Shown: one piece after another, positions 1 through 52,719 of the stretch | Position numbering within the stretch: the stretch's first letter is position 1 | Layout of the letters: each line of letters starts with the position of its first letter | NCBI GenBank assembly: GCA_016191165.1 | Contig: JACPPF010000100.1 | Location: 1-52,719, forward strand | DNA from: Planctomycetota bacterium | GTDB lineage: Bacteria; Planctomycetota; Planctomycetia; Gemmatales; Gemmataceae | Reading direction: 5' to 3' | DNA: 52,719 bases | Made by a program: the position numbers and the translations under genes | Notes under the pieces: generated by a model | The model's input: only the letters and a program-made list of their open reading frames with translations | What the model was told of the DNA's origin: nothing | Databases searched by the model: none

Positions 1-2
1 AG

Positions 3-131
3 TACGACCCATGGCTCATCCTCCCGCCAAAAGAAGTCGAAGAAGGTGGCGAACTCGCTGCCCGCCTGACAACGCCTTTTGTGGATTTTGACCAAATTGC
101 CACGAGAAAGTACAGCTTGTGGTTTATGTGA
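3..131 (+). other. Open frame running in from the left edge (possible gene end)
   Basis: An uninterrupted frame of 42 codons enters from the window edge and ends at a TGA. It could be the C-terminus of an upstream gene, or chance. The predicted residues (ending KYSLWFM) match no family I recognise. It overlaps the point where the recombinase frame becomes readable, so it may be the sequence that replaced the recombinase head. Confidence 0.2.
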
Positions 132-1828
132 CATGTCTCAAAGGAATCATGAGCGAGATGGAATTGCACATCATGCGCAATCGGCTGCAGCGTGGCCGGG
201 ACCACAAAGCGCAAGCGGGCAAGTTGCTTTACGCCGTGCCGTTTGGCTACGTGATTTTACCGAATGATGAAATCGCCTTCGATCCCGACGAACAGGCGCG
301 CGGCGTGGTGCAGCTGATTTTCGACAAGTTCGCCGAGATCCGCACGATCTACGGATTGTTTCACTGGCTGATCCAGCATGACATCCAGTTGCCGATCCGG
401 CCGAACGGCGGCGCCAACAAGGGGCAGTTGGAATGGCATCGGCCGTCGATTTGCACCTTGGCGCAAACGCTGCGGCATCCCTTTTATGCGGGCGCCTATA
501 CCGATGGTCGCCGGCCCACCGATCCGAAACGCAAGTTTTCCTCGGGCAAGAGTTACAAGCCGTGGGTGCCGATGGAGCAGTGGAAAGTGCTGATCAAGGA
601 CCATCACCCCGCTTACATCAGTTGGGATCAGTACCTGAATAACCGCAAACAGATCGAGCAAAACCGGAATGAACCAGGCTCTAGCGGTGTGCCACGGAAG
701 GGTGCCGCGCTGCTGCCGGGCATTTTGGTGTGCGGCAATTGCGGCCGGCACATGCAAGCAAGCTATCACGCCAGCGGGATGGGTCACTACGCTTGCAATC
801 GCCAGTATGTGGAAGGCACCGAGCCTCGCTGCTACGGCCTGGCGGCAAAGTCCCTGGATGAATTGGTGGCCCAGCAAGTTCTGCGCGCGCTGGAACCCGC
901 GGCCTTGGAACTGAGCATCAAAGCACGCGCGGACGTGGAACACGAACGTCAACGGCTCGACCAACATTGGCAGCAACGACTGAAACGCGCGCGTTACGAC
1001 GCCGAGCTGGCCGAACGCCGCTACCAGGAGGTCGATCCCGCCCACCGCCTCGTGGCGGCGACTCTGGAAAAACGTTGGGAAGAAACGCTGAACCAGCAAC
1101 GGCAGGTCCAGGAGGAATACGAGCGCTTCGTGCGCGCGAAGCCCGTGCAATTGAGCGCGGACGAACAGACACGCATCACCGCCCTTGCCTCGGACATTCC
1201 CGCGTTGTGGAATGCGCCCGCCACGACGAACGCCGATCGCAAACAGATCCTGCGTTGCTTGGTCGAGCGCGTCGTGGTGCATGTGCGCTGTGACAGCGAA
1301 TACGTCGATACGACGATCCACTGGGCCGGCGGTTTCGAAAGTCAGCACGAGATCGTTCGTGCCGTCGGTACCTACGCGCAACTGCGCGACTTCGATGCGC
1401 TGATGAACCGCGTGGTAGAGTTACGTGAAGCGGGACACGCCGCGCCGGAGATCGCGAGGCGCCTGAATGCGGAAGGCTTCTCTCCACCCAAACGTCGCGG
1501 CGAATTCACTTCACCCGTCGTCTACCAGCTTCTCAAACGCCGCGGGTTGATCGGCGACGAACGTTCCCACGACGAGCTGGTCGGCAAGAACGAATGGTGG
1601 CTGACGGACCTGGCCCGAAAACTGACGATGAGTCATCTCAAATTGCGCGACTGGGCCGTGCGCGGGTGGCTACACGGCCGCAAAACGCCGCTGCAAGGCC
1701 GCTGGATCGTGTGGGCCGACAAGGACGAAGTGCGCCGCCTTCGCAAACTTCTCGCGGACAGCCGACGCGGTGTGAATACCTATACCAGCGAATTGAAAAC
1801 GCCGAAGAAAAGACCAGTAGCGAAATAA
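119..1828 (+). CDS. Serine recombinase, catalytic domain missing (truncated)
   Basis: This encodes the C-terminal part of a large serine recombinase (site-specific DNA integrase/invertase family). The segment GIMSEMELHIMRNRL near the start is the hinge that normally follows the resolvase domain. It is followed by the Recombinase DNA-binding domain (about residues 35-160) and a zinc beta-ribbon with a CGNCG pair and a second Cys pair (about residues 205-240). A charged coiled coil follows (about 265-340), then a long tail ending in a MerR-like segment. The roughly 140-residue N-terminal domain with the catalytic serine is absent: the frame has a TGA at 89-91 and nothing upstream looks like resolvase. 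The first ATG is used only because no better start exists. As it stands the protein should bind DNA but not cut it. It is probably a relic of the element that built this accessory region. Confidence 0.8.
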   Translation: MVYVTCLKGIMSEMELHIMRNRLQRGRDHKAQAGKLLYAVPFGYVILPNDEIAFDPDEQARGVVQLIFDKFAEIRTIYGLFHWLIQHDIQLPIRPNGGANKGQLEWHRPSICTLAQTLRHPFYAGAYTDGRRPTDPKRKFSSGKSYKPWVPMEQWKVLIKDHHPAYISWDQYLNNRKQIEQNRNEPGSSGVPRKGAALLPGILVCGNCGRHMQASYHASGMGHYACNRQYVEGTEPRCYGLAAKSLDELVAQQVLRALEPAALELSIKARADVEHERQRLDQHWQQRLKRARYDAELAERRYQEVDPAHRLVAATLEKRWEETLNQQRQVQEEYERFVRAKPVQLSADEQTRITALASDIPALWNAPATTNADRKQILRCLVERVVVHVRCDSEYVDTTIHWAGGFESQHEIVRAVGTYAQLRDFDALMNRVVELREAGHAAPEIARRLNAEGFSPPKRRGEFTSPVVYQLLKRRGLIGDERSHDELVGKNEWWLTDLARKLTMSHLKLRDWAVRGWLHGRKTPLQGRWIVWADKDEVRRLRKLLADSRRGVNTYTSELKTPKKRPVAK

Positions 1829-1903
1829 CAAGACCAGCAGCCCGTCGAAAATCGCTAGAAAAACGAGGATCCATCCCTCTCACAATTGGAGGCAATATGT
1901 CTG

Positions 1904-2089
1904 CTACTTCCAGTGAAAGCATGCCCAGCACAGGTTGTGAGCCACCGTCGGTCCGCAGTGAACCTCCGCGATGATGTGATCCGGTTGGAAGGTGGAACGA
2001 TAGAATTCCTGCGGCATCCGGCAATACTCGCAGGTTTCACGTGCCCGACGCCTAACGAAGTCTCGCAATGAAATGGGCACCCGCGGCAT
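1904..2089 (-). CDS. HNH endonuclease, 3'-truncated
   Basis: This 61-residue protein has the front half of a small HNH nuclease: a CEYCRMP zinc pair, the core DHIIAEVHCG and then NLCWACFH, where the frame stops. Family members normally continue with a Cys-Asn and about 20 more residues completing the second zinc pair and the last His/Asn, so this copy has lost its end and is probably inactive. The break lies just beyond the end of the recombinase gene, which points to a rearrangement there. The ATG overlaps the TGA of the preceding gene (TGATG), so the two were translationally coupled. Confidence 0.65.
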   Translation of the reverse strand: MPRVPISLRDFVRRRARETCEYCRMPQEFYRSTFQPDHIIAEVHCGPTVAHNLCWACFHWK

Positions 2090-2373
2090 CAGCGTTGCTT
2101 TCTCGTTCGCAGCGATAACCTGGCCTTGGACTGCAGCAATGCCAAAAGATGGGCCACGCGATTGTACGTTTCAGCCTCGCGACGTTCCTGGGCCGTAAGC
2201 GTTCCCGCGCCGGCTTTCTCCGCGAGTTCCTCCATCCGTTGCCGGTCGGCTGGTTTGAAGTCAAGATCGAGCAGACTGCGCGCGCTGGCGCTTTTCAGAC
2301 CACCGGTTTGCGGATCAACGATTCGCGCCCAGATTGCGCCTTCGGCAAACGGGACCAGCGTTTTGGTTTTCAT
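2089..2373 (-). CDS. Small conserved partner of the HNH nuclease
   Basis: This 94-residue soluble protein starts MKTKTLVPFAEGAIWARI and has a helical, charged C-terminal half. From memory, similar small proteins are found directly upstream of HNH genes in planctomycetes and cyanobacteria, which fits the one-base overlap with the HNH start seen here. Its function is not established; an antitoxin-like or regulatory role is only a guess from the pairing. No signal peptide or membrane segment is visible. Confidence 0.6.
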   Translation of the reverse strand: MKTKTLVPFAEGAIWARIVDPQTGGLKSASARSLLDLDFKPADRQRMEELAEKAGAGTLTAQERREAETYNRVAHLLALLQSKARLSLRTRKQR

Positions 2374-2453
2374 GAGAGAATTCTACCATGTTTCCCACGC
2401 GCGGGAAGCAATTTCTTGCGCCGGTTCAATCAACGAGGCGGTCAATTTTCATA

Positions 2454-2600
2454 ACGGGCGAATAGGAACCAAGGCGCGCTCGCGGTCGATGTCAAAGGGT
2501 TTGCCGCGATAGCAGGCATCGACCGCCCGGTGGAGGTCGGCGTGGGCCTTCATCAAATTCGCAGGCTCAGGTCAGCGTCGAACAGGTCGGCCGGGCACGG
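2454..2600 (-). pseudogene. Decayed copy of the MmeI-like gene end (copy a)
   Basis: The minus strand reads KAHADLHRAVDACYRGKPFD, which matches the last 50-60 residues of the MmeI-like gene downstream at residue and base level. No start and no continuous frame is present. It shares small differences with copy c that the intact gene lacks, so a and c come from one ancestral variant. It accounts for most of the otherwise gene-free 2374-2690 stretch. Confidence 0.75.
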
Positions 2601-2690
2601 TACCATTCGCGCGGTGCTTTTTTCTGCGCCGCTCCTGGCTCGCGCGGGTATGATAAGGATGGTTTTTCACCCACGGCAAGGTCTCCGGCC

Positions 2691-3485
2691 ATGACATCGC
2701 TTTTTCCAGGTATGAACCCCTATTTGGAAGATCCAGACATCTGGCCCGACTTTCACGGGAGCTACTTGATTGAGCTTCGTTCGCGTCTCAATTTGGTCCT
2801 GCCGAGAGGCTTTGTCGCACGCTGGGATCGCTATGTCTGGGTTGACGAGGATCACGAGGAGCGATTGCTTGGCAAACCGGATGGTTTCGTTAGCGATCAG
2901 GGCTTCTCGTCAGGACAGAACGGCGGCGCCGCTACCCTGGCAGCGCCGACTACGGTCTTGCTCCCGACTTTGGAAGCAAAAGGAAAACCCTTCATCCGAA
3001 TCATCGATGCTCGTGGCAAACGCGTGGTTACCGTGATCGAGATGCTAAGCCCGGCCAACAAGTCGCGCGGCGTCGATCACGAAGCGTATCTCGTCAAGCG
3101 ACAAGAATACCTGCAGACCGGCACCAATCTCGTCGAAATCGACCTGTTGCGCGGCGGCCAGCGTGCCCCCGTGGAAGGCGCTCACACAGTTTGCGATTAC
3201 TGCGTGCTGGTGAGTCGGGCGGCGGAGTTCCCGCACGCGGGTTTTTGGCCGTTGACGATCCGCGACCCGTTGCCGCGGATTCCGATTCCACTCGATCCGG
3301 GAGTCGCGGACGTATGGATTTCCTTGCAGGAATGCCTGGAGCCGGTGTGCGTGCAGGAGCGGTATGAGGAGGATATTGATTATGCGAAGGCGCCGCCGCC
3401 ACCGACGCTGAGCGAGGCGGATGCGATTTGGGTGCGGGAAACACTTGAGCGAGCGAAGCAAGGGAGCAAAGCCAAGGCAGAATAA
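2691..3485 (+). CDS. DUF4058 family protein
   Basis: This 264-residue protein begins SLFPGMNPYLEDPDIWPDFH, the hallmark opening of DUF4058. The family is common in cyanobacteria and planctomycetes and has no established biochemical role. Further family traits are the VVTVIEMLSPANKSRG strand (about residues 118-133) and the YLQTGTNLVEIDLLRGG segment, which resembles the core of a PD-(D/E)xK-like fold (E and D on neighbouring strands); that comparison is inference. No signal peptide or membrane segment. It is full length and lies between two decayed pieces of the MmeI gene end, on the opposite strand to everything around it. Confidence 0.85.
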   Translation: MTSLFPGMNPYLEDPDIWPDFHGSYLIELRSRLNLVLPRGFVARWDRYVWVDEDHEERLLGKPDGFVSDQGFSSGQNGGAATLAAPTTVLLPTLEAKGKPFIRIIDARGKRVVTVIEMLSPANKSRGVDHEAYLVKRQEYLQTGTNLVEIDLLRGGQRAPVEGAHTVCDYCVLVSRAAEFPHAGFWPLTIRDPLPRIPIPLDPGVADVWISLQECLEPVCVQERYEEDIDYAKAPPPPTLSEADAIWVRETLERAKQGSKAKAE

Positions 3486-3496
3486 CGGTCAGGTCT

Positions 3497-3610
3497 TTTT
3501 CGCACAACGCCCGCGCGGCCAGCACCGCTTGCGCCTTCGCTTCCACGTCGGCTTCTTGCTTGTCCGTCGGCGCTTCGGGCCAGGGGTGGTTGTTCGGGAC
3601 GACGTGCTCT
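3497..3610 (-). pseudogene. Decayed copy of the MmeI-like gene end (copy b)
   Basis: The minus strand reads PWPEAPTDKQEADVEAKAQ followed by AVLAARA, matching the segment of the intact MmeI-like protein just before the part found in copy a. Together a and b look like one copy of the gene tail split by the DUF4058 gene, or two partial copies flanking it. No start codon or complete frame. Confidence 0.75.
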
Positions 3611-3623
3611 TCTTGCCAGCGGA

Positions 3624-4010
3624 CTACCACAGCCTCTTGATTGGATACGCGTCCAGAAACGCATCGCTGCTGACGATGGGGAATCCTTCGCCAATCGACT
3701 GAGCCACGAGAAGCCGGTCGAACGGATCGCGGTGGTGGAACGGCAATGACTCCACACCAATGGCGTGGGCTACGGATATGGGCAAAAGTTCGAATCCGGT
3801 TTGAGCGAGAGCCGCCGGAATGTAGGTCGCGCTCGCTTCTCCCAATTTCAATTTCCCCAGCCCGGCTTTGATCGCGATCTCCCAGCAACTCGCCACGCTA
3901 ACCAACTTGCGGTTGGCAGCATTCTCGATCAACTTTTTTGCGGCTGCGCTGAGACTCGGGTCGTCCTGGCAAAACCAGAGAAAAACGTGCGTGTCGAGCA
4001 GCAGGTTCAT
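3624..4010 (-). CDS. PIN-domain toxin (VapC family)
   Basis: This 128-residue protein is a predicted Mg2+-dependent ribonuclease toxin. The PIN fold is shown by NLLLDTHVFLWF (first acidic residue D6), the conserved SVASCWEIAIK (central E), and the HHRDPFDRLLVAQS segment (third acidic pair), followed by VSSDAF. The length is normal for the family. The start overlaps the stop of the upstream antitoxin by four bases (ATGA), the usual coupling in such modules. Confidence 0.88.
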   Translation of the reverse strand: MNLLLDTHVFLWFCQDDPSLSAAAKKLIENAANRKLVSVASCWEIAIKAGLGKLKLGEASATYIPAALAQTGFELLPISVAHAIGVESLPFHHRDPFDRLLVAQSIGEGFPIVSSDAFLDAYPIKRLW

Positions 4011-4237
4011 TCCATGTATTCCTGGAAGTCATCAAGCGGCGCGTTGAAATCGGGAGCCAGCCAAAATCCCTCCTTGCGATAAGTCCCCGCTTGACATGGC
4101 CATGATGTTCGGCCCGCTTTCTTGACCTGGGCGCAAGGCTGTCCCGCCTTGGTGATGACGACCTCCTCACCCGGAGTCAATTCGTCAATTAACTGCGGGA
4201 GCTTCGCTTGAGCTTCTTCAATTGTCACGCTAGTCAT
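4007..4237 (-). CDS. Phd/YefM-type antitoxin
   Basis: This is a short protein starting MTSVTIEEAQAKLPQLIDEL, the DNA-binding/dimerisation front of Phd/YefM antitoxins. It is followed by GEEVVITKAGQPCAQV, and the C-terminal tail should wrap the PIN toxin encoded immediately downstream. A further upstream ATG at 4267 exists, but the internal one places the conserved family start at residue 1. Such antitoxins usually repress their own operon. Confidence 0.85.
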   Translation of the reverse strand: MTSVTIEEAQAKLPQLIDELTPGEEVVITKAGQPCAQVKKAGRTSWPCQAGTYRKEGFWLAPDFNAPLDDFQEYME

Positions 4238-4310
4238 GGCTTTCTCTCCTGCTTGATACGATGCCAACTCGTGCCATTCTACCCGAAATGGATGGTAGAG
4301 AAAACACTAA

Positions 4311-4595
4311 CTCTTGCGCCGCCGCTTCGGCTCCTTCAACCCCGCCGTCAGCGGAGCGGTCAGCTCTTCGTCGAGGGCGAACAGGAACCAAGGCGCGCTC
4401 GCGGTAGCTGTCGAACGGCCTGGCGCGGTAGCAGGCGTCCACGGCCCGGTCGAGGTCGGCGTGGGCCTTCGTCAAGTTCGCGGGCTCAGGTCAGGATCGT
4501 ACAGGTCGGCCAGGCACGCCTCCGGATGCGCCGCCCGCGCGTCCAGCACGCCCCGCGCCTTCCCTTCCACGTCGGCTTTCTGCTTGTCCGTCGGC
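4311..4595 (-). pseudogene. Decayed copy of the MmeI-like gene end (copy c)
   Basis: This is the longest tail copy. The minus strand reads LTKAHADLDRAVDACYRARP with flanking homology on both sides to the last 90-100 residues of the intact MmeI-like gene, including the basic C-terminus, but broken by frameshifts. It fills the 348-base gap between the two toxin-antitoxin pairs. Nothing else is seen in that gap. Confidence 0.8.
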
Positions 4596-4615
4596 GATTC
4601 GGCGTCTATACCGAG

Positions 4616-5014
4616 CTATTTGAGCAAAGCAACAAACCCGGCCTGTTCGAAATGATGATCGCCAGTCAGCGCGTCGGTGATCGACCCTCGCCTCATTGCG
4701 ACAAACGAAATGCAATCGGTCAGCGACCATTCCTTGTCGGCTCGATTGTGGAAAAGTTGAATGCCTTCGTCGTAGAGTTGCTTCTCAAACGGAATGACCT
4801 GGGCATCCGAGTCTGCAAGCAGCTCCTGGCGAGTCTGCACAAACATCTTGCGGTGCCGCGATGACGCCAGGCCGTCAGCCAGCTCCGTGAGCACCCATTC
4901 GGTGGTGACGAGCTTGTCGACCAGCCCCGAATAGCCAACGGCCTTGGCGTGAGCCTCGTCGTGTTTGTTCAAGAGCGCAAGAAAGTAGAAGGTATCGGCG
5001 AAAACCTTCGTCAT
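4616..5014 (-). CDS. PIN-domain toxin, second pair
   Basis: This 132-residue PIN-domain ribonuclease starts TKVFADTFYFLALLNKHD (D7 in the first acidic motif). WVLTELADGL supplies the central acidic residue, and SLTDCISF plus ALTGDHHFEQAGF form the C-terminal acidic cluster. It belongs to a different PIN subgroup from the toxin at 3624-4010, with low similarity outside the motifs. It overlaps the upstream antitoxin by four bases (ATGA). The toxin assignment rests on this pairing. Confidence 0.85.
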   Translation of the reverse strand: MTKVFADTFYFLALLNKHDEAHAKAVGYSGLVDKLVTTEWVLTELADGLASSRHRKMFVQTRQELLADSDAQVIPFEKQLYDEGIQLFHNRADKEWSLTDCISFVAMRRGSITDALTGDHHFEQAGFVALLK

Positions 5015-5229
5015 TTTTTGGGCGATCCGTGAATGTAGTGATCGTGATTGCGGGCCATGTCAGACGGCAAATCGTCCACGGTTCCCGCCAGTTTAGCGAG
5101 ACGATCACGCAGCGTTGTTTTCTTGACAGACGGTTCCTGCACGATTACTTCGACGCGCGTCCCGTCGGGTAATTGCTGCTCACTGTCGAACACGACGACT
5201 CCATTCTGGACGGTTCCTTCAAAGCTCAT
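5011..5229 (-). CDS. Antitoxin of the second PIN pair
   Basis: This 72-residue protein starts MSFEGTVQNGVVVFDSEQQL, followed by PDGTRVEVIV. The pattern of an N-terminal strand-turn-strand with xGTxVEVIV resembles small DUF104/AbrB-like antitoxins. The C-terminal half is charged and probably binds the toxin. The start was chosen at the ATG where this pattern begins; the upstream frame contains only the decayed methylase tail. It is translationally coupled to the PIN gene. Confidence 0.75.
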   Translation of the reverse strand: MSFEGTVQNGVVVFDSEQQLPDGTRVEVIVQEPSVKKTTLRDRLAKLAGTVDDLPSDMARNHDHYIHGSPKK

Positions 5230-5312
5230 GGGAAACTCCCTTGGGTTGATCCAATGGCCCTTCTCGATGTTTCCACTCCCCATCCTATCCGATTTGCCTT
5301 CCCGAAGGCAAG

Positions 5313-8081
5313 TCACTTGCGCTTTCGTCCGCGTTTCGGCTCCTTCAGCCGGGCGGTCAGCGGGGCGGTCAGCTTTTCGTAGAGGGCGAACAGGAACTCG
5401 ACGCGCTCGCGGTCGGAGTCGAACGGCTTGGCGCGGTAGCAGGCGTCCACGGCCCGGTCGAGGTCGGCGTGGGCCTTCGTCAAGTTCGCGGGCATGGTCA
5501 GCGGATCGTAAAGGTCGGCCAGGCACGCCTCCGCATGCGCCGCCCGCGCGTCCAGCACCGCTTGCGCCTTCGCTTCCACATCGGCTTTTTGCTTGGGCGT
5601 CGGCGACTCGGGCCAGGGGTAGTTGTTGTAGACGATGCCGACTGAATACTGGTAATCGCTTTTCATTCTGCCGCAGACTTGACGCATCCAAGCCATGTGC
5701 ATGCGGGACGAGAGAATGCTAAAATGAAATCGGGTAGCGTCGGGAACGACCAAAGCGCTGCCGCTTACAATCGTTGTTGGGTCGAGGAATCCGATTGGCA
5801 AGTACTTCCGGCGCTCAGAAGATACCTTTGGGACAAGCAGGTATGGCGTCGCGGGTTGCCGATTTTCCCCGAAAAGGCCGGGGAAATCGGCGAGTTCAAT
5901 CGTCCGCTGTTTTGGGCTCTTCCTGCGGAATTCTTGAACTTTGTTCAGCCGATCTACGACAAATTGGCTCTTTCTCACGATGTCCGGTGGCGCATCTTTT
6001 AGCCAGAGGCACCACCGAAACAGCTTGTTGATAAACTCCTTGCCACCCGTAAATGGCCTAACATAAGGTACCATCGCGGGAGTTTCGCGCAGTAGCGTTT
6101 CGCGCTCCATATCATTCAGCAGAAGATGGCCGTCGTCTGTAACCTCGCTGCCCTTATTCATCTCAGGGGCCACATTGCAGAGGCGGTCATTGCGCGTCGG
6201 GATCGTGAGATCCCCACCTTCAACCAAGTAGGGCGAAATGTTGCGCACAATTGAGATGCTAGGCGTCTGTGGATCGACCTCGTAGTCAAAAATACGTTTT
6301 AGGGGCACGTCTCCGTTCCCAAAGCCCACAATAATGCAGTGCACATGGGCCTTACCGCGGGCCTCGCTCACCCAGGCAAATGTGCGGTGGGCGAAATGAA
6401 GCTTGATTTGACAATTTCGAAGTAGAAAATTCCACAGGATACTTACCTGCTCTCCCTGACAGATGCTGTTCGTTGATACAAAGGCGACGGAGACGTTTGT
6501 GCCCCTTATGTATTCAGCAACAAGCCTGTGCCAACACGTTACATAATCAAGGGTAGCAGCATTTTGGGTGCCCTTCCAAACTAGCCCGTGATCTCCCTTT
6601 TGTTCTGCGGATTGTTCTTTCTTACCCACAAACGGCGGATTCCCCATTACATACGAGCACCTCTCCGGCGGCAGCACTTCCTTCCAGTCGATGCGCAGGG
6701 CGTTGGCGTTCCTGATCGTCGCGCTCTTCTTCAACGGCAAACGCACGAAGTATTGGCCGAACGCCTCGGAGAGCCGCTGGTTCATCTGGTGATCGACCAG
6801 CCACAGGGCAACCTCGGCGATGCGGGCGGGGAACTCGTTGATCTCGATGCCGTACATCGCGTCCACGTCCACCAGGGAGAAGTGGTGGATGTCGAGGGCC
6901 GCCTGTTCGCCGTGGAGGACCTTGAGCACGTCGATTTCGAGCAGGCGCAGCTCGCGGTAGGTGACGACGAGGAAGTTGCCGCAGCCGCACGCGGGGTCGA
7001 GAAACTTGAGTTCGCCCAGCTTCTTGTGAAAGGCGGTCAACTGCGTCTTGTCCTTGTAGCCCTTGATCTTGTCGAATTGCTCGCGCAGGTCATCGAGAAA
7101 CAGCGAGCGCACCAGCTTGAGGATGTCGCGCTCGGAGGTGTAATGTGCCCCGACCTGCCGGCGCTCCTTCGGCTCCATGACGCTTTGAAAGAGCGAACCA
7201 AACACGGCGGGCGAGATGCGGCTCCAGTCGAATCGGCAGCACGCTAAAAGGCGATTGCGCATGTCGCGATTGAGGTCGGCGAACGGCAGCGATTCGGCAA
7301 AGAGATCGCCGTTGACATAAGGCATATCCGCCAGCTCTTCCAGCAGATTCTTCTGTCGGCGCTCCGTCGGCGTGTTGAGCACCTGGAAAAGACGCGCCAG
7401 CTGGACGCCGAGGTCCGAGCCGTCGGGCTTCGTGTGATTCTCGATGAATAGCGTGAAGGCATTGCGCTCGAACAGGCCGGTGTCCTCGGCGAACAGACAG
7501 AAGAGGACGCGCACGAGGAAGCGTTCGAGGTCGTGGCCGGAATAGCCGCCGTCCTTCATGGCGTCGTGCAGTTCGCCGAGCAATTCGACGGCCCGGATAT
7601 TGATCGGGTCTTCGACATCGAGCTTGTGCTGCTTGTAGCCGGGGATGAAGGCGAAGTAATCGACGCAGCGGTAGAATTCATCGAGCGTGAATTCGGTGGA
7701 CTCGTCACCTTCGAAGTCGTGCAGGGCGATCTTCGCGAAATCGCTGACGATCACGTAGCGCGGGCATTCGTCGTCGCGGCCTTCCGTCTTCAAAGCCTGA
7801 ATGTAATCGATGGCTTGCGAGTAGGCTTTCTCCAGCGACTTGCCGCGCGTTTTGTGCTCGACGAGCAGCACGCCTTTCCAGAACAGGTCGATGTAGCTCC
7901 AGTTGCCCTTGAGGTTCTTGACCGGCTCCTCAAAGCTGGCGATGAGCTTTCGCTTGATGCCGAACACGTTGAAGAACGCGTCCCAGAAAGACTTGGCCTC
8001 GGCCTCCTCGCGCGCAACGCCGGCCCAATCTTTCGAGAACGCGACAGCGTTGTGGCGGATTTCGTTCCAGGAGATGGGCAT
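5313..8081 (-). CDS. MmeI-like single-chain restriction-methylation enzyme (type IIL)
   Basis: This 922-residue protein combines nuclease, N6-adenine methyltransferase and target recognition. Residues 1-150 form the nuclease domain with D65 (YIDLFW) and E75-x-K77 (VEHK), an intact PD-(D/E)xK set. A helical spacer follows. SAM motif I FLDPACGCGNF is at about 360-370 and catalytic motif IV NPPF at 481-484. The target-recognition region spans about 600-830, and the C-terminal MmeI-type helical domain ends in a basic tail. An upstream in-frame extension is ruled out because the conserved family start MPISWNEI lies at 8081. The recognition region is clearly A+T-richer than the rest, suggesting exchange. 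It is predicted to be active as a stand-alone defence enzyme, with its gene end duplicated downstream. Confidence 0.88.
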   Translation of the reverse strand: MPISWNEIRHNAVAFSKDWAGVAREEAEAKSFWDAFFNVFGIKRKLIASFEEPVKNLKGNWSYIDLFWKGVLLVEHKTRGKSLEKAYSQAIDYIQALKTEGRDDECPRYVIVSDFAKIALHDFEGDESTEFTLDEFYRCVDYFAFIPGYKQHKLDVEDPINIRAVELLGELHDAMKDGGYSGHDLERFLVRVLFCLFAEDTGLFERNAFTLFIENHTKPDGSDLGVQLARLFQVLNTPTERRQKNLLEELADMPYVNGDLFAESLPFADLNRDMRNRLLACCRFDWSRISPAVFGSLFQSVMEPKERRQVGAHYTSERDILKLVRSLFLDDLREQFDKIKGYKDKTQLTAFHKKLGELKFLDPACGCGNFLVVTYRELRLLEIDVLKVLHGEQAALDIHHFSLVDVDAMYGIEINEFPARIAEVALWLVDHQMNQRLSEAFGQYFVRLPLKKSATIRNANALRIDWKEVLPPERCSYVMGNPPFVGKKEQSAEQKGDHGLVWKGTQNAATLDYVTCWHRLVAEYIRGTNVSVAFVSTNSICQGEQVSILWNFLLRNCQIKLHFAHRTFAWVSEARGKAHVHCIIVGFGNGDVPLKRIFDYEVDPQTPSISIVRNISPYLVEGGDLTIPTRNDRLCNVAPEMNKGSEVTDDGHLLLNDMERETLLRETPAMVPYVRPFTGGKEFINKLFRWCLWLKDAPPDIVRKSQFVVDRLNKVQEFRRKSPKQRTIELADFPGLFGENRQPATPYLLVPKVSSERRKYLPIGFLDPTTIVSGSALVVPDATRFHFSILSSRMHMAWMRQVCGRMKSDYQYSVGIVYNNYPWPESPTPKQKADVEAKAQAVLDARAAHAEACLADLYDPLTMPANLTKAHADLDRAVDACYRAKPFDSDRERVEFLFALYEKLTAPLTARLKEPKRGRKRK

Positions 8082-8181
8082 CGACGGAATTCCCTCGTGT
8101 TGATTTTGGAGTTTATCCGCACGGCGCAAGGAAAAAGCCCGCGGCAAAACCGCGGGCCCGAGTGTTGACCAGAGGGCGGCG

Positions 8182-9357
8182 TCAGTTGCTGCTGCGTTTT
8201 TTGCCGAACCCGCCGAACCCGCCGAACCCGCCTTTGCCTTTGCCGGTGTTACCTTTGCCGAATCCGCCCGAGGGTCGGCCGAATGCGCCTGGGTTATTGC
8301 CGAAACCGCCAGGGGTGGAGCCAAAACCGCCGGGCATCCGGCCGAAACCGCCGGACTTTTTACCTTTGCCAAAACCGCCGGCCGACTGTCCCCCGGCGAG
8401 GGAACCTTTTTGGGGATCAATCAATCCCAGGGCGGTTTGCTGGCGAAAGCATTCTTCGGGGGTAATGAAGCCATCGTCGTTGGCGTCCCATTGGGTGAAA
8501 TCTTCGAGGGATTTCTTGCCCTTGCGCCATTCCCAAAGGGCGACCTGGCCGTCCTCGTCGAAATCGAGCTCGGTGAACCAGGACGGAAGCCCCGCGGGCA
8601 TTTGGCCGCCGGCGCGGAAGACGACGGGTTTCTTGTCGAGTTCATCTTCCTGAATGATGATGGCGGCGATGGCCTTGGTCCCCTGCGGATCGTTGCGGTC
8701 TTGCATGTAGTCGAGATAGTAGGCGCGGAATTCCTCGATGTCGATGAGCTTGTCGGAGTTGCGGTCCCACCGCGTCACGTTGGCCCGCAGGTTGGACGAC
8801 ATCTCGTCGGCGTTGAGCCGGCCATCGCCGTTGGAGTCGCGGCGTTTGAACTCGGCGTCGGCGTATTGCTTGATGACTTCAGGATTCAAAGGTTCGCTGG
8901 CGTCTGGCCGGCGAGGACCGCCGAAGCCGCCCTTGTCGAAACCGCCCTTACCGCCGAAGAAGCCAAATTTCTTACCCTTGCCGCCGGAGTCCCCGCCCGG
9001 TGACGGGGTGCCGGGAACACTCCCGCCGGGGCTGGAGGGGGGCGAATACTTTTTCTTGGCCTGATCGAGAAAGTCGATGAATTGCTGCCGCGACAGCTGC
9101 CCGTTGGTGATGCCGTTGTCCTGGACAAACTTGGTGAGATCGTCACGGCGCGTGGTGCGGATTTCCGAAACGGGAATCGATGGCCGGCCATTGGCAATGC
9201 GATCAAAATAGGCGCCGGCGTCGAAGCCGCCGAAACCCTTACCGCCCTTGCCCCGGCCAAAACCGCCCTGCTGGAATTGCCCCGTGGTAATATCCGGTGT
9301 GACAATGATCGCGGCGAAACCCAGAATCACCAGACCGAGGATGGTGCCAGCGCGCAT
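8182..9357 (-). CDS. Exported EF-hand protein with Gly-rich ends
   Basis: This 391-residue protein has a signal peptide (about residues 1-26: GTILGLVILGFAAIIV) and a short Gly/Phe/Lys-rich stretch. Four calcium-binding-loop-like motifs follow: DSNGDGRLNADEM, DRNSDKLIDIEEF, DFDEDGQVALWEW and DANDDGFITPEEC. The C-terminal 75 residues are low complexity, rich in GGFG, GKGKG and PGGFG repeats. EF-hand pairs of this kind are very common in exported planctomycete proteins; calcium binding is expected, the partner is unknown. A good ribosome site (AAGGA) precedes the ATG. The Gly-rich tail may be an adhesive or matrix-like segment, which is inference. Confidence 0.85.
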   Translation of the reverse strand: MRAGTILGLVILGFAAIIVTPDITTGQFQQGGFGRGKGGKGFGGFDAGAYFDRIANGRPSIPVSEIRTTRRDDLTKFVQDNGITNGQLSRQQFIDFLDQAKKKYSPPSSPGGSVPGTPSPGGDSGGKGKKFGFFGGKGGFDKGGFGGPRRPDASEPLNPEVIKQYADAEFKRRDSNGDGRLNADEMSSNLRANVTRWDRNSDKLIDIEEFRAYYLDYMQDRNDPQGTKAIAAIIIQEDELDKKPVVFRAGGQMPAGLPSWFTELDFDEDGQVALWEWRKGKKSLEDFTQWDANDDGFITPEECFRQQTALGLIDPQKGSLAGGQSAGGFGKGKKSGGFGRMPGGFGSTPGGFGNNPGAFGRPSGGFGKGNTGKGKGGFGGFGGFGKKRSSN

Positions 9358-9514
9358 GGTTTGGTTTCCTTAAAAAATCGCGAGCAAACCCAATCGGTAG
9401 TATAACGCGAGCCTGAAAAAGTTGTCACCCAAAAAGCCGGATTTCATTCTTTTTTAATTTTTGGCCCGATTTGCGTGAGTGATAGTTGCGATCTATACTT
9501 GCACGGAGGTATCC

Positions 9515-9868
9515 ATGGACAACCAAGCCAAATCCCGTCCCGCCAATCGGCGCCGGTCGCTTCGCAAGAGTCCGCGCACCTCGGTCAAGGTGGAATGCCG
9601 GAAAGGCGCCACCGGGCTGGGGCCAAACCTCACGCAACTTGTCCTCGATTTCTCAGACACGGGCGTCCGCATGACCGTATCACAATCGATCGACGTGCTG
9701 GCCGAGGTTGAGATCACCCTGTCGGGCTACGGAATGAGCAAACCAATCAAGCGCCTCGGGAACGTGCGCTGGCAGCTGAAACTGGAAAACGGGACCTTCT
9801 GCGTCGGCATCGAATTCCAGAAGCACCTTGCGTACAAGGATTGGCTGAATTTGGCCGTGCCCGGATAG
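9515..9868 (+). CDS. PilZ domain protein
   Basis: This 117-residue single-domain protein opens with a basic stretch (RRRSLRKSPR) followed by VLDFSDTGVRMTV, the D/N-x-S-x-x-G element of PilZ domains, and RWQLKLENGTFCVGIEF at the end of the barrel. PilZ domains bind cyclic di-GMP. Here the RxxxR motif is imperfect, so binding is plausible but not assured. The start at 9515 is set by a GGAGGT ribosome site; an ATA/TTG extension upstream is not needed. Confidence 0.8.
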   Translation: MDNQAKSRPANRRRSLRKSPRTSVKVECRKGATGLGPNLTQLVLDFSDTGVRMTVSQSIDVLAEVEITLSGYGMSKPIKRLGNVRWQLKLENGTFCVGIEFQKHLAYKDWLNLAVPG

Positions 9869-9912
9869 TGTCCGATTGATTCTTCGCGCCTTCGCCAACG
9901 ACACCTTTTCTC

Positions 9913-10126
9913 GACGGCGACACGCTGACCATCACCCCGGTCAAACGGCGACCCGGACAACCTCGATCAAGCGATCAGCACTTCCGCAGGCGGCACCGTC
10001 AGCGCCGACGGCAGCTTTGACTACACGCCGCCAAGCAACGGGACCGGCGACGAAGAGTTTGACATCACGATCTCGGATGGCATCACGTCGATCACCGTGA
10101 CGATTGTGATTCGGGTGACGAGTTGA
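9913..10126 (+). pseudogene. C-terminal relic of a cadherin-like surface protein
   Basis: Two frames joined by a shift near 9944 read DGDTLTITPV, then NGDPDNLDQAISTSAGGTVS and FDYTPPSNGTGDEEFDITIS, ending at a TGA. This is the typical last repeat of tandem cadherin-like/Big-type adhesins (GDxLTI...GTVSxxGxFxYTPxxxFxG). No upstream repeats or start remain. It occupies most of the gap between the PilZ gene and the DUF1501 gene. Confidence 0.6.
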
Positions 10127-10281
10127 CGCGAAAGAATCACACCTGATCGGGATGCACCGCCGGGACAGGCCCAAATGCTCGCGGCGACCTTTATCTGAAC
10201 CAGGTTGAATCTCAAATAAAAAAAACTCCTTTCGTCGCGGCTATTATCTATGGTAGGATGCGATGTAAAGGAGTTCGCTTT

Positions 10282-11664
10282 ATGATTTCGCTGGGCGGAT
10301 CGCGGACACGATTGTGCGAGGGGCTCACGCGCCGCGAGTGGTTGCGGGTCGGTGGACTCAGCACGCTCGGGTTGACGTTGCCGGACCTGCTGCGCGGACG
10401 GGCGCAGGCCGCCTTGCCCGTGCGCCGGCCGACCGCCAAGTCGTGTATCGTCGTCTTTCTTTTCGGTGCTCCCGCTCATCAGGACCTCTGGGACATGAAA
10501 CCCCTGGCGCCGAGCGAATATCGCGGCGAGTTTCGGCCCATTGCAAGCAACGTCCCCGGCATTTTTCTGGGCGAACATGTTCCGCGGATCGCGCGCGTCG
10601 CGCATCACCTCGCCCTAATTCGATCGGTGGCGCATCTCGACAACACGCATACCGTCGCCATGCACTACATGCTGACGGGCGTTCGGCATCCGCGGCCCAA
10701 TACGAATCCGCAGAATCAGCCAACCGACTTTCCGACGTTTGGCGCGGTGATGCAAAAACTGCGCACGCCCGACCGACGGCGTCAGGTGTTGCCAGCCGGG
10801 ATCAGCTTAAATGCGCCTGCGAATCAGGTGTCGGCGAACAATCACATCTTCCCTGGCTTTTTCGCGGGTTTTCTGGGCAGCGCCCACGATCCGCTGTTCG
10901 TGCCGCAGGATCCGAGCGCGGCCGATTTCCGCCCGTTTCCGACTGCGGAAGGTGATGCCGGCCGCCGATTGCGCCAGCGTCGACCCTTGGTGGCGGAGGT
11001 GGATCGCCGGCAAGAAGAATTGCTGCGTCACGCCGCGGTCCGCTCGCTCGACGCGCATTATGGGCGCGCTTTCGACCTGGTGACATCGCCGACCGCGCGG
11101 CGTGCATTTGACCTTTCGCTCGAAAGTCGGCAAACACGGGATCGCTATGGCCGATCGGCGTTCGGGCAGGGGTTGCTGCTGTCGCGTCGCCTGGTCGAGG
11201 CGGGGGTGCCGCTGGTCACCGTCAACTGGGCGCGGGACGATGCGTTCTGGGATACCCACGCCGACAATTTCAATCTGCTCAAGAATAGCCTGCTGCCGCC
11301 GTTTGATCGCGGGTTTTCGGCGCTGCTCGAAGATCTGCACCAGCGCGGCCTGTTGGACGAGACGTTGATCGTGTGCCTGGGCGAGTTTGGCCGAACGCCG
11401 CGCATCAACCGCAGCGCGGGCCGCGATCACTGGGCCGCGTGCAACACGGTGGTGCTGGCCGGTGGCGGCGTCCGGGGCGGGCAGGTGCATGGCGCATCGG
11501 ACCGCCTGGCCGCGTATCCCACCACGCCGCCGGTGAGCCCGGAAGATCTCGCCGCGACGATTTATCACACGCTTGGCGTTGACCTCGATACGCCGCTCTA
11601 CGATCCCCTAGGCCGCCCGCTTCCGCTTTGCACCGGACAACCGGTGACAAGTCTCTTCCATTAG
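10282..11664 (+). CDS. DUF1501 family protein, Tat-exported
   Basis: This 460-residue protein carries a twin-arginine leader (TRREWLRVGGLSTLGLTLPD). The alkaline-phosphatase/sulfatase-like DUF1501 fold follows: SCIVVFLFGAPAHQDLWDMK near residue 55, ALIRSVAHLDNTHTVAMHYM in the middle, and CLGEFGRTPRINRSAGRDHW near the end with the metal-binding-like D/H residues. DUF1501 proteins are highly amplified in planctomycetes, often paired with DUF1549/DUF1553 cytochrome-like genes, none of which is adjacent here. The start at 10282 is supported by AAAGGAG eight bases upstream. The substrate is unknown. Confidence 0.88.
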   Translation: MISLGGSRTRLCEGLTRREWLRVGGLSTLGLTLPDLLRGRAQAALPVRRPTAKSCIVVFLFGAPAHQDLWDMKPLAPSEYRGEFRPIASNVPGIFLGEHVPRIARVAHHLALIRSVAHLDNTHTVAMHYMLTGVRHPRPNTNPQNQPTDFPTFGAVMQKLRTPDRRRQVLPAGISLNAPANQVSANNHIFPGFFAGFLGSAHDPLFVPQDPSAADFRPFPTAEGDAGRRLRQRRPLVAEVDRRQEELLRHAAVRSLDAHYGRAFDLVTSPTARRAFDLSLESRQTRDRYGRSAFGQGLLLSRRLVEAGVPLVTVNWARDDAFWDTHADNFNLLKNSLLPPFDRGFSALLEDLHQRGLLDETLIVCLGEFGRTPRINRSAGRDHWAACNTVVLAGGGVRGGQVHGASDRLAAYPTTPPVSPEDLAATIYHTLGVDLDTPLYDPLGRPLPLCTGQPVTSLFH

Positions 11665-11757
11665 TGGACGGCAGGCGGCAGAGCGTTTTTCCAGGAATTT
11701 GATTGACACCACCTACCCAGTGCCGTAGCATTCACGCGTTCACACCTCGCTACCACG

Positions 11758-13623
11758 ATGGAGCCACCCATGCTTCAGGCTCAAAAACGTCTTGGCGACT
11801 TTGAGATCATCCGCTTGCTCGGCAAGGGCGGCATGGGTGAAGTCTTCGAAGCCCGGCAATTCAACCCGGAGCGGCGCGTCGCGCTGAAGGTTCTTGCGTC
11901 CTGGCTTTCGGACGACGAAGACTCCATGCGGCGCTTCCTTCAAGAAGCCAAGGTTCCCGCCAATCTCGACCATCCGGGGATCGTGCCCATCTACGTCACC
12001 GGCCGGACGGAAGGCGGGCAAGCCTTTTACGCGATGCGGTTGGTGCGCGGCGTGTCGGTCGCGGAGCTTGTGCGGCGTTCGCAGTCGTCGCAGACTTCGG
12101 ATGTCCCGACTCGCACGATCGATAGCCTGGACACCCCCTCCGGCGCGGCCGCGCAGTCGGACGGGAGCCCGCCGCCGCCGTCGCCTCTGCCCCTGAATGA
12201 GCCGGAGCCGGGGATGGTCAGCGAATACCGTCAGGACCGGTTTCGCACGCTGGCGCGAATCGGGGCGCAGGTGGCCCGCGCCCTGGCGTTCGCCCACGAC
12301 CACGGTTTCCTTCATCGCGATATCAAGCCATCCAATTTGATGGTCGATCACCACGACCATGTCTACCTGGTCGATTTCGGACTCACGCGCGCCCTGGAAG
12401 CCGGCGCCGACAGCACGCAACCGGGCGTCATCGTCGGCACTCCGTGGTATATGAGCCCAGAACAAGCGTCCGGCCATTCGGTGGACGCCCGCTCCGACAT
12501 CTATTCGCTAGGCGTGACGCTCTACGAGATGGCAACTCAAGGGCACGGCCCTTTCACCGCCAATCGCGACGACAAAAAGTCCGTGCTCAAGCAAGTCCGC
12601 TCAGGCCAGGGCTTGCCATTGCGTTCGCTGGCGCCGGCCGTTCCGCCGGAGCTCGAACGGATCATCGCCAAGGCGATGCAGCTCAAGGCGCACAAGCGCT
12701 ACGCGCACGCTGGTCAGCTGGCACAGGAGTTGGAGGCGTTTGCCGGGATTGAGACGAAGCCATCGACTCACTCGGCCCGGCCTGTCGCCCGGCGATCCTG
12801 GCGCTTCCCTCTTGGTGTCAGCGTTTTGGCCGTGGGCGCGCTCCTGGCGATTTGGGCAGCCTTCGCCCTGAATGCCTGGAATTCACAAAAGAAGGACCAC
12901 CCGGCCGGCCTGGGTAAGCTTGACGGCAGCCAGGCGTTGCCCGAAGAGTTGCGCAGGCAGCGGCTTGGCATCCAATTTCCCCTGTTCAAAGCCAACTACG
13001 AACCGCTCTGGCAAGAGCGTTTGTTCGGCAAGGGAGGGCCCGCCGCGTTTTCCGACAGACTGGTGTTGGTTTCCGCCGATGAGAATCCCATGTTCCTGGG
13101 ATTGGCCAATCCCGACCGACAGTGTTTTGACTTCTCCGTTGACCTTAGCAAGACGCATGATGCCGACAAGGATCCCCAGCGGAATCGCATTGGGCTTTTT
13201 TTCGGATGGCGCCGCCGCGAGTTGGATTCCGACCAGCATCCCCGCTTCTTCGTCGTGGAACTGGATGAACATCCGCAAGGGAAGAAAGGCCATGGTCAAT
13301 TAAAAATTGGCACGGCCCTGGCCGTGAATGGTACGAAAGATTTTGGGACCCAACTCCATTTTTACTCCTTGCTGCCTGCCGACCGAGGCGTCGTCCCGTT
13401 GATGCGCTCAAGCGGATATCACCGCATTCAGGTCAAGGTTCGCCGCGAACGCGCCATCGTTTCGGCGGGCGGCAAGTCAGTGGAGTTCACGTTGCCCTGG
13501 TTACGCGAAAAAAATCACCCGACGGCCGACGACCTCGACACGCGAGGCGTCGTCGGCATCTGGGCGATGAAGGGCGGCGGCCCATTCCGAAACGCCTCGC
13601 TCACTCTGGTCGCAGACCGTTGA
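11758..13623 (+). CDS. Membrane Ser/Thr protein kinase with extracytoplasmic domain
   Basis: This is a 621-residue Hanks-type kinase: glycine loop LGKGGMGEVF (21-30), ATP-binding K44, catalytic HRD (D188), DFG (206-208) and GTPWYMSPEQ. Unusually, about 50 residues of Ser/Pro/acid-rich sequence (about 108-158) are inserted between the lobes, just after the hinge. One transmembrane helix (about 350-372) leads to a roughly 245-residue C-terminal domain with no family I recognise; its last part (GIWAMKGGGPFRNASL) resembles a concanavalin-like/laminin-G-type sandwich end. That domain would act as an outside sensor, by inference. It stands alone with no phosphatase neighbour. Confidence 0.85.
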   Translation: MEPPMLQAQKRLGDFEIIRLLGKGGMGEVFEARQFNPERRVALKVLASWLSDDEDSMRRFLQEAKVPANLDHPGIVPIYVTGRTEGGQAFYAMRLVRGVSVAELVRRSQSSQTSDVPTRTIDSLDTPSGAAAQSDGSPPPPSPLPLNEPEPGMVSEYRQDRFRTLARIGAQVARALAFAHDHGFLHRDIKPSNLMVDHHDHVYLVDFGLTRALEAGADSTQPGVIVGTPWYMSPEQASGHSVDARSDIYSLGVTLYEMATQGHGPFTANRDDKKSVLKQVRSGQGLPLRSLAPAVPPELERIIAKAMQLKAHKRYAHAGQLAQELEAFAGIETKPSTHSARPVARRSWRFPLGVSVLAVGALLAIWAAFALNAWNSQKKDHPAGLGKLDGSQALPEELRRQRLGIQFPLFKANYEPLWQERLFGKGGPAAFSDRLVLVSADENPMFLGLANPDRQCFDFSVDLSKTHDADKDPQRNRIGLFFGWRRRELDSDQHPRFFVVELDEHPQGKKGHGQLKIGTALAVNGTKDFGTQLHFYSLLPADRGVVPLMRSSGYHRIQVKVRRERAIVSAGGKSVEFTLPWLREKNHPTADDLDTRGVVGIWAMKGGGPFRNASLTLVADR

Positions 13624-14304
13624 CCCGATTCCGCCTCCATTCGCTTGTCGATGGCCTTCTTTCGCTTTTGGCAGCGCTCGGCACAAAAACAAGTCAAAAC
13701 GGGCTCACGCCAAGACGCAATTTGGGGACTGGTTCTATTCCATCGGTTTTAGGGTAACACACAACCCGCGACCCGCCAGGCTCGTCCCGGCGGTGAACCA
13801 AGCCCAATCGGCATTCGCCGCCGCGACAAGCCCGGCGGCTCGCTGTGACCTTCATTTAAGTCAGGCCCAAACAGGAATCACAATCGGATGATAGCCTTTG
13901 CAATATTTGCCTTGCGCCTTTGCGTGGGTTCTTGCGCCTGGGATGCCAAATTCGGCGTGGTTCAAAAGGCGTCGGGCTCGGGTAACTCAAGGATTGCCGA
14001 AAGAAGGCGGACCGCCGCTGCTGACATCGACTGATGTGAGAAGTCCACTTTGCTCCATAACCTATAAATTGGCAACACGTTACAGCGTTTTTTTTGAGGA
14101 CTTCTCACGGGGCGCTGGGGGTATCCCGACCGGGAAGTTTGGGAAATCCAGGTAGATTTTGATTGTCACCTCGGTTTGAACCAGGCCAAATTTTCGCGTT
14201 TTTTCTTTTTTTGATGTTGACACGATGGCCAATTCAGTTATCTTGAGAAACCTGGGTAATATTGGTAACTTAGGGCACATGTAGGACCAAATGGAGAACT
14301 CGCC
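13624..14304 (+). other. Gene-free stretch of 680 bases
   Basis: No credible gene was found on either strand; the open frames here lack family signatures. It contains a 73-bp inverted-repeat element (listed separately), a short CCGCCG-rich palindrome near 13817-13833, and A+T-richer sequence just before the next gene that may hold its promoter. Confidence 0.5.
14036..14108. repeat. 73-bp inverted-repeat element, copy 1
   Basis: It is bounded by exact 11-bp inverted ends GTGAGAAGTCC and GGACTTCTCAC. The same ends with the same total length of 73 bp occur at 52294-52366. The interior differs between the copies but both can form an inner stem (here GCT..TAAC with GTTA.AGC). It may be a MITE-like element or a structured RNA. 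Confidence 0.75.
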
Positions 14305-14688
14305 ATGGGCGTCGTGACCGTCTGCATCACCAAGATTGACAACAAAACCAACACCTACCCAACTTCGGTCGAGGTGGCGCTGCCTGGTCCGTGGAAAGTG
14401 GAAGGCACGGCGACCGCAGAATCCGGGAAATCGATCGTGTACCTGGCGTGGAATTCTGGCCCCATCGGCGGCGATCATACCATTTCCATGGCAAACCTGC
14501 CCAATTGGGAGTTTTACCTGACCGTGGACGACGTTCCTACGCTTGGCGCATTGAATTTTGCCGTGGACGCGCTGGATAATGATTCTCCCCCTGGATCTGG
14601 CCGAGATTGGGGATCCGCGTCGCGGGCATCGAATCCGCCGCCGCCGCCCGCGCCTGCCGTCCTGGCGCAGAGTGGTCCCTACGCCTGA
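14305..14688 (+). CDS. Hypothetical protein, beta-rich
   Basis: This 127-residue protein has no family I recognise. It has alternating hydrophobic/polar strands throughout (SVEVALPGPWKVEG, SIVYLAWNS, EFYLTVDDV) and a Pro-rich tail (NPPPPPAPA). There is no signal peptide or membrane segment. GGAG lies 10 bases before the ATG. It is followed after 36 bases by another unknown gene of similar size and character, likely co-transcribed. Confidence 0.6.
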   Translation: MGVVTVCITKIDNKTNTYPTSVEVALPGPWKVEGTATAESGKSIVYLAWNSGPIGGDHTISMANLPNWEFYLTVDDVPTLGALNFAVDALDNDSPPGSGRDWGSASRASNPPPPPAPAVLAQSGPYA

Positions 14689-14724
14689 GATTTTCGATCC
14701 CTGCAACGTTGTGAGGAAGTCCCC

Positions 14725-15084
14725 ATGAAAGTCGTCAAGCTGCGTCCCTTTGTCAAACATCACGCCATTGGCTACGCCTTCCAGGTCAATGTGGACGACT
14801 GTGGCATCGAGTTGAACGATGCCACGCCGGTTGTTGCCTGGCTTGGCTATAAGGCCCACGAAAGCGACCCCTCTTTCACCGCCAGCCCGGACCTGCCGGG
14901 GCCTGGCCTTTCCATCACTGGCCCGTGGCTTGCCGTCGCCAGGCAAATCCGTGAGATCACGCCCACGAGTCCGGGTTTGTACGTTTTGTTCGTCGAGGCC
15001 TGGGTGAACATTGTCGAAGCCTATCCCGTGCCGCCGGTCTTCAAGCGGACCATCTACGCCGGCGTTCCGGTTACCGTCGTTTGA
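14725..15084 (+). CDS. Hypothetical protein, second of a pair
   Basis: This 119-residue protein starts MKVVKLRPFVKHHAIGYAFQ, with predicted beta strands and a PGLYVLFVEAWVNIVEAY segment. No known domain, signal peptide or membrane segment was recognised. GAGGAAG lies 7-8 bases before the ATG. It lies directly behind the preceding small gene in the same direction and ends one base before the convergent C-N hydrolase gene ends. Confidence 0.6.
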   Translation: MKVVKLRPFVKHHAIGYAFQVNVDDCGIELNDATPVVAWLGYKAHESDPSFTASPDLPGPGLSITGPWLAVARQIREITPTSPGLYVLFVEAWVNIVEAYPVPPVFKRTIYAGVPVTVV

Positions 15085-15085
15085 T

Positions 15086-16462
15086 TCAACGCGTCCGCTC
15101 CGGCTGCGCAATCGGCCGCGAGCGGATGATCTCGGCGCGAAAATCGCCCAGGTTGTTGCGCCAAAAAAAACGCCGGCCCAGGTCCACGTCCGCGACGATT
15201 ACCGATCCCCATTTCTCCGCGCGCACGATCGGTTTGCCGTCGTGGTCGTACACGGCCGTCAGCGTCCAGTTGCTCTTGATGTCGGTGTAGGTGCTGCTCA
15301 CCAGATGCACATGATTCTCACACGCCCGCGCCCCGGCCAGGAGCGGATTGCAACCCCACACCGGCCAGGCGATCACCTCGGCCCCGCGCTTGCTCAATTC
15401 GCGCGCCACCTCCGGGAAGAAACCGTCGTAGCAGACCATCATGCCGATCTTGCCCAGCGGCGTATCGAAGACCGGATAATCCCGGCCCGGCGTCAGGCCG
15501 CCATCGACCTCGCCGCGCGGCAGGCAAACCTTGCGATATTTGCCGAGGATGCGCCCGTCCGGTCCGATGAGGACCGCGACGTTGTAGATGAGATTGCCGT
15601 CGCGTTCGACCAGGCCGACGACGATGTAGATGCGATGCTTCTTGGCCAAGGCGCAGAAATATTCCGTCGCCGGTCCGGGGATCGGCTCGGCGACCTCGGC
15701 AAAAGTCTTGCCCAGGCCGACGTAGGTGATCGTCTCGCCCAGCACCACCAGGTCGGCCTTTTGGCGAGCGGCCTCGGCGATGTGCGTGGCGAACATACGG
15801 CAATTGTCCATCGGCGACTTGCCGCCACGCGGCGTGAAATGAACGGCGGCCAGGCGGACTTTTCGACTTTTGGGCGGCGGTGCTTCGGTGAGGCCGGCTT
15901 CGCTCCAGTCGATGCGTCCGCCGGGCGCCCAGCGCAGGTGTAATTCCACGATCGCCTTCGTCGCCTGCGCCGGCGCGCGGTACGTGCCTTCCACCTCGGT
16001 CCATTCCTGTTCCTTGCGATCGACGGGATACTCCGGCTCGGCCGTGGGGAGATAGCCCTTGGCTTGGCCGTCGCCGTCGGGGGGATCGGCGCGCACTGCC
16101 CTGCCCTTCTCGTCGCGCCAGAGGATGCGCACCATGGCGCTGCGGCGAGGTACTTCGACGCTATGAACTCTGCGCACCGCGTGGAAGCGATAGGTTTTGC
16201 CGCCGGTGATCGGGAAACTCTTCTGCCACCAACCGTGCTGCCCCTCGCGGCGGTCGGCGGCGACGACCAGGCTGCCCGCGTTTTTCGGACCACCTTTGGC
16301 GTCGAAGGAAAAACGCGGCTTGATCTCCTCGCGCGGCGCCATCGGTTGCCAACCGTTCGCGGCGTTGACGTCACCCGGCGTCGATGACGATCCCCCCTGA
16401 AAAAACAACCCGGCGGCCGCGGCCAGGGCGAGACAGCAACACGATTGCAGCAGGCGCGTCAT
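15086..16462 (-). CDS. Exported carbon-nitrogen hydrolase with N-terminal accessory domain
   Basis: This 458-residue protein has a signal peptide (about 1-22; a CCC cluster near residues 8-10 could make a lipobox). A 170-residue beta-sandwich-like N-terminal domain (about 35-195: FSFDAKGG...GRIDWSEAGLTEA) resembles carbohydrate-binding modules. A nitrilase-fold domain follows (about 200-450). The catalytic triad is E243 (LGETITY), K311 (YRKVCLP) and C344 (MVCYDGFFPE). It should hydrolyse an amide or nitrile outside the cytoplasm; the substrate cannot be read. The fusion to a sandwich domain suggests a polymer or glycan amide, which is inference. Confidence 0.88.
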   Translation of the reverse strand: MTRLLQSCCCLALAAAAGLFFQGGSSSTPGDVNAANGWQPMAPREEIKPRFSFDAKGGPKNAGSLVVAADRREGQHGWWQKSFPITGGKTYRFHAVRRVHSVEVPRRSAMVRILWRDEKGRAVRADPPDGDGQAKGYLPTAEPEYPVDRKEQEWTEVEGTYRAPAQATKAIVELHLRWAPGGRIDWSEAGLTEAPPPKSRKVRLAAVHFTPRGGKSPMDNCRMFATHIAEAARQKADLVVLGETITYVGLGKTFAEVAEPIPGPATEYFCALAKKHRIYIVVGLVERDGNLIYNVAVLIGPDGRILGKYRKVCLPRGEVDGGLTPGRDYPVFDTPLGKIGMMVCYDGFFPEVARELSKRGAEVIAWPVWGCNPLLAGARACENHVHLVSSTYTDIKSNWTLTAVYDHDGKPIVRAEKWGSVIVADVDLGRRFFWRNNLGDFRAEIIRSRPIAQPERTR

Positions 16463-16570
16463 GGGAACACCTCATGGTTTCAGGCGAGCGCTGTAATTGT
16501 CTCCCAATCCCGGGCCAAATGCAACCGCCGAACGCCACGTGCAGCGGTTTCGCGAAGGCCTGGGTCCTGG

Positions 16571-17524
16571 CTAGAAATCCCCCAACACCTCATCCCCCAT
16601 CCGGGTGGCCAGGGCGCGCCACGTCGTCAAGGAAACGGTTTCATTGACAAAGCGGACTGACCCGTCGGCCAGGAGCAGGTTGACCCCGCCGGTGTGATTG
16701 CTGCGCGCGGACACAAGCGCCTTGTTGTGGCTGCCGTTGCCGCAGGCCCACTTCCGGGAATTGGGCGGATAGAAGTGGTTGTAGAGGGTATGGCCAAAAT
16801 GCCCGTTGATCCACATGGCGCCGCGGTTGGCGGCCCAGTTTCCGGCCATGCCGTCGCAGGCGGCTGGGGTGGGATCACTGCTGCCGGGGACCTCGAGAAC
16901 GTAGATGCGTGGATTCGTTGGCGGCGTACCGGCGGCAAGGGGGATGCCATTGCCGAGGGTGCTTTCACAGAACGCCGCGGTATTGGAGGCGCCATCGGGG
17001 ATGTGAGCGATGCGGACCGGCATCTGCGCGAAAATCCCGTTGCCATTGGGAATCGTGAGATACCTGGTGGGATTTCCCGCAGAGTCGAACAGGGCGCCGG
17101 CGCCGTTGCAGGCGACGTAGTTCGTGCCGAAGTCGGTCATGCCCGGGACCTGGCCGTTCATGCCGTCACTGGGACAGATGAACATTTCGATTTTGGTCCT
17201 GGAGGCAAGGACGTTCTGCGGGTCGGAAAGCGTGCCATCGAAATTCACCAGCCGCTGCAAGTTCGTCTGCTCGACGTTGGCCAGCAGCCGCGCCAGCGCC
17301 GATACGACTTTGGGCCACTGACTGCGCCCGGGCGGCAGCACCTTGTTGGCGGATTCATAGTTGTGCATCGCCAGGCCAAGCTGGCGCAGATTGTTTTGAC
17401 ATTGCGTGCGCGCGGCGGCCGCGCGAACTTTTTGCACCGCCGGCACCAAAAGAGCAATCAGGACCGCGATGATCGCGATCACCACCAGCAATTCAATGAG
17501 CGTAAATGCGCGACGTGAGCGCAT
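16571..17524 (-). CDS. DUF1559 prepilin-like protein
   Basis: This 317-residue protein opens with a type IV prepilin-type leader and hydrophobic helix ([20 protein letters not shown]), then [20 protein letters not shown]. It ends with the family's H-X9-DG motif ([12 protein letters not shown]). DUF1559 proteins are amplified in planctomycetes and are pseudopilin-like surface or secretion-related proteins with no defined individual role. The start follows directly from the prepilin leader. It is monocistronic here. Confidence 0.92.
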
Positions 17525-17607
17525 GAAATCCCCCTTCGTTCAAATAAAGTCCCCGTGGGTCAGGCCGAAAAGCCTGCCTCACCTTGAAATCTCAACAACA
17601 CAATCGA

Positions 17608-18090
17608 TCAGATTGCGGCGAGACGGGGCGGAGGATCGAGACGGTCCCCCGACAAAACGAAAGGGTGCTGATGGGTAATCGAAAGGGCATGGCAAAATGG
17701 CCAGCTCGGCTGCCAATCCATCGGCGTCGGGCCCGGCAGGGCGATCTCGGCGTGAACCCAGTCCGTGGTCCCGCCTTGGCATTTTTGCGCCGACATGCCG
17801 ATCGCCCAGCCAATCGCCTTCGACTTGCCGGGTGTTTTCTTCGTGTCCGATTTCTTTTCGCAGCAGGACTTCGGCTCCGGCTGGCCGCGCTGCGAACAGC
17901 AACTCGGCTTCGCATTTTCGATTGGACCTGGCGTGCCATGCGAACAGCCGCAGGCGCTGGCCTGACATTGCTGGACTGTGCCGCAGCAGCACGACGCCGA
18001 ACGCGCCGTCGCCCAGCCCGGCATGGGAAACCCAATGGCCGCGGCCAGGTACGCCAGCAGCGTGATGCTGGAAGCAAGGCGGCGGCGCAA
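17608..18090 (-). CDS. Exported Cys-rich hypothetical protein
   Basis: This 160-residue protein has a signal peptide (LASSITLLAYLAAAIGFPMP) and a Cys-dense middle (SCCCGTVQQCQASACGC, PSCCSQRG, SCCEKK) totalling more than ten cysteines, followed by KCQGGTTDWVHA. It may bind metal or be disulfide-rich; no defined family. The only possible start is TTG at 18090, since a TAG lies three codons upstream in frame. No clear ribosome site is visible. The reading rests on the convincing leader. Confidence 0.6.
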   Translation of the reverse strand: MRRRLASSITLLAYLAAAIGFPMPGWATARSASCCCGTVQQCQASACGCSHGTPGPIENAKPSCCSQRGQPEPKSCCEKKSDTKKTPGKSKAIGWAIGMSAQKCQGGTTDWVHAEIALPGPTPMDWQPSWPFCHALSITHQHPFVLSGDRLDPPPRLAAI

Positions 18091-18167
18091 GGGTCGCTAA
18101 TCAGGAATGGAGAAACGGAGGATCACGAGGAAAGGATACATTTACCCGCGCACTTGGCCAGCGCATT

Positions 18168-18228
18168 ACCAGCCCCACGCGCCAGCGTGGGGGGGTTCCT
18201 AATCCCCACGCTTGCGCGTGGGGCTGGT
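18168..18228. repeat. Palindromic intergenic repeat, CCCCACGCGC family, copy 1
   Basis: The imperfect palindrome begins ACCAGCCCCACGCGCCAGCG and ends in its complement, with an A+T-containing loop. It abuts the stop of the amidohydrolase gene. Near-identical copies lie at 19596-19659 and 45879-45949. Confidence 0.85.
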
Positions 18229-19575
18229 TCACCGTGGCGCCTTTTCGTTCAGCAACTCCAGCAACGCCATGCTCATCGTCAGCACGCCGGTGCGCAGGGT
18301 TGGCTCCGGGACCGGCGCGTAGTAGGGCGAATGCGTGTTCGCCAAGGCCTTGCCGCCTTTTTTGGCCTCGGCAAACGCCTTGGGGTCGGCGCTGCCCAGG
18401 TGCCAGTAAAAAGTGCGAATGCCGGCGCGGGTGAACTGGCTGAAATCCTCGCCTCCCATCGACATCGGACGTTCGTGGACCCGAGCCGACCCGAGCACGT
18501 TCTTGAACAGCGGGACCATCTTGTGCGTCAATTCCTTCTCGTTGATCAGCGCCGGCGTAAAGTTCTCGGCGCGCACCTTGACAATCGGTTCCGGCGCACG
18601 CGCCGCCATCGCCGCGGCCCTGGCGATGCGGGCGATCGATTCGAGGACCACCTTGCGCGAAGCGTCGTTCATCGTTCGCACGGTCAACTGCATCTTGCAA
18701 TCATCAGGAATGATATTGTGCTTCGTGCCGCCGTGAATCGAGCCAACCGTGACCACCGCGGGCTCGAGCGGATTGCGTTCGCGGCTCACGATCGTTTGCA
18801 GATCGAGGACGATGCGCGCGGCGATCACGATCGGGTCGATGGTTGCATGAGGCGCCGCGCCGTGCCCGCCTTTGCCTTTCACAACGATGTCCACCGAGTC
18901 GACATTCGCCTGCATCTGCCCTTCGCGGTAGTTGACATGCCCGGCCGGATAGCGGCCATCGCAATGCAGCGCGAGGGCGAAGTCGGGGCGCGGAAATCGC
19001 TTGAGCAAACCGTCTTCGAGCATCGCCCGCGCGCCGGCGCCGATCTCCTCCGCGGGCTGGCCGATGAAGATGAGCGTCCCCTTCCAGCAATCCTTCAATT
19101 TCATCATCACCCGTGCCGTGCCGACGAGCGAGGTGACGTTCATGTCGTGGCCGCAGGCGTGCATGACGCCCACGTCGAGCCCGTCCTTGTCGCGCACGCG
19201 GATCCTGCTGGCGTAGGGCAGTTTCGTGTCCTCGATGATGGGCAGCCCGTCCATGTCGGCGCGGACCAGAATGGTCGGCCCGGCGCCATTCTTGAAAACG
19301 CCGACCACGCCGGTGATGCCGACCTTTTCGGTGACAGTGAAGCCGGCCTTGCGAAGCTCGTTCGCGAGTCGAGCGGCCGTCTTCTCTTCCTGAAACGCCA
19401 GTTCAGGATTGGCGTGGATGAGCTTGTAGAAGGTGAGCAGGGATTGGGTTTCCGCGTCGAGCGTCTTCTGGATCGCGCCGCGATGCCTGGTATCAGCGTT
19501 GGTTCCTTCCTGCGCAGGCGCATGGGCCGACGTCAAGGCCGCCATGATGAACCATCCGAGCCAGGTTGGTTTCAT
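18229..19575 (-). CDS. M20 family amidohydrolase (hippurate hydrolase-like), exported
   Basis: This 448-residue protein has a signal peptide (PTWLGWFIMAALTSAHAPAQ). The catalytic domain carries VRADMDGLPI, HACGHDMNVT and GQPAEEIGAGA (metal ligands and general base Glu pair). The lid/dimerisation domain (GKGGHGAAPHATIDPIVIAA) follows, and the last ligand is in MSMGGEDFSQF. Members remove acyl groups from amino acids or peptides using two metal ions. The start at 19575 has GGAG seven bases upstream; a TTG twelve bases earlier is less likely. The gene is framed on both sides by copies of the same palindrome. Confidence 0.9.
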   Translation of the reverse strand: MKPTWLGWFIMAALTSAHAPAQEGTNADTRHRGAIQKTLDAETQSLLTFYKLIHANPELAFQEEKTAARLANELRKAGFTVTEKVGITGVVGVFKNGAGPTILVRADMDGLPIIEDTKLPYASRIRVRDKDGLDVGVMHACGHDMNVTSLVGTARVMMKLKDCWKGTLIFIGQPAEEIGAGARAMLEDGLLKRFPRPDFALALHCDGRYPAGHVNYREGQMQANVDSVDIVVKGKGGHGAAPHATIDPIVIAARIVLDLQTIVSRERNPLEPAVVTVGSIHGGTKHNIIPDDCKMQLTVRTMNDASRKVVLESIARIARAAAMAARAPEPIVKVRAENFTPALINEKELTHKMVPLFKNVLGSARVHERPMSMGGEDFSQFTRAGIRTFYWHLGSADPKAFAEAKKGGKALANTHSPYYAPVPEPTLRTGVLTMSMALLELLNEKAPR

Positions 19576-19595
19576 GTTAATCTCCAATTTGCCTT

Positions 19596-19659
19596 ACCAG
19601 GCCCACGCGCAAGCGTGGGGTTTCATAATCCCGTCCCCACGCTTGCGCGTGGGGCTGGT
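19596..19659. repeat. Palindromic intergenic repeat, CCCCACGCGC family, copy 2
   Basis: It begins ACCAGGCCCACGCGCAAGCG and closes with the complementary arm ending GGGGCTGGT. It lies just upstream of the amidohydrolase start, so that gene is bracketed by two copies. Confidence 0.85.
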
Positions 19660-19760
19660 GGTGTTCGATTGACACCCAACGCTTGCGTGAGTAGTTTGTT
19701 CTCAGTTACGACGCTGGTTTCCTTTTATGGAAGACACGACAACCTGGCCGACCAACTTTC

Positions 19761-20456
19761 ATGTCGCAAGAAACCTTCCCGTCACCTGCTGCCGCGGCCA
19801 TGCTCGATCGGCTCGGACCGATCGTGCGGGAGACAGTGTACATCGAGGATCGCGAGTTCCTGCTCGATCACCCCGAGTCCGATCGGCTCATGACCCTGGA
19901 CGTGGTGCATGAAGCGTTTGCCAAAGATGAATACATGCCGTACTGGGCCGACATCTGGCCCGCCTCGCGCATGCTGGCCAGGGCGGTTCTGCATGAACCC
20001 TGGACGCCAGGAACCGAGGCGCTGGAGCTGGGGTGTGGTCTGGGCCTGGCCGGCATCGCGGCGCTGGCGATGGGCTTGAAGGTCACGTTCAGCGACTATG
20101 ACGCCTGTGCCTTGCACTTCGCCGCGGGGAATGCTCGGCTGAATGGCTATCACGATTTTCGCACCCAGCAAATCGACTGGCGCTACCCACCCGATAATCT
20201 GCGCGTCCCCGTGATTCTTGCCGCCGATCTGGTGTACGAGATGCGCATCCTGGCGCCGTTGATCGCGTTCATCAAAAAGGTATTGCGACCCGGCGGCCTG
20301 TGCCTGTTGACCGATGTGGACCGTGTTCCGTCGCAAGCTTTCAATGAGTTGCTCCAGACGGAGAACGTGAGTTTCACCAAAAAAATGATGCGCGCCGGCG
20401 AACCAGGAGGCCGCCGGGTCAAGGGAACCCTTTATCGCATCACGATCCCGCCATGA
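19761..20456 (+). CDS. SAM-dependent methyltransferase (METTL/Nnt1-like)
   Basis: This 231-residue class I methyltransferase has SAM-binding motif ALELGCGLGLAGIAALAMGL (about residues 92-111), acidic motif II in VTFSDYDACAL, DWRYPP, and VILAADLVYEMRI, typical of the lysine-methyltransferase-like METTL21/Nnt1 branch. The preceding YMPYWADIWPASRMLA segment is also characteristic. The substrate is probably a protein lysine or N-terminus by family analogy, not shown here. No membrane segment. It is probably the first gene of a run with the redox genes that follow. Confidence 0.8.
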   Translation: MSQETFPSPAAAAMLDRLGPIVRETVYIEDREFLLDHPESDRLMTLDVVHEAFAKDEYMPYWADIWPASRMLARAVLHEPWTPGTEALELGCGLGLAGIAALAMGLKVTFSDYDACALHFAAGNARLNGYHDFRTQQIDWRYPPDNLRVPVILAADLVYEMRILAPLIAFIKKVLRPGGLCLLTDVDRVPSQAFNELLQTENVSFTKKMMRAGEPGGRRVKGTLYRITIPP

Positions 20457-20525
20457 TCTCTTGGCAATCGACCCGGTTTCCGTTTATGATACAGGACGCC
20501 CAATTTCCGTTGGAGGGATTCGACC

Positions 20526-21044
20526 ATGCACGCAATACGCGGTGTAATCGTGTCAGCAATTGCGGCCGTCCTGTGCGCGGCGGCCACGCCGGCGCAGGAA
20601 AAACAAGTCACGGCCACACTCGTCAAGTACGATGGGCTCAAGCAAGAGATTCTCAAACAGCGCGGCAAGGTCGTCGTCGTCGATTTCTGGGCGACCTTCT
20701 GCCCGCCGTGCATGAAGGCGTTTCCCAAATTCATCGAGATGCAAAAAGAACATGCCGCCAGGGGACTGGTCGTCATCAGCGTGGCCATGGATGACTCCAA
20801 GGATGAGGATGCGGTCAAGCGCGCCAACAAGTTCCTCACCAGGCAAGATTCGCCGCTTCGCAATTTACTCCTGGACGAACCTTCCACGATCTGGAAAGAG
20901 AAATTCGGCATCACCTCGCTGCCGTGTTACTTCATTTTCGATCGCCAGGGCAAGTGGGTGCGCTTCCGCGCCGAAGACAGCGAGACCGGTGTAAACTATG
21001 ATGAACTCAAGAAAGTCGTTGTCCAGATGTTGAACGAGAAATGA
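20526..21044 (+). CDS. TlpA-family thiol-disulfide protein (Cys form)
   Basis: This 172-residue exported thioredoxin-fold protein has a signal peptide (residues 1-23) and the fold start KVVVVDFWATF with active-site C59-P-P-C62. The cis-Pro region SLPCYF follows (its extra Cys next to the Pro is notable). It acts as a periplasmic thiol oxidoreductase. GGAGG lies 10 bases before the ATG. It is the Cys-containing twin of the next gene: same length, active-site residues at the same number. Confidence 0.9.
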   Translation: MHAIRGVIVSAIAAVLCAAATPAQEKQVTATLVKYDGLKQEILKQRGKVVVVDFWATFCPPCMKAFPKFIEMQKEHAARGLVVISVAMDDSKDEDAVKRANKFLTRQDSPLRNLLLDEPSTIWKEKFGITSLPCYFIFDRQGKWVRFRAEDSETGVNYDELKKVVVQMLNEK

Positions 21045-21049
21045 GCTTG

Positions 21050-21120
21050 GCCGCGCCCCGACGGGGAGCGCGGTTCGACTCAGCGTGTCGTTCATTTCGC
21101 GCTCCCCTTCGGGTCGCGGC
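21050..21120. repeat. Hairpin between the two TlpA genes
   Basis: The arms GCCGCGCCCCGACGGGGAGC and its near complement GCTCCCCTTCGGGTCGCGGC enclose about 25 bases. It lies directly after the stop of the first TlpA gene. It could weaken read-through or protect the mRNA end; no T-run follows, so it is not a typical intrinsic terminator. Confidence 0.7.
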
Positions 21121-21136
21121 TAGACGGGTGAAGAAA

Positions 21137-21655
21137 ATGACTGCCAAGCATTCCCTTTCCTTCTTTTTCATTCTGGCCGCGCTCGGTACACTCCCGGGCC
21201 AAACTCAGGAAAAGAAGATCGAACTCCTACCGGTGAAATACACGGAACTCAAGGCTGAAGTGCTCAAGCATCGCGGCAAGGTCGTGGTCGTCGATTTCTG
21301 GGCCGGGACCTGAGGGCCATGCATGAAAGCCATGCCGCATCTGGTCGAGATGCACAACAAACACGCGGACAAGGGATTGGTGGTCATCACCGTGGCCCTG
21401 GACCCGCCGGACCAGAAGGACCTCGTCGCACAGGCGCAGGCGTTCTTGCAAAAGATCAAGTCACCCGTGCGCAACCTCCTGCTGGCCGAGCCGGAGGAAT
21501 ACTGGTCGAAGAAACTCGATTTCGTTTTTCCGCCCTGCTATTACGTCTTTGACCGCCGCGGCAAATGGGTGCGCTTTCGGGCCACGGATTTCGACGACGG
21601 CATTCCCTATGCTCAGATGGACAAGCTCATCCTGCAAATGCTGGCGGACAAGTAG
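21137..21655 (+). CDS. TlpA-like protein with in-frame UGA at the active-site Cys (candidate selenoprotein)
   Basis: This 172-codon gene encodes a signal peptide (KHSLSFFFILAALGTLPG), then KVVVVDFWAGT, a TGA at 21311-21313 (codon 59), then GPCMKAMPHLVEMH and an intact remainder to codon 172. The upstream twin has C59 at exactly this place and the same total length. The frame is otherwise open and conserved past the TGA (RGKWVRFRATDFDDG). This gives a U-G-P-C active site if UGA is read as selenocysteine. A SECIS-like hairpin follows the codon (listed separately). The alternative is a simple nonsense mutation. The start at 21137 places the leader correctly; an ATG at 21041 would run through the intergenic hairpin. 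Confidence 0.75.
21337..21353 (+). promoter_or_regulatory. Bacterial SECIS-like hairpin
   Basis: The RNA GCAUCU-GGUCG-AGAUGC forms a perfect 6-bp stem with a 5-base loop whose first bases are GGUC. The loop starts 29 bases after the UGA. Known bacterial SECIS elements have a small apical loop with a G in its first two positions about 16-37 bases after UGA; the E. coli fdhF loop also carries GGUC. The stem is short, so chance cannot be excluded. Confidence 0.55.
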
Positions 21656-21664
21656 CGAGGATTC

Positions 21665-22150
21665 ATGCACACGACCGACCCGCACAAATCCCTCGGCGCC
21701 GCCCTGGGCCGCATTCCCAGCGGCATCTTCATCCTGACAGCGGCGCGCGGCGGCGTGGAAACCGGGATGCTCGCCAGCTGGATTCAGCAGTGCGCCTTTG
21801 TGCCACCCACAATCACGTTCGTCGTGCAGCGCGGCCGACCGATTGGCGATCTACTTGGTACGGATGCGCCGTTCACCATCAACATCCTTGAAGCCGCGCA
21901 GACCGACATGATCGCCCACTTCGGCAAAGGCTTCTCGCTCGAAGACAACGCCTTCCTGGGCCTGGCCGTCCGCGACGCCCTGCCTTACGGCCCGATCCTG
22001 GAGGAAGGGCACGCCTACCTCCTTGGCAAAGTGCAGGACCGCATTCCCGTGGGCGATCACGACCTGTACCTCGCCGAGATCACCGCCGGCAGCCTCCTCG
22101 AAGAAGGCCAGCCAATGGTGCATGTACGCAAGAATGGGTTTCATTATTAG
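21665..22150 (+). CDS. Flavin reductase-like domain protein
   Basis: This 161-residue protein of the FMN-binding split-barrel flavin-reductase family opens with GAALGRIPSGIFILTAARGG, followed by GMLASWIQQCAFVPPTITFV, the typical FMN-contact segment, and INILEAAQTDMIAHFGKG. Such proteins reduce or bind flavin, often supplying a partner oxygenase. The start lies 9 bases after the upstream stop with GAGGA before it, so it is probably in one operon with the two TlpA-like genes, a redox-themed group. Confidence 0.82.
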   Translation: MHTTDPHKSLGAALGRIPSGIFILTAARGGVETGMLASWIQQCAFVPPTITFVVQRGRPIGDLLGTDAPFTINILEAAQTDMIAHFGKGFSLEDNAFLGLAVRDALPYGPILEEGHAYLLGKVQDRIPVGDHDLYLAEITAGSLLEEGQPMVHVRKNGFHY

Positions 22151-22173
22151 GCGAGCGACGGATCTTGATTCAC

Positions 22174-22245
22174 CCACGAGCCGCGACCGTCAGGGGGGGA
22201 ATGGATTCACGGTCATCCCGCTCGCTGACGGTCACGGCTCGTGGT
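22174..22245. repeat. Palindromic intergenic repeat
   Basis: The arms CCACGAGCCGCGACCGTCAG and CTGACGGTCACGGCTCGTGG pair across a loop of about 30 bases. It lies between the flavin reductase gene and the zinc-finger gene. Confidence 0.75.
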
Positions 22246-22301
22246 AGATCATTTTCTGCCGGTCGCCCGGCCCCTAACCCCTAACCCCCAACCCCCTATC
22301 C

Positions 22302-22715
22302 ATGTCCTGCCACCTGTGCGAATCCGAAGCGGTCACGCGGTGTCATACCTGCGGCGTGCTCATTTGCGAGCAGCACGGCGGCAAGGACGATCTTTGCACG
22401 CAATGCAGCGGCGGCTTCACCGCGGGTGATCCGCGCACCCGCATCAGTGACGAACCGCTCGGACAATCAAAACAATCAGGTGGGTGGTGGCGGCCTCAGG
22501 AAGCGGAGGAATTTCAGCCGACGTCGTGCTATCAATGCCAGGCGCTCGCACGCGCGGTTTGCCGAAACTGCCTTAGCAATTTCTGCCCCGAGCACACAGG
22601 ACCGAATGGGCTGTGCAAGGCGTGCGGGCAATCCGCGAATCTCGGGCTTTGGGTCATGGCCGGCGTCGCGAGCTTGTTGGTGATCTGGTTATTGCTCCAA
22701 TGGTTCCGCGCCTGA
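22302..22715 (+). CDS. Double B-box-like zinc protein with C-terminal membrane anchor
   Basis: This 137-residue protein has two similar Cys/His clusters: CHLCESEAVTRCHTCG with CEQH (residues 3-25), and CYQCQALARAVCRNC with CPEH (about 75-98). Both resemble B-box zinc fingers. A single hydrophobic helix (GLWVMAGVASLLVIWLLLQW) at the C-terminus suggests a tail-anchored protein with the zinc domains in the cytoplasm. Its function is unknown; such domains usually mediate protein contacts. Confidence 0.75.
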   Translation: MSCHLCESEAVTRCHTCGVLICEQHGGKDDLCTQCSGGFTAGDPRTRISDEPLGQSKQSGGWWRPQEAEEFQPTSCYQCQALARAVCRNCLSNFCPEHTGPNGLCKACGQSANLGLWVMAGVASLLVIWLLLQWFRA

Positions 22716-22759
22716 GCGCCAGCGAAGGGCACGTGGGCAAAAAACCTTCGCTAGCGCTC
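22714..22759. terminator. Hairpin between convergent genes
   Basis: The arms GAGCGCCAGCGAAGG and CCTTCGCTAGCGCTC flank a loop with an A-run. It lies where the zinc-protein gene and the opposing kinase gene both end, so it is likely a bidirectional transcription end. Confidence 0.55.
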
Positions 22760-24385
22760 CGGCTCGGATGCGTCCTGCTGTCGGCGCGCCCGGCTTTTGG
22801 AAATGAGGGCGAGGGCGGAGAGGTCGTTGACTTTGCGAGCGGCGTCAACGTCGGTCGGGTCGGCCTTGGATAACTGACGCCAAAGGCGGATGGCGGGCTT
22901 CCATTCTTCCAGATGCTCGTGAAGGCGAGCCAGGGCGCGCAAAAGTTGAGCGCTGTCCGGCGCCGCGTGACACCCTTCTTCCAGGAACCAGCGCGCCAAT
23001 TCGGACAGGCCCAAATCGAGCGCGACCTCGGCCAGGTCGATATGCGTGTCAACGTCACCGGGTTGCTGGGCAAGGATTTGCTCGCCGAGTTCCAGGACCT
23101 TGCGCCAGTCGCCGGCGGCGCGTGCCAGTTTCACCTTGGATTTACCCGCGAGCACATTGAGTGAGCCGAACCATCGGCCCAGAACACCGCTGGTGGCCTT
23201 GCGATTCAGTTCCCGCAGCGTTTTGCGGTAGGTGAGGTTGAGCGGATCGAGCTTGATGCAGTTGTCGATCAGTTGCCGGGAATAATCGGCGCCGCCGCCC
23301 TCGGCGAGAACCTGGACAGCGCGTTGATGAAAGGCGGCCGCGGCCCGCGCCTGCTCCGGAGAGACCGCCGGCCCGGCCACGTGGGTGGCGTCTGTTTCCA
23401 ATGGTTCGATCCGTGGTGCGGCGGCGGGATGGCGCGTGTCCGGTCGAATGGCTGGGACCGATAATCGCGTCGGCTCCGCGGGTGAGAGATGCGCTGGTGC
23501 GGCGCGCTCGGAGGCATCGGCTCCATCCTCGTCAGCGCGGATTCGCTTCAGGGCACGCAGCAATTCGCTGGGCGTCGCGTAGCGATCCTCCGGCCTCTTG
23601 GCCAACATCGTCTCGATCACGACCCAAAACGCCGGCGACACGCCCGGGTTGAATTTCCGCACGTCCGTCGGCGGCGTTTCCAGATGCTTGACGAGCCGTT
23701 CACCCAGGCCGCCCTCGGCGAACGGCGCCCGGCCGGCGAGCATGTGGTACGCGGTGCAGCCGAGCGAATAGATGTCGCTGCGGATGTCCACCGCCCGGCT
23801 GTCGCGTGCTTGCTCAGGCGCCATGTAATCCACCGTACCGACGGTGCTCCCTTCACGGGTCACGCGAAATTCCTGCTCTCCCCGGGCAATCGCCAGGCCC
23901 AGATCGGTGAGCTTGAGCGTGATGGTCTTGCGCGCCGTCCGCGCCAGCATCAGGTTGGCGGGTTTGATATCGCGATGCACGACGCCATGCTCGAACGCAT
24001 GTTGCAGCGCCTTGGCGGCCTGCATCAGAATGCGCCGAACTTCCTCCGGCGGCAGCTTGCCTCGCTGCTCGATGTACTGCGCCAGGTCGATGCCGTTGAT
24101 GAATTCCAGGGCCAGATAATGCAATCCGAGCTCGGGGTCGTAGTTGCATTCAAACAACGTGACGATATTGGGGTGATTCAAACGGGCGGCATGGCGCGCT
24201 TCGCGGCGAAAACGCTCCATGAGGACGTCGTCAGAGATTTCCGGGGACAGCACCTTCAGCGCGACGACTCGACCCAGCTCGCAATCGCGCGCCTTGTAGA
24301 CGGTCCCCATCCCCCCGGTGGCGAGATGCGCCAACAATTCGTACTTCCCCAGGCGTGAGCCAGGCTCCAAGGTATCCGACGGCAT
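22751..24385 (-). CDS. Ser/Thr protein kinase with TPR-like C-terminus, soluble
   Basis: This 544-residue protein has glycine loop LATGGMGTVY (21-30), K44, catalytic D139 in VVHRDIKPANLM, DLG instead of DFG (161-163), and GTVDYMAPEQARD. The kinase ends near residue 285. A linker rich in Pro/Ala follows. The last 150 residues are helical repeats (AGDWRKVLELGEQILAQQPG, VALDLGLSELARWFLEEGCH) of TPR type, for protein contacts. No membrane helix. The start at 24385 gives a normal kinase N-terminus; the upstream in-frame extension has no family similarity. Confidence 0.88.
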   Translation of the reverse strand: MPSDTLEPGSRLGKYELLAHLATGGMGTVYKARDCELGRVVALKVLSPEISDDVLMERFRREARHAARLNHPNIVTLFECNYDPELGLHYLALEFINGIDLAQYIEQRGKLPPEEVRRILMQAAKALQHAFEHGVVHRDIKPANLMLARTARKTITLKLTDLGLAIARGEQEFRVTREGSTVGTVDYMAPEQARDSRAVDIRSDIYSLGCTAYHMLAGRAPFAEGGLGERLVKHLETPPTDVRKFNPGVSPAFWVVIETMLAKRPEDRYATPSELLRALKRIRADEDGADASERAAPAHLSPAEPTRLSVPAIRPDTRHPAAAPRIEPLETDATHVAGPAVSPEQARAAAAFHQRAVQVLAEGGGADYSRQLIDNCIKLDPLNLTYRKTLRELNRKATSGVLGRWFGSLNVLAGKSKVKLARAAGDWRKVLELGEQILAQQPGDVDTHIDLAEVALDLGLSELARWFLEEGCHAAPDSAQLLRALARLHEHLEEWKPAIRLWRQLSKADPTDVDAARKVNDLSALALISKSRARRQQDASEPER

Positions 24386-24580
24386 GTCAGCTCCGCGTCC
24401 AGGATACACGGGAAAGATTCCTGGACAAAAAGTAAACGCAATTGCCAATGACATGACGGGGGCACTCGCGCACCTTTCATAGTAACCGGTTTGGAGCCGC
24501 TGGCAAGCCCGGGTTGGGATAGCGGGATGGGGCAACCGTTGGAATGGCTGGGTGCGTCTGACCAAAGAATTGATGCGGGA

Positions 24581-25981
24581 TCAGATCCCGCCGCGCCCGA
24601 ACAGACCGGCCGACGGTTCGATCGTGAAGAGATCTGCGGGCGTGATTGCGGAGATGCCGTTGCCGAAGATGCCGTCTGGCAAGAATTCGTCAATGGAGGA
24701 CGAAACGGACTTGCCCGATTGCACGCGCACATGAACCGTGCCGAGAATTCCTTTCGGCACGACGACAACGATTTGCGTGTCGCTGACATAACGCACGGAA
24801 CTGGCGCGGACCGAATCGAAGTACACGAACAGCTGCCCGGCATGCCCTGAGAAATTCAGACCGCTGATCGTCACCGCCGTGCCCGCGGTCGCGCGCCGCA
24901 CGCTGAGGGCCCTTACCTGAGGCGTCAGATCGACCACCTCGAAGTCGCCATAATGCAAGCTCTTCAGGCCGACGATGTCATCCTGAATATCGTTGTCGTC
25001 CCAGGTCCGCTGGAATTGATTCTTGCCATTGACCGAATAGCTGGCGCCGGAAATGAAGAAGTTCGCTCCATTGTCGGCGACAATCAAGCCGTAGTCCTTC
25101 ATCGCCTGGGCGATGATGCGCGATTGCGGCGGCATCTGTGACAGGTCCACGCTCGCTTTCAGGCGCAGTCGGGCGCCCATCGGAATCTGCGTCAAGGGAT
25201 CGTGATTACCAGGATTGGCGTGATGGGAGGCGGGAAAAATGAATTGATCGCGGATCAGGTCGTTTGTCAACGTGACGCGAATGGCATGCTTGATGACGCC
25301 TTGACCGCCGGCGAGTTTGGGAATCCCTTCATCCGGACGGGCCAGGCCGGCGAGGATCGACAGCCCCGCCGCGTCGGCGGAGGTATAGCCGATGGTGCGG
25401 TACTTGTTCGTCTTCATGTCCCAGACGGTTTCTTGCTTGGCGTGCCACATGCCGTCGGCGTTCTCGCTGGGACGGGAGGCGCCGAAGAATTCATAGGCGA
25501 TGTTGCGGTCGATGTCCCAGACGATCAAGTGGGAATCGCCCCGATTCGCCAGGCCGACCAGCGGTCCATCTTGATTGTCTCCCTCCAGCACGGCATTGGC
25601 CGGGATCGGCGCCTTGACGATGTCGCTCTCGGCCGCGTAATCGTCGATGATGACCTGGATTTTCGCCGTCGTGTTGCCGTGGACGACGTTGTAGGGAATG
25701 CCGTAGAGAGGCCGATTGCTCAGATCAGCCTGGGCGAAATCGGCGCGAACATTGTAGTCGCCGTGTTCTGCGACGAGGTTTGCGAAAAAGGCATCGGAGT
25801 TGGCTGCCACCGGCGCGTTGGTGATCTTTTCGTTCCAGGGATTACTCAGCGGAAAAAGCTGCTTGCCCAGGAGCGTCGGCACGGTGCGGTCTTCCAGGAC
25901 CTCGACGCACGGTCGGCAAGTCGCCTTTCGGCCGGTTGACGCCGTCGATCCTACCAACCGGCGCCACAACGTCCTGAACAT
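24581..25981 (-). CDS. Surface protein with LEDR motif and IPT/TIG domain
   Basis: This 466-residue protein has the N-terminal stretch RPCVEVLEDRTVPTLLG, a motif recurrent at the start of exported planctomycete proteins. A 300-residue domain follows (LFPLSNPWNEKITNAPVAAN, DSHLIVWDIDRNIAYEFFGA, IPMGARLRLKASVDLSQMPP). Similar sequences occur in uncharacterised secreted bacterial proteins, and I recognise no enzyme signature. An IPT/TIG immunoglobulin-like domain (ALSVRRATAGTAVTISGLNF) closes it. GAGG precedes the start at 25981. It probably acts at the cell surface. Confidence 0.75.
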   Translation of the reverse strand: MFRTLWRRLVGSTASTGRKATCRPCVEVLEDRTVPTLLGKQLFPLSNPWNEKITNAPVAANSDAFFANLVAEHGDYNVRADFAQADLSNRPLYGIPYNVVHGNTTAKIQVIIDDYAAESDIVKAPIPANAVLEGDNQDGPLVGLANRGDSHLIVWDIDRNIAYEFFGASRPSENADGMWHAKQETVWDMKTNKYRTIGYTSADAAGLSILAGLARPDEGIPKLAGGQGVIKHAIRVTLTNDLIRDQFIFPASHHANPGNHDPLTQIPMGARLRLKASVDLSQMPPQSRIIAQAMKDYGLIVADNGANFFISGASYSVNGKNQFQRTWDDNDIQDDIVGLKSLHYGDFEVVDLTPQVRALSVRRATAGTAVTISGLNFSGHAGQLFVYFDSVRASSVRYVSDTQIVVVVPKGILGTVHVRVQSGKSVSSSIDEFLPDGIFGNGISAITPADLFTIEPSAGLFGRGGI

Positions 25982-26093
25982 GAAAGTATCCTCAAACGCG
26001 GGGTTCACCGTGCAACGATCACGATCGTAAGGGGCAGAGAAGGGGATTTACCCTCTAGCAAACGATATGCCACCAGCCTCGCGCCGGATTTTC

Positions 26094-26194
26094 GGTAGTG
26101 TCTCAGTTTGATGGTAGACCTCACGCTCCGCGTGAGGAATTCCTCACGCGGAGCGTGAGGTCTACCATGCGCCGAAGCAAAGTGAGACACCACC
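26094..26194. repeat. Nested long palindrome
   Basis: A perfect 26-bp inverted repeat (26112-26137 with 26142-26167; arm begins TGGTAGACCTCACGC) has only 4 bases between the arms. It is enclosed by a second, imperfect pair, GTGTCTCAGTTT (26098-26109) and AAAGTGAGACAC (26179-26190). The two nested sets suggest one repeat inserted in another, or a cruciform-forming intergenic element. Confidence 0.85.
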
Positions 26195-26235
26195 GGATTT
26201 TCCTGACCTATTGATCCGGGTCAGGCCGGCGGTGT

Positions 26236-26260
26236 GTCGAATCGGCAACACCGATTCGAC
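26236..26260. repeat. Short perfect hairpin upstream of PhnD-like gene
   Basis: A perfect 10-bp stem GTCGAATCGG/CCGATTCGAC has a 5-base loop. No T-run follows. It could be an operator or an RNA hairpin in the leader. Confidence 0.5.
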
Positions 26261-26432
26261 AAACTGATAAGGCGCGTTTACACCCCAAAGACCAATCAAC
26301 CCGCGCGAGGAAATGTTTGCGGGACGGTGTTATCCTGTCCGCGAGAAACCCTATATCAAAGGAGATCGAAGCCGCACCGGCCCGCACGAAGCGGCCAAGC
26401 GCGGTGACTTCAACGACTCGAACGAGGAAATC

Positions 26433-27344
26433 ATGGAATCGACCCGTATCACCTGCCCCCAGGCTGCTGCAACCGTCATCCTTCTGGGCGTCGCCGTTTT
26501 CGGAACCTGCCCTGCAACGCTTGAAGCCCAAAATCCACCACCAATTCGGATCGGCATGACGAGTGCCTTCTTCGTGGACCAAACCCAGGGCGTCGTCAAG
26601 ATTGCCACGAACGACTTCAAGGAGGTTCTCAAGCAAACCACCGGCCTGCGCGGTGAGTTGACCTCCAAGGATGATGTCTTCGCGGTTGTCCAAAAGCTAC
26701 AAAACAAGGCTCTGGATTTCGGCATCGTTCACGCGCATGAATTTGCCTGGGTGCGGAAAAAACATCCCGATCTGCATCCGCTTTTGATCGCCGCGAACAA
26801 ACGCCACGAGGAACGCGTCTACCTCATCGTTCGCAAGAGTTTGGGCGCCAAATCGATTGACGACTTGCGAGGCAAAAAGCTGGACGTGCCCAGGGGCGCC
26901 AACGAGCCGTGCCGGGTGTTCCTGACCAAGATTTGCGCCGCGGCTGCGCAGAAGCCGCCGGTCGGGTTTTTCGGTTCGATCGTGAAATCGGAGTCGCTCA
27001 TCGACGGGCTGGACCAGACTGCCCGCGGCAAGACGGACGCAACCGTGGTCGATACGGCCACCCTGGAGTTTTACAAGGAAGTGAAGTCGGCCGTGTTTGC
27101 GAAGAACCTGGTTGTGCTGCGCGAGTCGGAGGTGTTTCCGCCGGCGGTAATCCTTTATCGGGCAGGCGGGGTCGATTCAAAGATTCTGGCTCGCTTCCGC
27201 AACGGATTGTTGAAAGCTCACGAAACCGAGATGGGCCGCGACATGATGAAGGAATGGAACATCGACGCGTTTGCGCCCATCCCGAAGGACTTCGACGACC
27301 GTTTGACAGCGATCTTGAAGGCGTATCCGTCGCCGAAGAACTGA
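26433..27344 (+). CDS. PhnD-like phosphate/phosphonate ABC substrate-binding protein
   Basis: This 303-residue exported protein has a signal peptide (about 1-33). The PhnD/SsuA-type periplasmic-binding fold follows: IRIGMTSAFF, DFGIVHAHEFAWV, VYLIVRKSLGAKSIDDLRGK and DATVVDTATLEFY. It may bind phosphonate, phosphite or another oxyanion or amine; the ligand is not readable. No ABC permease or ATPase gene is adjacent, which is common for planctomycete copies. GAGG precedes the start at 26433; the upstream in-frame extension would hide the leader. Confidence 0.82.
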   Translation: MESTRITCPQAAATVILLGVAVFGTCPATLEAQNPPPIRIGMTSAFFVDQTQGVVKIATNDFKEVLKQTTGLRGELTSKDDVFAVVQKLQNKALDFGIVHAHEFAWVRKKHPDLHPLLIAANKRHEERVYLIVRKSLGAKSIDDLRGKKLDVPRGANEPCRVFLTKICAAAAQKPPVGFFGSIVKSESLIDGLDQTARGKTDATVVDTATLEFYKEVKSAVFAKNLVVLRESEVFPPAVILYRAGGVDSKILARFRNGLLKAHETEMGRDMMKEWNIDAFAPIPKDFDDRLTAILKAYPSPKN

Positions 27345-27361
27345 GGATGGCTCGGTTGCCG

Positions 27362-28732
27362 TCATTCCTCCTCGCCGCGCACCAGGTGCCAGGGCGTCCA
27401 GTCGATGGTCGGAACCTGCACGACGGGATGGTTGAGGATGCCACGGTATTCGTTGAACACCAGGAAGTAGCCGACGTAAAACCGCATGACGAACAAGAGC
27501 AAGAAGACGAACGCGATGCCAAACATGAAAGCGCGATACTTCAGACTGATCGTCGCCTTCAACGCGGCCACGATCACGTGCTGCGGCACCTGGGCCTGCG
27601 GAATGATTTCCAGTTTTTCGAACCACAACGCCAGTCTCGGCGGTAGATCGGAAGTCAAGATCGTGCCGGCCCGCACCGCTTTCAACATGGCGGAGCGATA
27701 AACCAGCGCGGAGTAACTCCGTAGCGAGATCAAGGCAAAGAAGAAAAAAATCGAGCACAGGAACCAATAGCCTTCGAGCAGCCAAAAGGCCTCGCTGGCG
27801 GTCTGGGCGGTGTTGGCGGGAAAATTGTCGCTCACGGTAAAGATGCGCGGGATCTCGAAGATCAAGGAAGTCAGGGCCAATCCGGCGAGTAAAAACACGT
27901 AGGCCGTCATGCGCGTCAGGATGAGCCGAAAAACAACACGAAACTGAAAGAAGGCGGCAATCTCGCCGGCGGCGGCCTGATGAGCCTGCGCCATGGGCAC
28001 GTAAAACAGCGAGACGATGAGGAGCAGGCTTCCCAATAATCCCATGCCCAGGCCGAGGAACGCATCCTCGTAGCCCTTGTGGAACGAGTTAAGCCAGCCG
28101 AAGTACCACGAGAAGAGCATGATCATGCCGCCCCAGCCGGTCAGCATGAAGGTGGTCAGCAGGCCGGCGATGCCGACCTTGAAGTTGAGCCAAAGCGAGT
28201 GGATGGGCAGCGTCGCGATCGTCCAGCCGACGCGCAAAAACGCGCGGGCGCTATTGCCCCGGGACATTTTCTCCAGGCTCATGACGATGCGTTCGCGCCA
28301 GAACCAGCGTGGCCTTTCCACCGGCGCACCAGGACCGAGCGAATCGAGGAACTGGTTAAACGTGCCGTCGTGCCGCCGCGGGCTTTCACGCCACCAGCCG
28401 CGCAGGGCGACCGCCTGAACGCGCCGTTGCAACCACCCGAACGCGGCAATCGCGGTGATGAAGCTAAGCGGGAAGACGTTAGAGATCATGAACACGCCGA
28501 CGATGAAGCGTGCGATCCACGCGACCAGCATGATCAGCGGGTTCTCGATCTTGCCACGCTTCGGCAACAACGCCGGCGCGCCAGCGACGGGGGCAGCCGG
28601 CTTGGCGACCGGCTTCTCCACCACCGGTTCGACGATCGGCACCGCCTTGACCACCGGCGGCGGCGCCTCCGCGATCGGCGGCAGATTCAGCGGCGGCTGG
28701 ACTTGCACGCCGGTTTCGTTTGCGGTTTGCAT
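27362..28732 (-). CDS. Multi-pass membrane protein, unknown
   Basis: This 456-residue protein has a Pro/Val/Ala-rich N-terminal tail (1-60) and then about seven hydrophobic segments, e.g. IMLVAWIARFIVGVFMISNV, GIAGLLTTFMLTGWGGMIML, LGLGMGLLGSLLLIVSLFYV and FMFGIAFVFLLLFVMRFYVG. A DUF4013-like topology is possible. No transporter motif is recognised. The next gene in the same direction, the Tat-exported phosphatase-superfamily gene, lies upstream on this strand; the two may be one transcript separated by a hairpin. Confidence 0.65.
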   Translation of the reverse strand: MQTANETGVQVQPPLNLPPIAEAPPPVVKAVPIVEPVVEKPVAKPAAPVAGAPALLPKRGKIENPLIMLVAWIARFIVGVFMISNVFPLSFITAIAAFGWLQRRVQAVALRGWWRESPRRHDGTFNQFLDSLGPGAPVERPRWFWRERIVMSLEKMSRGNSARAFLRVGWTIATLPIHSLWLNFKVGIAGLLTTFMLTGWGGMIMLFSWYFGWLNSFHKGYEDAFLGLGMGLLGSLLLIVSLFYVPMAQAHQAAAGEIAAFFQFRVVFRLILTRMTAYVFLLAGLALTSLIFEIPRIFTVSDNFPANTAQTASEAFWLLEGYWFLCSIFFFFALISLRSYSALVYRSAMLKAVRAGTILTSDLPPRLALWFEKLEIIPQAQVPQHVIVAALKATISLKYRAFMFGIAFVFLLLFVMRFYVGYFLVFNEYRGILNHPVVQVPTIDWTPWHLVRGEEE

Positions 28733-28759
28733 TTTGGTTCCAACGGTGAGCCAAAGATT

Positions 28760-28788
28760 GTAGCCGACTCGCGGAGCGAGCGGGCTAC
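28760..28788. repeat. Small hairpin between two minus-strand genes
   Basis: GTAGCCGACTCGC pairs with GAGCGGGCTAC over a 5-base loop. It lies immediately after the stop of the Tat-exported gene and before the membrane-protein gene. It is a possible attenuator or mRNA end. Confidence 0.5.
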
Positions 28789-28789
28789 T

Positions 28790-30007
28790 TTAAGTCGCCG
28801 CCAGCAACGAACGATTCGCCGCGTGCGGCGTCGGGAAGTCCATGATCTCGCCGATCGATTTCGCGACGTAAATCTGCTGCTGCACCCGGTCCACCGCGAG
28901 GCGCTCATTCGGCACGAAACGGCGAGGCCCCGCGATCAGGCCGAAGATCTGATGCGCGCTGCGCGTGTTGAAGTGATGCTGATACGGCACCGGCATCGCG
29001 CGATTCGAATCGCGGCCACAATCCGGCACGACGACGAACACCGTGTTGTTGCGATACGCCTCATCGGCCTGCGTGGCATTATAAATCTCACGCACCCCCT
29101 CGTCGATGATCGAGATGGCGCGATGGTAGAATTGCCGCGGGCCCCAGTGGACATAATCGGGATCTTGATAGTTGATCATCATCAGCTTGGGCCGCAACTC
29201 GCGAATCGCCCACAGCGACAGCGTCGTCAATAGCCGATCGCCACGTGGGTTGACAAAGCCGGTGCGGCCATAAAACTCGCGCCACTTCCGCCAGAATTCA
29301 TCAACCTCCGGCAGCGCGACGAGCTGCCGATTCTCGACGCGATAATCGCGGTTCTCCATCATCTCGAGTTCCCGGCGTTTCTGTTCCAGCTCGCGGCCCT
29401 CGTAGCGTCCGTCGGCGATGTCCTTTCGCAACAGGTAGGTCTTGAAGCGATAAAGGCTCAGCACCGTCGAGCGATAGCGGATGCCATAGACGTGGTGGTT
29501 GGAGAAGGTGTAAAACTCCTCGTTGATGCGGTCCTCGCCGTTGACGATGAGGGCTTGATGCGCGGGCACGTCATATTTGCGGCGAAAATATTCGAACAGC
29601 GTCGGCACCTTCGCTTCAAAACGGTCGGACAGAAATCGGCCGGTGATGTCCTCGTAGCGATCGTACTTGCCGGTCAGGATGTAGAGCGTCCCCTGCCCGT
29701 GGCTGGTCTGGATGCCTTCGAGGCTTTCGATCTCCATATTGGGAAACAGCACACCGCCTTGCCGACGATAGAGTTCGTGATAGATGAACGGGCAGTAGGT
29801 GCGTTCCGGATCGTCAATCGTTTCGCGCCGCCGCACCCCGCCGCCGAAACGTATCAAGATGACGTTCGGCCCGCGATACGGAATCCGCCCCTGCGGCATC
29901 GGCTGCATCGGCCGCGGCTGCTGCACCGGTTCCTGATACGCAAAGCTGAGCGTGGCGCCGGCAACGCCGACAGCCGTGGATTTTTGCAGGAAATCGCGTC
30001 GGTTCAT
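28790..30007 (-). CDS. Tat-exported alkaline-phosphatase-superfamily protein
   Basis: This 405-residue protein has the twin-arginine leader NRRDFLQKSTAVGVAGATLS. The sulfatase/phosphatase-like fold is shown by RGPNVILIRFGGGVRRRETI, KLMMINYQDPDYVHWGP and TVFVVVPDCGRDSNRAMPVP, with the D/H residues of the metal site in DCGRD and YQHHFN. The usual nucleophile (Ser/Thr/Cys in C-x-P-S-R) is not evident, so the catalytic type is uncertain. It belongs to the same broad superfamily as DUF1501. Confidence 0.75.
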   Translation of the reverse strand: MNRRDFLQKSTAVGVAGATLSFAYQEPVQQPRPMQPMPQGRIPYRGPNVILIRFGGGVRRRETIDDPERTYCPFIYHELYRRQGGVLFPNMEIESLEGIQTSHGQGTLYILTGKYDRYEDITGRFLSDRFEAKVPTLFEYFRRKYDVPAHQALIVNGEDRINEEFYTFSNHHVYGIRYRSTVLSLYRFKTYLLRKDIADGRYEGRELEQKRRELEMMENRDYRVENRQLVALPEVDEFWRKWREFYGRTGFVNPRGDRLLTTLSLWAIRELRPKLMMINYQDPDYVHWGPRQFYHRAISIIDEGVREIYNATQADEAYRNNTVFVVVPDCGRDSNRAMPVPYQHHFNTRSAHQIFGLIAGPRRFVPNERLAVDRVQQQIYVAKSIGEIMDFPTPHAANRSLLAAT

Positions 30008-30085
30008 GGTATGATCCCCTGAGAGTTCAATTGCATACCATAATACCGCCTGGCCGCGACGGATGTTTCAAAAATCGAATGGCTC

Positions 30086-30133
30086 CTTGCGGCCTGGCGT
30101 TCGCATGGCGCCACGCGAACGCCAGGCCGCAAG
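30086..30133. repeat. Palindromic repeat, CATGGCGCCACGCG-loop family, copy 1
   Basis: The palindrome has arms CTTGCGGCCTGGCGTTCGC / GCGAACGCCAGGCCGCAAG around the core ATGGCGCCAC. The loop core recurs at 33021-33074 and 40847-40888 with different outer stems. Confidence 0.8.
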
Positions 30134-30148
30134 CGGCAAACACCTACC

Positions 30149-30568
30149 ATGCTCATCATTACCCCCACCCTGCAAATCCCGAGCGACGAGTTCACCTGGT
30201 CGTTCGCACGCTCCGGCGGGCCAGGCGGACAAAACGTGAACAAGGTCGCGTCCAAGGCGACGCTGCGCTGGAACATCGCCGCCAGCACCGCGTTGCCGGA
30301 CGACGTGAAGATTCGCCTCGCTTTGCAGCAAATGCGATTTTTCACGCAGGATGGCGAACTCGTCATCACATCGCAACGGACGCGCGACCAGGACCGCAAC
30401 CGTGACGATTGCCAGGAGAAACTGCGGGCCATGATCCTGCAAGCGTTGACCGTTCCGAAGCCTCGCAAAAAGACGCGGCCATCGCGAGGTGCAAAAAAAA
30501 GGCGACTGGAATCCAAGCGCCTGCGATCAGAAACCAAGCAGAGCCGCCGCCGGCCCCACACTGAGTAG
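30149..30568 (+). CDS. arfB: Alternative ribosome-rescue factor ArfB
   Basis: This 139-residue peptidyl-tRNA hydrolase of the release-factor type carries the catalytic GGQ in FARSGGPGGQNVNKVASKA (residues 20-38). It has only the domain-3-like core, without the codon-recognition domains of RF1/RF2, and a Lys/Arg-rich C-terminal tail (KKTRPSRGAKKRRLES) that enters the empty mRNA channel of stalled ribosomes. The length and layout fit ArfB (YaeJ). Confidence 0.9.
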   Translation: MLIITPTLQIPSDEFTWSFARSGGPGGQNVNKVASKATLRWNIAASTALPDDVKIRLALQQMRFFTQDGELVITSQRTRDQDRNRDDCQEKLRAMILQALTVPKPRKKTRPSRGAKKRRLESKRLRSETKQSRRRPHTE

Positions 30569-30569
30569 A

Positions 30570-31033
30570 TTAGCCACGGAAGAACACAGAAAAAACACGG
30601 AAAAATGCAGGAGGAACAGATGGAATTGATACATCAAGATATTACCAAGCAGATTATCGGCGCGGCCATTAAGGTTTACAAGACGCTGGGGTACGGATTC
30701 CTGGAAAGGGTCTATCAACGCGCCATGCAGGTGGAGTTGCAGACACGTGGATTGGTCGCGGAGATTGAAACCAAGATTCAAGGTCCTCTACAAGGGAGTG
30801 ACCGTAGGGGACTATCAAGCCGATATCTTCGTAAATAACTGCGTTATCGTCGAACTGAAGGTCGCAAAGGAAATCCAGAAGGCCGACGAACCGCAACTCT
30901 TGAACGAGTTGAAGGCAAGGGAATCAAGGTCGGTCTCTTAATCAACTTCGGCCGCACGAAAGCAGAATTCAAACGCCTGGTGTTTTAACGTCTTCGCCTC
31001 TTTCCGTGTTTTTCCGTGTTCTTCCGTGGCTAA
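30570..31033. mobile_element. GxxExxY-bearing element flanked by inverted repeats
   Basis: The left end 30570-30605 (TTAGCCACGGAAGAACACAG...) and right end 31001-31033 (reads inward as the same sequence) are inverted repeats; the outermost 18 bases are identical and the rest differ by one indel and one substitution. Each end is built of CACGGAA-type sub-repeats. Between them lies one GxxExxY gene. No clear target duplication is seen. Confidence 0.6.
30620..30988 (+). pseudogene. GxxExxY protein (PD-(D/E)xK nuclease-like), two frameshifts
   Basis: Three frames join to a complete family member of about 122 residues: MELIHQDITKQIIGAAIKVY with GYGFLERVYQ (the GxxExxY signature), then VTVGDYQADIFVNNCVIVEL (D and E-x-K nuclease-like residues), then GIKVGLLINFGRTKAEFKRL. 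Frame changes lie near 30773-30780 and near 30915. The first and third parts share one frame, so the two shifts compensate and a near-normal protein could be restored. GGAGG precedes the ATG at 30620. The family is assigned to the PDDEXK superfamily; its cellular role is unknown. Confidence 0.85.
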
Positions 31034-31051
31034 TGTTCGAGGACCCATGCC

Positions 31052-32167
31052 ATGAACGCCGACTACCTGCTCAAGGATTCATCCCAAGTTTTTTCCCCCA
31101 GCTTGCTCTTCTACAAGACCCTCCTCGCGCGCAACATCGCGAACCTTGTCAAGCGCGTTGGCGATCCGGCGCGGCTGCGGCCGCATGTCAAGACGCATAA
31201 GACCAGGCAGATCGTGAAGATGGAACAGGCCGCGGGAATTACGAAGCAGAAGTGCGCCACCATCGCCGAGGCGGAGATGCTCGGGCAGTGCGAAGTGCCG
31301 GACATCCTACTTTCGTATCCCATGGTCGGGCCGAACTGTACACGGTTCGCGCAGCTGGTGAAAAAGTATCCCGCCAGCAAGTTTTCTTGTCTCGAAGATC
31401 ATGCCCTTGGCATTCAGCAACTCTCCGCGGCGCTCACGAAAGCAAGCGTGCAAGCCGAGGTGTTACTTGACATCGATGTCGGCCAGCATCGCACCGGCAT
31501 CGCGCCCGGAGCGGCGGCGCAGAAACTCTACGAAATGATTGCGAGATCTCCCGGTTTGAAGCCGGGCGGGTTGCACGTTTACGATGGGCACAACCATCAG
31601 CATCCACCGGAGGAACGCAAGGCTGCAGTCGAAAAAATGCTCGGGCCGGTCCTGGAATTGCGCGACGGGCTGACGAAGGCCGGGTTGCCGGTGCCCCGTA
31701 TGGTGTGCGGCGGCACGCCGACCTTTCCCGTATTTGCGTCGATGGACCTCGCGGGCGTTGAATGCTCGCCTGGGACTTGCGTGCTGAACGATGTCAACTA
31801 TGGCACGTGGTTCCAGGACTTGAACGAATTCACTCCGGCGGCGCTGTTGCTCACGCGCGTGATCAGTAGGCCAACGCCGACGCGCGTCACGTTCGATCTC
31901 GGCTACAAGGCGGTGGCGTCCGACCCACCCGCGGGCAAGCGCTGCGTGCTGCTGGATGTCCAAGGCGAGCAGGTGCTGCAAAACGAGGAGCATCTCGTTG
32001 TCGAGACGCCGGACGCGGAGAAATACAAGCCGGGCGACGTGGCATACGCGATGCCGGCGCACGTGTGCCCGACCTGCGCGCTGCACCAGTTTGCCTATGT
32101 CGTTGAGAACGGGCAAGTCGTGGACAAATGGGAAATCGCCTCCCGGGATCGCGTGCTGACAGTGTGA
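31052..32167 (+). CDS. D-threonine aldolase-like PLP enzyme
   Basis: This 371-residue fold-type III PLP enzyme has Schiff-base lysine K47 in LRPHVKTHKTRQI, barrel segments DIDVGQHRTGIAPG and GLHVYDGHNHQHP, and a phosphate-binding MVCGGTPTFP. The C-terminal beta domain carries the metal-site motif AMPAHVCPTCALH typical of D-threonine aldolase rather than alanine racemase. It would cleave D-beta-hydroxy amino acids to glycine and aldehyde with a divalent metal; the physiological substrate is unclear. Confidence 0.85.
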   Translation: MNADYLLKDSSQVFSPSLLFYKTLLARNIANLVKRVGDPARLRPHVKTHKTRQIVKMEQAAGITKQKCATIAEAEMLGQCEVPDILLSYPMVGPNCTRFAQLVKKYPASKFSCLEDHALGIQQLSAALTKASVQAEVLLDIDVGQHRTGIAPGAAAQKLYEMIARSPGLKPGGLHVYDGHNHQHPPEERKAAVEKMLGPVLELRDGLTKAGLPVPRMVCGGTPTFPVFASMDLAGVECSPGTCVLNDVNYGTWFQDLNEFTPAALLLTRVISRPTPTRVTFDLGYKAVASDPPAGKRCVLLDVQGEQVLQNEEHLVVETPDAEKYKPGDVAYAMPAHVCPTCALHQFAYVVENGQVVDKWEIASRDRVLTV

Positions 32168-32190
32168 CCCATCAATATAAAATGACGTGG

Positions 32191-32272
32191 AAGCCCAGGG
32201 GCGAGCGCAGCGCACCCCTGGGATATGGTTCGCGCGATCCCACAGGTTCGCTGCGCTCACCCCTGCGCCTGG
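32191..32272. repeat. Palindromic repeat, GAGCGCAGCG family
   Basis: GCGAGCGCAGCG pairs with CGCTGCGCTC, and CCAGGGG with CCCCTG, in an imperfect palindrome just upstream of pyrH. Related shorter elements lie upstream of the ferredoxin gene (40435-40465) and of the alpha/beta hydrolase gene (50269-50299). Confidence 0.65.
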
Positions 32273-32284
32273 AATTGATTGAAC

Positions 32285-33019
32285 ATGGATGATACCCTGA
32301 AACCAAAATACAAACGCGTGCTGTTGAAACTCTCTGGCGAAGGCTTCGGCGCTCCAGGCAAGAGCGGCATCAGCATCGATGACACCACGACCATCGCCAA
32401 ACAGGTCAAGAAGGTTCACGAGCGCGGCGTGCAAATCGCGCTCGTCATCGGCGCGGGCAACCTGCTGCGTGGCGAGCAGTTCTCCGCGGGTGGCAATGTC
32501 ATCAAGAAGACCACGGCCCATTACATGGGCATGTTGGCGACGGTCCTCAACGGCATGGCCTTGCAAAGCTGCCTCGAAAGCATCGGTTGCGAGACGCGCC
32601 TCATGACCGCCATTCCCATGCAAACTGTCGCCGAGCCGTACATCCATCGCCGGGCGATTCGCCATCTGGAAAAGGGCCGCATCGTGATCCTGGCGGGTGG
32701 GACGGGAAACCCGTTTGTCACGACCGATACGGCCGCGGCGCTGCGGGGCTGCGAGCTGGAGGTCAACATTCTCTTGAAGGCGACCAAGGTGGACGGCGTC
32801 TACACCGAGGACCCGGAGATCAATCCGCACGCGCAGAAATACCAGAACCTGACGCACGCCCAGGTGATCCGCGATAACCTGCGCGTGATGGACGCCGCCG
32901 CCATCGACATGTGCCGCACCGCGAAGTTGCCGATTCTCGTGTTCAATTTCAACAAAGAGGGCAACATCGAGCGCGCGATCGCGGGGCAGGCGATCGGGAC
33001 GCTTGTCGAGACAACGTAA
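32285..33019 (+). CDS. pyrH: UMP kinase
   Basis: This 244-residue bacterial UMP kinase (amino-acid-kinase fold) phosphorylates UMP to UDP in pyrimidine synthesis. Family marks are [14 protein letters not shown] at the N-terminus, [32 protein letters not shown] and [15 protein letters not shown]. The length is standard. The ATG at 32285 is preferred over a TTG six bases earlier. It is followed by frr, the conserved bacterial order. Confidence 0.95.
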
Positions 33020-33020
33020 G

Positions 33021-33074
33021 CCGCTTGCGGCTTAGCGTTCGCACGGCGCCACGCGAGCGCTAAGCCGCAAGCGG
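33021..33074. repeat. Palindromic repeat, CATGGCGCCACGCG-loop family, copy 2
   Basis: The stem CCGCTTGCGGCTTAGCG and its complement close around a GGCGCC core. It starts one base after the pyrH stop and lies between pyrH and frr, within a likely operon. Confidence 0.8.
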
Positions 33075-33092
33075 CGATTTTGGGAGAAGATC

Positions 33093-33653
33093 ATGACCAC
33101 CGACGAAATCCTGTTCGATGCCGAGGAACGCATGGAAAAGGCGCTCAGCGTTTTCCAGGAGCAACTGCGCGGCCTGCGCACCGGGCGCGCGACACCGGCG
33201 CTGGTCGATAATCTGCGCGTCGAGTACTACGGCTCGCCGACGCCGCTCAAGACGCTGGCACAGATCAACTGTCCCGATCCGCAATCGATCGTCATTCGCC
33301 CGTTCGATGCGAGTTGCCTGAAGGACATCGAAAAGGCGATCCGCTCCAGCGACCTGGGCATGGCCCCCAACAACGATGGCAAGATGATCCGCCTGGCGGT
33401 GCCCTCGATGTCGGGCGACCAGCGCAAGAAGATGGTGGCGGTCATCAAGAAAAACAGCGAGGACGCCAAGGTCGCCTGCCGCAATATCCGCCGCGACGCC
33501 AATAAGAACTTTGACGTGGCCGAGAAGGACAAGGAAATGTCCGAGGACGAACGTGACGCGGGTAAAGAGAAGGTGCAGGCGCTCCTCAAAGATTTCGAGG
33601 GCAAGATCGAACAACAGGCGGACAAGAAATCGAAGGACATCATGGAGCAATAG
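33093..33653 (+). CDS. frr: Ribosome recycling factor
   Basis: This 186-residue protein splits post-termination ribosomes together with EF-G. The conserved segments are LRGLRTGRATPALVDNLRVE (three-helix bundle), YYGSPTPLKTLAQINCPDPQ, RLAVPSMSGDQRKKMVAVIK (family RxxxPxxTxExR region, here with SMSGDQ) and AKVACRNIRRDANK. The length is standard. GGGAGA precedes the ATG. It is co-directional with pyrH. Confidence 0.95.
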   Translation: MTTDEILFDAEERMEKALSVFQEQLRGLRTGRATPALVDNLRVEYYGSPTPLKTLAQINCPDPQSIVIRPFDASCLKDIEKAIRSSDLGMAPNNDGKMIRLAVPSMSGDQRKKMVAVIKKNSEDAKVACRNIRRDANKNFDVAEKDKEMSEDERDAGKEKVQALLKDFEGKIEQQADKKSKDIMEQ

Positions 33654-33654
33654 C

Positions 33655-33707
33655 CGCCTGCGGCGTAGCGCCTGCCCGGTGATTTGCAAGCGCCACGCCG
33701 CGAGCGC
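33655..33707. repeat. Degenerate palindrome after frr
   Basis: CGCCTGCGGCGTAGCGC with GCGCCACGCCGCGAGCG forms an imperfect hairpin immediately after the frr stop. It looks like a diverged member of the family found after pyrH and may act as a transcript end. The remaining 230 bases before the next gene show nothing else. Confidence 0.55.
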
Positions 33708-33933
33708 CACCGAAAGGAACGCATGCGCACGCTCGCTGACGAAATCATGTCACGGGTTGGAACCTCCACCCTCTTTCCTCCAAAATCTGCGCGGCCATTT
33801 TGCCTAAATTTGACGCCGTGGAAAGACGGGAAAAAAAGCAAGAAAATGGTTGATCGGCAGGCCAATAGCCGATTAAGATTGGTTTCTGAAGAATCGCAGC
33901 GGCTTCCCTTCCCGCCCCTCTGAGGTTCGTCCC

Positions 33934-36174
33934 ATGATCGCCGGCTGGAGACTAATGCGATGTGTTGGAATCGCAATTGCCGAAAAAGGTTTGCGTGAAC
34001 TCGTCGAATTGGCCCCTTTTGGCACCTATGCCGTTAAGATTTACGAAATCGGCGAATTGGCGTTTCACCGATACCATGAGGAATGCCAGGACGAAAACAT
34101 CGCGAGGGCTATCCCCAAGGAAATGGAGCAACTTGCGCAGGCCAAATCGGCGGACGTTAATCGTGTTGCGAAGCAGATGGCAGTCCAGTTGCTCCCAAAT
34201 GAAAAACAAGAAGTGCAGGAGGCACTGGCCGGAACTCTGGCAACCCTCCCAACGCAGGTCCGCAAGCTGTTCATGCGTAAGGACGATAGAACGGGGACGA
34301 CCCGTCCACCTGCGTTTTTCGTTTCATGTCCGGCCGATCTTGTATCAATCATTCCTCCCCGACCTCCGCGATTTAAACAAGGGGACCTCCTTCCAAACGA
34401 CCCGAAGTGGACCCTTGTGCACAAGATTGATTCCGGTGGATTTGGCGAGGTGTGGAAAGTTCGGCACACGACCCTAAAAAATCGCTACGGAGCCGTAAAA
34501 TTTTGCCTCGATGCCACCGCGCAAGACCGGTTGCTCAAGCATGAAGCCCGCGTGATTGACCAGGTCATGGAGTTCAACAATGACCATATCGTAAGGCTTG
34601 AGGACGTCGATTTCGTTGCCGACCCACCCTGGCTTCGATACGAGTTTATCAACGGAGGGAATCTGCTCTCGGCTGCTGATATTCCCGTAGACATTGCAAA
34701 ACGAACCGAATGGGCCACGTGGACAATGTTGCTGCCCCTGGCGCGCGCCGTGGGAGCATGCCACCTGCTAAAGCCCGCTGTCGTACACCGGGACCTAAAA
34801 CCGGCGAACATTTTGATCGATCACGTTAATGGACAGAATAGACTAAAGATCACGGATTTTGGAATTAGCGAAATTATCGCCCAACACGCTCTTGATCAGG
34901 CTCGCTCTTTCGAACTCAACCCGTCCGTTGCAACTCCAACTATCTTGCGCGGTTCCTATTGTGAAATGTACGCCAGTACGCAGCAGAAAAACGGGCTCCC
35001 GTCGTCGCCGACCGACGATGTCCACGCGCTTGGCGTATTGTGGTTTCAGATGTTAATGGGCGACTATTTCTTGCCCCTCGGTCGGGATTATCGAGACGAA
35101 CTTGCTGGAATTGGGTTGGCCAAAGACGCAATTGTCATTTTGGAGCGATGCGTCGCGGACAAGGCCGATAGTCGCTGGCCGAATGCGCATGTATTGGCGC
35201 AACAGATCGAAAAATTGCCAAATTGCCTATCCAGCCGACCCGTGGGGACCAACGCCGAGAACCCAACTCGTGTTGTCCTCCCAACCGTGAATCGCAGTTT
35301 TCACGCACCACCGAAAGGCCCTATTGGTCGCATTACAATCTCCGAGCAAAGTCATCGTAGGACATGGGACGTTGAGGCGGTAATTGGTGCTTCGGTTGGC
35401 CTAGTTATGGATGCGTCCCATGCAATGAAGCACCTGTATGGAATTGGATCAGGTTTTGGCGGGCGAGCGTTGCCGAATCAAATGAAGCGGATTGCTGATA
35501 GGCTGATGCCATTTCTTTCAGCCCTGTCACTTCAAAACGGAATTCACTTCCTACACTCGTCCACCGGACCGAATGGAAACGAAACCCAAACTTTTGGCCT
35601 AGTCAACCTCGAACAGGTCCGGCAAATGAAACTTGGGAGGCCTCAAAACGGCTGGGGCGGTCATGTACGCCTTACGAATGCAATCCGAGAACTAACGAAG
35701 GCCCATTTTCGCGGGTCCCCTTTAGCGGTAGGTGTGTTGTTAACGTATGGCGGCATCTCGGACGTTGATTCCCTCGCCACATTTTCCAAGGAACTGATTT
35801 CAGAAATCGAATTGGGGCAGCGGCCATTGATTCGATTGTTCCTGATTGACCTGAAGGAAACGTCACCTCGATCAGGTCCATTGCAGCCGCCTGAACCCCT
35901 AGTTGGCCTTGGTTGGCGAGACGCAACAGGGGTTTTTGGCAGACTTTGGGAGTGTTTGCCCAGCTCTTTATTGGATGAGCCTAATAACGGATTTCAGTTT
36001 CGCACACTTTTCCCTGATTTTTTTTCTTCCGGCCGAGTCCTTGATAGTGGCGGAAATATGGTGAAGGAATATCCCAATGGCATCCCGAAAGTTCTTAGGT
36101 TTGAATTGCCTGTGGATTCTCCCTCTTTCACGCTTCAGTATTCTGGGCGCCAGGTGCTCCAACCACTGGTTTGA
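33934..36174 (+). CDS. Ser/Thr kinase with N-terminal helical module and C-terminal vWA-like domain
   Basis: The protein has 746 residues. Residues 1-125 form an alpha-helical module (GLRELVELAPFGTYAVKIYE, EVQEALAGTLATLPTQVRKL) that, from memory, recurs in front of kinases in planctomycete conflict-type proteins. The kinase domain (about 160-430) has DSGGFGEVW, K189, catalytic D287 in VVHRDLKPANIL, and DFG (308-310). The usual APE is replaced by SYCEMYASTQQ. Residues 480-700 are vWA-like (GLVMDASHAM; LLTYGGISD), but the MIDAS motif is D-A-S-H-A, lacking the second Ser, so metal binding may be lost. No membrane helix. It is the first gene of a two-gene operon and clearly A+T-richer than its neighbours, suggesting acquisition. 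Confidence 0.85.
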   Translation: MIAGWRLMRCVGIAIAEKGLRELVELAPFGTYAVKIYEIGELAFHRYHEECQDENIARAIPKEMEQLAQAKSADVNRVAKQMAVQLLPNEKQEVQEALAGTLATLPTQVRKLFMRKDDRTGTTRPPAFFVSCPADLVSIIPPRPPRFKQGDLLPNDPKWTLVHKIDSGGFGEVWKVRHTTLKNRYGAVKFCLDATAQDRLLKHEARVIDQVMEFNNDHIVRLEDVDFVADPPWLRYEFINGGNLLSAADIPVDIAKRTEWATWTMLLPLARAVGACHLLKPAVVHRDLKPANILIDHVNGQNRLKITDFGISEIIAQHALDQARSFELNPSVATPTILRGSYCEMYASTQQKNGLPSSPTDDVHALGVLWFQMLMGDYFLPLGRDYRDELAGIGLAKDAIVILERCVADKADSRWPNAHVLAQQIEKLPNCLSSRPVGTNAENPTRVVLPTVNRSFHAPPKGPIGRITISEQSHRRTWDVEAVIGASVGLVMDASHAMKHLYGIGSGFGGRALPNQMKRIADRLMPFLSALSLQNGIHFLHSSTGPNGNETQTFGLVNLEQVRQMKLGRPQNGWGGHVRLTNAIRELTKAHFRGSPLAVGVLLTYGGISDVDSLATFSKELISEIELGQRPLIRLFLIDLKETSPRSGPLQPPEPLVGLGWRDATGVFGRLWECLPSSLLDEPNNGFQFRTLFPDFFSSGRVLDSGGNMVKEYPNGIPKVLRFELPVDSPSFTLQYSGRQVLQPLV

Positions 36175-36192
36175 CTATTGCGGAGAGAAGAA

Positions 36193-37236
36193 ATGCAACT
36201 TCCCGACAACCTTGTGGCTACCGAATTTGGTGAGGTCAATGTAACGGACCAAGGATTGACCCTTGAGGTTCGTTTCACTATTCTCCTCGAACCACAGGGC
36301 GAAGACGCAATTGACTGGCAAACGGGAGTCGCTCTCGATGGCAGCTTTTCGATGCTCAATTCCTATGGAAAGCATATATCGATATCACACATTCCAGAAT
36401 CCCAGCAAAAAATGCTAGAACGCACTGGGGTGCTCACCTGGAGAGAGGCGGGCAACCGGCGAATACCACAAATCAAAGATATTAAGTGGATCGAAGAACT
36501 GTTGATTTACAGGCAAGAGAAAAACATAGTGCAGGAACCGGCTCGTGAGTTTATACGATATCTCGCATCACTCGACGCCGATCAACACACCACGGCGATT
36601 TATTGGTCTTGTTCAAATCCGACGCAAAGGCCTCACAATTCCGTCCAAATTATTGGTGATTTTCCAGAACATGTGTGTTCAGAACTGAAGATTACTGGAC
36701 CGGACCATTTCGGATCCCGAACAGAGTTACTTCCTGCCGTCCAATACTTTGCCGATCGCTTTGTCGATGCCGAGCATGGCATGTATATTTTCATCACAGA
36801 TGGAAAATGGAGGGATCAAATTGCGGTCAAAAGGTACACGCAAGAACTTGCATCGGCTATTGCGGCGGGCAAACGCAATCATGTAAAATTCGTAATCATT
36901 GGCTTGGGCATCGGAATATCAGAAACGCAAATGATTGAACTTGATGACTTGGAGGCAAAGGTCGATATCTGGGACCACAAAATGGCGGCAGACTTTCGAG
37001 ACCTTCCACGCCTGGTTCGGAAAATCTGGGCGGAGCCAGAACGCCCGAACCTGAAAGTCGCGAACAGCGGTGTTGTCAGGGACTCAAACGGAAAAACTGT
37101 TGCTACTTACCCGAATCACAATACCCAGTGGTTGCCGGCAGAGATTTCCTTTAACATGTCAAAAAGCTGCGATTTCTTCACCTTGGAGGTTCCTGACTAC
37201 AACCTTCAGATTCGTCAAACCGTGGTGTTACGATAA
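36193..37236 (+). CDS. Stand-alone vWA-domain protein, partner of the kinase
   Basis: This 347-residue protein has a von Willebrand factor A fold with intact MIDAS D49-G-S51-F-S53 (GVALDGSFSML), a Thr/Asp-containing strand (DQHTTAIYWSCS), and the late motif GMYIFITDGKWRDQ. The C-terminal 60 residues (PNLKVANSGVVRDSNGKTVA) look like a small beta domain. It starts 18 bases after the kinase stop, with GGAGAGAAG before the ATG at 36193. A TTG at 36178 is a weaker alternative. It is probably a substrate or scaffold of the kinase, resembling in principle TerY-type vWA/kinase pairs, but with no phosphatase gene. Confidence 0.82.
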   Translation: MQLPDNLVATEFGEVNVTDQGLTLEVRFTILLEPQGEDAIDWQTGVALDGSFSMLNSYGKHISISHIPESQQKMLERTGVLTWREAGNRRIPQIKDIKWIEELLIYRQEKNIVQEPAREFIRYLASLDADQHTTAIYWSCSNPTQRPHNSVQIIGDFPEHVCSELKITGPDHFGSRTELLPAVQYFADRFVDAEHGMYIFITDGKWRDQIAVKRYTQELASAIAAGKRNHVKFVIIGLGIGISETQMIELDDLEAKVDIWDHKMAADFRDLPRLVRKIWAEPERPNLKVANSGVVRDSNGKTVATYPNHNTQWLPAEISFNMSKSCDFFTLEVPDYNLQIRQTVVLR

Positions 37237-37322
37237 CTGAAAATGCCTCTGGTTCACCTGACATTTTATTATATTCCGAGCCGCCTGCGTTCTTTTCTGG
37301 CGGCTCCCAAAAAGGAATCCAA

Positions 37323-40300
37323 ATGCGCACGCTGAGTGATGCCATCCAGCAAACCAACACTCATGCCGAAACGGGGCTGCCCGAGGCCGCCATCGAAACC
37401 AGCGGGCAGCAATTCGGGCGCAACACCTTGACGCCTCTGCCCAAGGAACCGCTCTGGAAGAAGTTCATCGAGAAATTTGACGAAGCAATTATCAAGATCC
37501 TTCTGGCGGCGGCGCTCCTGTCGATGATCGTCGATCTTTTCAAGGCAGACACCCTTACCGGCGGGATTAGCTTCGGCGTCGTGGCCGCCGTGCTTGCCGG
37601 GCTGTTCGCGATGAGGCAGGGGCAGTGGGTTCCCACGTTCATGTTCGTCTCGGCCATCCTGCTTTTCCTGGTCGGTCTGGCCGCGGGGCATGTCCTCGTC
37701 GAAGGCCTGGCGGTCATGGTTGCCGTCATCCTGGCAACGGGGGTCGCGTTTGCCAGCGAATACAAGAGCGACCGCGAATTCGAGGTGCTCAATTCCCAGA
37801 AGGATTCGATCAAGGCCAAGGCAATCCGGGCCGGACAAATCCACAGCATTCCTCTCGAAGACGTCGTGGTCGGCGATCTCATTCTCCTTGAAACCGGCGA
37901 CGAAATCCCAGCCGACGGCCGCTTGCTCAAGGCGACCGAGTTCATGGTCGATCAATCGCTCATGACCGGCGAATCCGAACCCGTGCGCAAATTGGCTCGC
38001 CCGCTTGACGACACGGCCGACGGCCCGGAGCAGCCCGGCTGCGTCTATCGCGGCACCCAGGTTGTCGACGGCGTCGCCCACCTGATGGTCACCGAGGTAG
38101 GCGATCATACCTATCTGGGCCAAATCGCCCGCCGGCTTTCCGCGGAGCCCGAGGAAGAGGACGAGGCCGAGGGCAAGGACACCGAGGAAATTCGCGTCAA
38201 ACGCAAGCTGACCATCTCCAAGGAGCTCACGCCCCTTCAGCAAAAACTGACGCACCTGGCCGATCTCATCAGCAAGGTCGGTTACATCGCGGCCGTGTTG
38301 ATCTTCGCCGCGCAGTTTGTTCGCGGCCTTCTGTACGGCGACATCTTTTGGCCCGCGAACGGCGAGCAGGTCTTGACCGTGCTCAGCGAATTGCTTGGCT
38401 ATTTCGTGACGATGGTCATCATCATCGTCGTCGCCGTCCCCGAGGGCTTGCCGATGAGCGTGACGGTGTCGCTGGCGCTGGCCATGCAAAAGATGACGCG
38501 CGCCAACTCGCTGGTGCGCCAACTCGTGGCCTGCGAGACCATCGGCTCCGCCACGGTCATCTGCTCCGACAAGACCGGCACGTTGACGCAGAACAAGATG
38601 CGCGTGGATCGTGTCTCCTGGGACGAGCAGACGTTCGACCGCGATTCTCCTGATTGGCCGAAACCACAATCAGGCAACAAGGGAAAACCCATCGACTGGC
38701 TCGCCCTCATCAGCGGCGTCAACTCGACCGCGAATCTCGAAGAGAAACAGGGCAAAACTGTCACGCTGGGCAACTCGACCGAAGGCGCATTGCTGCAATG
38801 GCTGCGCGACGGCGGCGTCGAATACGGCGAACTGCGTTTGCAAAACACGGCCCTGTATCAGATTCACTTCTCGTCCGAGCGCAAGCGGATGACGACGGTA
38901 GTTCGCGACGGCGGGAAAGTTTTTTCGCTGGTGAAAGGAGCGCCGGAGGCTCTGCTGGATTCCTGTGTTGAGTATCTTGATGCGAATGGCGCCGCGCGGG
39001 CGCTGAACGAAGACAAGAAGCAGGCAATCCGCGAGCGCCTGCGCGAGGCGGCTCGCAAGGCGATGCGCACGCTGGCGTTTGCCTACGCGCCCTTGCCCGC
39101 GGATACGCCCAACGATGAGGATGGCTTGCACGCGCGGCGGGATTCCTTCGAGCAAAATCTCGTTTACGTCGGCTTCGTGGCGATTCGCGATCCGCTGCGC
39201 GACGATGTCAAGGCCGCCATCGGCGAATGCCGCGATGCGGGCATCGAGGTCAAGATGGTCACGGGCGACAACGTCGAGACCGCCCGCGCCATTGGTCACG
39301 AGATCGGGTTGATCGCCCAGGCCGACGAGCCGATTGATGTTCCCGGCGGCGTGGTCTTCACTTCGCAGCGATTCAACCAGATGACCGATGACGAATTGAA
39401 GCAAGCCTTGCCTTCGCTGCGCATTCTCGCTCGCGCCCGGCCACTCGACAAGTTTCGCATGGTAAAACTATTGCAGGAGCTAGGCGAGGTCGTCGCGGTC
39501 ACCGGCGATGGCACCAACGATGCGCCAGCGCTCAAGAAGGCGGATGTCGGCCTGGCGATGGGCATCGCGGGCACGGAGGTTTCCAAGGAAGCGAGCAAGA
39601 TCGTCCTTCTCGACGACGCGTTCTCGACGATCGTGAAGGCCGTCCACTGGGGCCGATCGCTGTACGAGAACATTCAGCGTTTCATCCAGTTTCAGTTGAC
39701 GATCAACGTGAGCGCCCTGGCCATCACGTTTCTGGGCATCTTGCTTTTCGGCGTGAAGGCGCCGTTCACCGTCTTGCAGTTGCTGTGGATCAACGTGATC
39801 ATGGATACGTTCGCGTCGATCGCTCTCTGCTCGGAGCCGCCCCGCCCCGGCGTGATGAAGTTGCCGCCCAAGAAACGCGACGAAAACATCCTGACCCCGG
39901 CAATGGTGCGAACGATTTTCATCACCGCGGCGTTCTTCATCGTCGTGATGCTGGGGCTGTTGATTGCCATGAAACAGGGACTTTTTCGAGGCGAAGGTTC
40001 CTGGTCGGTCGAAGTGGCAGGCACACGCCTGGCGGTGCCACAGAATGCGGATGGTTTGAAACAGATCGAAGGAGACCGCTGGGAATTCGTGGACGAGAAC
40101 GGCGTGACCCAGAGCGCGACGGTCATGTTCACCGTCTTTCAGGTCAGCCTGTTCTTCTCGATCTATGTGTTTTTCCAGGTGTGGAATCAGATCAACGCCC
40201 GCTCCCTGACCCCTGAAATGAGCGGTTTCCATCGCGTCCTGGAAAACCCGACCTTCTTGATCATCGCGGGCACCATCGCCGTCGGCCAAATCCTCATCGT

Positions 40301-40430
40301 GACCTTCGGTGGAAACGTTTTCAAGGTGGAGGCGCTTGGCCCGCTCGAATGGCTGGGTGTGATTGCGGTCACGTCGACGGTATTGATTTTCGCGGAGATT
40401 GCTCGGCGGCTGCGCAATGCCCGGGCGTGA
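37323..40430 (+). CDS. Calcium-transporting P-type ATPase (PMCA-type P2B)
   Basis: This 1035-residue cation pump carries phosphorylation motif DKTGTLTQNKM with D416, the TGES actuator loop (LMTGESEPVRK), KGAPEALL in the nucleotide domain and the hinge VAVTGDGTNDAPALKKADVG. The M4 helix VPEGLPMSVTVSLALAMQKM is the ion-binding P-E-G-L type of PMCA-like calcium pumps. Ten transmembrane helices are expected: two pairs before the phosphorylation site and six after it. A 90-residue insertion between the last helices (SWSVEVAGTRLAVPQNADGL) may be exposed outside. AAGGA precedes the ATG. Confidence 0.93.
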   Translation: MRTLSDAIQQTNTHAETGLPEAAIETSGQQFGRNTLTPLPKEPLWKKFIEKFDEAIIKILLAAALLSMIVDLFKADTLTGGISFGVVAAVLAGLFAMRQGQWVPTFMFVSAILLFLVGLAAGHVLVEGLAVMVAVILATGVAFASEYKSDREFEVLNSQKDSIKAKAIRAGQIHSIPLEDVVVGDLILLETGDEIPADGRLLKATEFMVDQSLMTGESEPVRKLARPLDDTADGPEQPGCVYRGTQVVDGVAHLMVTEVGDHTYLGQIARRLSAEPEEEDEAEGKDTEEIRVKRKLTISKELTPLQQKLTHLADLISKVGYIAAVLIFAAQFVRGLLYGDIFWPANGEQVLTVLSELLGYFVTMVIIIVVAVPEGLPMSVTVSLALAMQKMTRANSLVRQLVACETIGSATVICSDKTGTLTQNKMRVDRVSWDEQTFDRDSPDWPKPQSGNKGKPIDWLALISGVNSTANLEEKQGKTVTLGNSTEGALLQWLRDGGVEYGELRLQNTALYQIHFSSERKRMTTVVRDGGKVFSLVKGAPEALLDSCVEYLDANGAARALNEDKKQAIRERLREAARKAMRTLAFAYAPLPADTPNDEDGLHARRDSFEQNLVYVGFVAIRDPLRDDVKAAIGECRDAGIEVKMVTGDNVETARAIGHEIGLIAQADEPIDVPGGVVFTSQRFNQMTDDELKQALPSLRILARARPLDKFRMVKLLQELGEVVAVTGDGTNDAPALKKADVGLAMGIAGTEVSKEASKIVLLDDAFSTIVKAVHWGRSLYENIQRFIQFQLTINVSALAITFLGILLFGVKAPFTVLQLLWINVIMDTFASIALCSEPPRPGVMKLPPKKRDENILTPAMVRTIFITAAFFIVVMLGLLIAMKQGLFRGEGSWSVEVAGTRLAVPQNADGLKQIEGDRWEFVDENGVTQSATVMFTVFQVSLFFSIYVFFQVWNQINARSLTPEMSGFHRVLENPTFLIIAGTIAVGQILIVTFGGNVFKVEALGPLEWLGVIAVTSTVLIFAEIARRLRNARA

Positions 40431-40434
40431 CAAA

Positions 40435-40465
40435 CCCCCGGGAATCGCTGCGCTCATCCCGGGGC
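40435..40465. repeat. Short palindrome, GAGCGCAGCG family
   Basis: CCCCGGGA (40436-40443) pairs with TCCCGGGG (40457-40464), with CGCTGCGCTC in the loop. It sits 15 bases upstream of the ferredoxin start. Confidence 0.6.
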
Positions 40466-40479
40466 TTGATGGATTCATC

Positions 40480-40845
40480 ATGGAAAAAAGCGAACAGCTC
40501 GACGCGGTCAAGAAAAAGCTCGGCATCGGCGCGAACAAGAGGCACGTCTTCCTTTGCGTGGGTCCGAAGTGCTGTACGACGGAGGTGGGCGAGCAGTCGT
40601 GGGAATTGCTCAAGCAAAAGCTCAAGGACGCGGGGTTGCAATCGGGCGACAACATCTGCCAGCGCTCGCGCGCCGGTTGCCTGCGCGTCTGCTGTCACGG
40701 GCCGACGCTGGTCGTCTATCCCGAGGGAACGTGGTATCACGACATGACGGCGGACAAGATCGAGCGTTTCGTGCAGGAGCATCTGGTTGACGGGAAGCCA
40801 ATCGAGGAGTGGGTCTTCGCACGGAATGCGCTGCCGGGAACGTGA
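40480..40845 (+). CDS. Thioredoxin-like 2Fe-2S ferredoxin
   Basis: This 121-residue protein coordinates a 2Fe-2S cluster by four cysteines in HVFLCVGPKCC and later CQRSRAGCLRVCCHGPTLVV, the pattern of thioredoxin-fold ferredoxins related to NuoE. YPEGTWYHDMTADKIERFVQ closes the fold as in (2Fe-2S) ferredoxin homologues. It is an electron carrier; no redox partner gene is adjacent. The start at 40480 follows the palindrome and gives the family's usual length. Confidence 0.87.
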   Translation: MEKSEQLDAVKKKLGIGANKRHVFLCVGPKCCTTEVGEQSWELLKQKLKDAGLQSGDNICQRSRAGCLRVCCHGPTLVVYPEGTWYHDMTADKIERFVQEHLVDGKPIEEWVFARNALPGT

Positions 40846-40846
40846 A

Positions 40847-40888
40847 TTCGTTTGGTGCCCGCATGGCGTCACGCGGGCGCTAAACGAA
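40847..40888. repeat. Palindromic repeat, CATGGCGCCACGCG-loop family, copy 3
   Basis: TTCGTTTGGTGCCCGC pairs with GCGGGCGCTAAACGAA around ATGGCGTCAC. It lies between two convergent genes, directly after the ferredoxin stop. Confidence 0.75.
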
Positions 40889-40893
40889 CTCAA

Positions 40894-42822
40894 TCATTCA
40901 TCCCGCTTCAGCTGATACGCCTTGATCTTGCGATCCAGCGTCGAGCGTTCGATGCCCAGGATCGCCGCGGTCTGGCTCTTGTTCCATTGCGTGTGCTCGA
41001 GCGTGCGGATGATATGCCGTTTATCCAGTTCCTCAAGCGAGATGGCCTCAAAGGGTTCCGCGCCTGACGCCGGCGCCGTTCCGGGCAATTCCAGCGACGA
41101 GAGCAGGATGTCGTTCAAATCAAGCATGGGCGTGCGCGCCAGGGCGACCGCGCGTTCCACCACGTTCTTGAGCTCGCGGACGTTGCCGGGCCAGTCGTAT
41201 TGCTCCATCTTGGCAAGAGCGGCTGGCGTGAAGCCGCGCATCTTGCGGCCCGTTTCGCGCGCGAAGCGTTTCAAGAAGTGCTCTGCGAGAATGGGCACGT
41301 CGCTTTTGCGTTCGCGCAGGGCCGGCACCTGGATGTCAACGACCTGGAGCCGATAGAAGAGATCGCGGCGAAACTTGCCCTCGCGGATGTTCTGTTCGAG
41401 CGGCTGATTGGTGGCGGCGACGACGCGCACGTCCACGCGGATCGGAGTCGACCCGCCCACTCGCTCGAACGGGTGGCCTTCCAGCACGCGCAGCAGTTTT
41501 GCCTGGGTATTGAAAGCCATCTCGCCGATCTCGTCCAAAAAAATCGTGCCGTGATCGGACGCTTCAAACTTGCCGATCTTTTTTTCGGTCGCGCCGGTGA
41601 AGGCGCCCCGTTCGTGCCCGAAGAGTTCGCTTTCGAGGAGCGTTTCCGTGATGGCGGCACAGTTCAGGCAGATAAACGGGCCTTCCCTGCGCAGGCTGGA
41701 AAAGTGGATGGCCCGGGCGACAAGCTCCTTGCCCGAACCGCTCTCGCCGCGAATCAACACCGTGGCGTTGGTCGGCGCGACGCGCCCGATCTGCTCCAGG
41801 ACGCTCTTGATGGCGGGGCTTTGCCCGATCAGCTCGCTCTCGACATGGAGCTGTTCCCGTAGCGAGCGGTTCTCGGCACTGAGCGAATCTTGCCGCAGCA
41901 TCTGGCCCATGACGATGGCCAGGTGTTTGGCGACCGCGATGGTGAATTCGAGATCGTCGTTGGAGAACGACTTGTGCGGGTCGGTGCAGTAGAGATGGAT
42001 CAGGGCCAGGACTTTTTCCTGATGGATCACCGGCGCGCAGATCAGGCTGGTGGCGCCAAGCTGGGTGATGCTTTCGCGCTGGCTGAGGTAGCGGTTGCGT
42101 GAGACATCCTCCGCCAGGATCGCCTCGCGGGCGCTCATCACCTCGTGGGTGACGAACTCGGAGACGGGAGAGTACGCGCGCTTGGCCGCCCCATCCGGGC
42201 GCACCGACGTGATCTCCATCTCGCGCCCTTCCTTGATGGTGAGGATGGCGCCCACCTCCGCCTTGACCGCTGAAAGGAGCCCGTCGAGAACCGCGTCCGC
42301 CAGCTCGTGATAGGTGCCGGCCGAGCCCATTTCCAGGCTCAAGCGATAAAGCTGCATCAGGTCGCGACTCAGCACGTGCCGGCTGGGCACGCCGCTGGTG
42401 TCCTCGGGGAGTTCATCCGGCGGCGGCGTCAAAAAACGCGAACTCGATAGCCGCTTCTTGATCGAGATCGTGTCGCCAATCGACGGCATCGGCACCTGGG
42501 GCAACTCGTCGAGTTGGTGCACAAACATGAAACGCGACTTGCCAATCTGAAACTCATCGCCCGGCGAAAGCTCCCACTCGCTGTCCAGCACGTCGTCATT
42601 GATGCGGGTACCGTTGAGACTTTTCAAGTCGCGCAAGCGCCAGCGCTGCTCGGCGAAGTAGACCTCGGCGTGATCGCGGCTGGCCAGCTCGTCCTTGAGG
42701 ACGATGCGATTGCTGTTGGCCCGGCCAAGCGTGAAACGCTGTCCCGGCTGGAGCGGGATGACATCCCCATAGCCGTCGTCGCGGCGGGTGACCAGATACG
42801 GACCGGATGCGGTGGAGGTCAT
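40894..42822 (-). CDS. Sigma-54-dependent activator with FHA, GAF and AAA+ domains
   Basis: The 642-residue protein starts with an FHA phosphothreonine-reading domain at about 20-105 ([28 protein letters not shown]). A GAF sensor domain lies at about 160-320 ([20 protein letters not shown]). The AAA+ domain (about 330-560) has Walker [14 protein letters not shown], the sigma-54-contacting GAFTGA loop and the Walker B region [13 protein letters not shown]-terminal Fis-type helix-turn-helix ([20 protein letters not shown]) ends it. It would activate sigma-54 promoters in response to a kinase-dependent signal through the FHA domain, which suits a kinase-rich genome. Targets are not visible here. 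Confidence 0.93.
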
Positions 42823-42994
42823 GGATACGCTTTGCGAGTCGAGGTTCGTGCGCTGCGGGTCGCAGACGCTAGCCTAGCAGGTGTTTGGCGTGATGGAAAG
42901 TGCATTCGCGGCAGGCACGGACGCTGGAGGTATTGCCCTGACATCGGCATCTTGCCCGGGGCCAGGAAAATCGACGGCTAACCGAATCGCGGTT

Positions 42995-43435
42995 CTATGT
43001 TTGCCGGAAAGTCATGGATTTCAGGTGCGCCAGGAAACTTTGAATCTCGTCCTCGGTCAAGGGATGATCGAATTCGCAACCAACCAGCCAGGCTATGCCA
43101 TCTGGCGGGGGCTGCTTGAAACCGAATAGCCGACGAAACGTATTGGAAAACCCAGGCTTGGGCTCCAGCCAGGGAGCGTCCGGGGGAATCGGCTGCGCCC
43201 GGCAATGGCGGACCCGGGCAATGCGCGTGAACGTCTCGCCGCCTTGCGTGGCCTGGATCTCAAAGACCATGACCGTACCAGCGTCCAGCGCACTTTCCAG
43301 AAGAAAACCGATGCCCCCCGTGGAGATGTCCACCAACTTGGCGCGCCGGCCGCGAAACTCGGGACGCACGGCCAGGCGCAAAAAACCGCCCTCGAGTCCA
43401 AGGTGCCTCGCGTGTTTTCGTTGCTCGCTATCCAT
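42995..43435 (-). CDS. PilZ domain protein
   Basis: This 146-residue protein opens MDSEQRKHARHLGLEGG, followed by RRAKLVDISTGGIGFLLESA, the D-x-S-x-x-G-x-G element of PilZ. The strands around VMVFEIQATQGGETFTRIARV and WLVGCEFDHPLTEDEIQSFL finish the barrel. It is a likely cyclic di-GMP receptor; the R-x-x-x-R motif is only partly recognisable (RKHAR). The start at 43435 places this motif at residue 6-10. Another PilZ gene lies 325 bases away on the opposite strand, so the two are divergent. Confidence 0.8.
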   Translation of the reverse strand: MDSEQRKHARHLGLEGGFLRLAVRPEFRGRRAKLVDISTGGIGFLLESALDAGTVMVFEIQATQGGETFTRIARVRHCRAQPIPPDAPWLEPKPGFSNTFRRLFGFKQPPPDGIAWLVGCEFDHPLTEDEIQSFLAHLKSMTFRQT

Positions 43436-43580
43436 CGTGTCGACCAATGCAAAAAGGGCTGCTGAAAACTTGAGCGCCGATCGGATGCCTGACGCCCCAC
43501 ACCGTGAACCCCGCGATGGAAGATTAGGCGATGAATGCACTTCTGTCAACAGGATGGGGGCGACCCGTTCAGGCCAGGGC

Positions 43581-43679
43581 AACCGTTGGCGAGCCGGGAG
43601 CGTGAGCGACCGCAGAACAGAGGAGCCTCCGGAGCGTTCGTCTCCGATCGCTTACGCTCCTGGCTCGCCCGCACGGTTC
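43581..43679. repeat. Palindromic repeat between divergent PilZ genes
   Basis: GGCGAGCCGGGAGCGTGAGC pairs with GCTTACGCTCCTGGCTCGCC across about 45 bases, flanked by AACCGT/ACGGTT. It sits in the divergent promoter region. Confidence 0.7.
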
Positions 43680-43760
43680 GAGCCGGCCCCCGTTTGATTT
43701 GACTCCGCCCCGGTTTGAGCTACGCTTGCAAAAATACGCCCTTGTCTCAACGGGTGCAAC

Positions 43761-44456
43761 ATGGCCATATCAACGCTGCCTGCTCCATTTACAGCCGAGG
43801 AACCGCAAGGAACCGTCGAGTGCCGGGTCTACCAGCGCCAGCCTTGCGAACTGCCCACGACCTGCCAACCGGCGTCGGCCCAGGAGATGCGCTGGGACGC
43901 CACCATCATCGATATTTCTCAGGGCGGCGTCCGCGTCAAGCTGCAACGCCGCTTTGAGCGGGGCGCCGGCCTGGCCATCGAGTTGCCCGGCGACGCCGAG
44001 CAAGAGGCCTGTGTCGTGTTCGTCAAGGTGGTTCACGTCAAGGCTCAAGACGACGGAACCTGGGCGCTGGGTTGCAAGTTCATCAGCGATCTTGGAGACG
44101 GCGAAGTTCAGCGTCTGCTGTCAGCTGACAAACCGGATGCGTCCGCCGTCAAGGGTGATTCACCGGAAACCAGGTTCCTGACCGATGTCACCGTCGAGAT
44201 CGAAGTGGACCAGGAAACACCCGTGCGTTGCCGGATCAAACGGCTCGATGCCACGAAATGCTGGCCAGTCGCCCCGGGCAAGACGCTGTCGATCAGTGGG
44301 GCCGGGCGTAATGGCGTACCGTGGGTCTTCAAGATCGAGGTGGTTCACCTGAGTCAACAGGACGGACAATGGCGCCTTCAGTCTCGTCTCGCCGAATCGA
44401 AAGCCAATAGTGGCCTTTTGCGCGTGCTCGGCCGGCTGAGCGCAAGAAGCCGTTAG
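43761..44456 (+). CDS. PilZ-like protein with second beta domain
   Basis: This 231-residue protein has an N-terminal PilZ domain: VYQRQPCELPTTCQPASAQE and ATIIDISQGGVRVKLQRRFE, with D-I-S-x-G-G-V intact, then WALGCKFISDLGDGEVQRLL. Residues 130-231 form a second beta-rich part (CWPVAPGKTLSISGAGRNGV), perhaps a diverged PilZ-type half. It is a likely cyclic di-GMP-responsive regulator; the partner is unknown. Confidence 0.72.
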   Translation: MAISTLPAPFTAEEPQGTVECRVYQRQPCELPTTCQPASAQEMRWDATIIDISQGGVRVKLQRRFERGAGLAIELPGDAEQEACVVFVKVVHVKAQDDGTWALGCKFISDLGDGEVQRLLSADKPDASAVKGDSPETRFLTDVTVEIEVDQETPVRCRIKRLDATKCWPVAPGKTLSISGAGRNGVPWVFKIEVVHLSQQDGQWRLQSRLAESKANSGLLRVLGRLSARSR

Positions 44457-44498
44457 AGTTGGGGTCCGAGCGCAGGGCGGTACGCGCGTGGCTCGGTC

Positions 44499-45335
44499 CT
44501 ATTGGAGACATTCCTTCAACACGCGAACGCCATGCGCAATGTCCGCGATGCGCTGCTGCTGGTCGCCGACTTCGCGTTCGATGCAGAGCGGGCCCTGGTA
44601 GCCGACCTTCTTGAGCGTGTCCACAAATTTTTTGATGTTGATCTGTCCCTGGCCCAGCGGAACTTCCTCGCCCCAGGCGCCCGGGACCTTGGTGCGATTG
44701 GCGTCCTTGACGTGGACGCTGCGAATGTCGGGACCCAGGATTTCGACGGCGCGGAGCGGATCACCCATGTCGTAGAGAAGCACGTTGGCGGGGTCGAAGT
44801 TGATCTTCAGGTTCGGGCATTTCAGATCATCAAGCGTGCGGCGTAACAAGTCGGCCGTCTCCTGGCCGGTCTCGAAAGCGACGGTGATGTTCTTTTCCTT
44901 CGCAAGTTGACTGACCTTACCCAGCGTGTCAAGGAATGGCTTGCGATCGGGATGGTTCGGTTCCGGCAAAAAACCCGCGTGCAGCATGATGTCGGACAGG
45001 CCCAGCGCCACGGTGCGGTCGAGCGCCCACTTGAAGCGTTCAAGGCGCTCGGGCCGCGTCGCGGGATTACCGAAGCCGCCGGTGCGTTCGATATGTTTTG
45101 GCGTGGTGTAATCCTCGCCGGGGAAACCGAGCATGGTACCGGTCATGTGAAACCCGGCGGCCTTCGCGGCAGCGGGCATGTTGTCGCCCTCATCCCAGGA
45201 GGCGTGATGCGGATCGCCGCACGCGATCTGGACGACATCGAGGCCGAGGCCGTCCATCAAACGCTTCAACTCCGGGACATTCTTGACCTGCAGCGACCAG
45301 CTGCACACGCCAATCGTGAGTGCGGGGATGGCCAT
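44499..45335 (-). CDS. Sugar phosphate isomerase/epimerase (AP-endonuclease-2-like TIM barrel)
   Basis: This 278-residue protein opens TIGVCSWSLQVKNVPELKRL, followed by VVQIACGDPHHASWDEGDNM, MLHAGFLPEPNHPD, VAFETGQETADLLRRTL, NLKINFDPANVLLYDMGDP and SVHVKDAN. The metal-binding Glu, Asp and His residues typical of xylose-isomerase-like TIM barrels are present. The substrate is not predictable. AAGGAG lies 10 bases before the ATG at 45335; a start 63 bases further upstream has no family support. Confidence 0.88.
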   Translation of the reverse strand: MAIPALTIGVCSWSLQVKNVPELKRLMDGLGLDVVQIACGDPHHASWDEGDNMPAAAKAAGFHMTGTMLGFPGEDYTTPKHIERTGGFGNPATRPERLERFKWALDRTVALGLSDIMLHAGFLPEPNHPDRKPFLDTLGKVSQLAKEKNITVAFETGQETADLLRRTLDDLKCPNLKINFDPANVLLYDMGDPLRAVEILGPDIRSVHVKDANRTKVPGAWGEEVPLGQGQINIKKFVDTLKKVGYQGPLCIEREVGDQQQRIADIAHGVRVLKECLQ

Positions 45336-45417
45336 AAACCAAAAACTCCTTCGGTGGATGTTCAATTTCAGATTGCAGACGTTGAACGATTTGTTCAATT
45401 TGAAATCTGCAATTCAC

Positions 45418-45768
45418 TCACCCCGGGGCCGGTTCGATGCGTACCGACAGCGGCCCGAGTTTTTTGCCATTCTGCGACGTCTCGTGGAAACTTTGCATCT
45501 GTTCCATTTTCAACTCGGCGACTTCTTTACTGCCGGTCCAGACAATCGCCTGTCCGGACTCATGGGCGAGCCGCATCAACTGAAAGGATCGTTGCTCGTT
45601 GTAGCCGAGCGCTTTTTGCAAGACGCCGATAACGAATTCCATGGAGTGATAATCGTCGTTTTCAAGAATGACGTTGTACGGGGGCAGCAGGCGCGTCGCC
45701 GTGTCCTCGCGTTCGAGCGGCTCGGTGGTCGCGCCCGCGACCGTGGCGAGCCCGATGTCGTTTTTCAT
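45418..45768 (-). CDS. clpS: Clp protease adaptor ClpS
   Basis: This 116-residue adaptor delivers N-degron proteins to ClpAP. The conserved core is LLPPYNVILENDDYHSMEFV (binding pocket N-D-D-x-H-x-M), then VIGVLQKALGYNEQRSFQLM. The length is a little above the usual 100 residues because of an N-terminal tail. The ATG at 45768 has AAGGAGG before it. The clpA gene is not in the window. Confidence 0.92.
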   Translation of the reverse strand: MKNDIGLATVAGATTEPLEREDTATRLLPPYNVILENDDYHSMEFVIGVLQKALGYNEQRSFQLMRLAHESGQAIVWTGSKEVAELKMEQMQSFHETSQNGKKLGPLSVRIEPAPG

Positions 45769-45878
45769 CACGCGACCTCCTTGCGGCATCGCAAGCGATC
45801 TGGAATTATCATCAGAATACTTGATGGAGGGAGGAACACCAAGAGAAAAGCCGCACCAAGCCGAGGAATGGATGACCT

Positions 45879-45949
45879 ACCAGCCCCACGCGCCAGCGTG
45901 GGGATTCCCCGGATTTCAAACAGTCCCAACGCTGGCGCGTGGGGCCGGT
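45879..45949. repeat. Palindromic intergenic repeat, CCCCACGCGC family, copy 3
   Basis: It begins ACCAGCCCCACGCGCCAGCG and ends with the complementary arm (GCTGGCGCGTGGGGCCGGT). Loop sequence differs from copies at 18168 and 19596. Confidence 0.8.
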
Positions 45950-46073
45950 GTCGCAGGGTGGCCGAGAAAAAAGATTCCCCGGAAATAGCGCATTCATATC
46001 GTATACTTGAACACGGTCCGTGGATCGACAGGGCGCCCAAGCCCCGCGAGTTCGGCGGCCTTCTGGTGCGAGC

Positions 46074-48194
46074 ATGGCGCAACCCACTACGGTGGATGAA
46101 TTTATCGATCTGGTTCGCAAGAGCGGCGTCGCCGATGAAAAACGGCTCGACGCCTATTTGGCCAAGATGCGCGCCAGCCTCCCGCCCGAACCCGCCAAGG
46201 CCGCCGGCTTGCTCGTTCAGGACGGTTTGCTCACCCATTTCCAGGCCGAGAATATTCTCCAGGGCAAATGGCGGCGATTTTCAATTGGCAAGTACAAAGT
46301 GCTGGAACGGCTCGGCTCCGGCGGGTTCGCCCAGGTCTATCTGTGCGAGCACAAGCTGATGCGCCGCCGCGTCGCCGTCAAGGTGCTGCCCGTCGCCAAG
46401 GCGAAAGATTCGTCGGCCCTGCAAAGATTTCAACGCGAGGCCCGGGCGGTTGCCGCCCTGGATCATCCGAACATTGTTCACGCCTATGACATTGACCAGG
46501 ACGGCGACCTGCATTTCCTCGTCATGGAATACGTGGACGGCGCCAACCTGCTCGAAATCGTCCAGGCGTCCGGGCCCCTCAGCGTTTTGCGCGCCTGCCA
46601 TTACATTCAACAGGCCGCTCTCGGCATGCAGCACGCGCACGAGAGCAACCTGGTGCATCGCGACATCAAGCCGGGAAACATCCTCGTCGATCGCACCGGG
46701 CTCGTGAAACTCCTCGATCTCGGCCTGGCCCTCAGCTTTGCCGAGGAGGATGAGCAGCTGACCAAGAAGCACGACGACGGCACGCTTGGCACAGCGGATT
46801 ATCTGTCACCCGAACAGGCGATGGATAGCCACGACGTGGATATCCGCACGGACATTTACAGCCTCGGGGTGACGTTCTATTTCCTGCTGACGGGCCGGGC
46901 GCCCTTCGAAGGCCTGCAGGTCGCGCAGAAGCTGCTCGCGCATCAAATGAAGCAACCCAGGCCGATCAGCGAATATCGCAAGGACGTGCCGGCGGGCGTT
47001 CTGGCGATCATCGACAAGATGATGGCGAAGAAGGTGGAAAATCGCTTCGCGACACCGGGCGACGTGGCCGACGCGCTGGCGCCGTTCACGCAAACGCCGA
47101 TCGATCCGCCCGCGGACAAGGAGATGCCGCACCTGAGCATGGCGGCGACGGGGCACGCGCCGGGTGCGGAAGCCAGAAGCGATGCGAACGCGCGCCCCGC
47201 CGCCGCCAGACAAGCGACCCCGCCTTCGGGAACCCGAAAAGCGAAGTCGGTCTCACAACCGGCGGCGGAACCGTACATGGAAATCCCGGCCGCCGCCCAG
47301 GTTCCCAAGCAAACGGAGGAGCGAGCGCCCTGGCAAGAAAACGAAACCCCCGAACCCGCCGATTCGCCTGAATTCGCCGCGCCGTTGCCAGGCCGGCGCA
47401 AGCCGCTGCCCGCCGAATCGCGCAGGACCACCCTTTTGATCGTCGTGCTCGTGCTGGCCTTTGGCGTCATTCCCTTGTGCCTGACAGGAACCATCGGCGG
47501 CGTCATCTGGTATTTTTCCTCCCCGGCCAAGACCATCGAAAAGCGCGGGCCGCGACGGTTCGAGGTCAGCAAGGATCCCGCGAACACGAACGCCGTGCGG
47601 TCGATCCAGTCCGCCATCCGGCAGGCGGAGACCGGCTCGGTGATCGAACTTCTCGACGACCTCTACGAGGAAAATGTCGTCATCGACCCCGTGCAAAAAC
47701 GTACGGCTTTCACCCTCCAGGCGGCCGAAGGAAAGCTGATCACCTGGCGGTCGGCCCGCAAAGATCCTGAAACGCCGATCCTGCGCCTGCACAAGGCGGC
47801 CAAATTCCAGTTCAAGGGCAAGGGCATCACCCTGGACGGCACGCTGGACAAGGGCCGTTATCTCAACGAGATCATCAAAATCGAGTTGGAGGCGGCCGGC
47901 CTGATTCTGGATGACTTGCACTTGAAGAACTACGCGCGCTCGGGGATTTTCATCATGAATGCCGGCGGCGCCTCCAACGCCCCGATACGGCTGAGCCGTT
48001 TGACTTTCTCCACCGTGGCCCCGCAGAAAACGCGCGGGGCGATCTTCTTTGACGCCAATCCCAAGGTCCTGCCGCCGCAAAATGATTACATCGATATCGA
48101 GGACGCCGATTTCCGCGGTTACGACCGCGCCAAGGCAGTGCAGGTCGCGCCAACCAAGAACCAGCCCATCAACGGCAAGAATGTGCGCTGGTAG
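46074..48194 (+). CDS. Membrane Ser/Thr kinase with predicted beta-helix sensor
   Basis: The 706-residue protein starts with a helical module (1-65: VDEFIDLVRKSGVADEKRLD, LLVQDGLLTHFQAENILQGK) found in front of many planctomycete kinases. The kinase domain (about 70-345) has LGSGGFAQVY, K103, D197 in LVHRDIKPGNILV, and DLG (215-217). A disordered Pro/Ala linker follows. The transmembrane segment is near 445-475. The C-terminal roughly 220 residues include TNAVRSIQSAIRQAETGSVI and later repeats (FKGKGITLDGTL, LILDDLHLKNYARSGIFIMN), typical of right-handed parallel beta-helices. This domain would sense a ligand or surface outside. Start at 46074 chosen by the helical-module boundary. Confidence 0.85.
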   Translation: MAQPTTVDEFIDLVRKSGVADEKRLDAYLAKMRASLPPEPAKAAGLLVQDGLLTHFQAENILQGKWRRFSIGKYKVLERLGSGGFAQVYLCEHKLMRRRVAVKVLPVAKAKDSSALQRFQREARAVAALDHPNIVHAYDIDQDGDLHFLVMEYVDGANLLEIVQASGPLSVLRACHYIQQAALGMQHAHESNLVHRDIKPGNILVDRTGLVKLLDLGLALSFAEEDEQLTKKHDDGTLGTADYLSPEQAMDSHDVDIRTDIYSLGVTFYFLLTGRAPFEGLQVAQKLLAHQMKQPRPISEYRKDVPAGVLAIIDKMMAKKVENRFATPGDVADALAPFTQTPIDPPADKEMPHLSMAATGHAPGAEARSDANARPAAARQATPPSGTRKAKSVSQPAAEPYMEIPAAAQVPKQTEERAPWQENETPEPADSPEFAAPLPGRRKPLPAESRRTTLLIVVLVLAFGVIPLCLTGTIGGVIWYFSSPAKTIEKRGPRRFEVSKDPANTNAVRSIQSAIRQAETGSVIELLDDLYEENVVIDPVQKRTAFTLQAAEGKLITWRSARKDPETPILRLHKAAKFQFKGKGITLDGTLDKGRYLNEIIKIELEAAGLILDDLHLKNYARSGIFIMNAGGASNAPIRLSRLTFSTVAPQKTRGAIFFDANPKVLPPQNDYIDIEDADFRGYDRAKAVQVAPTKNQPINGKNVRW

Positions 48195-48264
48195 GCCAGC
48201 CCCCCCCAACCCGCGCCGCGCCTCGCTTTGCGGTTTCGCGCACCGTGTGCCGCCAAGAGTCCCG

Positions 48265-49317
48265 CTACTTCGCCAAATCTTTGCGCTTCCCCGCAATCAG
48301 CGCCAGGAGGGCTTTCTGTGGATCTGCGAATTTCTTGATCCCTTCCGTCATCAACACGTCCTCGAGTTTTTGCAAATCGACAAGCCGATCGATCTCGTCA
48401 AGCACGCCCTGGGCAGGCATCTGATCGACCTGGCGCGTGAAGGTCAAGCCGCTCGCTTCGACGAGATCGTTCGTCGCCGGCGGGTTGGTCTCGATGTCGG
48501 CGCCGGCGAATGCCTCGACGTATTTCCAGGCCTTGTCGCTCGCTTTCTTCGTGCCCGTGCTGGCAAAGATCATTTCCTGCGCCAGCGGCACTTTTTTGTT
48601 GGCCCAGAAGTCGCGATTCATTTGCCAGATGCGCTTTGCATTGACAATGCCGACGAGCCCTTGAGCCGCGGGTGAAAGTTGTGGCACCTGTTGTTCCGTG
48701 TAGACATCAACCCGGCTCACGAAGATGCTGTAGACCGACTTGAACGATGCCAGGCTGCCACGTTTTTGAGCGCCTCGCCAGATGCCATCGCGCGCGATTT
48801 CATACTGGCGCGGCGTGAAGATCAAGGTGACGTTGAGCGTGACGCCCGCGGCGGTCAGGTCTTCGACGGCCGCGAGACCGCCAGGTGTCGCGGGAATCTT
48901 GATCATGCGATTGGTGTGCCCCGCGCTCCAATGCTTGCCCAGCTCGATGTATTTGCGCGTACGCTCGGCCACGGGCACATTGAGGGCCGGATCTTCCAGC
49001 AACGGATCCAGCTCGAAGCTGACGTAACCGTCGTTGCCGTTGGTGCTTTGCCACACGGGCTGGAAGACTTTTTGCGCCTGGCGCACGAGCATATCGGTGA
49101 GTTGCCAGGCGATTGCTTCATCGTCGAGTCCGTCGCGCATGAGGCTTTGCAAGTCCTGATCGAATCGCCCCGTCTTGATAAGGTCCGCGATGATGATTGG
49201 GTTGGAGGTCGCTCCGGTCGCCCCGAGTGCACGATTGCGCTGGACCAGTTCGGGATCGATCGAGTCCAGCCATAGTTTCGTGCCAGCGGCAATCAAGCTG
49301 CGTAAGGGACTGGTCAT
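48265..49317 (-). CDS. tal: Transaldolase
   Basis: This 350-residue enzyme of the pentose phosphate pathway opens [20 protein letters not shown] with [15 protein letters not shown]. The Schiff-base lysine is in [20 protein letters not shown], followed by [17 protein letters not shown] and [15 protein letters not shown]. The length and order agree with the long transaldolase subfamily. It converts sedoheptulose-7-phosphate and glyceraldehyde-3-phosphate. Confidence 0.92.
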
Positions 49318-49477
49318 CTCGTTCTCCGCGGGTTAAGGGTTAGCGGTTCCGGGTCCGACGATGGCTTGGCCGCGACGGTTTGATACAACATCGTTGTTGG
49401 ATACCTGCTGCTATTCATTCTAAAAATCCGCTGCTCCCTGACCACTGACCCCTAACCCCTGATTACTTGGTGCGAAC

Positions 49478-50257
49478 ATGTTCATCCTGAAAGACCGTAC
49501 CGCCCTGGTGACCGGCGCCGGGCGCGGCATTGGGCGGGCGATTGCTGCCGCGCTTGCGAAGGCCGGCGCGAAGGTTGGGCTGACGGCTCGTACCGTTGCG
49601 GAACTCGACGACGCTGTCGCGGACATCACAAGGCTCGGCGGTCAGGCGGTCGCGATTGCCGCCGATCTGACCGCCAAGGACGCCACGACCGCGGTGCTGG
49701 CCGAGATGACCAAACAGCTCGGCCCGGTCGATATCCTCGTCAACAATGCGGGCATCGGCTCCAGCGCCGATCCGAAACCAATCGCCGAGTTCAACGACGA
49801 TTTCTGGGACTTGACGCTGCTCTTGAATCTCACGGTGCCCTACAAGCTCAGCAAGGCCGTTCTGAAGCACATGAGCGCTCAGCGCTGGGGCCGGATTATC
49901 AACATCGCGTCGATCAACAGCAAGATGCCCAGCCTGCATGGCGCCGCATATACCGCCAGCAAGCACGGGTTGCTGGGCCTGACGCGAACGCTCGCCCTGG
50001 AGGTCGCCACGGAAGGCATCACCGTCAACGCCATCTGCCCCGGGCCCGTGCATACGCTGATGAATGACAAGCGCATCGAATACGACGCGCATCGCCGCGG
50101 CATTCCGTTCGGCGAAATTGAAAGATTGATGACGCCCATCGGCGGCCGGCTGGAGCCGGAGGATATCGCCCCGATGTCCGTTTACCTTGCCAGCAACGAA
50201 GCCCGCATGATCACGGGCCAGGCCTTCAACATTTGCGGCGGCGTTCTCTTGTATTGA
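49478..50257 (+). CDS. Short-chain dehydrogenase/reductase
   Basis: This 259-residue classical SDR has cofactor motif TALVTGAGRGIGRAI (TGxxxGxG), NNAG in VDILVNNAGIGSS, the active-site Ser region IINIASINSKMP, and the Y-x-x-x-K pair in AAYTASKHG. The FabG-like pattern and VNAICPGPVHT favour an NAD(P)H-dependent oxidoreductase; the substrate is unknown. It is followed by an alpha/beta hydrolase in the same direction. Confidence 0.9.
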   Translation: MFILKDRTALVTGAGRGIGRAIAAALAKAGAKVGLTARTVAELDDAVADITRLGGQAVAIAADLTAKDATTAVLAEMTKQLGPVDILVNNAGIGSSADPKPIAEFNDDFWDLTLLLNLTVPYKLSKAVLKHMSAQRWGRIINIASINSKMPSLHGAAYTASKHGLLGLTRTLALEVATEGITVNAICPGPVHTLMNDKRIEYDAHRRGIPFGEIERLMTPIGGRLEPEDIAPMSVYLASNEARMITGQAFNICGGVLLY

Positions 50258-50268
50258 TGGGTCGTGAA

Positions 50269-50299
50269 GCCCGCGGATGAGCGCAGCGAATCCCCGGGA
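50269..50299. repeat. Short palindrome, GAGCGCAGCG family
   Basis: CCCGCGGA..GAGCGCAGCGAA..TCCCCGGG forms a short imperfect hairpin directly before the hydrolase start. It is related to the elements before pyrH and the ferredoxin gene. Confidence 0.55.
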
Positions 50300-50312
50300 T
50301 GGGAGCCAACGA

Positions 50313-51182
50313 ATGCTCGTCGATCTGATCCAAACCACCACGCGCGACGGCGTCCGCCTCGACGGCATGCTGCAAACTCCGAAGAGCGGATCCGGGTCAG
50401 CCTGGCCCGTCGATGGCCTCTGCTTCGTTCACGGCACCGGGGGCAACTTCTACGCCTCTACCCTGTTCGACACGCTCGCCGAGCGCTGCCTGGAGTGCGG
50501 CTGCGCGGTGCTGCGCGTCAATACACGCGGCCATGACGGCATCAGCAACGCCGTCACCACGAAGGGCGGCCGCCGGCTTGGCGCCGCCTATGAACAGGTC
50601 GATGACTGCCGGCACGATCTGTGCGGCTGGATCGATCTGCTCAAAGAGCGAGTCGGCTCTCGCGTCGGACTGCTTGGCCATAGCCTCGGCGCCGTGAAGT
50701 GTCTTTACACCCTCGCGCACGATTCGACCTTGAAGGTGGCATGCGCCATCGCCATCTCGCCGCCGCGCCTGTCGTACGCCTGGTTTTGTGGCAGTCCAGA
50801 GGGGCCGAGGTTTCTGGAGACTTATTCGCGGGCCGACGCCCTGGTGCAAGCCGGCCAGCCGGGCGCGATTCTTGAAGTGGATCTGCCGCTGCCGATGGCC
50901 ATCGCCGCCGCCGGCTACGTGGAAAAGTATGGGCCTGATGAACGGTACAACTACATCAACTCCCTGAAAGCCATCCGCGTTCCCACGCTCATCACGCTGG
51001 GCGAGCTCGAAGCCACGGGCAACATGGCGTTCCGCGCCGCCGCGGAAGAAATCGCCGCGGCGAAACGACCGAACGTTAACGTCACGACCTTGCCGGGCGC
51101 GGATCACTTCTATTCGCAAGCGCGGCTGGCACTCGTGAATTGCATCGATGGGTGGCTGACGGAAAAACACGGCGAACTTTGA
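50313..51182 (+). CDS. Alpha/beta hydrolase
   Basis: This 289-residue serine hydrolase fold has nucleophile elbow VGLLGHSLGAVKCL with Ser in GHSLG, oxyanion-hole region CFVHGTGGNFYAST, the catalytic acid probably in VPTLITLGELEATG, and His in LPGADHFYSQARLAL. It belongs to the UPF0227/dienelactone-hydrolase-like group in appearance. The substrate is unknown. The start at 50313 fits the first family strand. Confidence 0.82.
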   Translation: MLVDLIQTTTRDGVRLDGMLQTPKSGSGSAWPVDGLCFVHGTGGNFYASTLFDTLAERCLECGCAVLRVNTRGHDGISNAVTTKGGRRLGAAYEQVDDCRHDLCGWIDLLKERVGSRVGLLGHSLGAVKCLYTLAHDSTLKVACAIAISPPRLSYAWFCGSPEGPRFLETYSRADALVQAGQPGAILEVDLPLPMAIAAAGYVEKYGPDERYNYINSLKAIRVPTLITLGELEATGNMAFRAAAEEIAAAKRPNVNVTTLPGADHFYSQARLALVNCIDGWLTEKHGEL

Positions 51183-51307
51183 AATCGGCTCCACCCGCGA
51201 ACGATACGGATAAGCTGCCGGGGCCGTCTTCAATTGCTTTGATTCGCGCGAAACCAGAATGGCGGCCGCGGTCAGGTGCAGCCGTTGGATACCCCTTCTG
51301 TCCCCGC

Positions 51308-51430
51308 GAAGGATGAGCCGGCTGGCCCAAGTAAAACGGACTCATCGCCGAAGCGCGGTCCTGCGTGGATCTTTCAGACGGCATGTGTGTGCCGACAACC
51401 ACGAAGCGGGCTCAGCTCGGCTCATCCTTC
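51308..51430 (+). ncRNA. Candidate IS110 bridge RNA (noncoding end)
   Basis: The noncoding end before the IS110 transposase has a long-range stem: 51308-51328 (begins GAAGGATGAGCCGGCTG) pairs with 51408-51430 (ends CGGCTCATCCTTC), 12 perfect pairs then near-perfect. Inside lie smaller hairpins, e.g. CGGCATGTGTGTGCCG. Known IS110 bridge RNAs come from exactly this position in the IS110 subgroup. Ends are not exact. Confidence 0.45.
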
Positions 51431-51444
51431 TCAAGGAGGCACCC

Positions 51445-51852
51445 ATGCGCTTCTACAGACAACCGCACGCATTCCATGCCGGCATCGATCTGCACGCAAG
51501 GAGTATGTACACGCATATCCTCGATGCCGCCGGCGCCACGGTCTTCGAACGCGATCTGCCCGCCAACCCCGACGCCTTTCGCAACGCCACTGCGCCGTTT
51601 CGCGCGGGCCTGGTCGTCGGCGTCGAGTGCATGTTCGCCTGGTATTGGCTCGCCGACCTGTGCGAGGATGAATCCATCCCGTTCACGCTCGGCCACGCTC
51701 TCTACATGAAAGCGATCCACGGCGGCAAGTCGAAGAACGACCGCATCGACGCCGCCAAGATCGCTGGGTTGCTTCGCGGCGGCATGTTCCCGATGCCCAC
51801 GTGCCGAGCCGGTTTCGAACTGAGCCGATGCGTTACCGATTGCCGATCATGA
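51445..51852 (+). mobile_element. IS110-family transposase, N-terminal half only
   Basis: This encodes the RuvC-like DEDD domain: HAFHAGIDLHARSMYTHILD (first D), FRAGLVVGVECMFAWYWLAD (E), and HGGKSKNDRIDAAKIAGLLR (second D pair). Just after GGMFPM the family sequence stops and 18 unrelated residues follow before a TGA. The second half with the catalytic serine domain and the right end is missing. AAGGAGG precedes the ATG. The element is therefore a dead 3'-truncated copy. Confidence 0.85.
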
Positions 51853-52082
51853 GTTCATCGCGGTCTCGATTCCGCGGCGAATGCTCCCGGCGAAAAGGAC
51901 GCCACTCTTCGGAGATCGAGCTCGCCGTTTTGCTTGGCCTGCACGTGGCACGGAGAGGTTTCTGGGGCGCAACGCTTCCCCAAAATCCCCCCCGGTGGAG
52001 AGATGGGGAAGCCATGCCGTCGCTGGCTGGGAACATCCAGCGGCCTGACCCCGTATAGCTGTTTGGTGCCGCCTCGTCCCGA

Positions 52083-52122
52083 TCTCCCCTCGCCCTCTGG
52101 GAGAGGGGCTGGGGGTGAGGGC
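52083..52122. repeat. CTCCCC/GGGGAG intergenic palindrome
   Basis: CTCCCCTCGCCCTCTGGGAG followed by AGGGGCTGGGGGTGAGG is a widespread type of intergenic palindromic repeat. Only one copy was seen in this window. Confidence 0.6.
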
Positions 52123-52293
52123 CGGAACGCCGTAGCACGAACCATCCCGGCGCAGAACATCGTGGACTTCGCAGCGTTTGGAAAGCACGGCAGAAAGTGC
52201 CGATTACGACAGGGAAAAACTCACCCGGACGTCGCCGTGGAAGGACTATCACCGATCCCGGAGGGGCCAGAGAGCGGTTCGGCTCGAAGGGAT

Positions 52294-52366
52294 GTGAGAA
52301 GTCCCCCTGCACGCACAACTTGTTAATTTGACTGATGTTGTGCAGAATTTTTCGAGGACTTCTCAC
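52294..52366. repeat. 73-bp inverted-repeat element, copy 2
   Basis: The ends GTGAGAAGTCC and GGACTTCTCAC and the total length are identical to the copy at 14036-14108. The inner stem here is GCACAAC/GTTGTGC. The internal sequence is otherwise different. Confidence 0.75.
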
Positions 52367-52594
52367 GCAATGGGGGGTATAGGGGCGATCAGGGGACAAC
52401 CGGCTTGCGCCACTGCTAACCGCAAAAAAAGCTGGTTTTTTCCACGTTTTCGCGTTCCCACGGCACCGGGAACGCACGTTCCGGGATGGCCTCGGGTCGC
52501 CATGAATTCCAAGCCCGATTAAATTACTAAAATCAGTGAGAATTGAGGTGGGGTAATAATTCGTCAAATCCTAAAAAAATCGGCTCTTCCGTTT

Positions 52595-52719
52595 TTAGGT
52601 GCACGCCGCGGAGAAAATAGGCCGGAACGCGGCCGCGGTCTCGCGAATCGCTTCGATCGTCTGGCCCACTGCCTCGGCAGCCAAGTTCAGATCCAGAACC
52701 AATCGCGTCCACAGGCTCG
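52595..52719 (-). CDS. C-terminus of a gene running off the right edge
   Basis: An open frame of 41 codons enters from the right edge on the minus strand and ends in TAA. Residues such as WTRLVLDLNLAAEAVGQTIE and IRETAAAFRP look like a helical protein end, but the family is not recognisable. It may equally be a chance frame. Confidence 0.35.
   Translation of the reverse strand, partial: SLWTRLVLDLNLAAEAVGQTIEAIRETAAAFRPIFSAACT

Follow-up and report, generated by a model that had tools for sequence, protein, structure and literature searches.

A putative selenocysteine-containing TlpA/ResA-like oxidoreductase encoded beside its cysteine twin in a Gemmataceae genome

The window, a stretch of 52,719 nucleotides from a Planctomycetota bacterium of the family Gemmataceae, carries on its forward strand a group of genes headed by a Methyltransf_16-type SAM methyltransferase (19761–20456), identified from Pfam and conserved by synteny as the upstream neighbour. 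It is followed by a 172-residue TlpA-like protein with a C-P-P-C active site (20526–21044), a gene interrupted by an in-frame UGA (21137–21655), a flavin reductase-like protein that is the conserved downstream neighbour (21665–22150; PF01613, 7e-24; synteny), and a small protein with a B-box-like zinc motif (22302–22715) that has a weak Pfam match and is kept as a neighbour in close relatives. The order of methyltransferase, TlpA copy or copies, flavin reductase and B-box-like protein is maintained in the genus, and much of the order is maintained beyond it. The initial annotation of this DNA had described an operon with the flavin reductase, which holds in terms of conserved gene order but is not supported as a unit of transcription. 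Tandem pairs of a cysteine copy and a selenocysteine (Sec) copy are present in G000, G061, G063, G065 and G066, and also in G033, G034 and G093; other relatives have the Sec form alone or the Cys form alone. In one relative, a third tandem TlpA copy that has lost both active-site cysteines (L049 2694–3176; W-N-T-W-N-V-P-A) is located next to one Sec copy and one Cys copy. An inverted repeat with 23-nt arms that are 91% complementary (21050–21072 / 21098–21120) is located between the Cys and Sec genes of the window, and a second with 20-nt arms that are 95% complementary (22174–22193 / 22225–22244) is found 3' of the flavin reductase gene.

The interrupted gene begins with an ATG at 21137, ends with a TAG at 21653–21655 and comprises 172 codons. 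A further in-frame ATG at 21041, which overlaps the stop codon of the Cys twin (ATGA), provides an alternative start 32 codons upstream. The single in-frame UGA is codon 59 (21311–21313, forward strand), and comparison with homologues places it at the first active-site position of a U-G-P-C motif. Translation and a reading of the open reading frame confirmed what had been claimed of the gene, namely that an adjoining 172-residue twin presents C-P-P-C at the same position, that the UGA occupies the site of the first of these cysteines, and that the frame is otherwise open up to codon 172. Ordinary gene calling would break such a gene at the UGA or report two short open reading frames. As a result, many Gemmataceae genomes probably carry wrong annotations for this enzyme and its relatives.

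With the UGA translated as Sec, the protein matches the Pfam families AhpC-TSA, Redoxin and Thioredoxin_8. An AlphaFold2 model calculated from 36 sequences (pLDDT = 92.4) positions residue 59 immediately before a helix spanning residues 60–79. The nearest solved structures are DsbE/ResA-like, and a Foldseek search returned DsbE, ResA, DipZ and CcmG. Across both alignments, four residues do not vary: W55, C59 (with Sec entered as C), C62 and P133. The protein may be considered TlpA/ResA-like in terms of a predicted thioredoxin fold, a UxxC motif where the first core helix begins, and an invariant proline in a later loop. A cysteine follows this proline (Cys134) in all six Sec copies of the genus versus one of its six Cys copies. 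A hydrophobic stretch resembling a signal peptide, judged by eye, is present at the amino terminus of the Sec protein and its relatives. From its sequence, the Sec protein is probably an exported thiol-disulfide oxidoreductase.

Downstream of the UGA, the sequence GCAUCU-GGUCG-AGAUGC (21337–21353, forward strand) is predicted to form a hairpin with arms at 21337–21342 and 21348–21353 and a GGUCG loop at 21343–21347, the distance from the UGA to the loop being 29 nt; the sequence, loop and spacing are all as first described. PMC13188914 gives the limits of bacterial SECIS elements as a loop of 3–9 nt, a stem of 4–16 bp, a G among the first two loop nucleotides and a spacing of 16–37 nt. The hairpin falls within these published limits, in agreement with the earlier suggestion that it resembles a bacterial SECIS element. 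An equally good hairpin with a GU or GGU loop follows about 1% of the UGA triplets in the window, and 14% of random recodings that leave the peptide unchanged also give one. Since a hairpin in a single sequence is weak against chance, the SECIS assignment rests on the comparison with relatives. A scan of the window against Rfam at gathering thresholds produced no match; thus, the assignment is neither backed nor contradicted by any Rfam model.

Of the selenium machinery whose presence had been proposed as a check, selA (559.9 bits), selB (361.6 bits) and a tRNA-Sec (selC) with the anticodon UCA (73 bits) were found in the source genome, an assembly of 7.2 Mb in 183 contigs that is 95% complete. 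A search of this assembly for the remaining gene, selD, gave only weak matches, which were rejected as ThiL-like and HypE-like, names that were assigned from their sequences. Since selD is present in six of six genus mates, an assembly gap is the likely reason for its absence here. Planctomycetes, including Gemmata obscuriglobus, have been reported to possess genes for Sec insertion (PMC4807772). Within the family, selB occurs in 76 of 95 genomes, with or without UGA copies. Because it is so widespread, its co-occurrence with the UGA is not discriminating by itself and was set aside as evidence; among UGA-bearing genomes that are at least 90% complete, 21 of 22 have selB.

Thirty-seven of the 95 family genomes encode a homologue in which this codon is likewise UGA, with the rest of the frame intact, and so do two genomes from another family of the order. 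Most other homologues have a Cys codon at position 59, and Asn occupies it in one degenerate third copy; among the matches listed class-wide, other families have homologues without stops. It is known in general that UGA may be read through by a tRNA for tryptophan. The codon could be read here as some amino acid other than Sec, or it could deliberately truncate the protein to produce a regulator; however, the UGA is always at the position of the catalytic cysteine, it is followed by a hairpin with SECIS geometry and a GGU loop, selA, selB and tRNA-Sec are all encoded in the genome, and the part of the gene 3' of the UGA is conserved as protein. Either reading is considered very improbable.

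The pairing of the hairpin was scored in 77 distinct sequences. All six stem pairs are present in 34 of 37 UGA copies versus 1 of 40 Cys copies, and the Cys twin of the window retains three of six pairs with no SECIS pairing. The loop, when counted from the sixth pair, begins with GGU in every UGA copy listed. In one clade, the outer pair has undergone a compensatory change from G-C to C-G; in many copies, a seventh G-C pair lengthens the stem where Val-Glu is replaced by Val-Gln; and the copy in L076, which has a one-codon insertion, retains the hairpin. Three UGA copies are imperfect: L083 and L087 contain one mismatch each, and L088 has only a shifted alternative. The hairpin might instead arise simply from encoding the conserved peptide PHLVEM, without acting as a SECIS element; such a reading would be in keeping with the ease with which synonymous recodings arrive at it. 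When the comparison is restricted to copies that encode the same peptide (xHLV[EQ]M), the six pairs are complete in 34 of 34 UGA copies but in only 1 of 20 Cys copies (Fisher p about 1e-13, uncorrected for relatedness); that one fully paired Cys copy also counts for the by-product explanation. In these 34 UGA copies, His is always encoded by CAT and Leu always by CTG; in the Cys copies, CAC and CTC predominate. In terms of phylogenetically independent Sec/Cys contrasts, the hairpin accompanies Sec in six to eight of eight and never in reverse (median p 0.008). The chance that the hairpin merely reflects the peptide is therefore judged to be slight, still smaller than that of another readthrough product or a regulatory truncation. 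The weakest alternative, a nonsense mutation in a decaying duplicate of the Cys twin, can draw on the intact twin directly upstream and on the third copy without active-site cysteines described above, but it is effectively excluded by the conservation of the UGA at the same codon of an otherwise intact frame in 37 family genomes, by the hairpin conserved together with it, and by several relatives in which the UGA copy is the sole copy.

With selA, selB and tRNA-Sec present, with UGA or Cys at codon 59 of the orthologues and with a hairpin that follows the UGA and not the Cys, the selenoprotein proposed by the initial annotation is upheld. That annotation had tied its proposal to selB, to tRNA-Sec and to the orthologous codons; both genes are present, and the orthologues carry UGA or Cys. 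From the sequence comparisons, the gene at 21137–21655 almost certainly encodes a selenoprotein in which UGA59 is read as Sec. SelB loaded with Sec-tRNA-Sec would bind the hairpin 29 nt 3' of the UGA, and the ribosome would then place selenocysteine as the attacking residue of the U-x-P-C active site, with Cys62 serving as the resolving residue in the proposed chemistry. The protein would probably reduce or exchange disulfides outside the cytoplasm. The tandem Cys copy probably performs the same chemistry at a slower rate and free of selenium, in a presumed division of labour.

A tree of 73 proteins, calculated with the active-site residue masked, contains at least eight switches between Sec and Cys when judged by its starred branches, and 11 on the best tree. 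A single clade of all Sec copies was rejected (p 8e-7), as was a single clade of the Cys copies of tandem pairs (AU p = 0.0004), a group that was named after the tree had been seen. The Cys and Sec copies of the genus represented by the window group together in a single clade of 12 with full support. Since there are at least eight switches and the Cys copies of the pairs do not form one clade, the tree suggests that twinning of Sec and Cys forms is recurrent in Gemmataceae, perhaps as a backup for selenium availability. Gene conversion is an alternative to repeated duplication. PMC13188914 describes selenoproteins as rarely retained by aerobic bacteria; several close relatives of the source genome are from lake-named samples. 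The family, in which a single protein has switched many times at a single locus and twins adjoin each other, allows selenium and sulfur chemistry to be compared in a natural setting.

Methanococcus maripaludis has Sec/Cys isoenzyme pairs under selenium control (PMC11097638), and the Gemmataceae pairs are similar in that a single genome encodes both a Sec and a Cys version of the same enzyme. The methanogen pairs differ in that they are archaeal, mostly comprise enzymes of energy metabolism and have a demonstrated selenium-dependent switch, whereas the likeness here is one of gene pairing alone. By analogy, it is a tentative idea, less probable than its converse, that tandem Sec and Cys copies arose repeatedly at one Gemmataceae locus and serve as a switch for selenium availability, as a bacterial counterpart of the methanogen isoenzyme pairs.

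Thioredoxin-like UxxC families are known among bacterial selenoproteins, as had been noted for this gene, with TlpA-like, Redoxin and Prx-like members listed in PMC13188914 and PMC1088965. Among these are the thiol-disulfide isomerase-like UxxC selenoproteins (cd02966, TlpA-like) from a Sargasso Sea set (PMC1088965; also Table 1 of PMC13188914), which share the TlpA-like fold, a single Sec at the first position of UxxC and a SECIS element directly downstream. They differ in their marine metagenome origin, and the passages on them in the two sources do not mention a tandem Cys twin. Table 1 of PMC13188914 also lists UxxC selenoproteins of the Redoxin family (PF08534) and of the Prx-like thiol:disulfide oxidoreductase type (PF00578); the window protein matches the same Pfam families and has the same motif. 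These labels are broad, and the comparison is one of label and motif. The NCBIfam model NF041054 (WAxxUGC_long) also describes a ResA-like domain with an active-site Sec; however, it has 354 positions and a UGC motif, in contrast to the UxxC of the window protein, which scores 26 bits where the cut-off is 300. No NCBIfam model, including ResA, TlpA and WAxxUGC_long, reached its cut-off with the window protein, each being missed by far. A literature search combining Gemmata or Gemmataceae with selenoproteins returned nothing on the Sec protein of the window. While UxxC TlpA-like selenoproteins are already known, the recurrent tandem Cys/Sec pairing in a conserved locus is the distinctive feature here.

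At least seven further thioredoxin-fold genes of the genome have a UGA at a redox position along with a SECIS-like hairpin, for a genome total of at least eight with this signature. One is a peroxiredoxin-like gene directly upstream of selB and in the same orientation (L035, G000:C139), with a UGA near 1952 in the motif T-G-G-U-T-A-E-A-C and a hairpin with an AGUUU loop 37 nt downstream of the UGA. Five more thioredoxin-fold genes, at L029, L030, L031, L039 and L040, likewise combine a UGA in the redox position with SECIS-like hairpins. The gene at L028 (G000:C131:48927–49274, reverse strand) has a thioredoxin fold and two UGAs in a U-L-H-U motif, with one hairpin, ACGAGC-GGUC-GCUCGU, located 31 nt after the first UGA.
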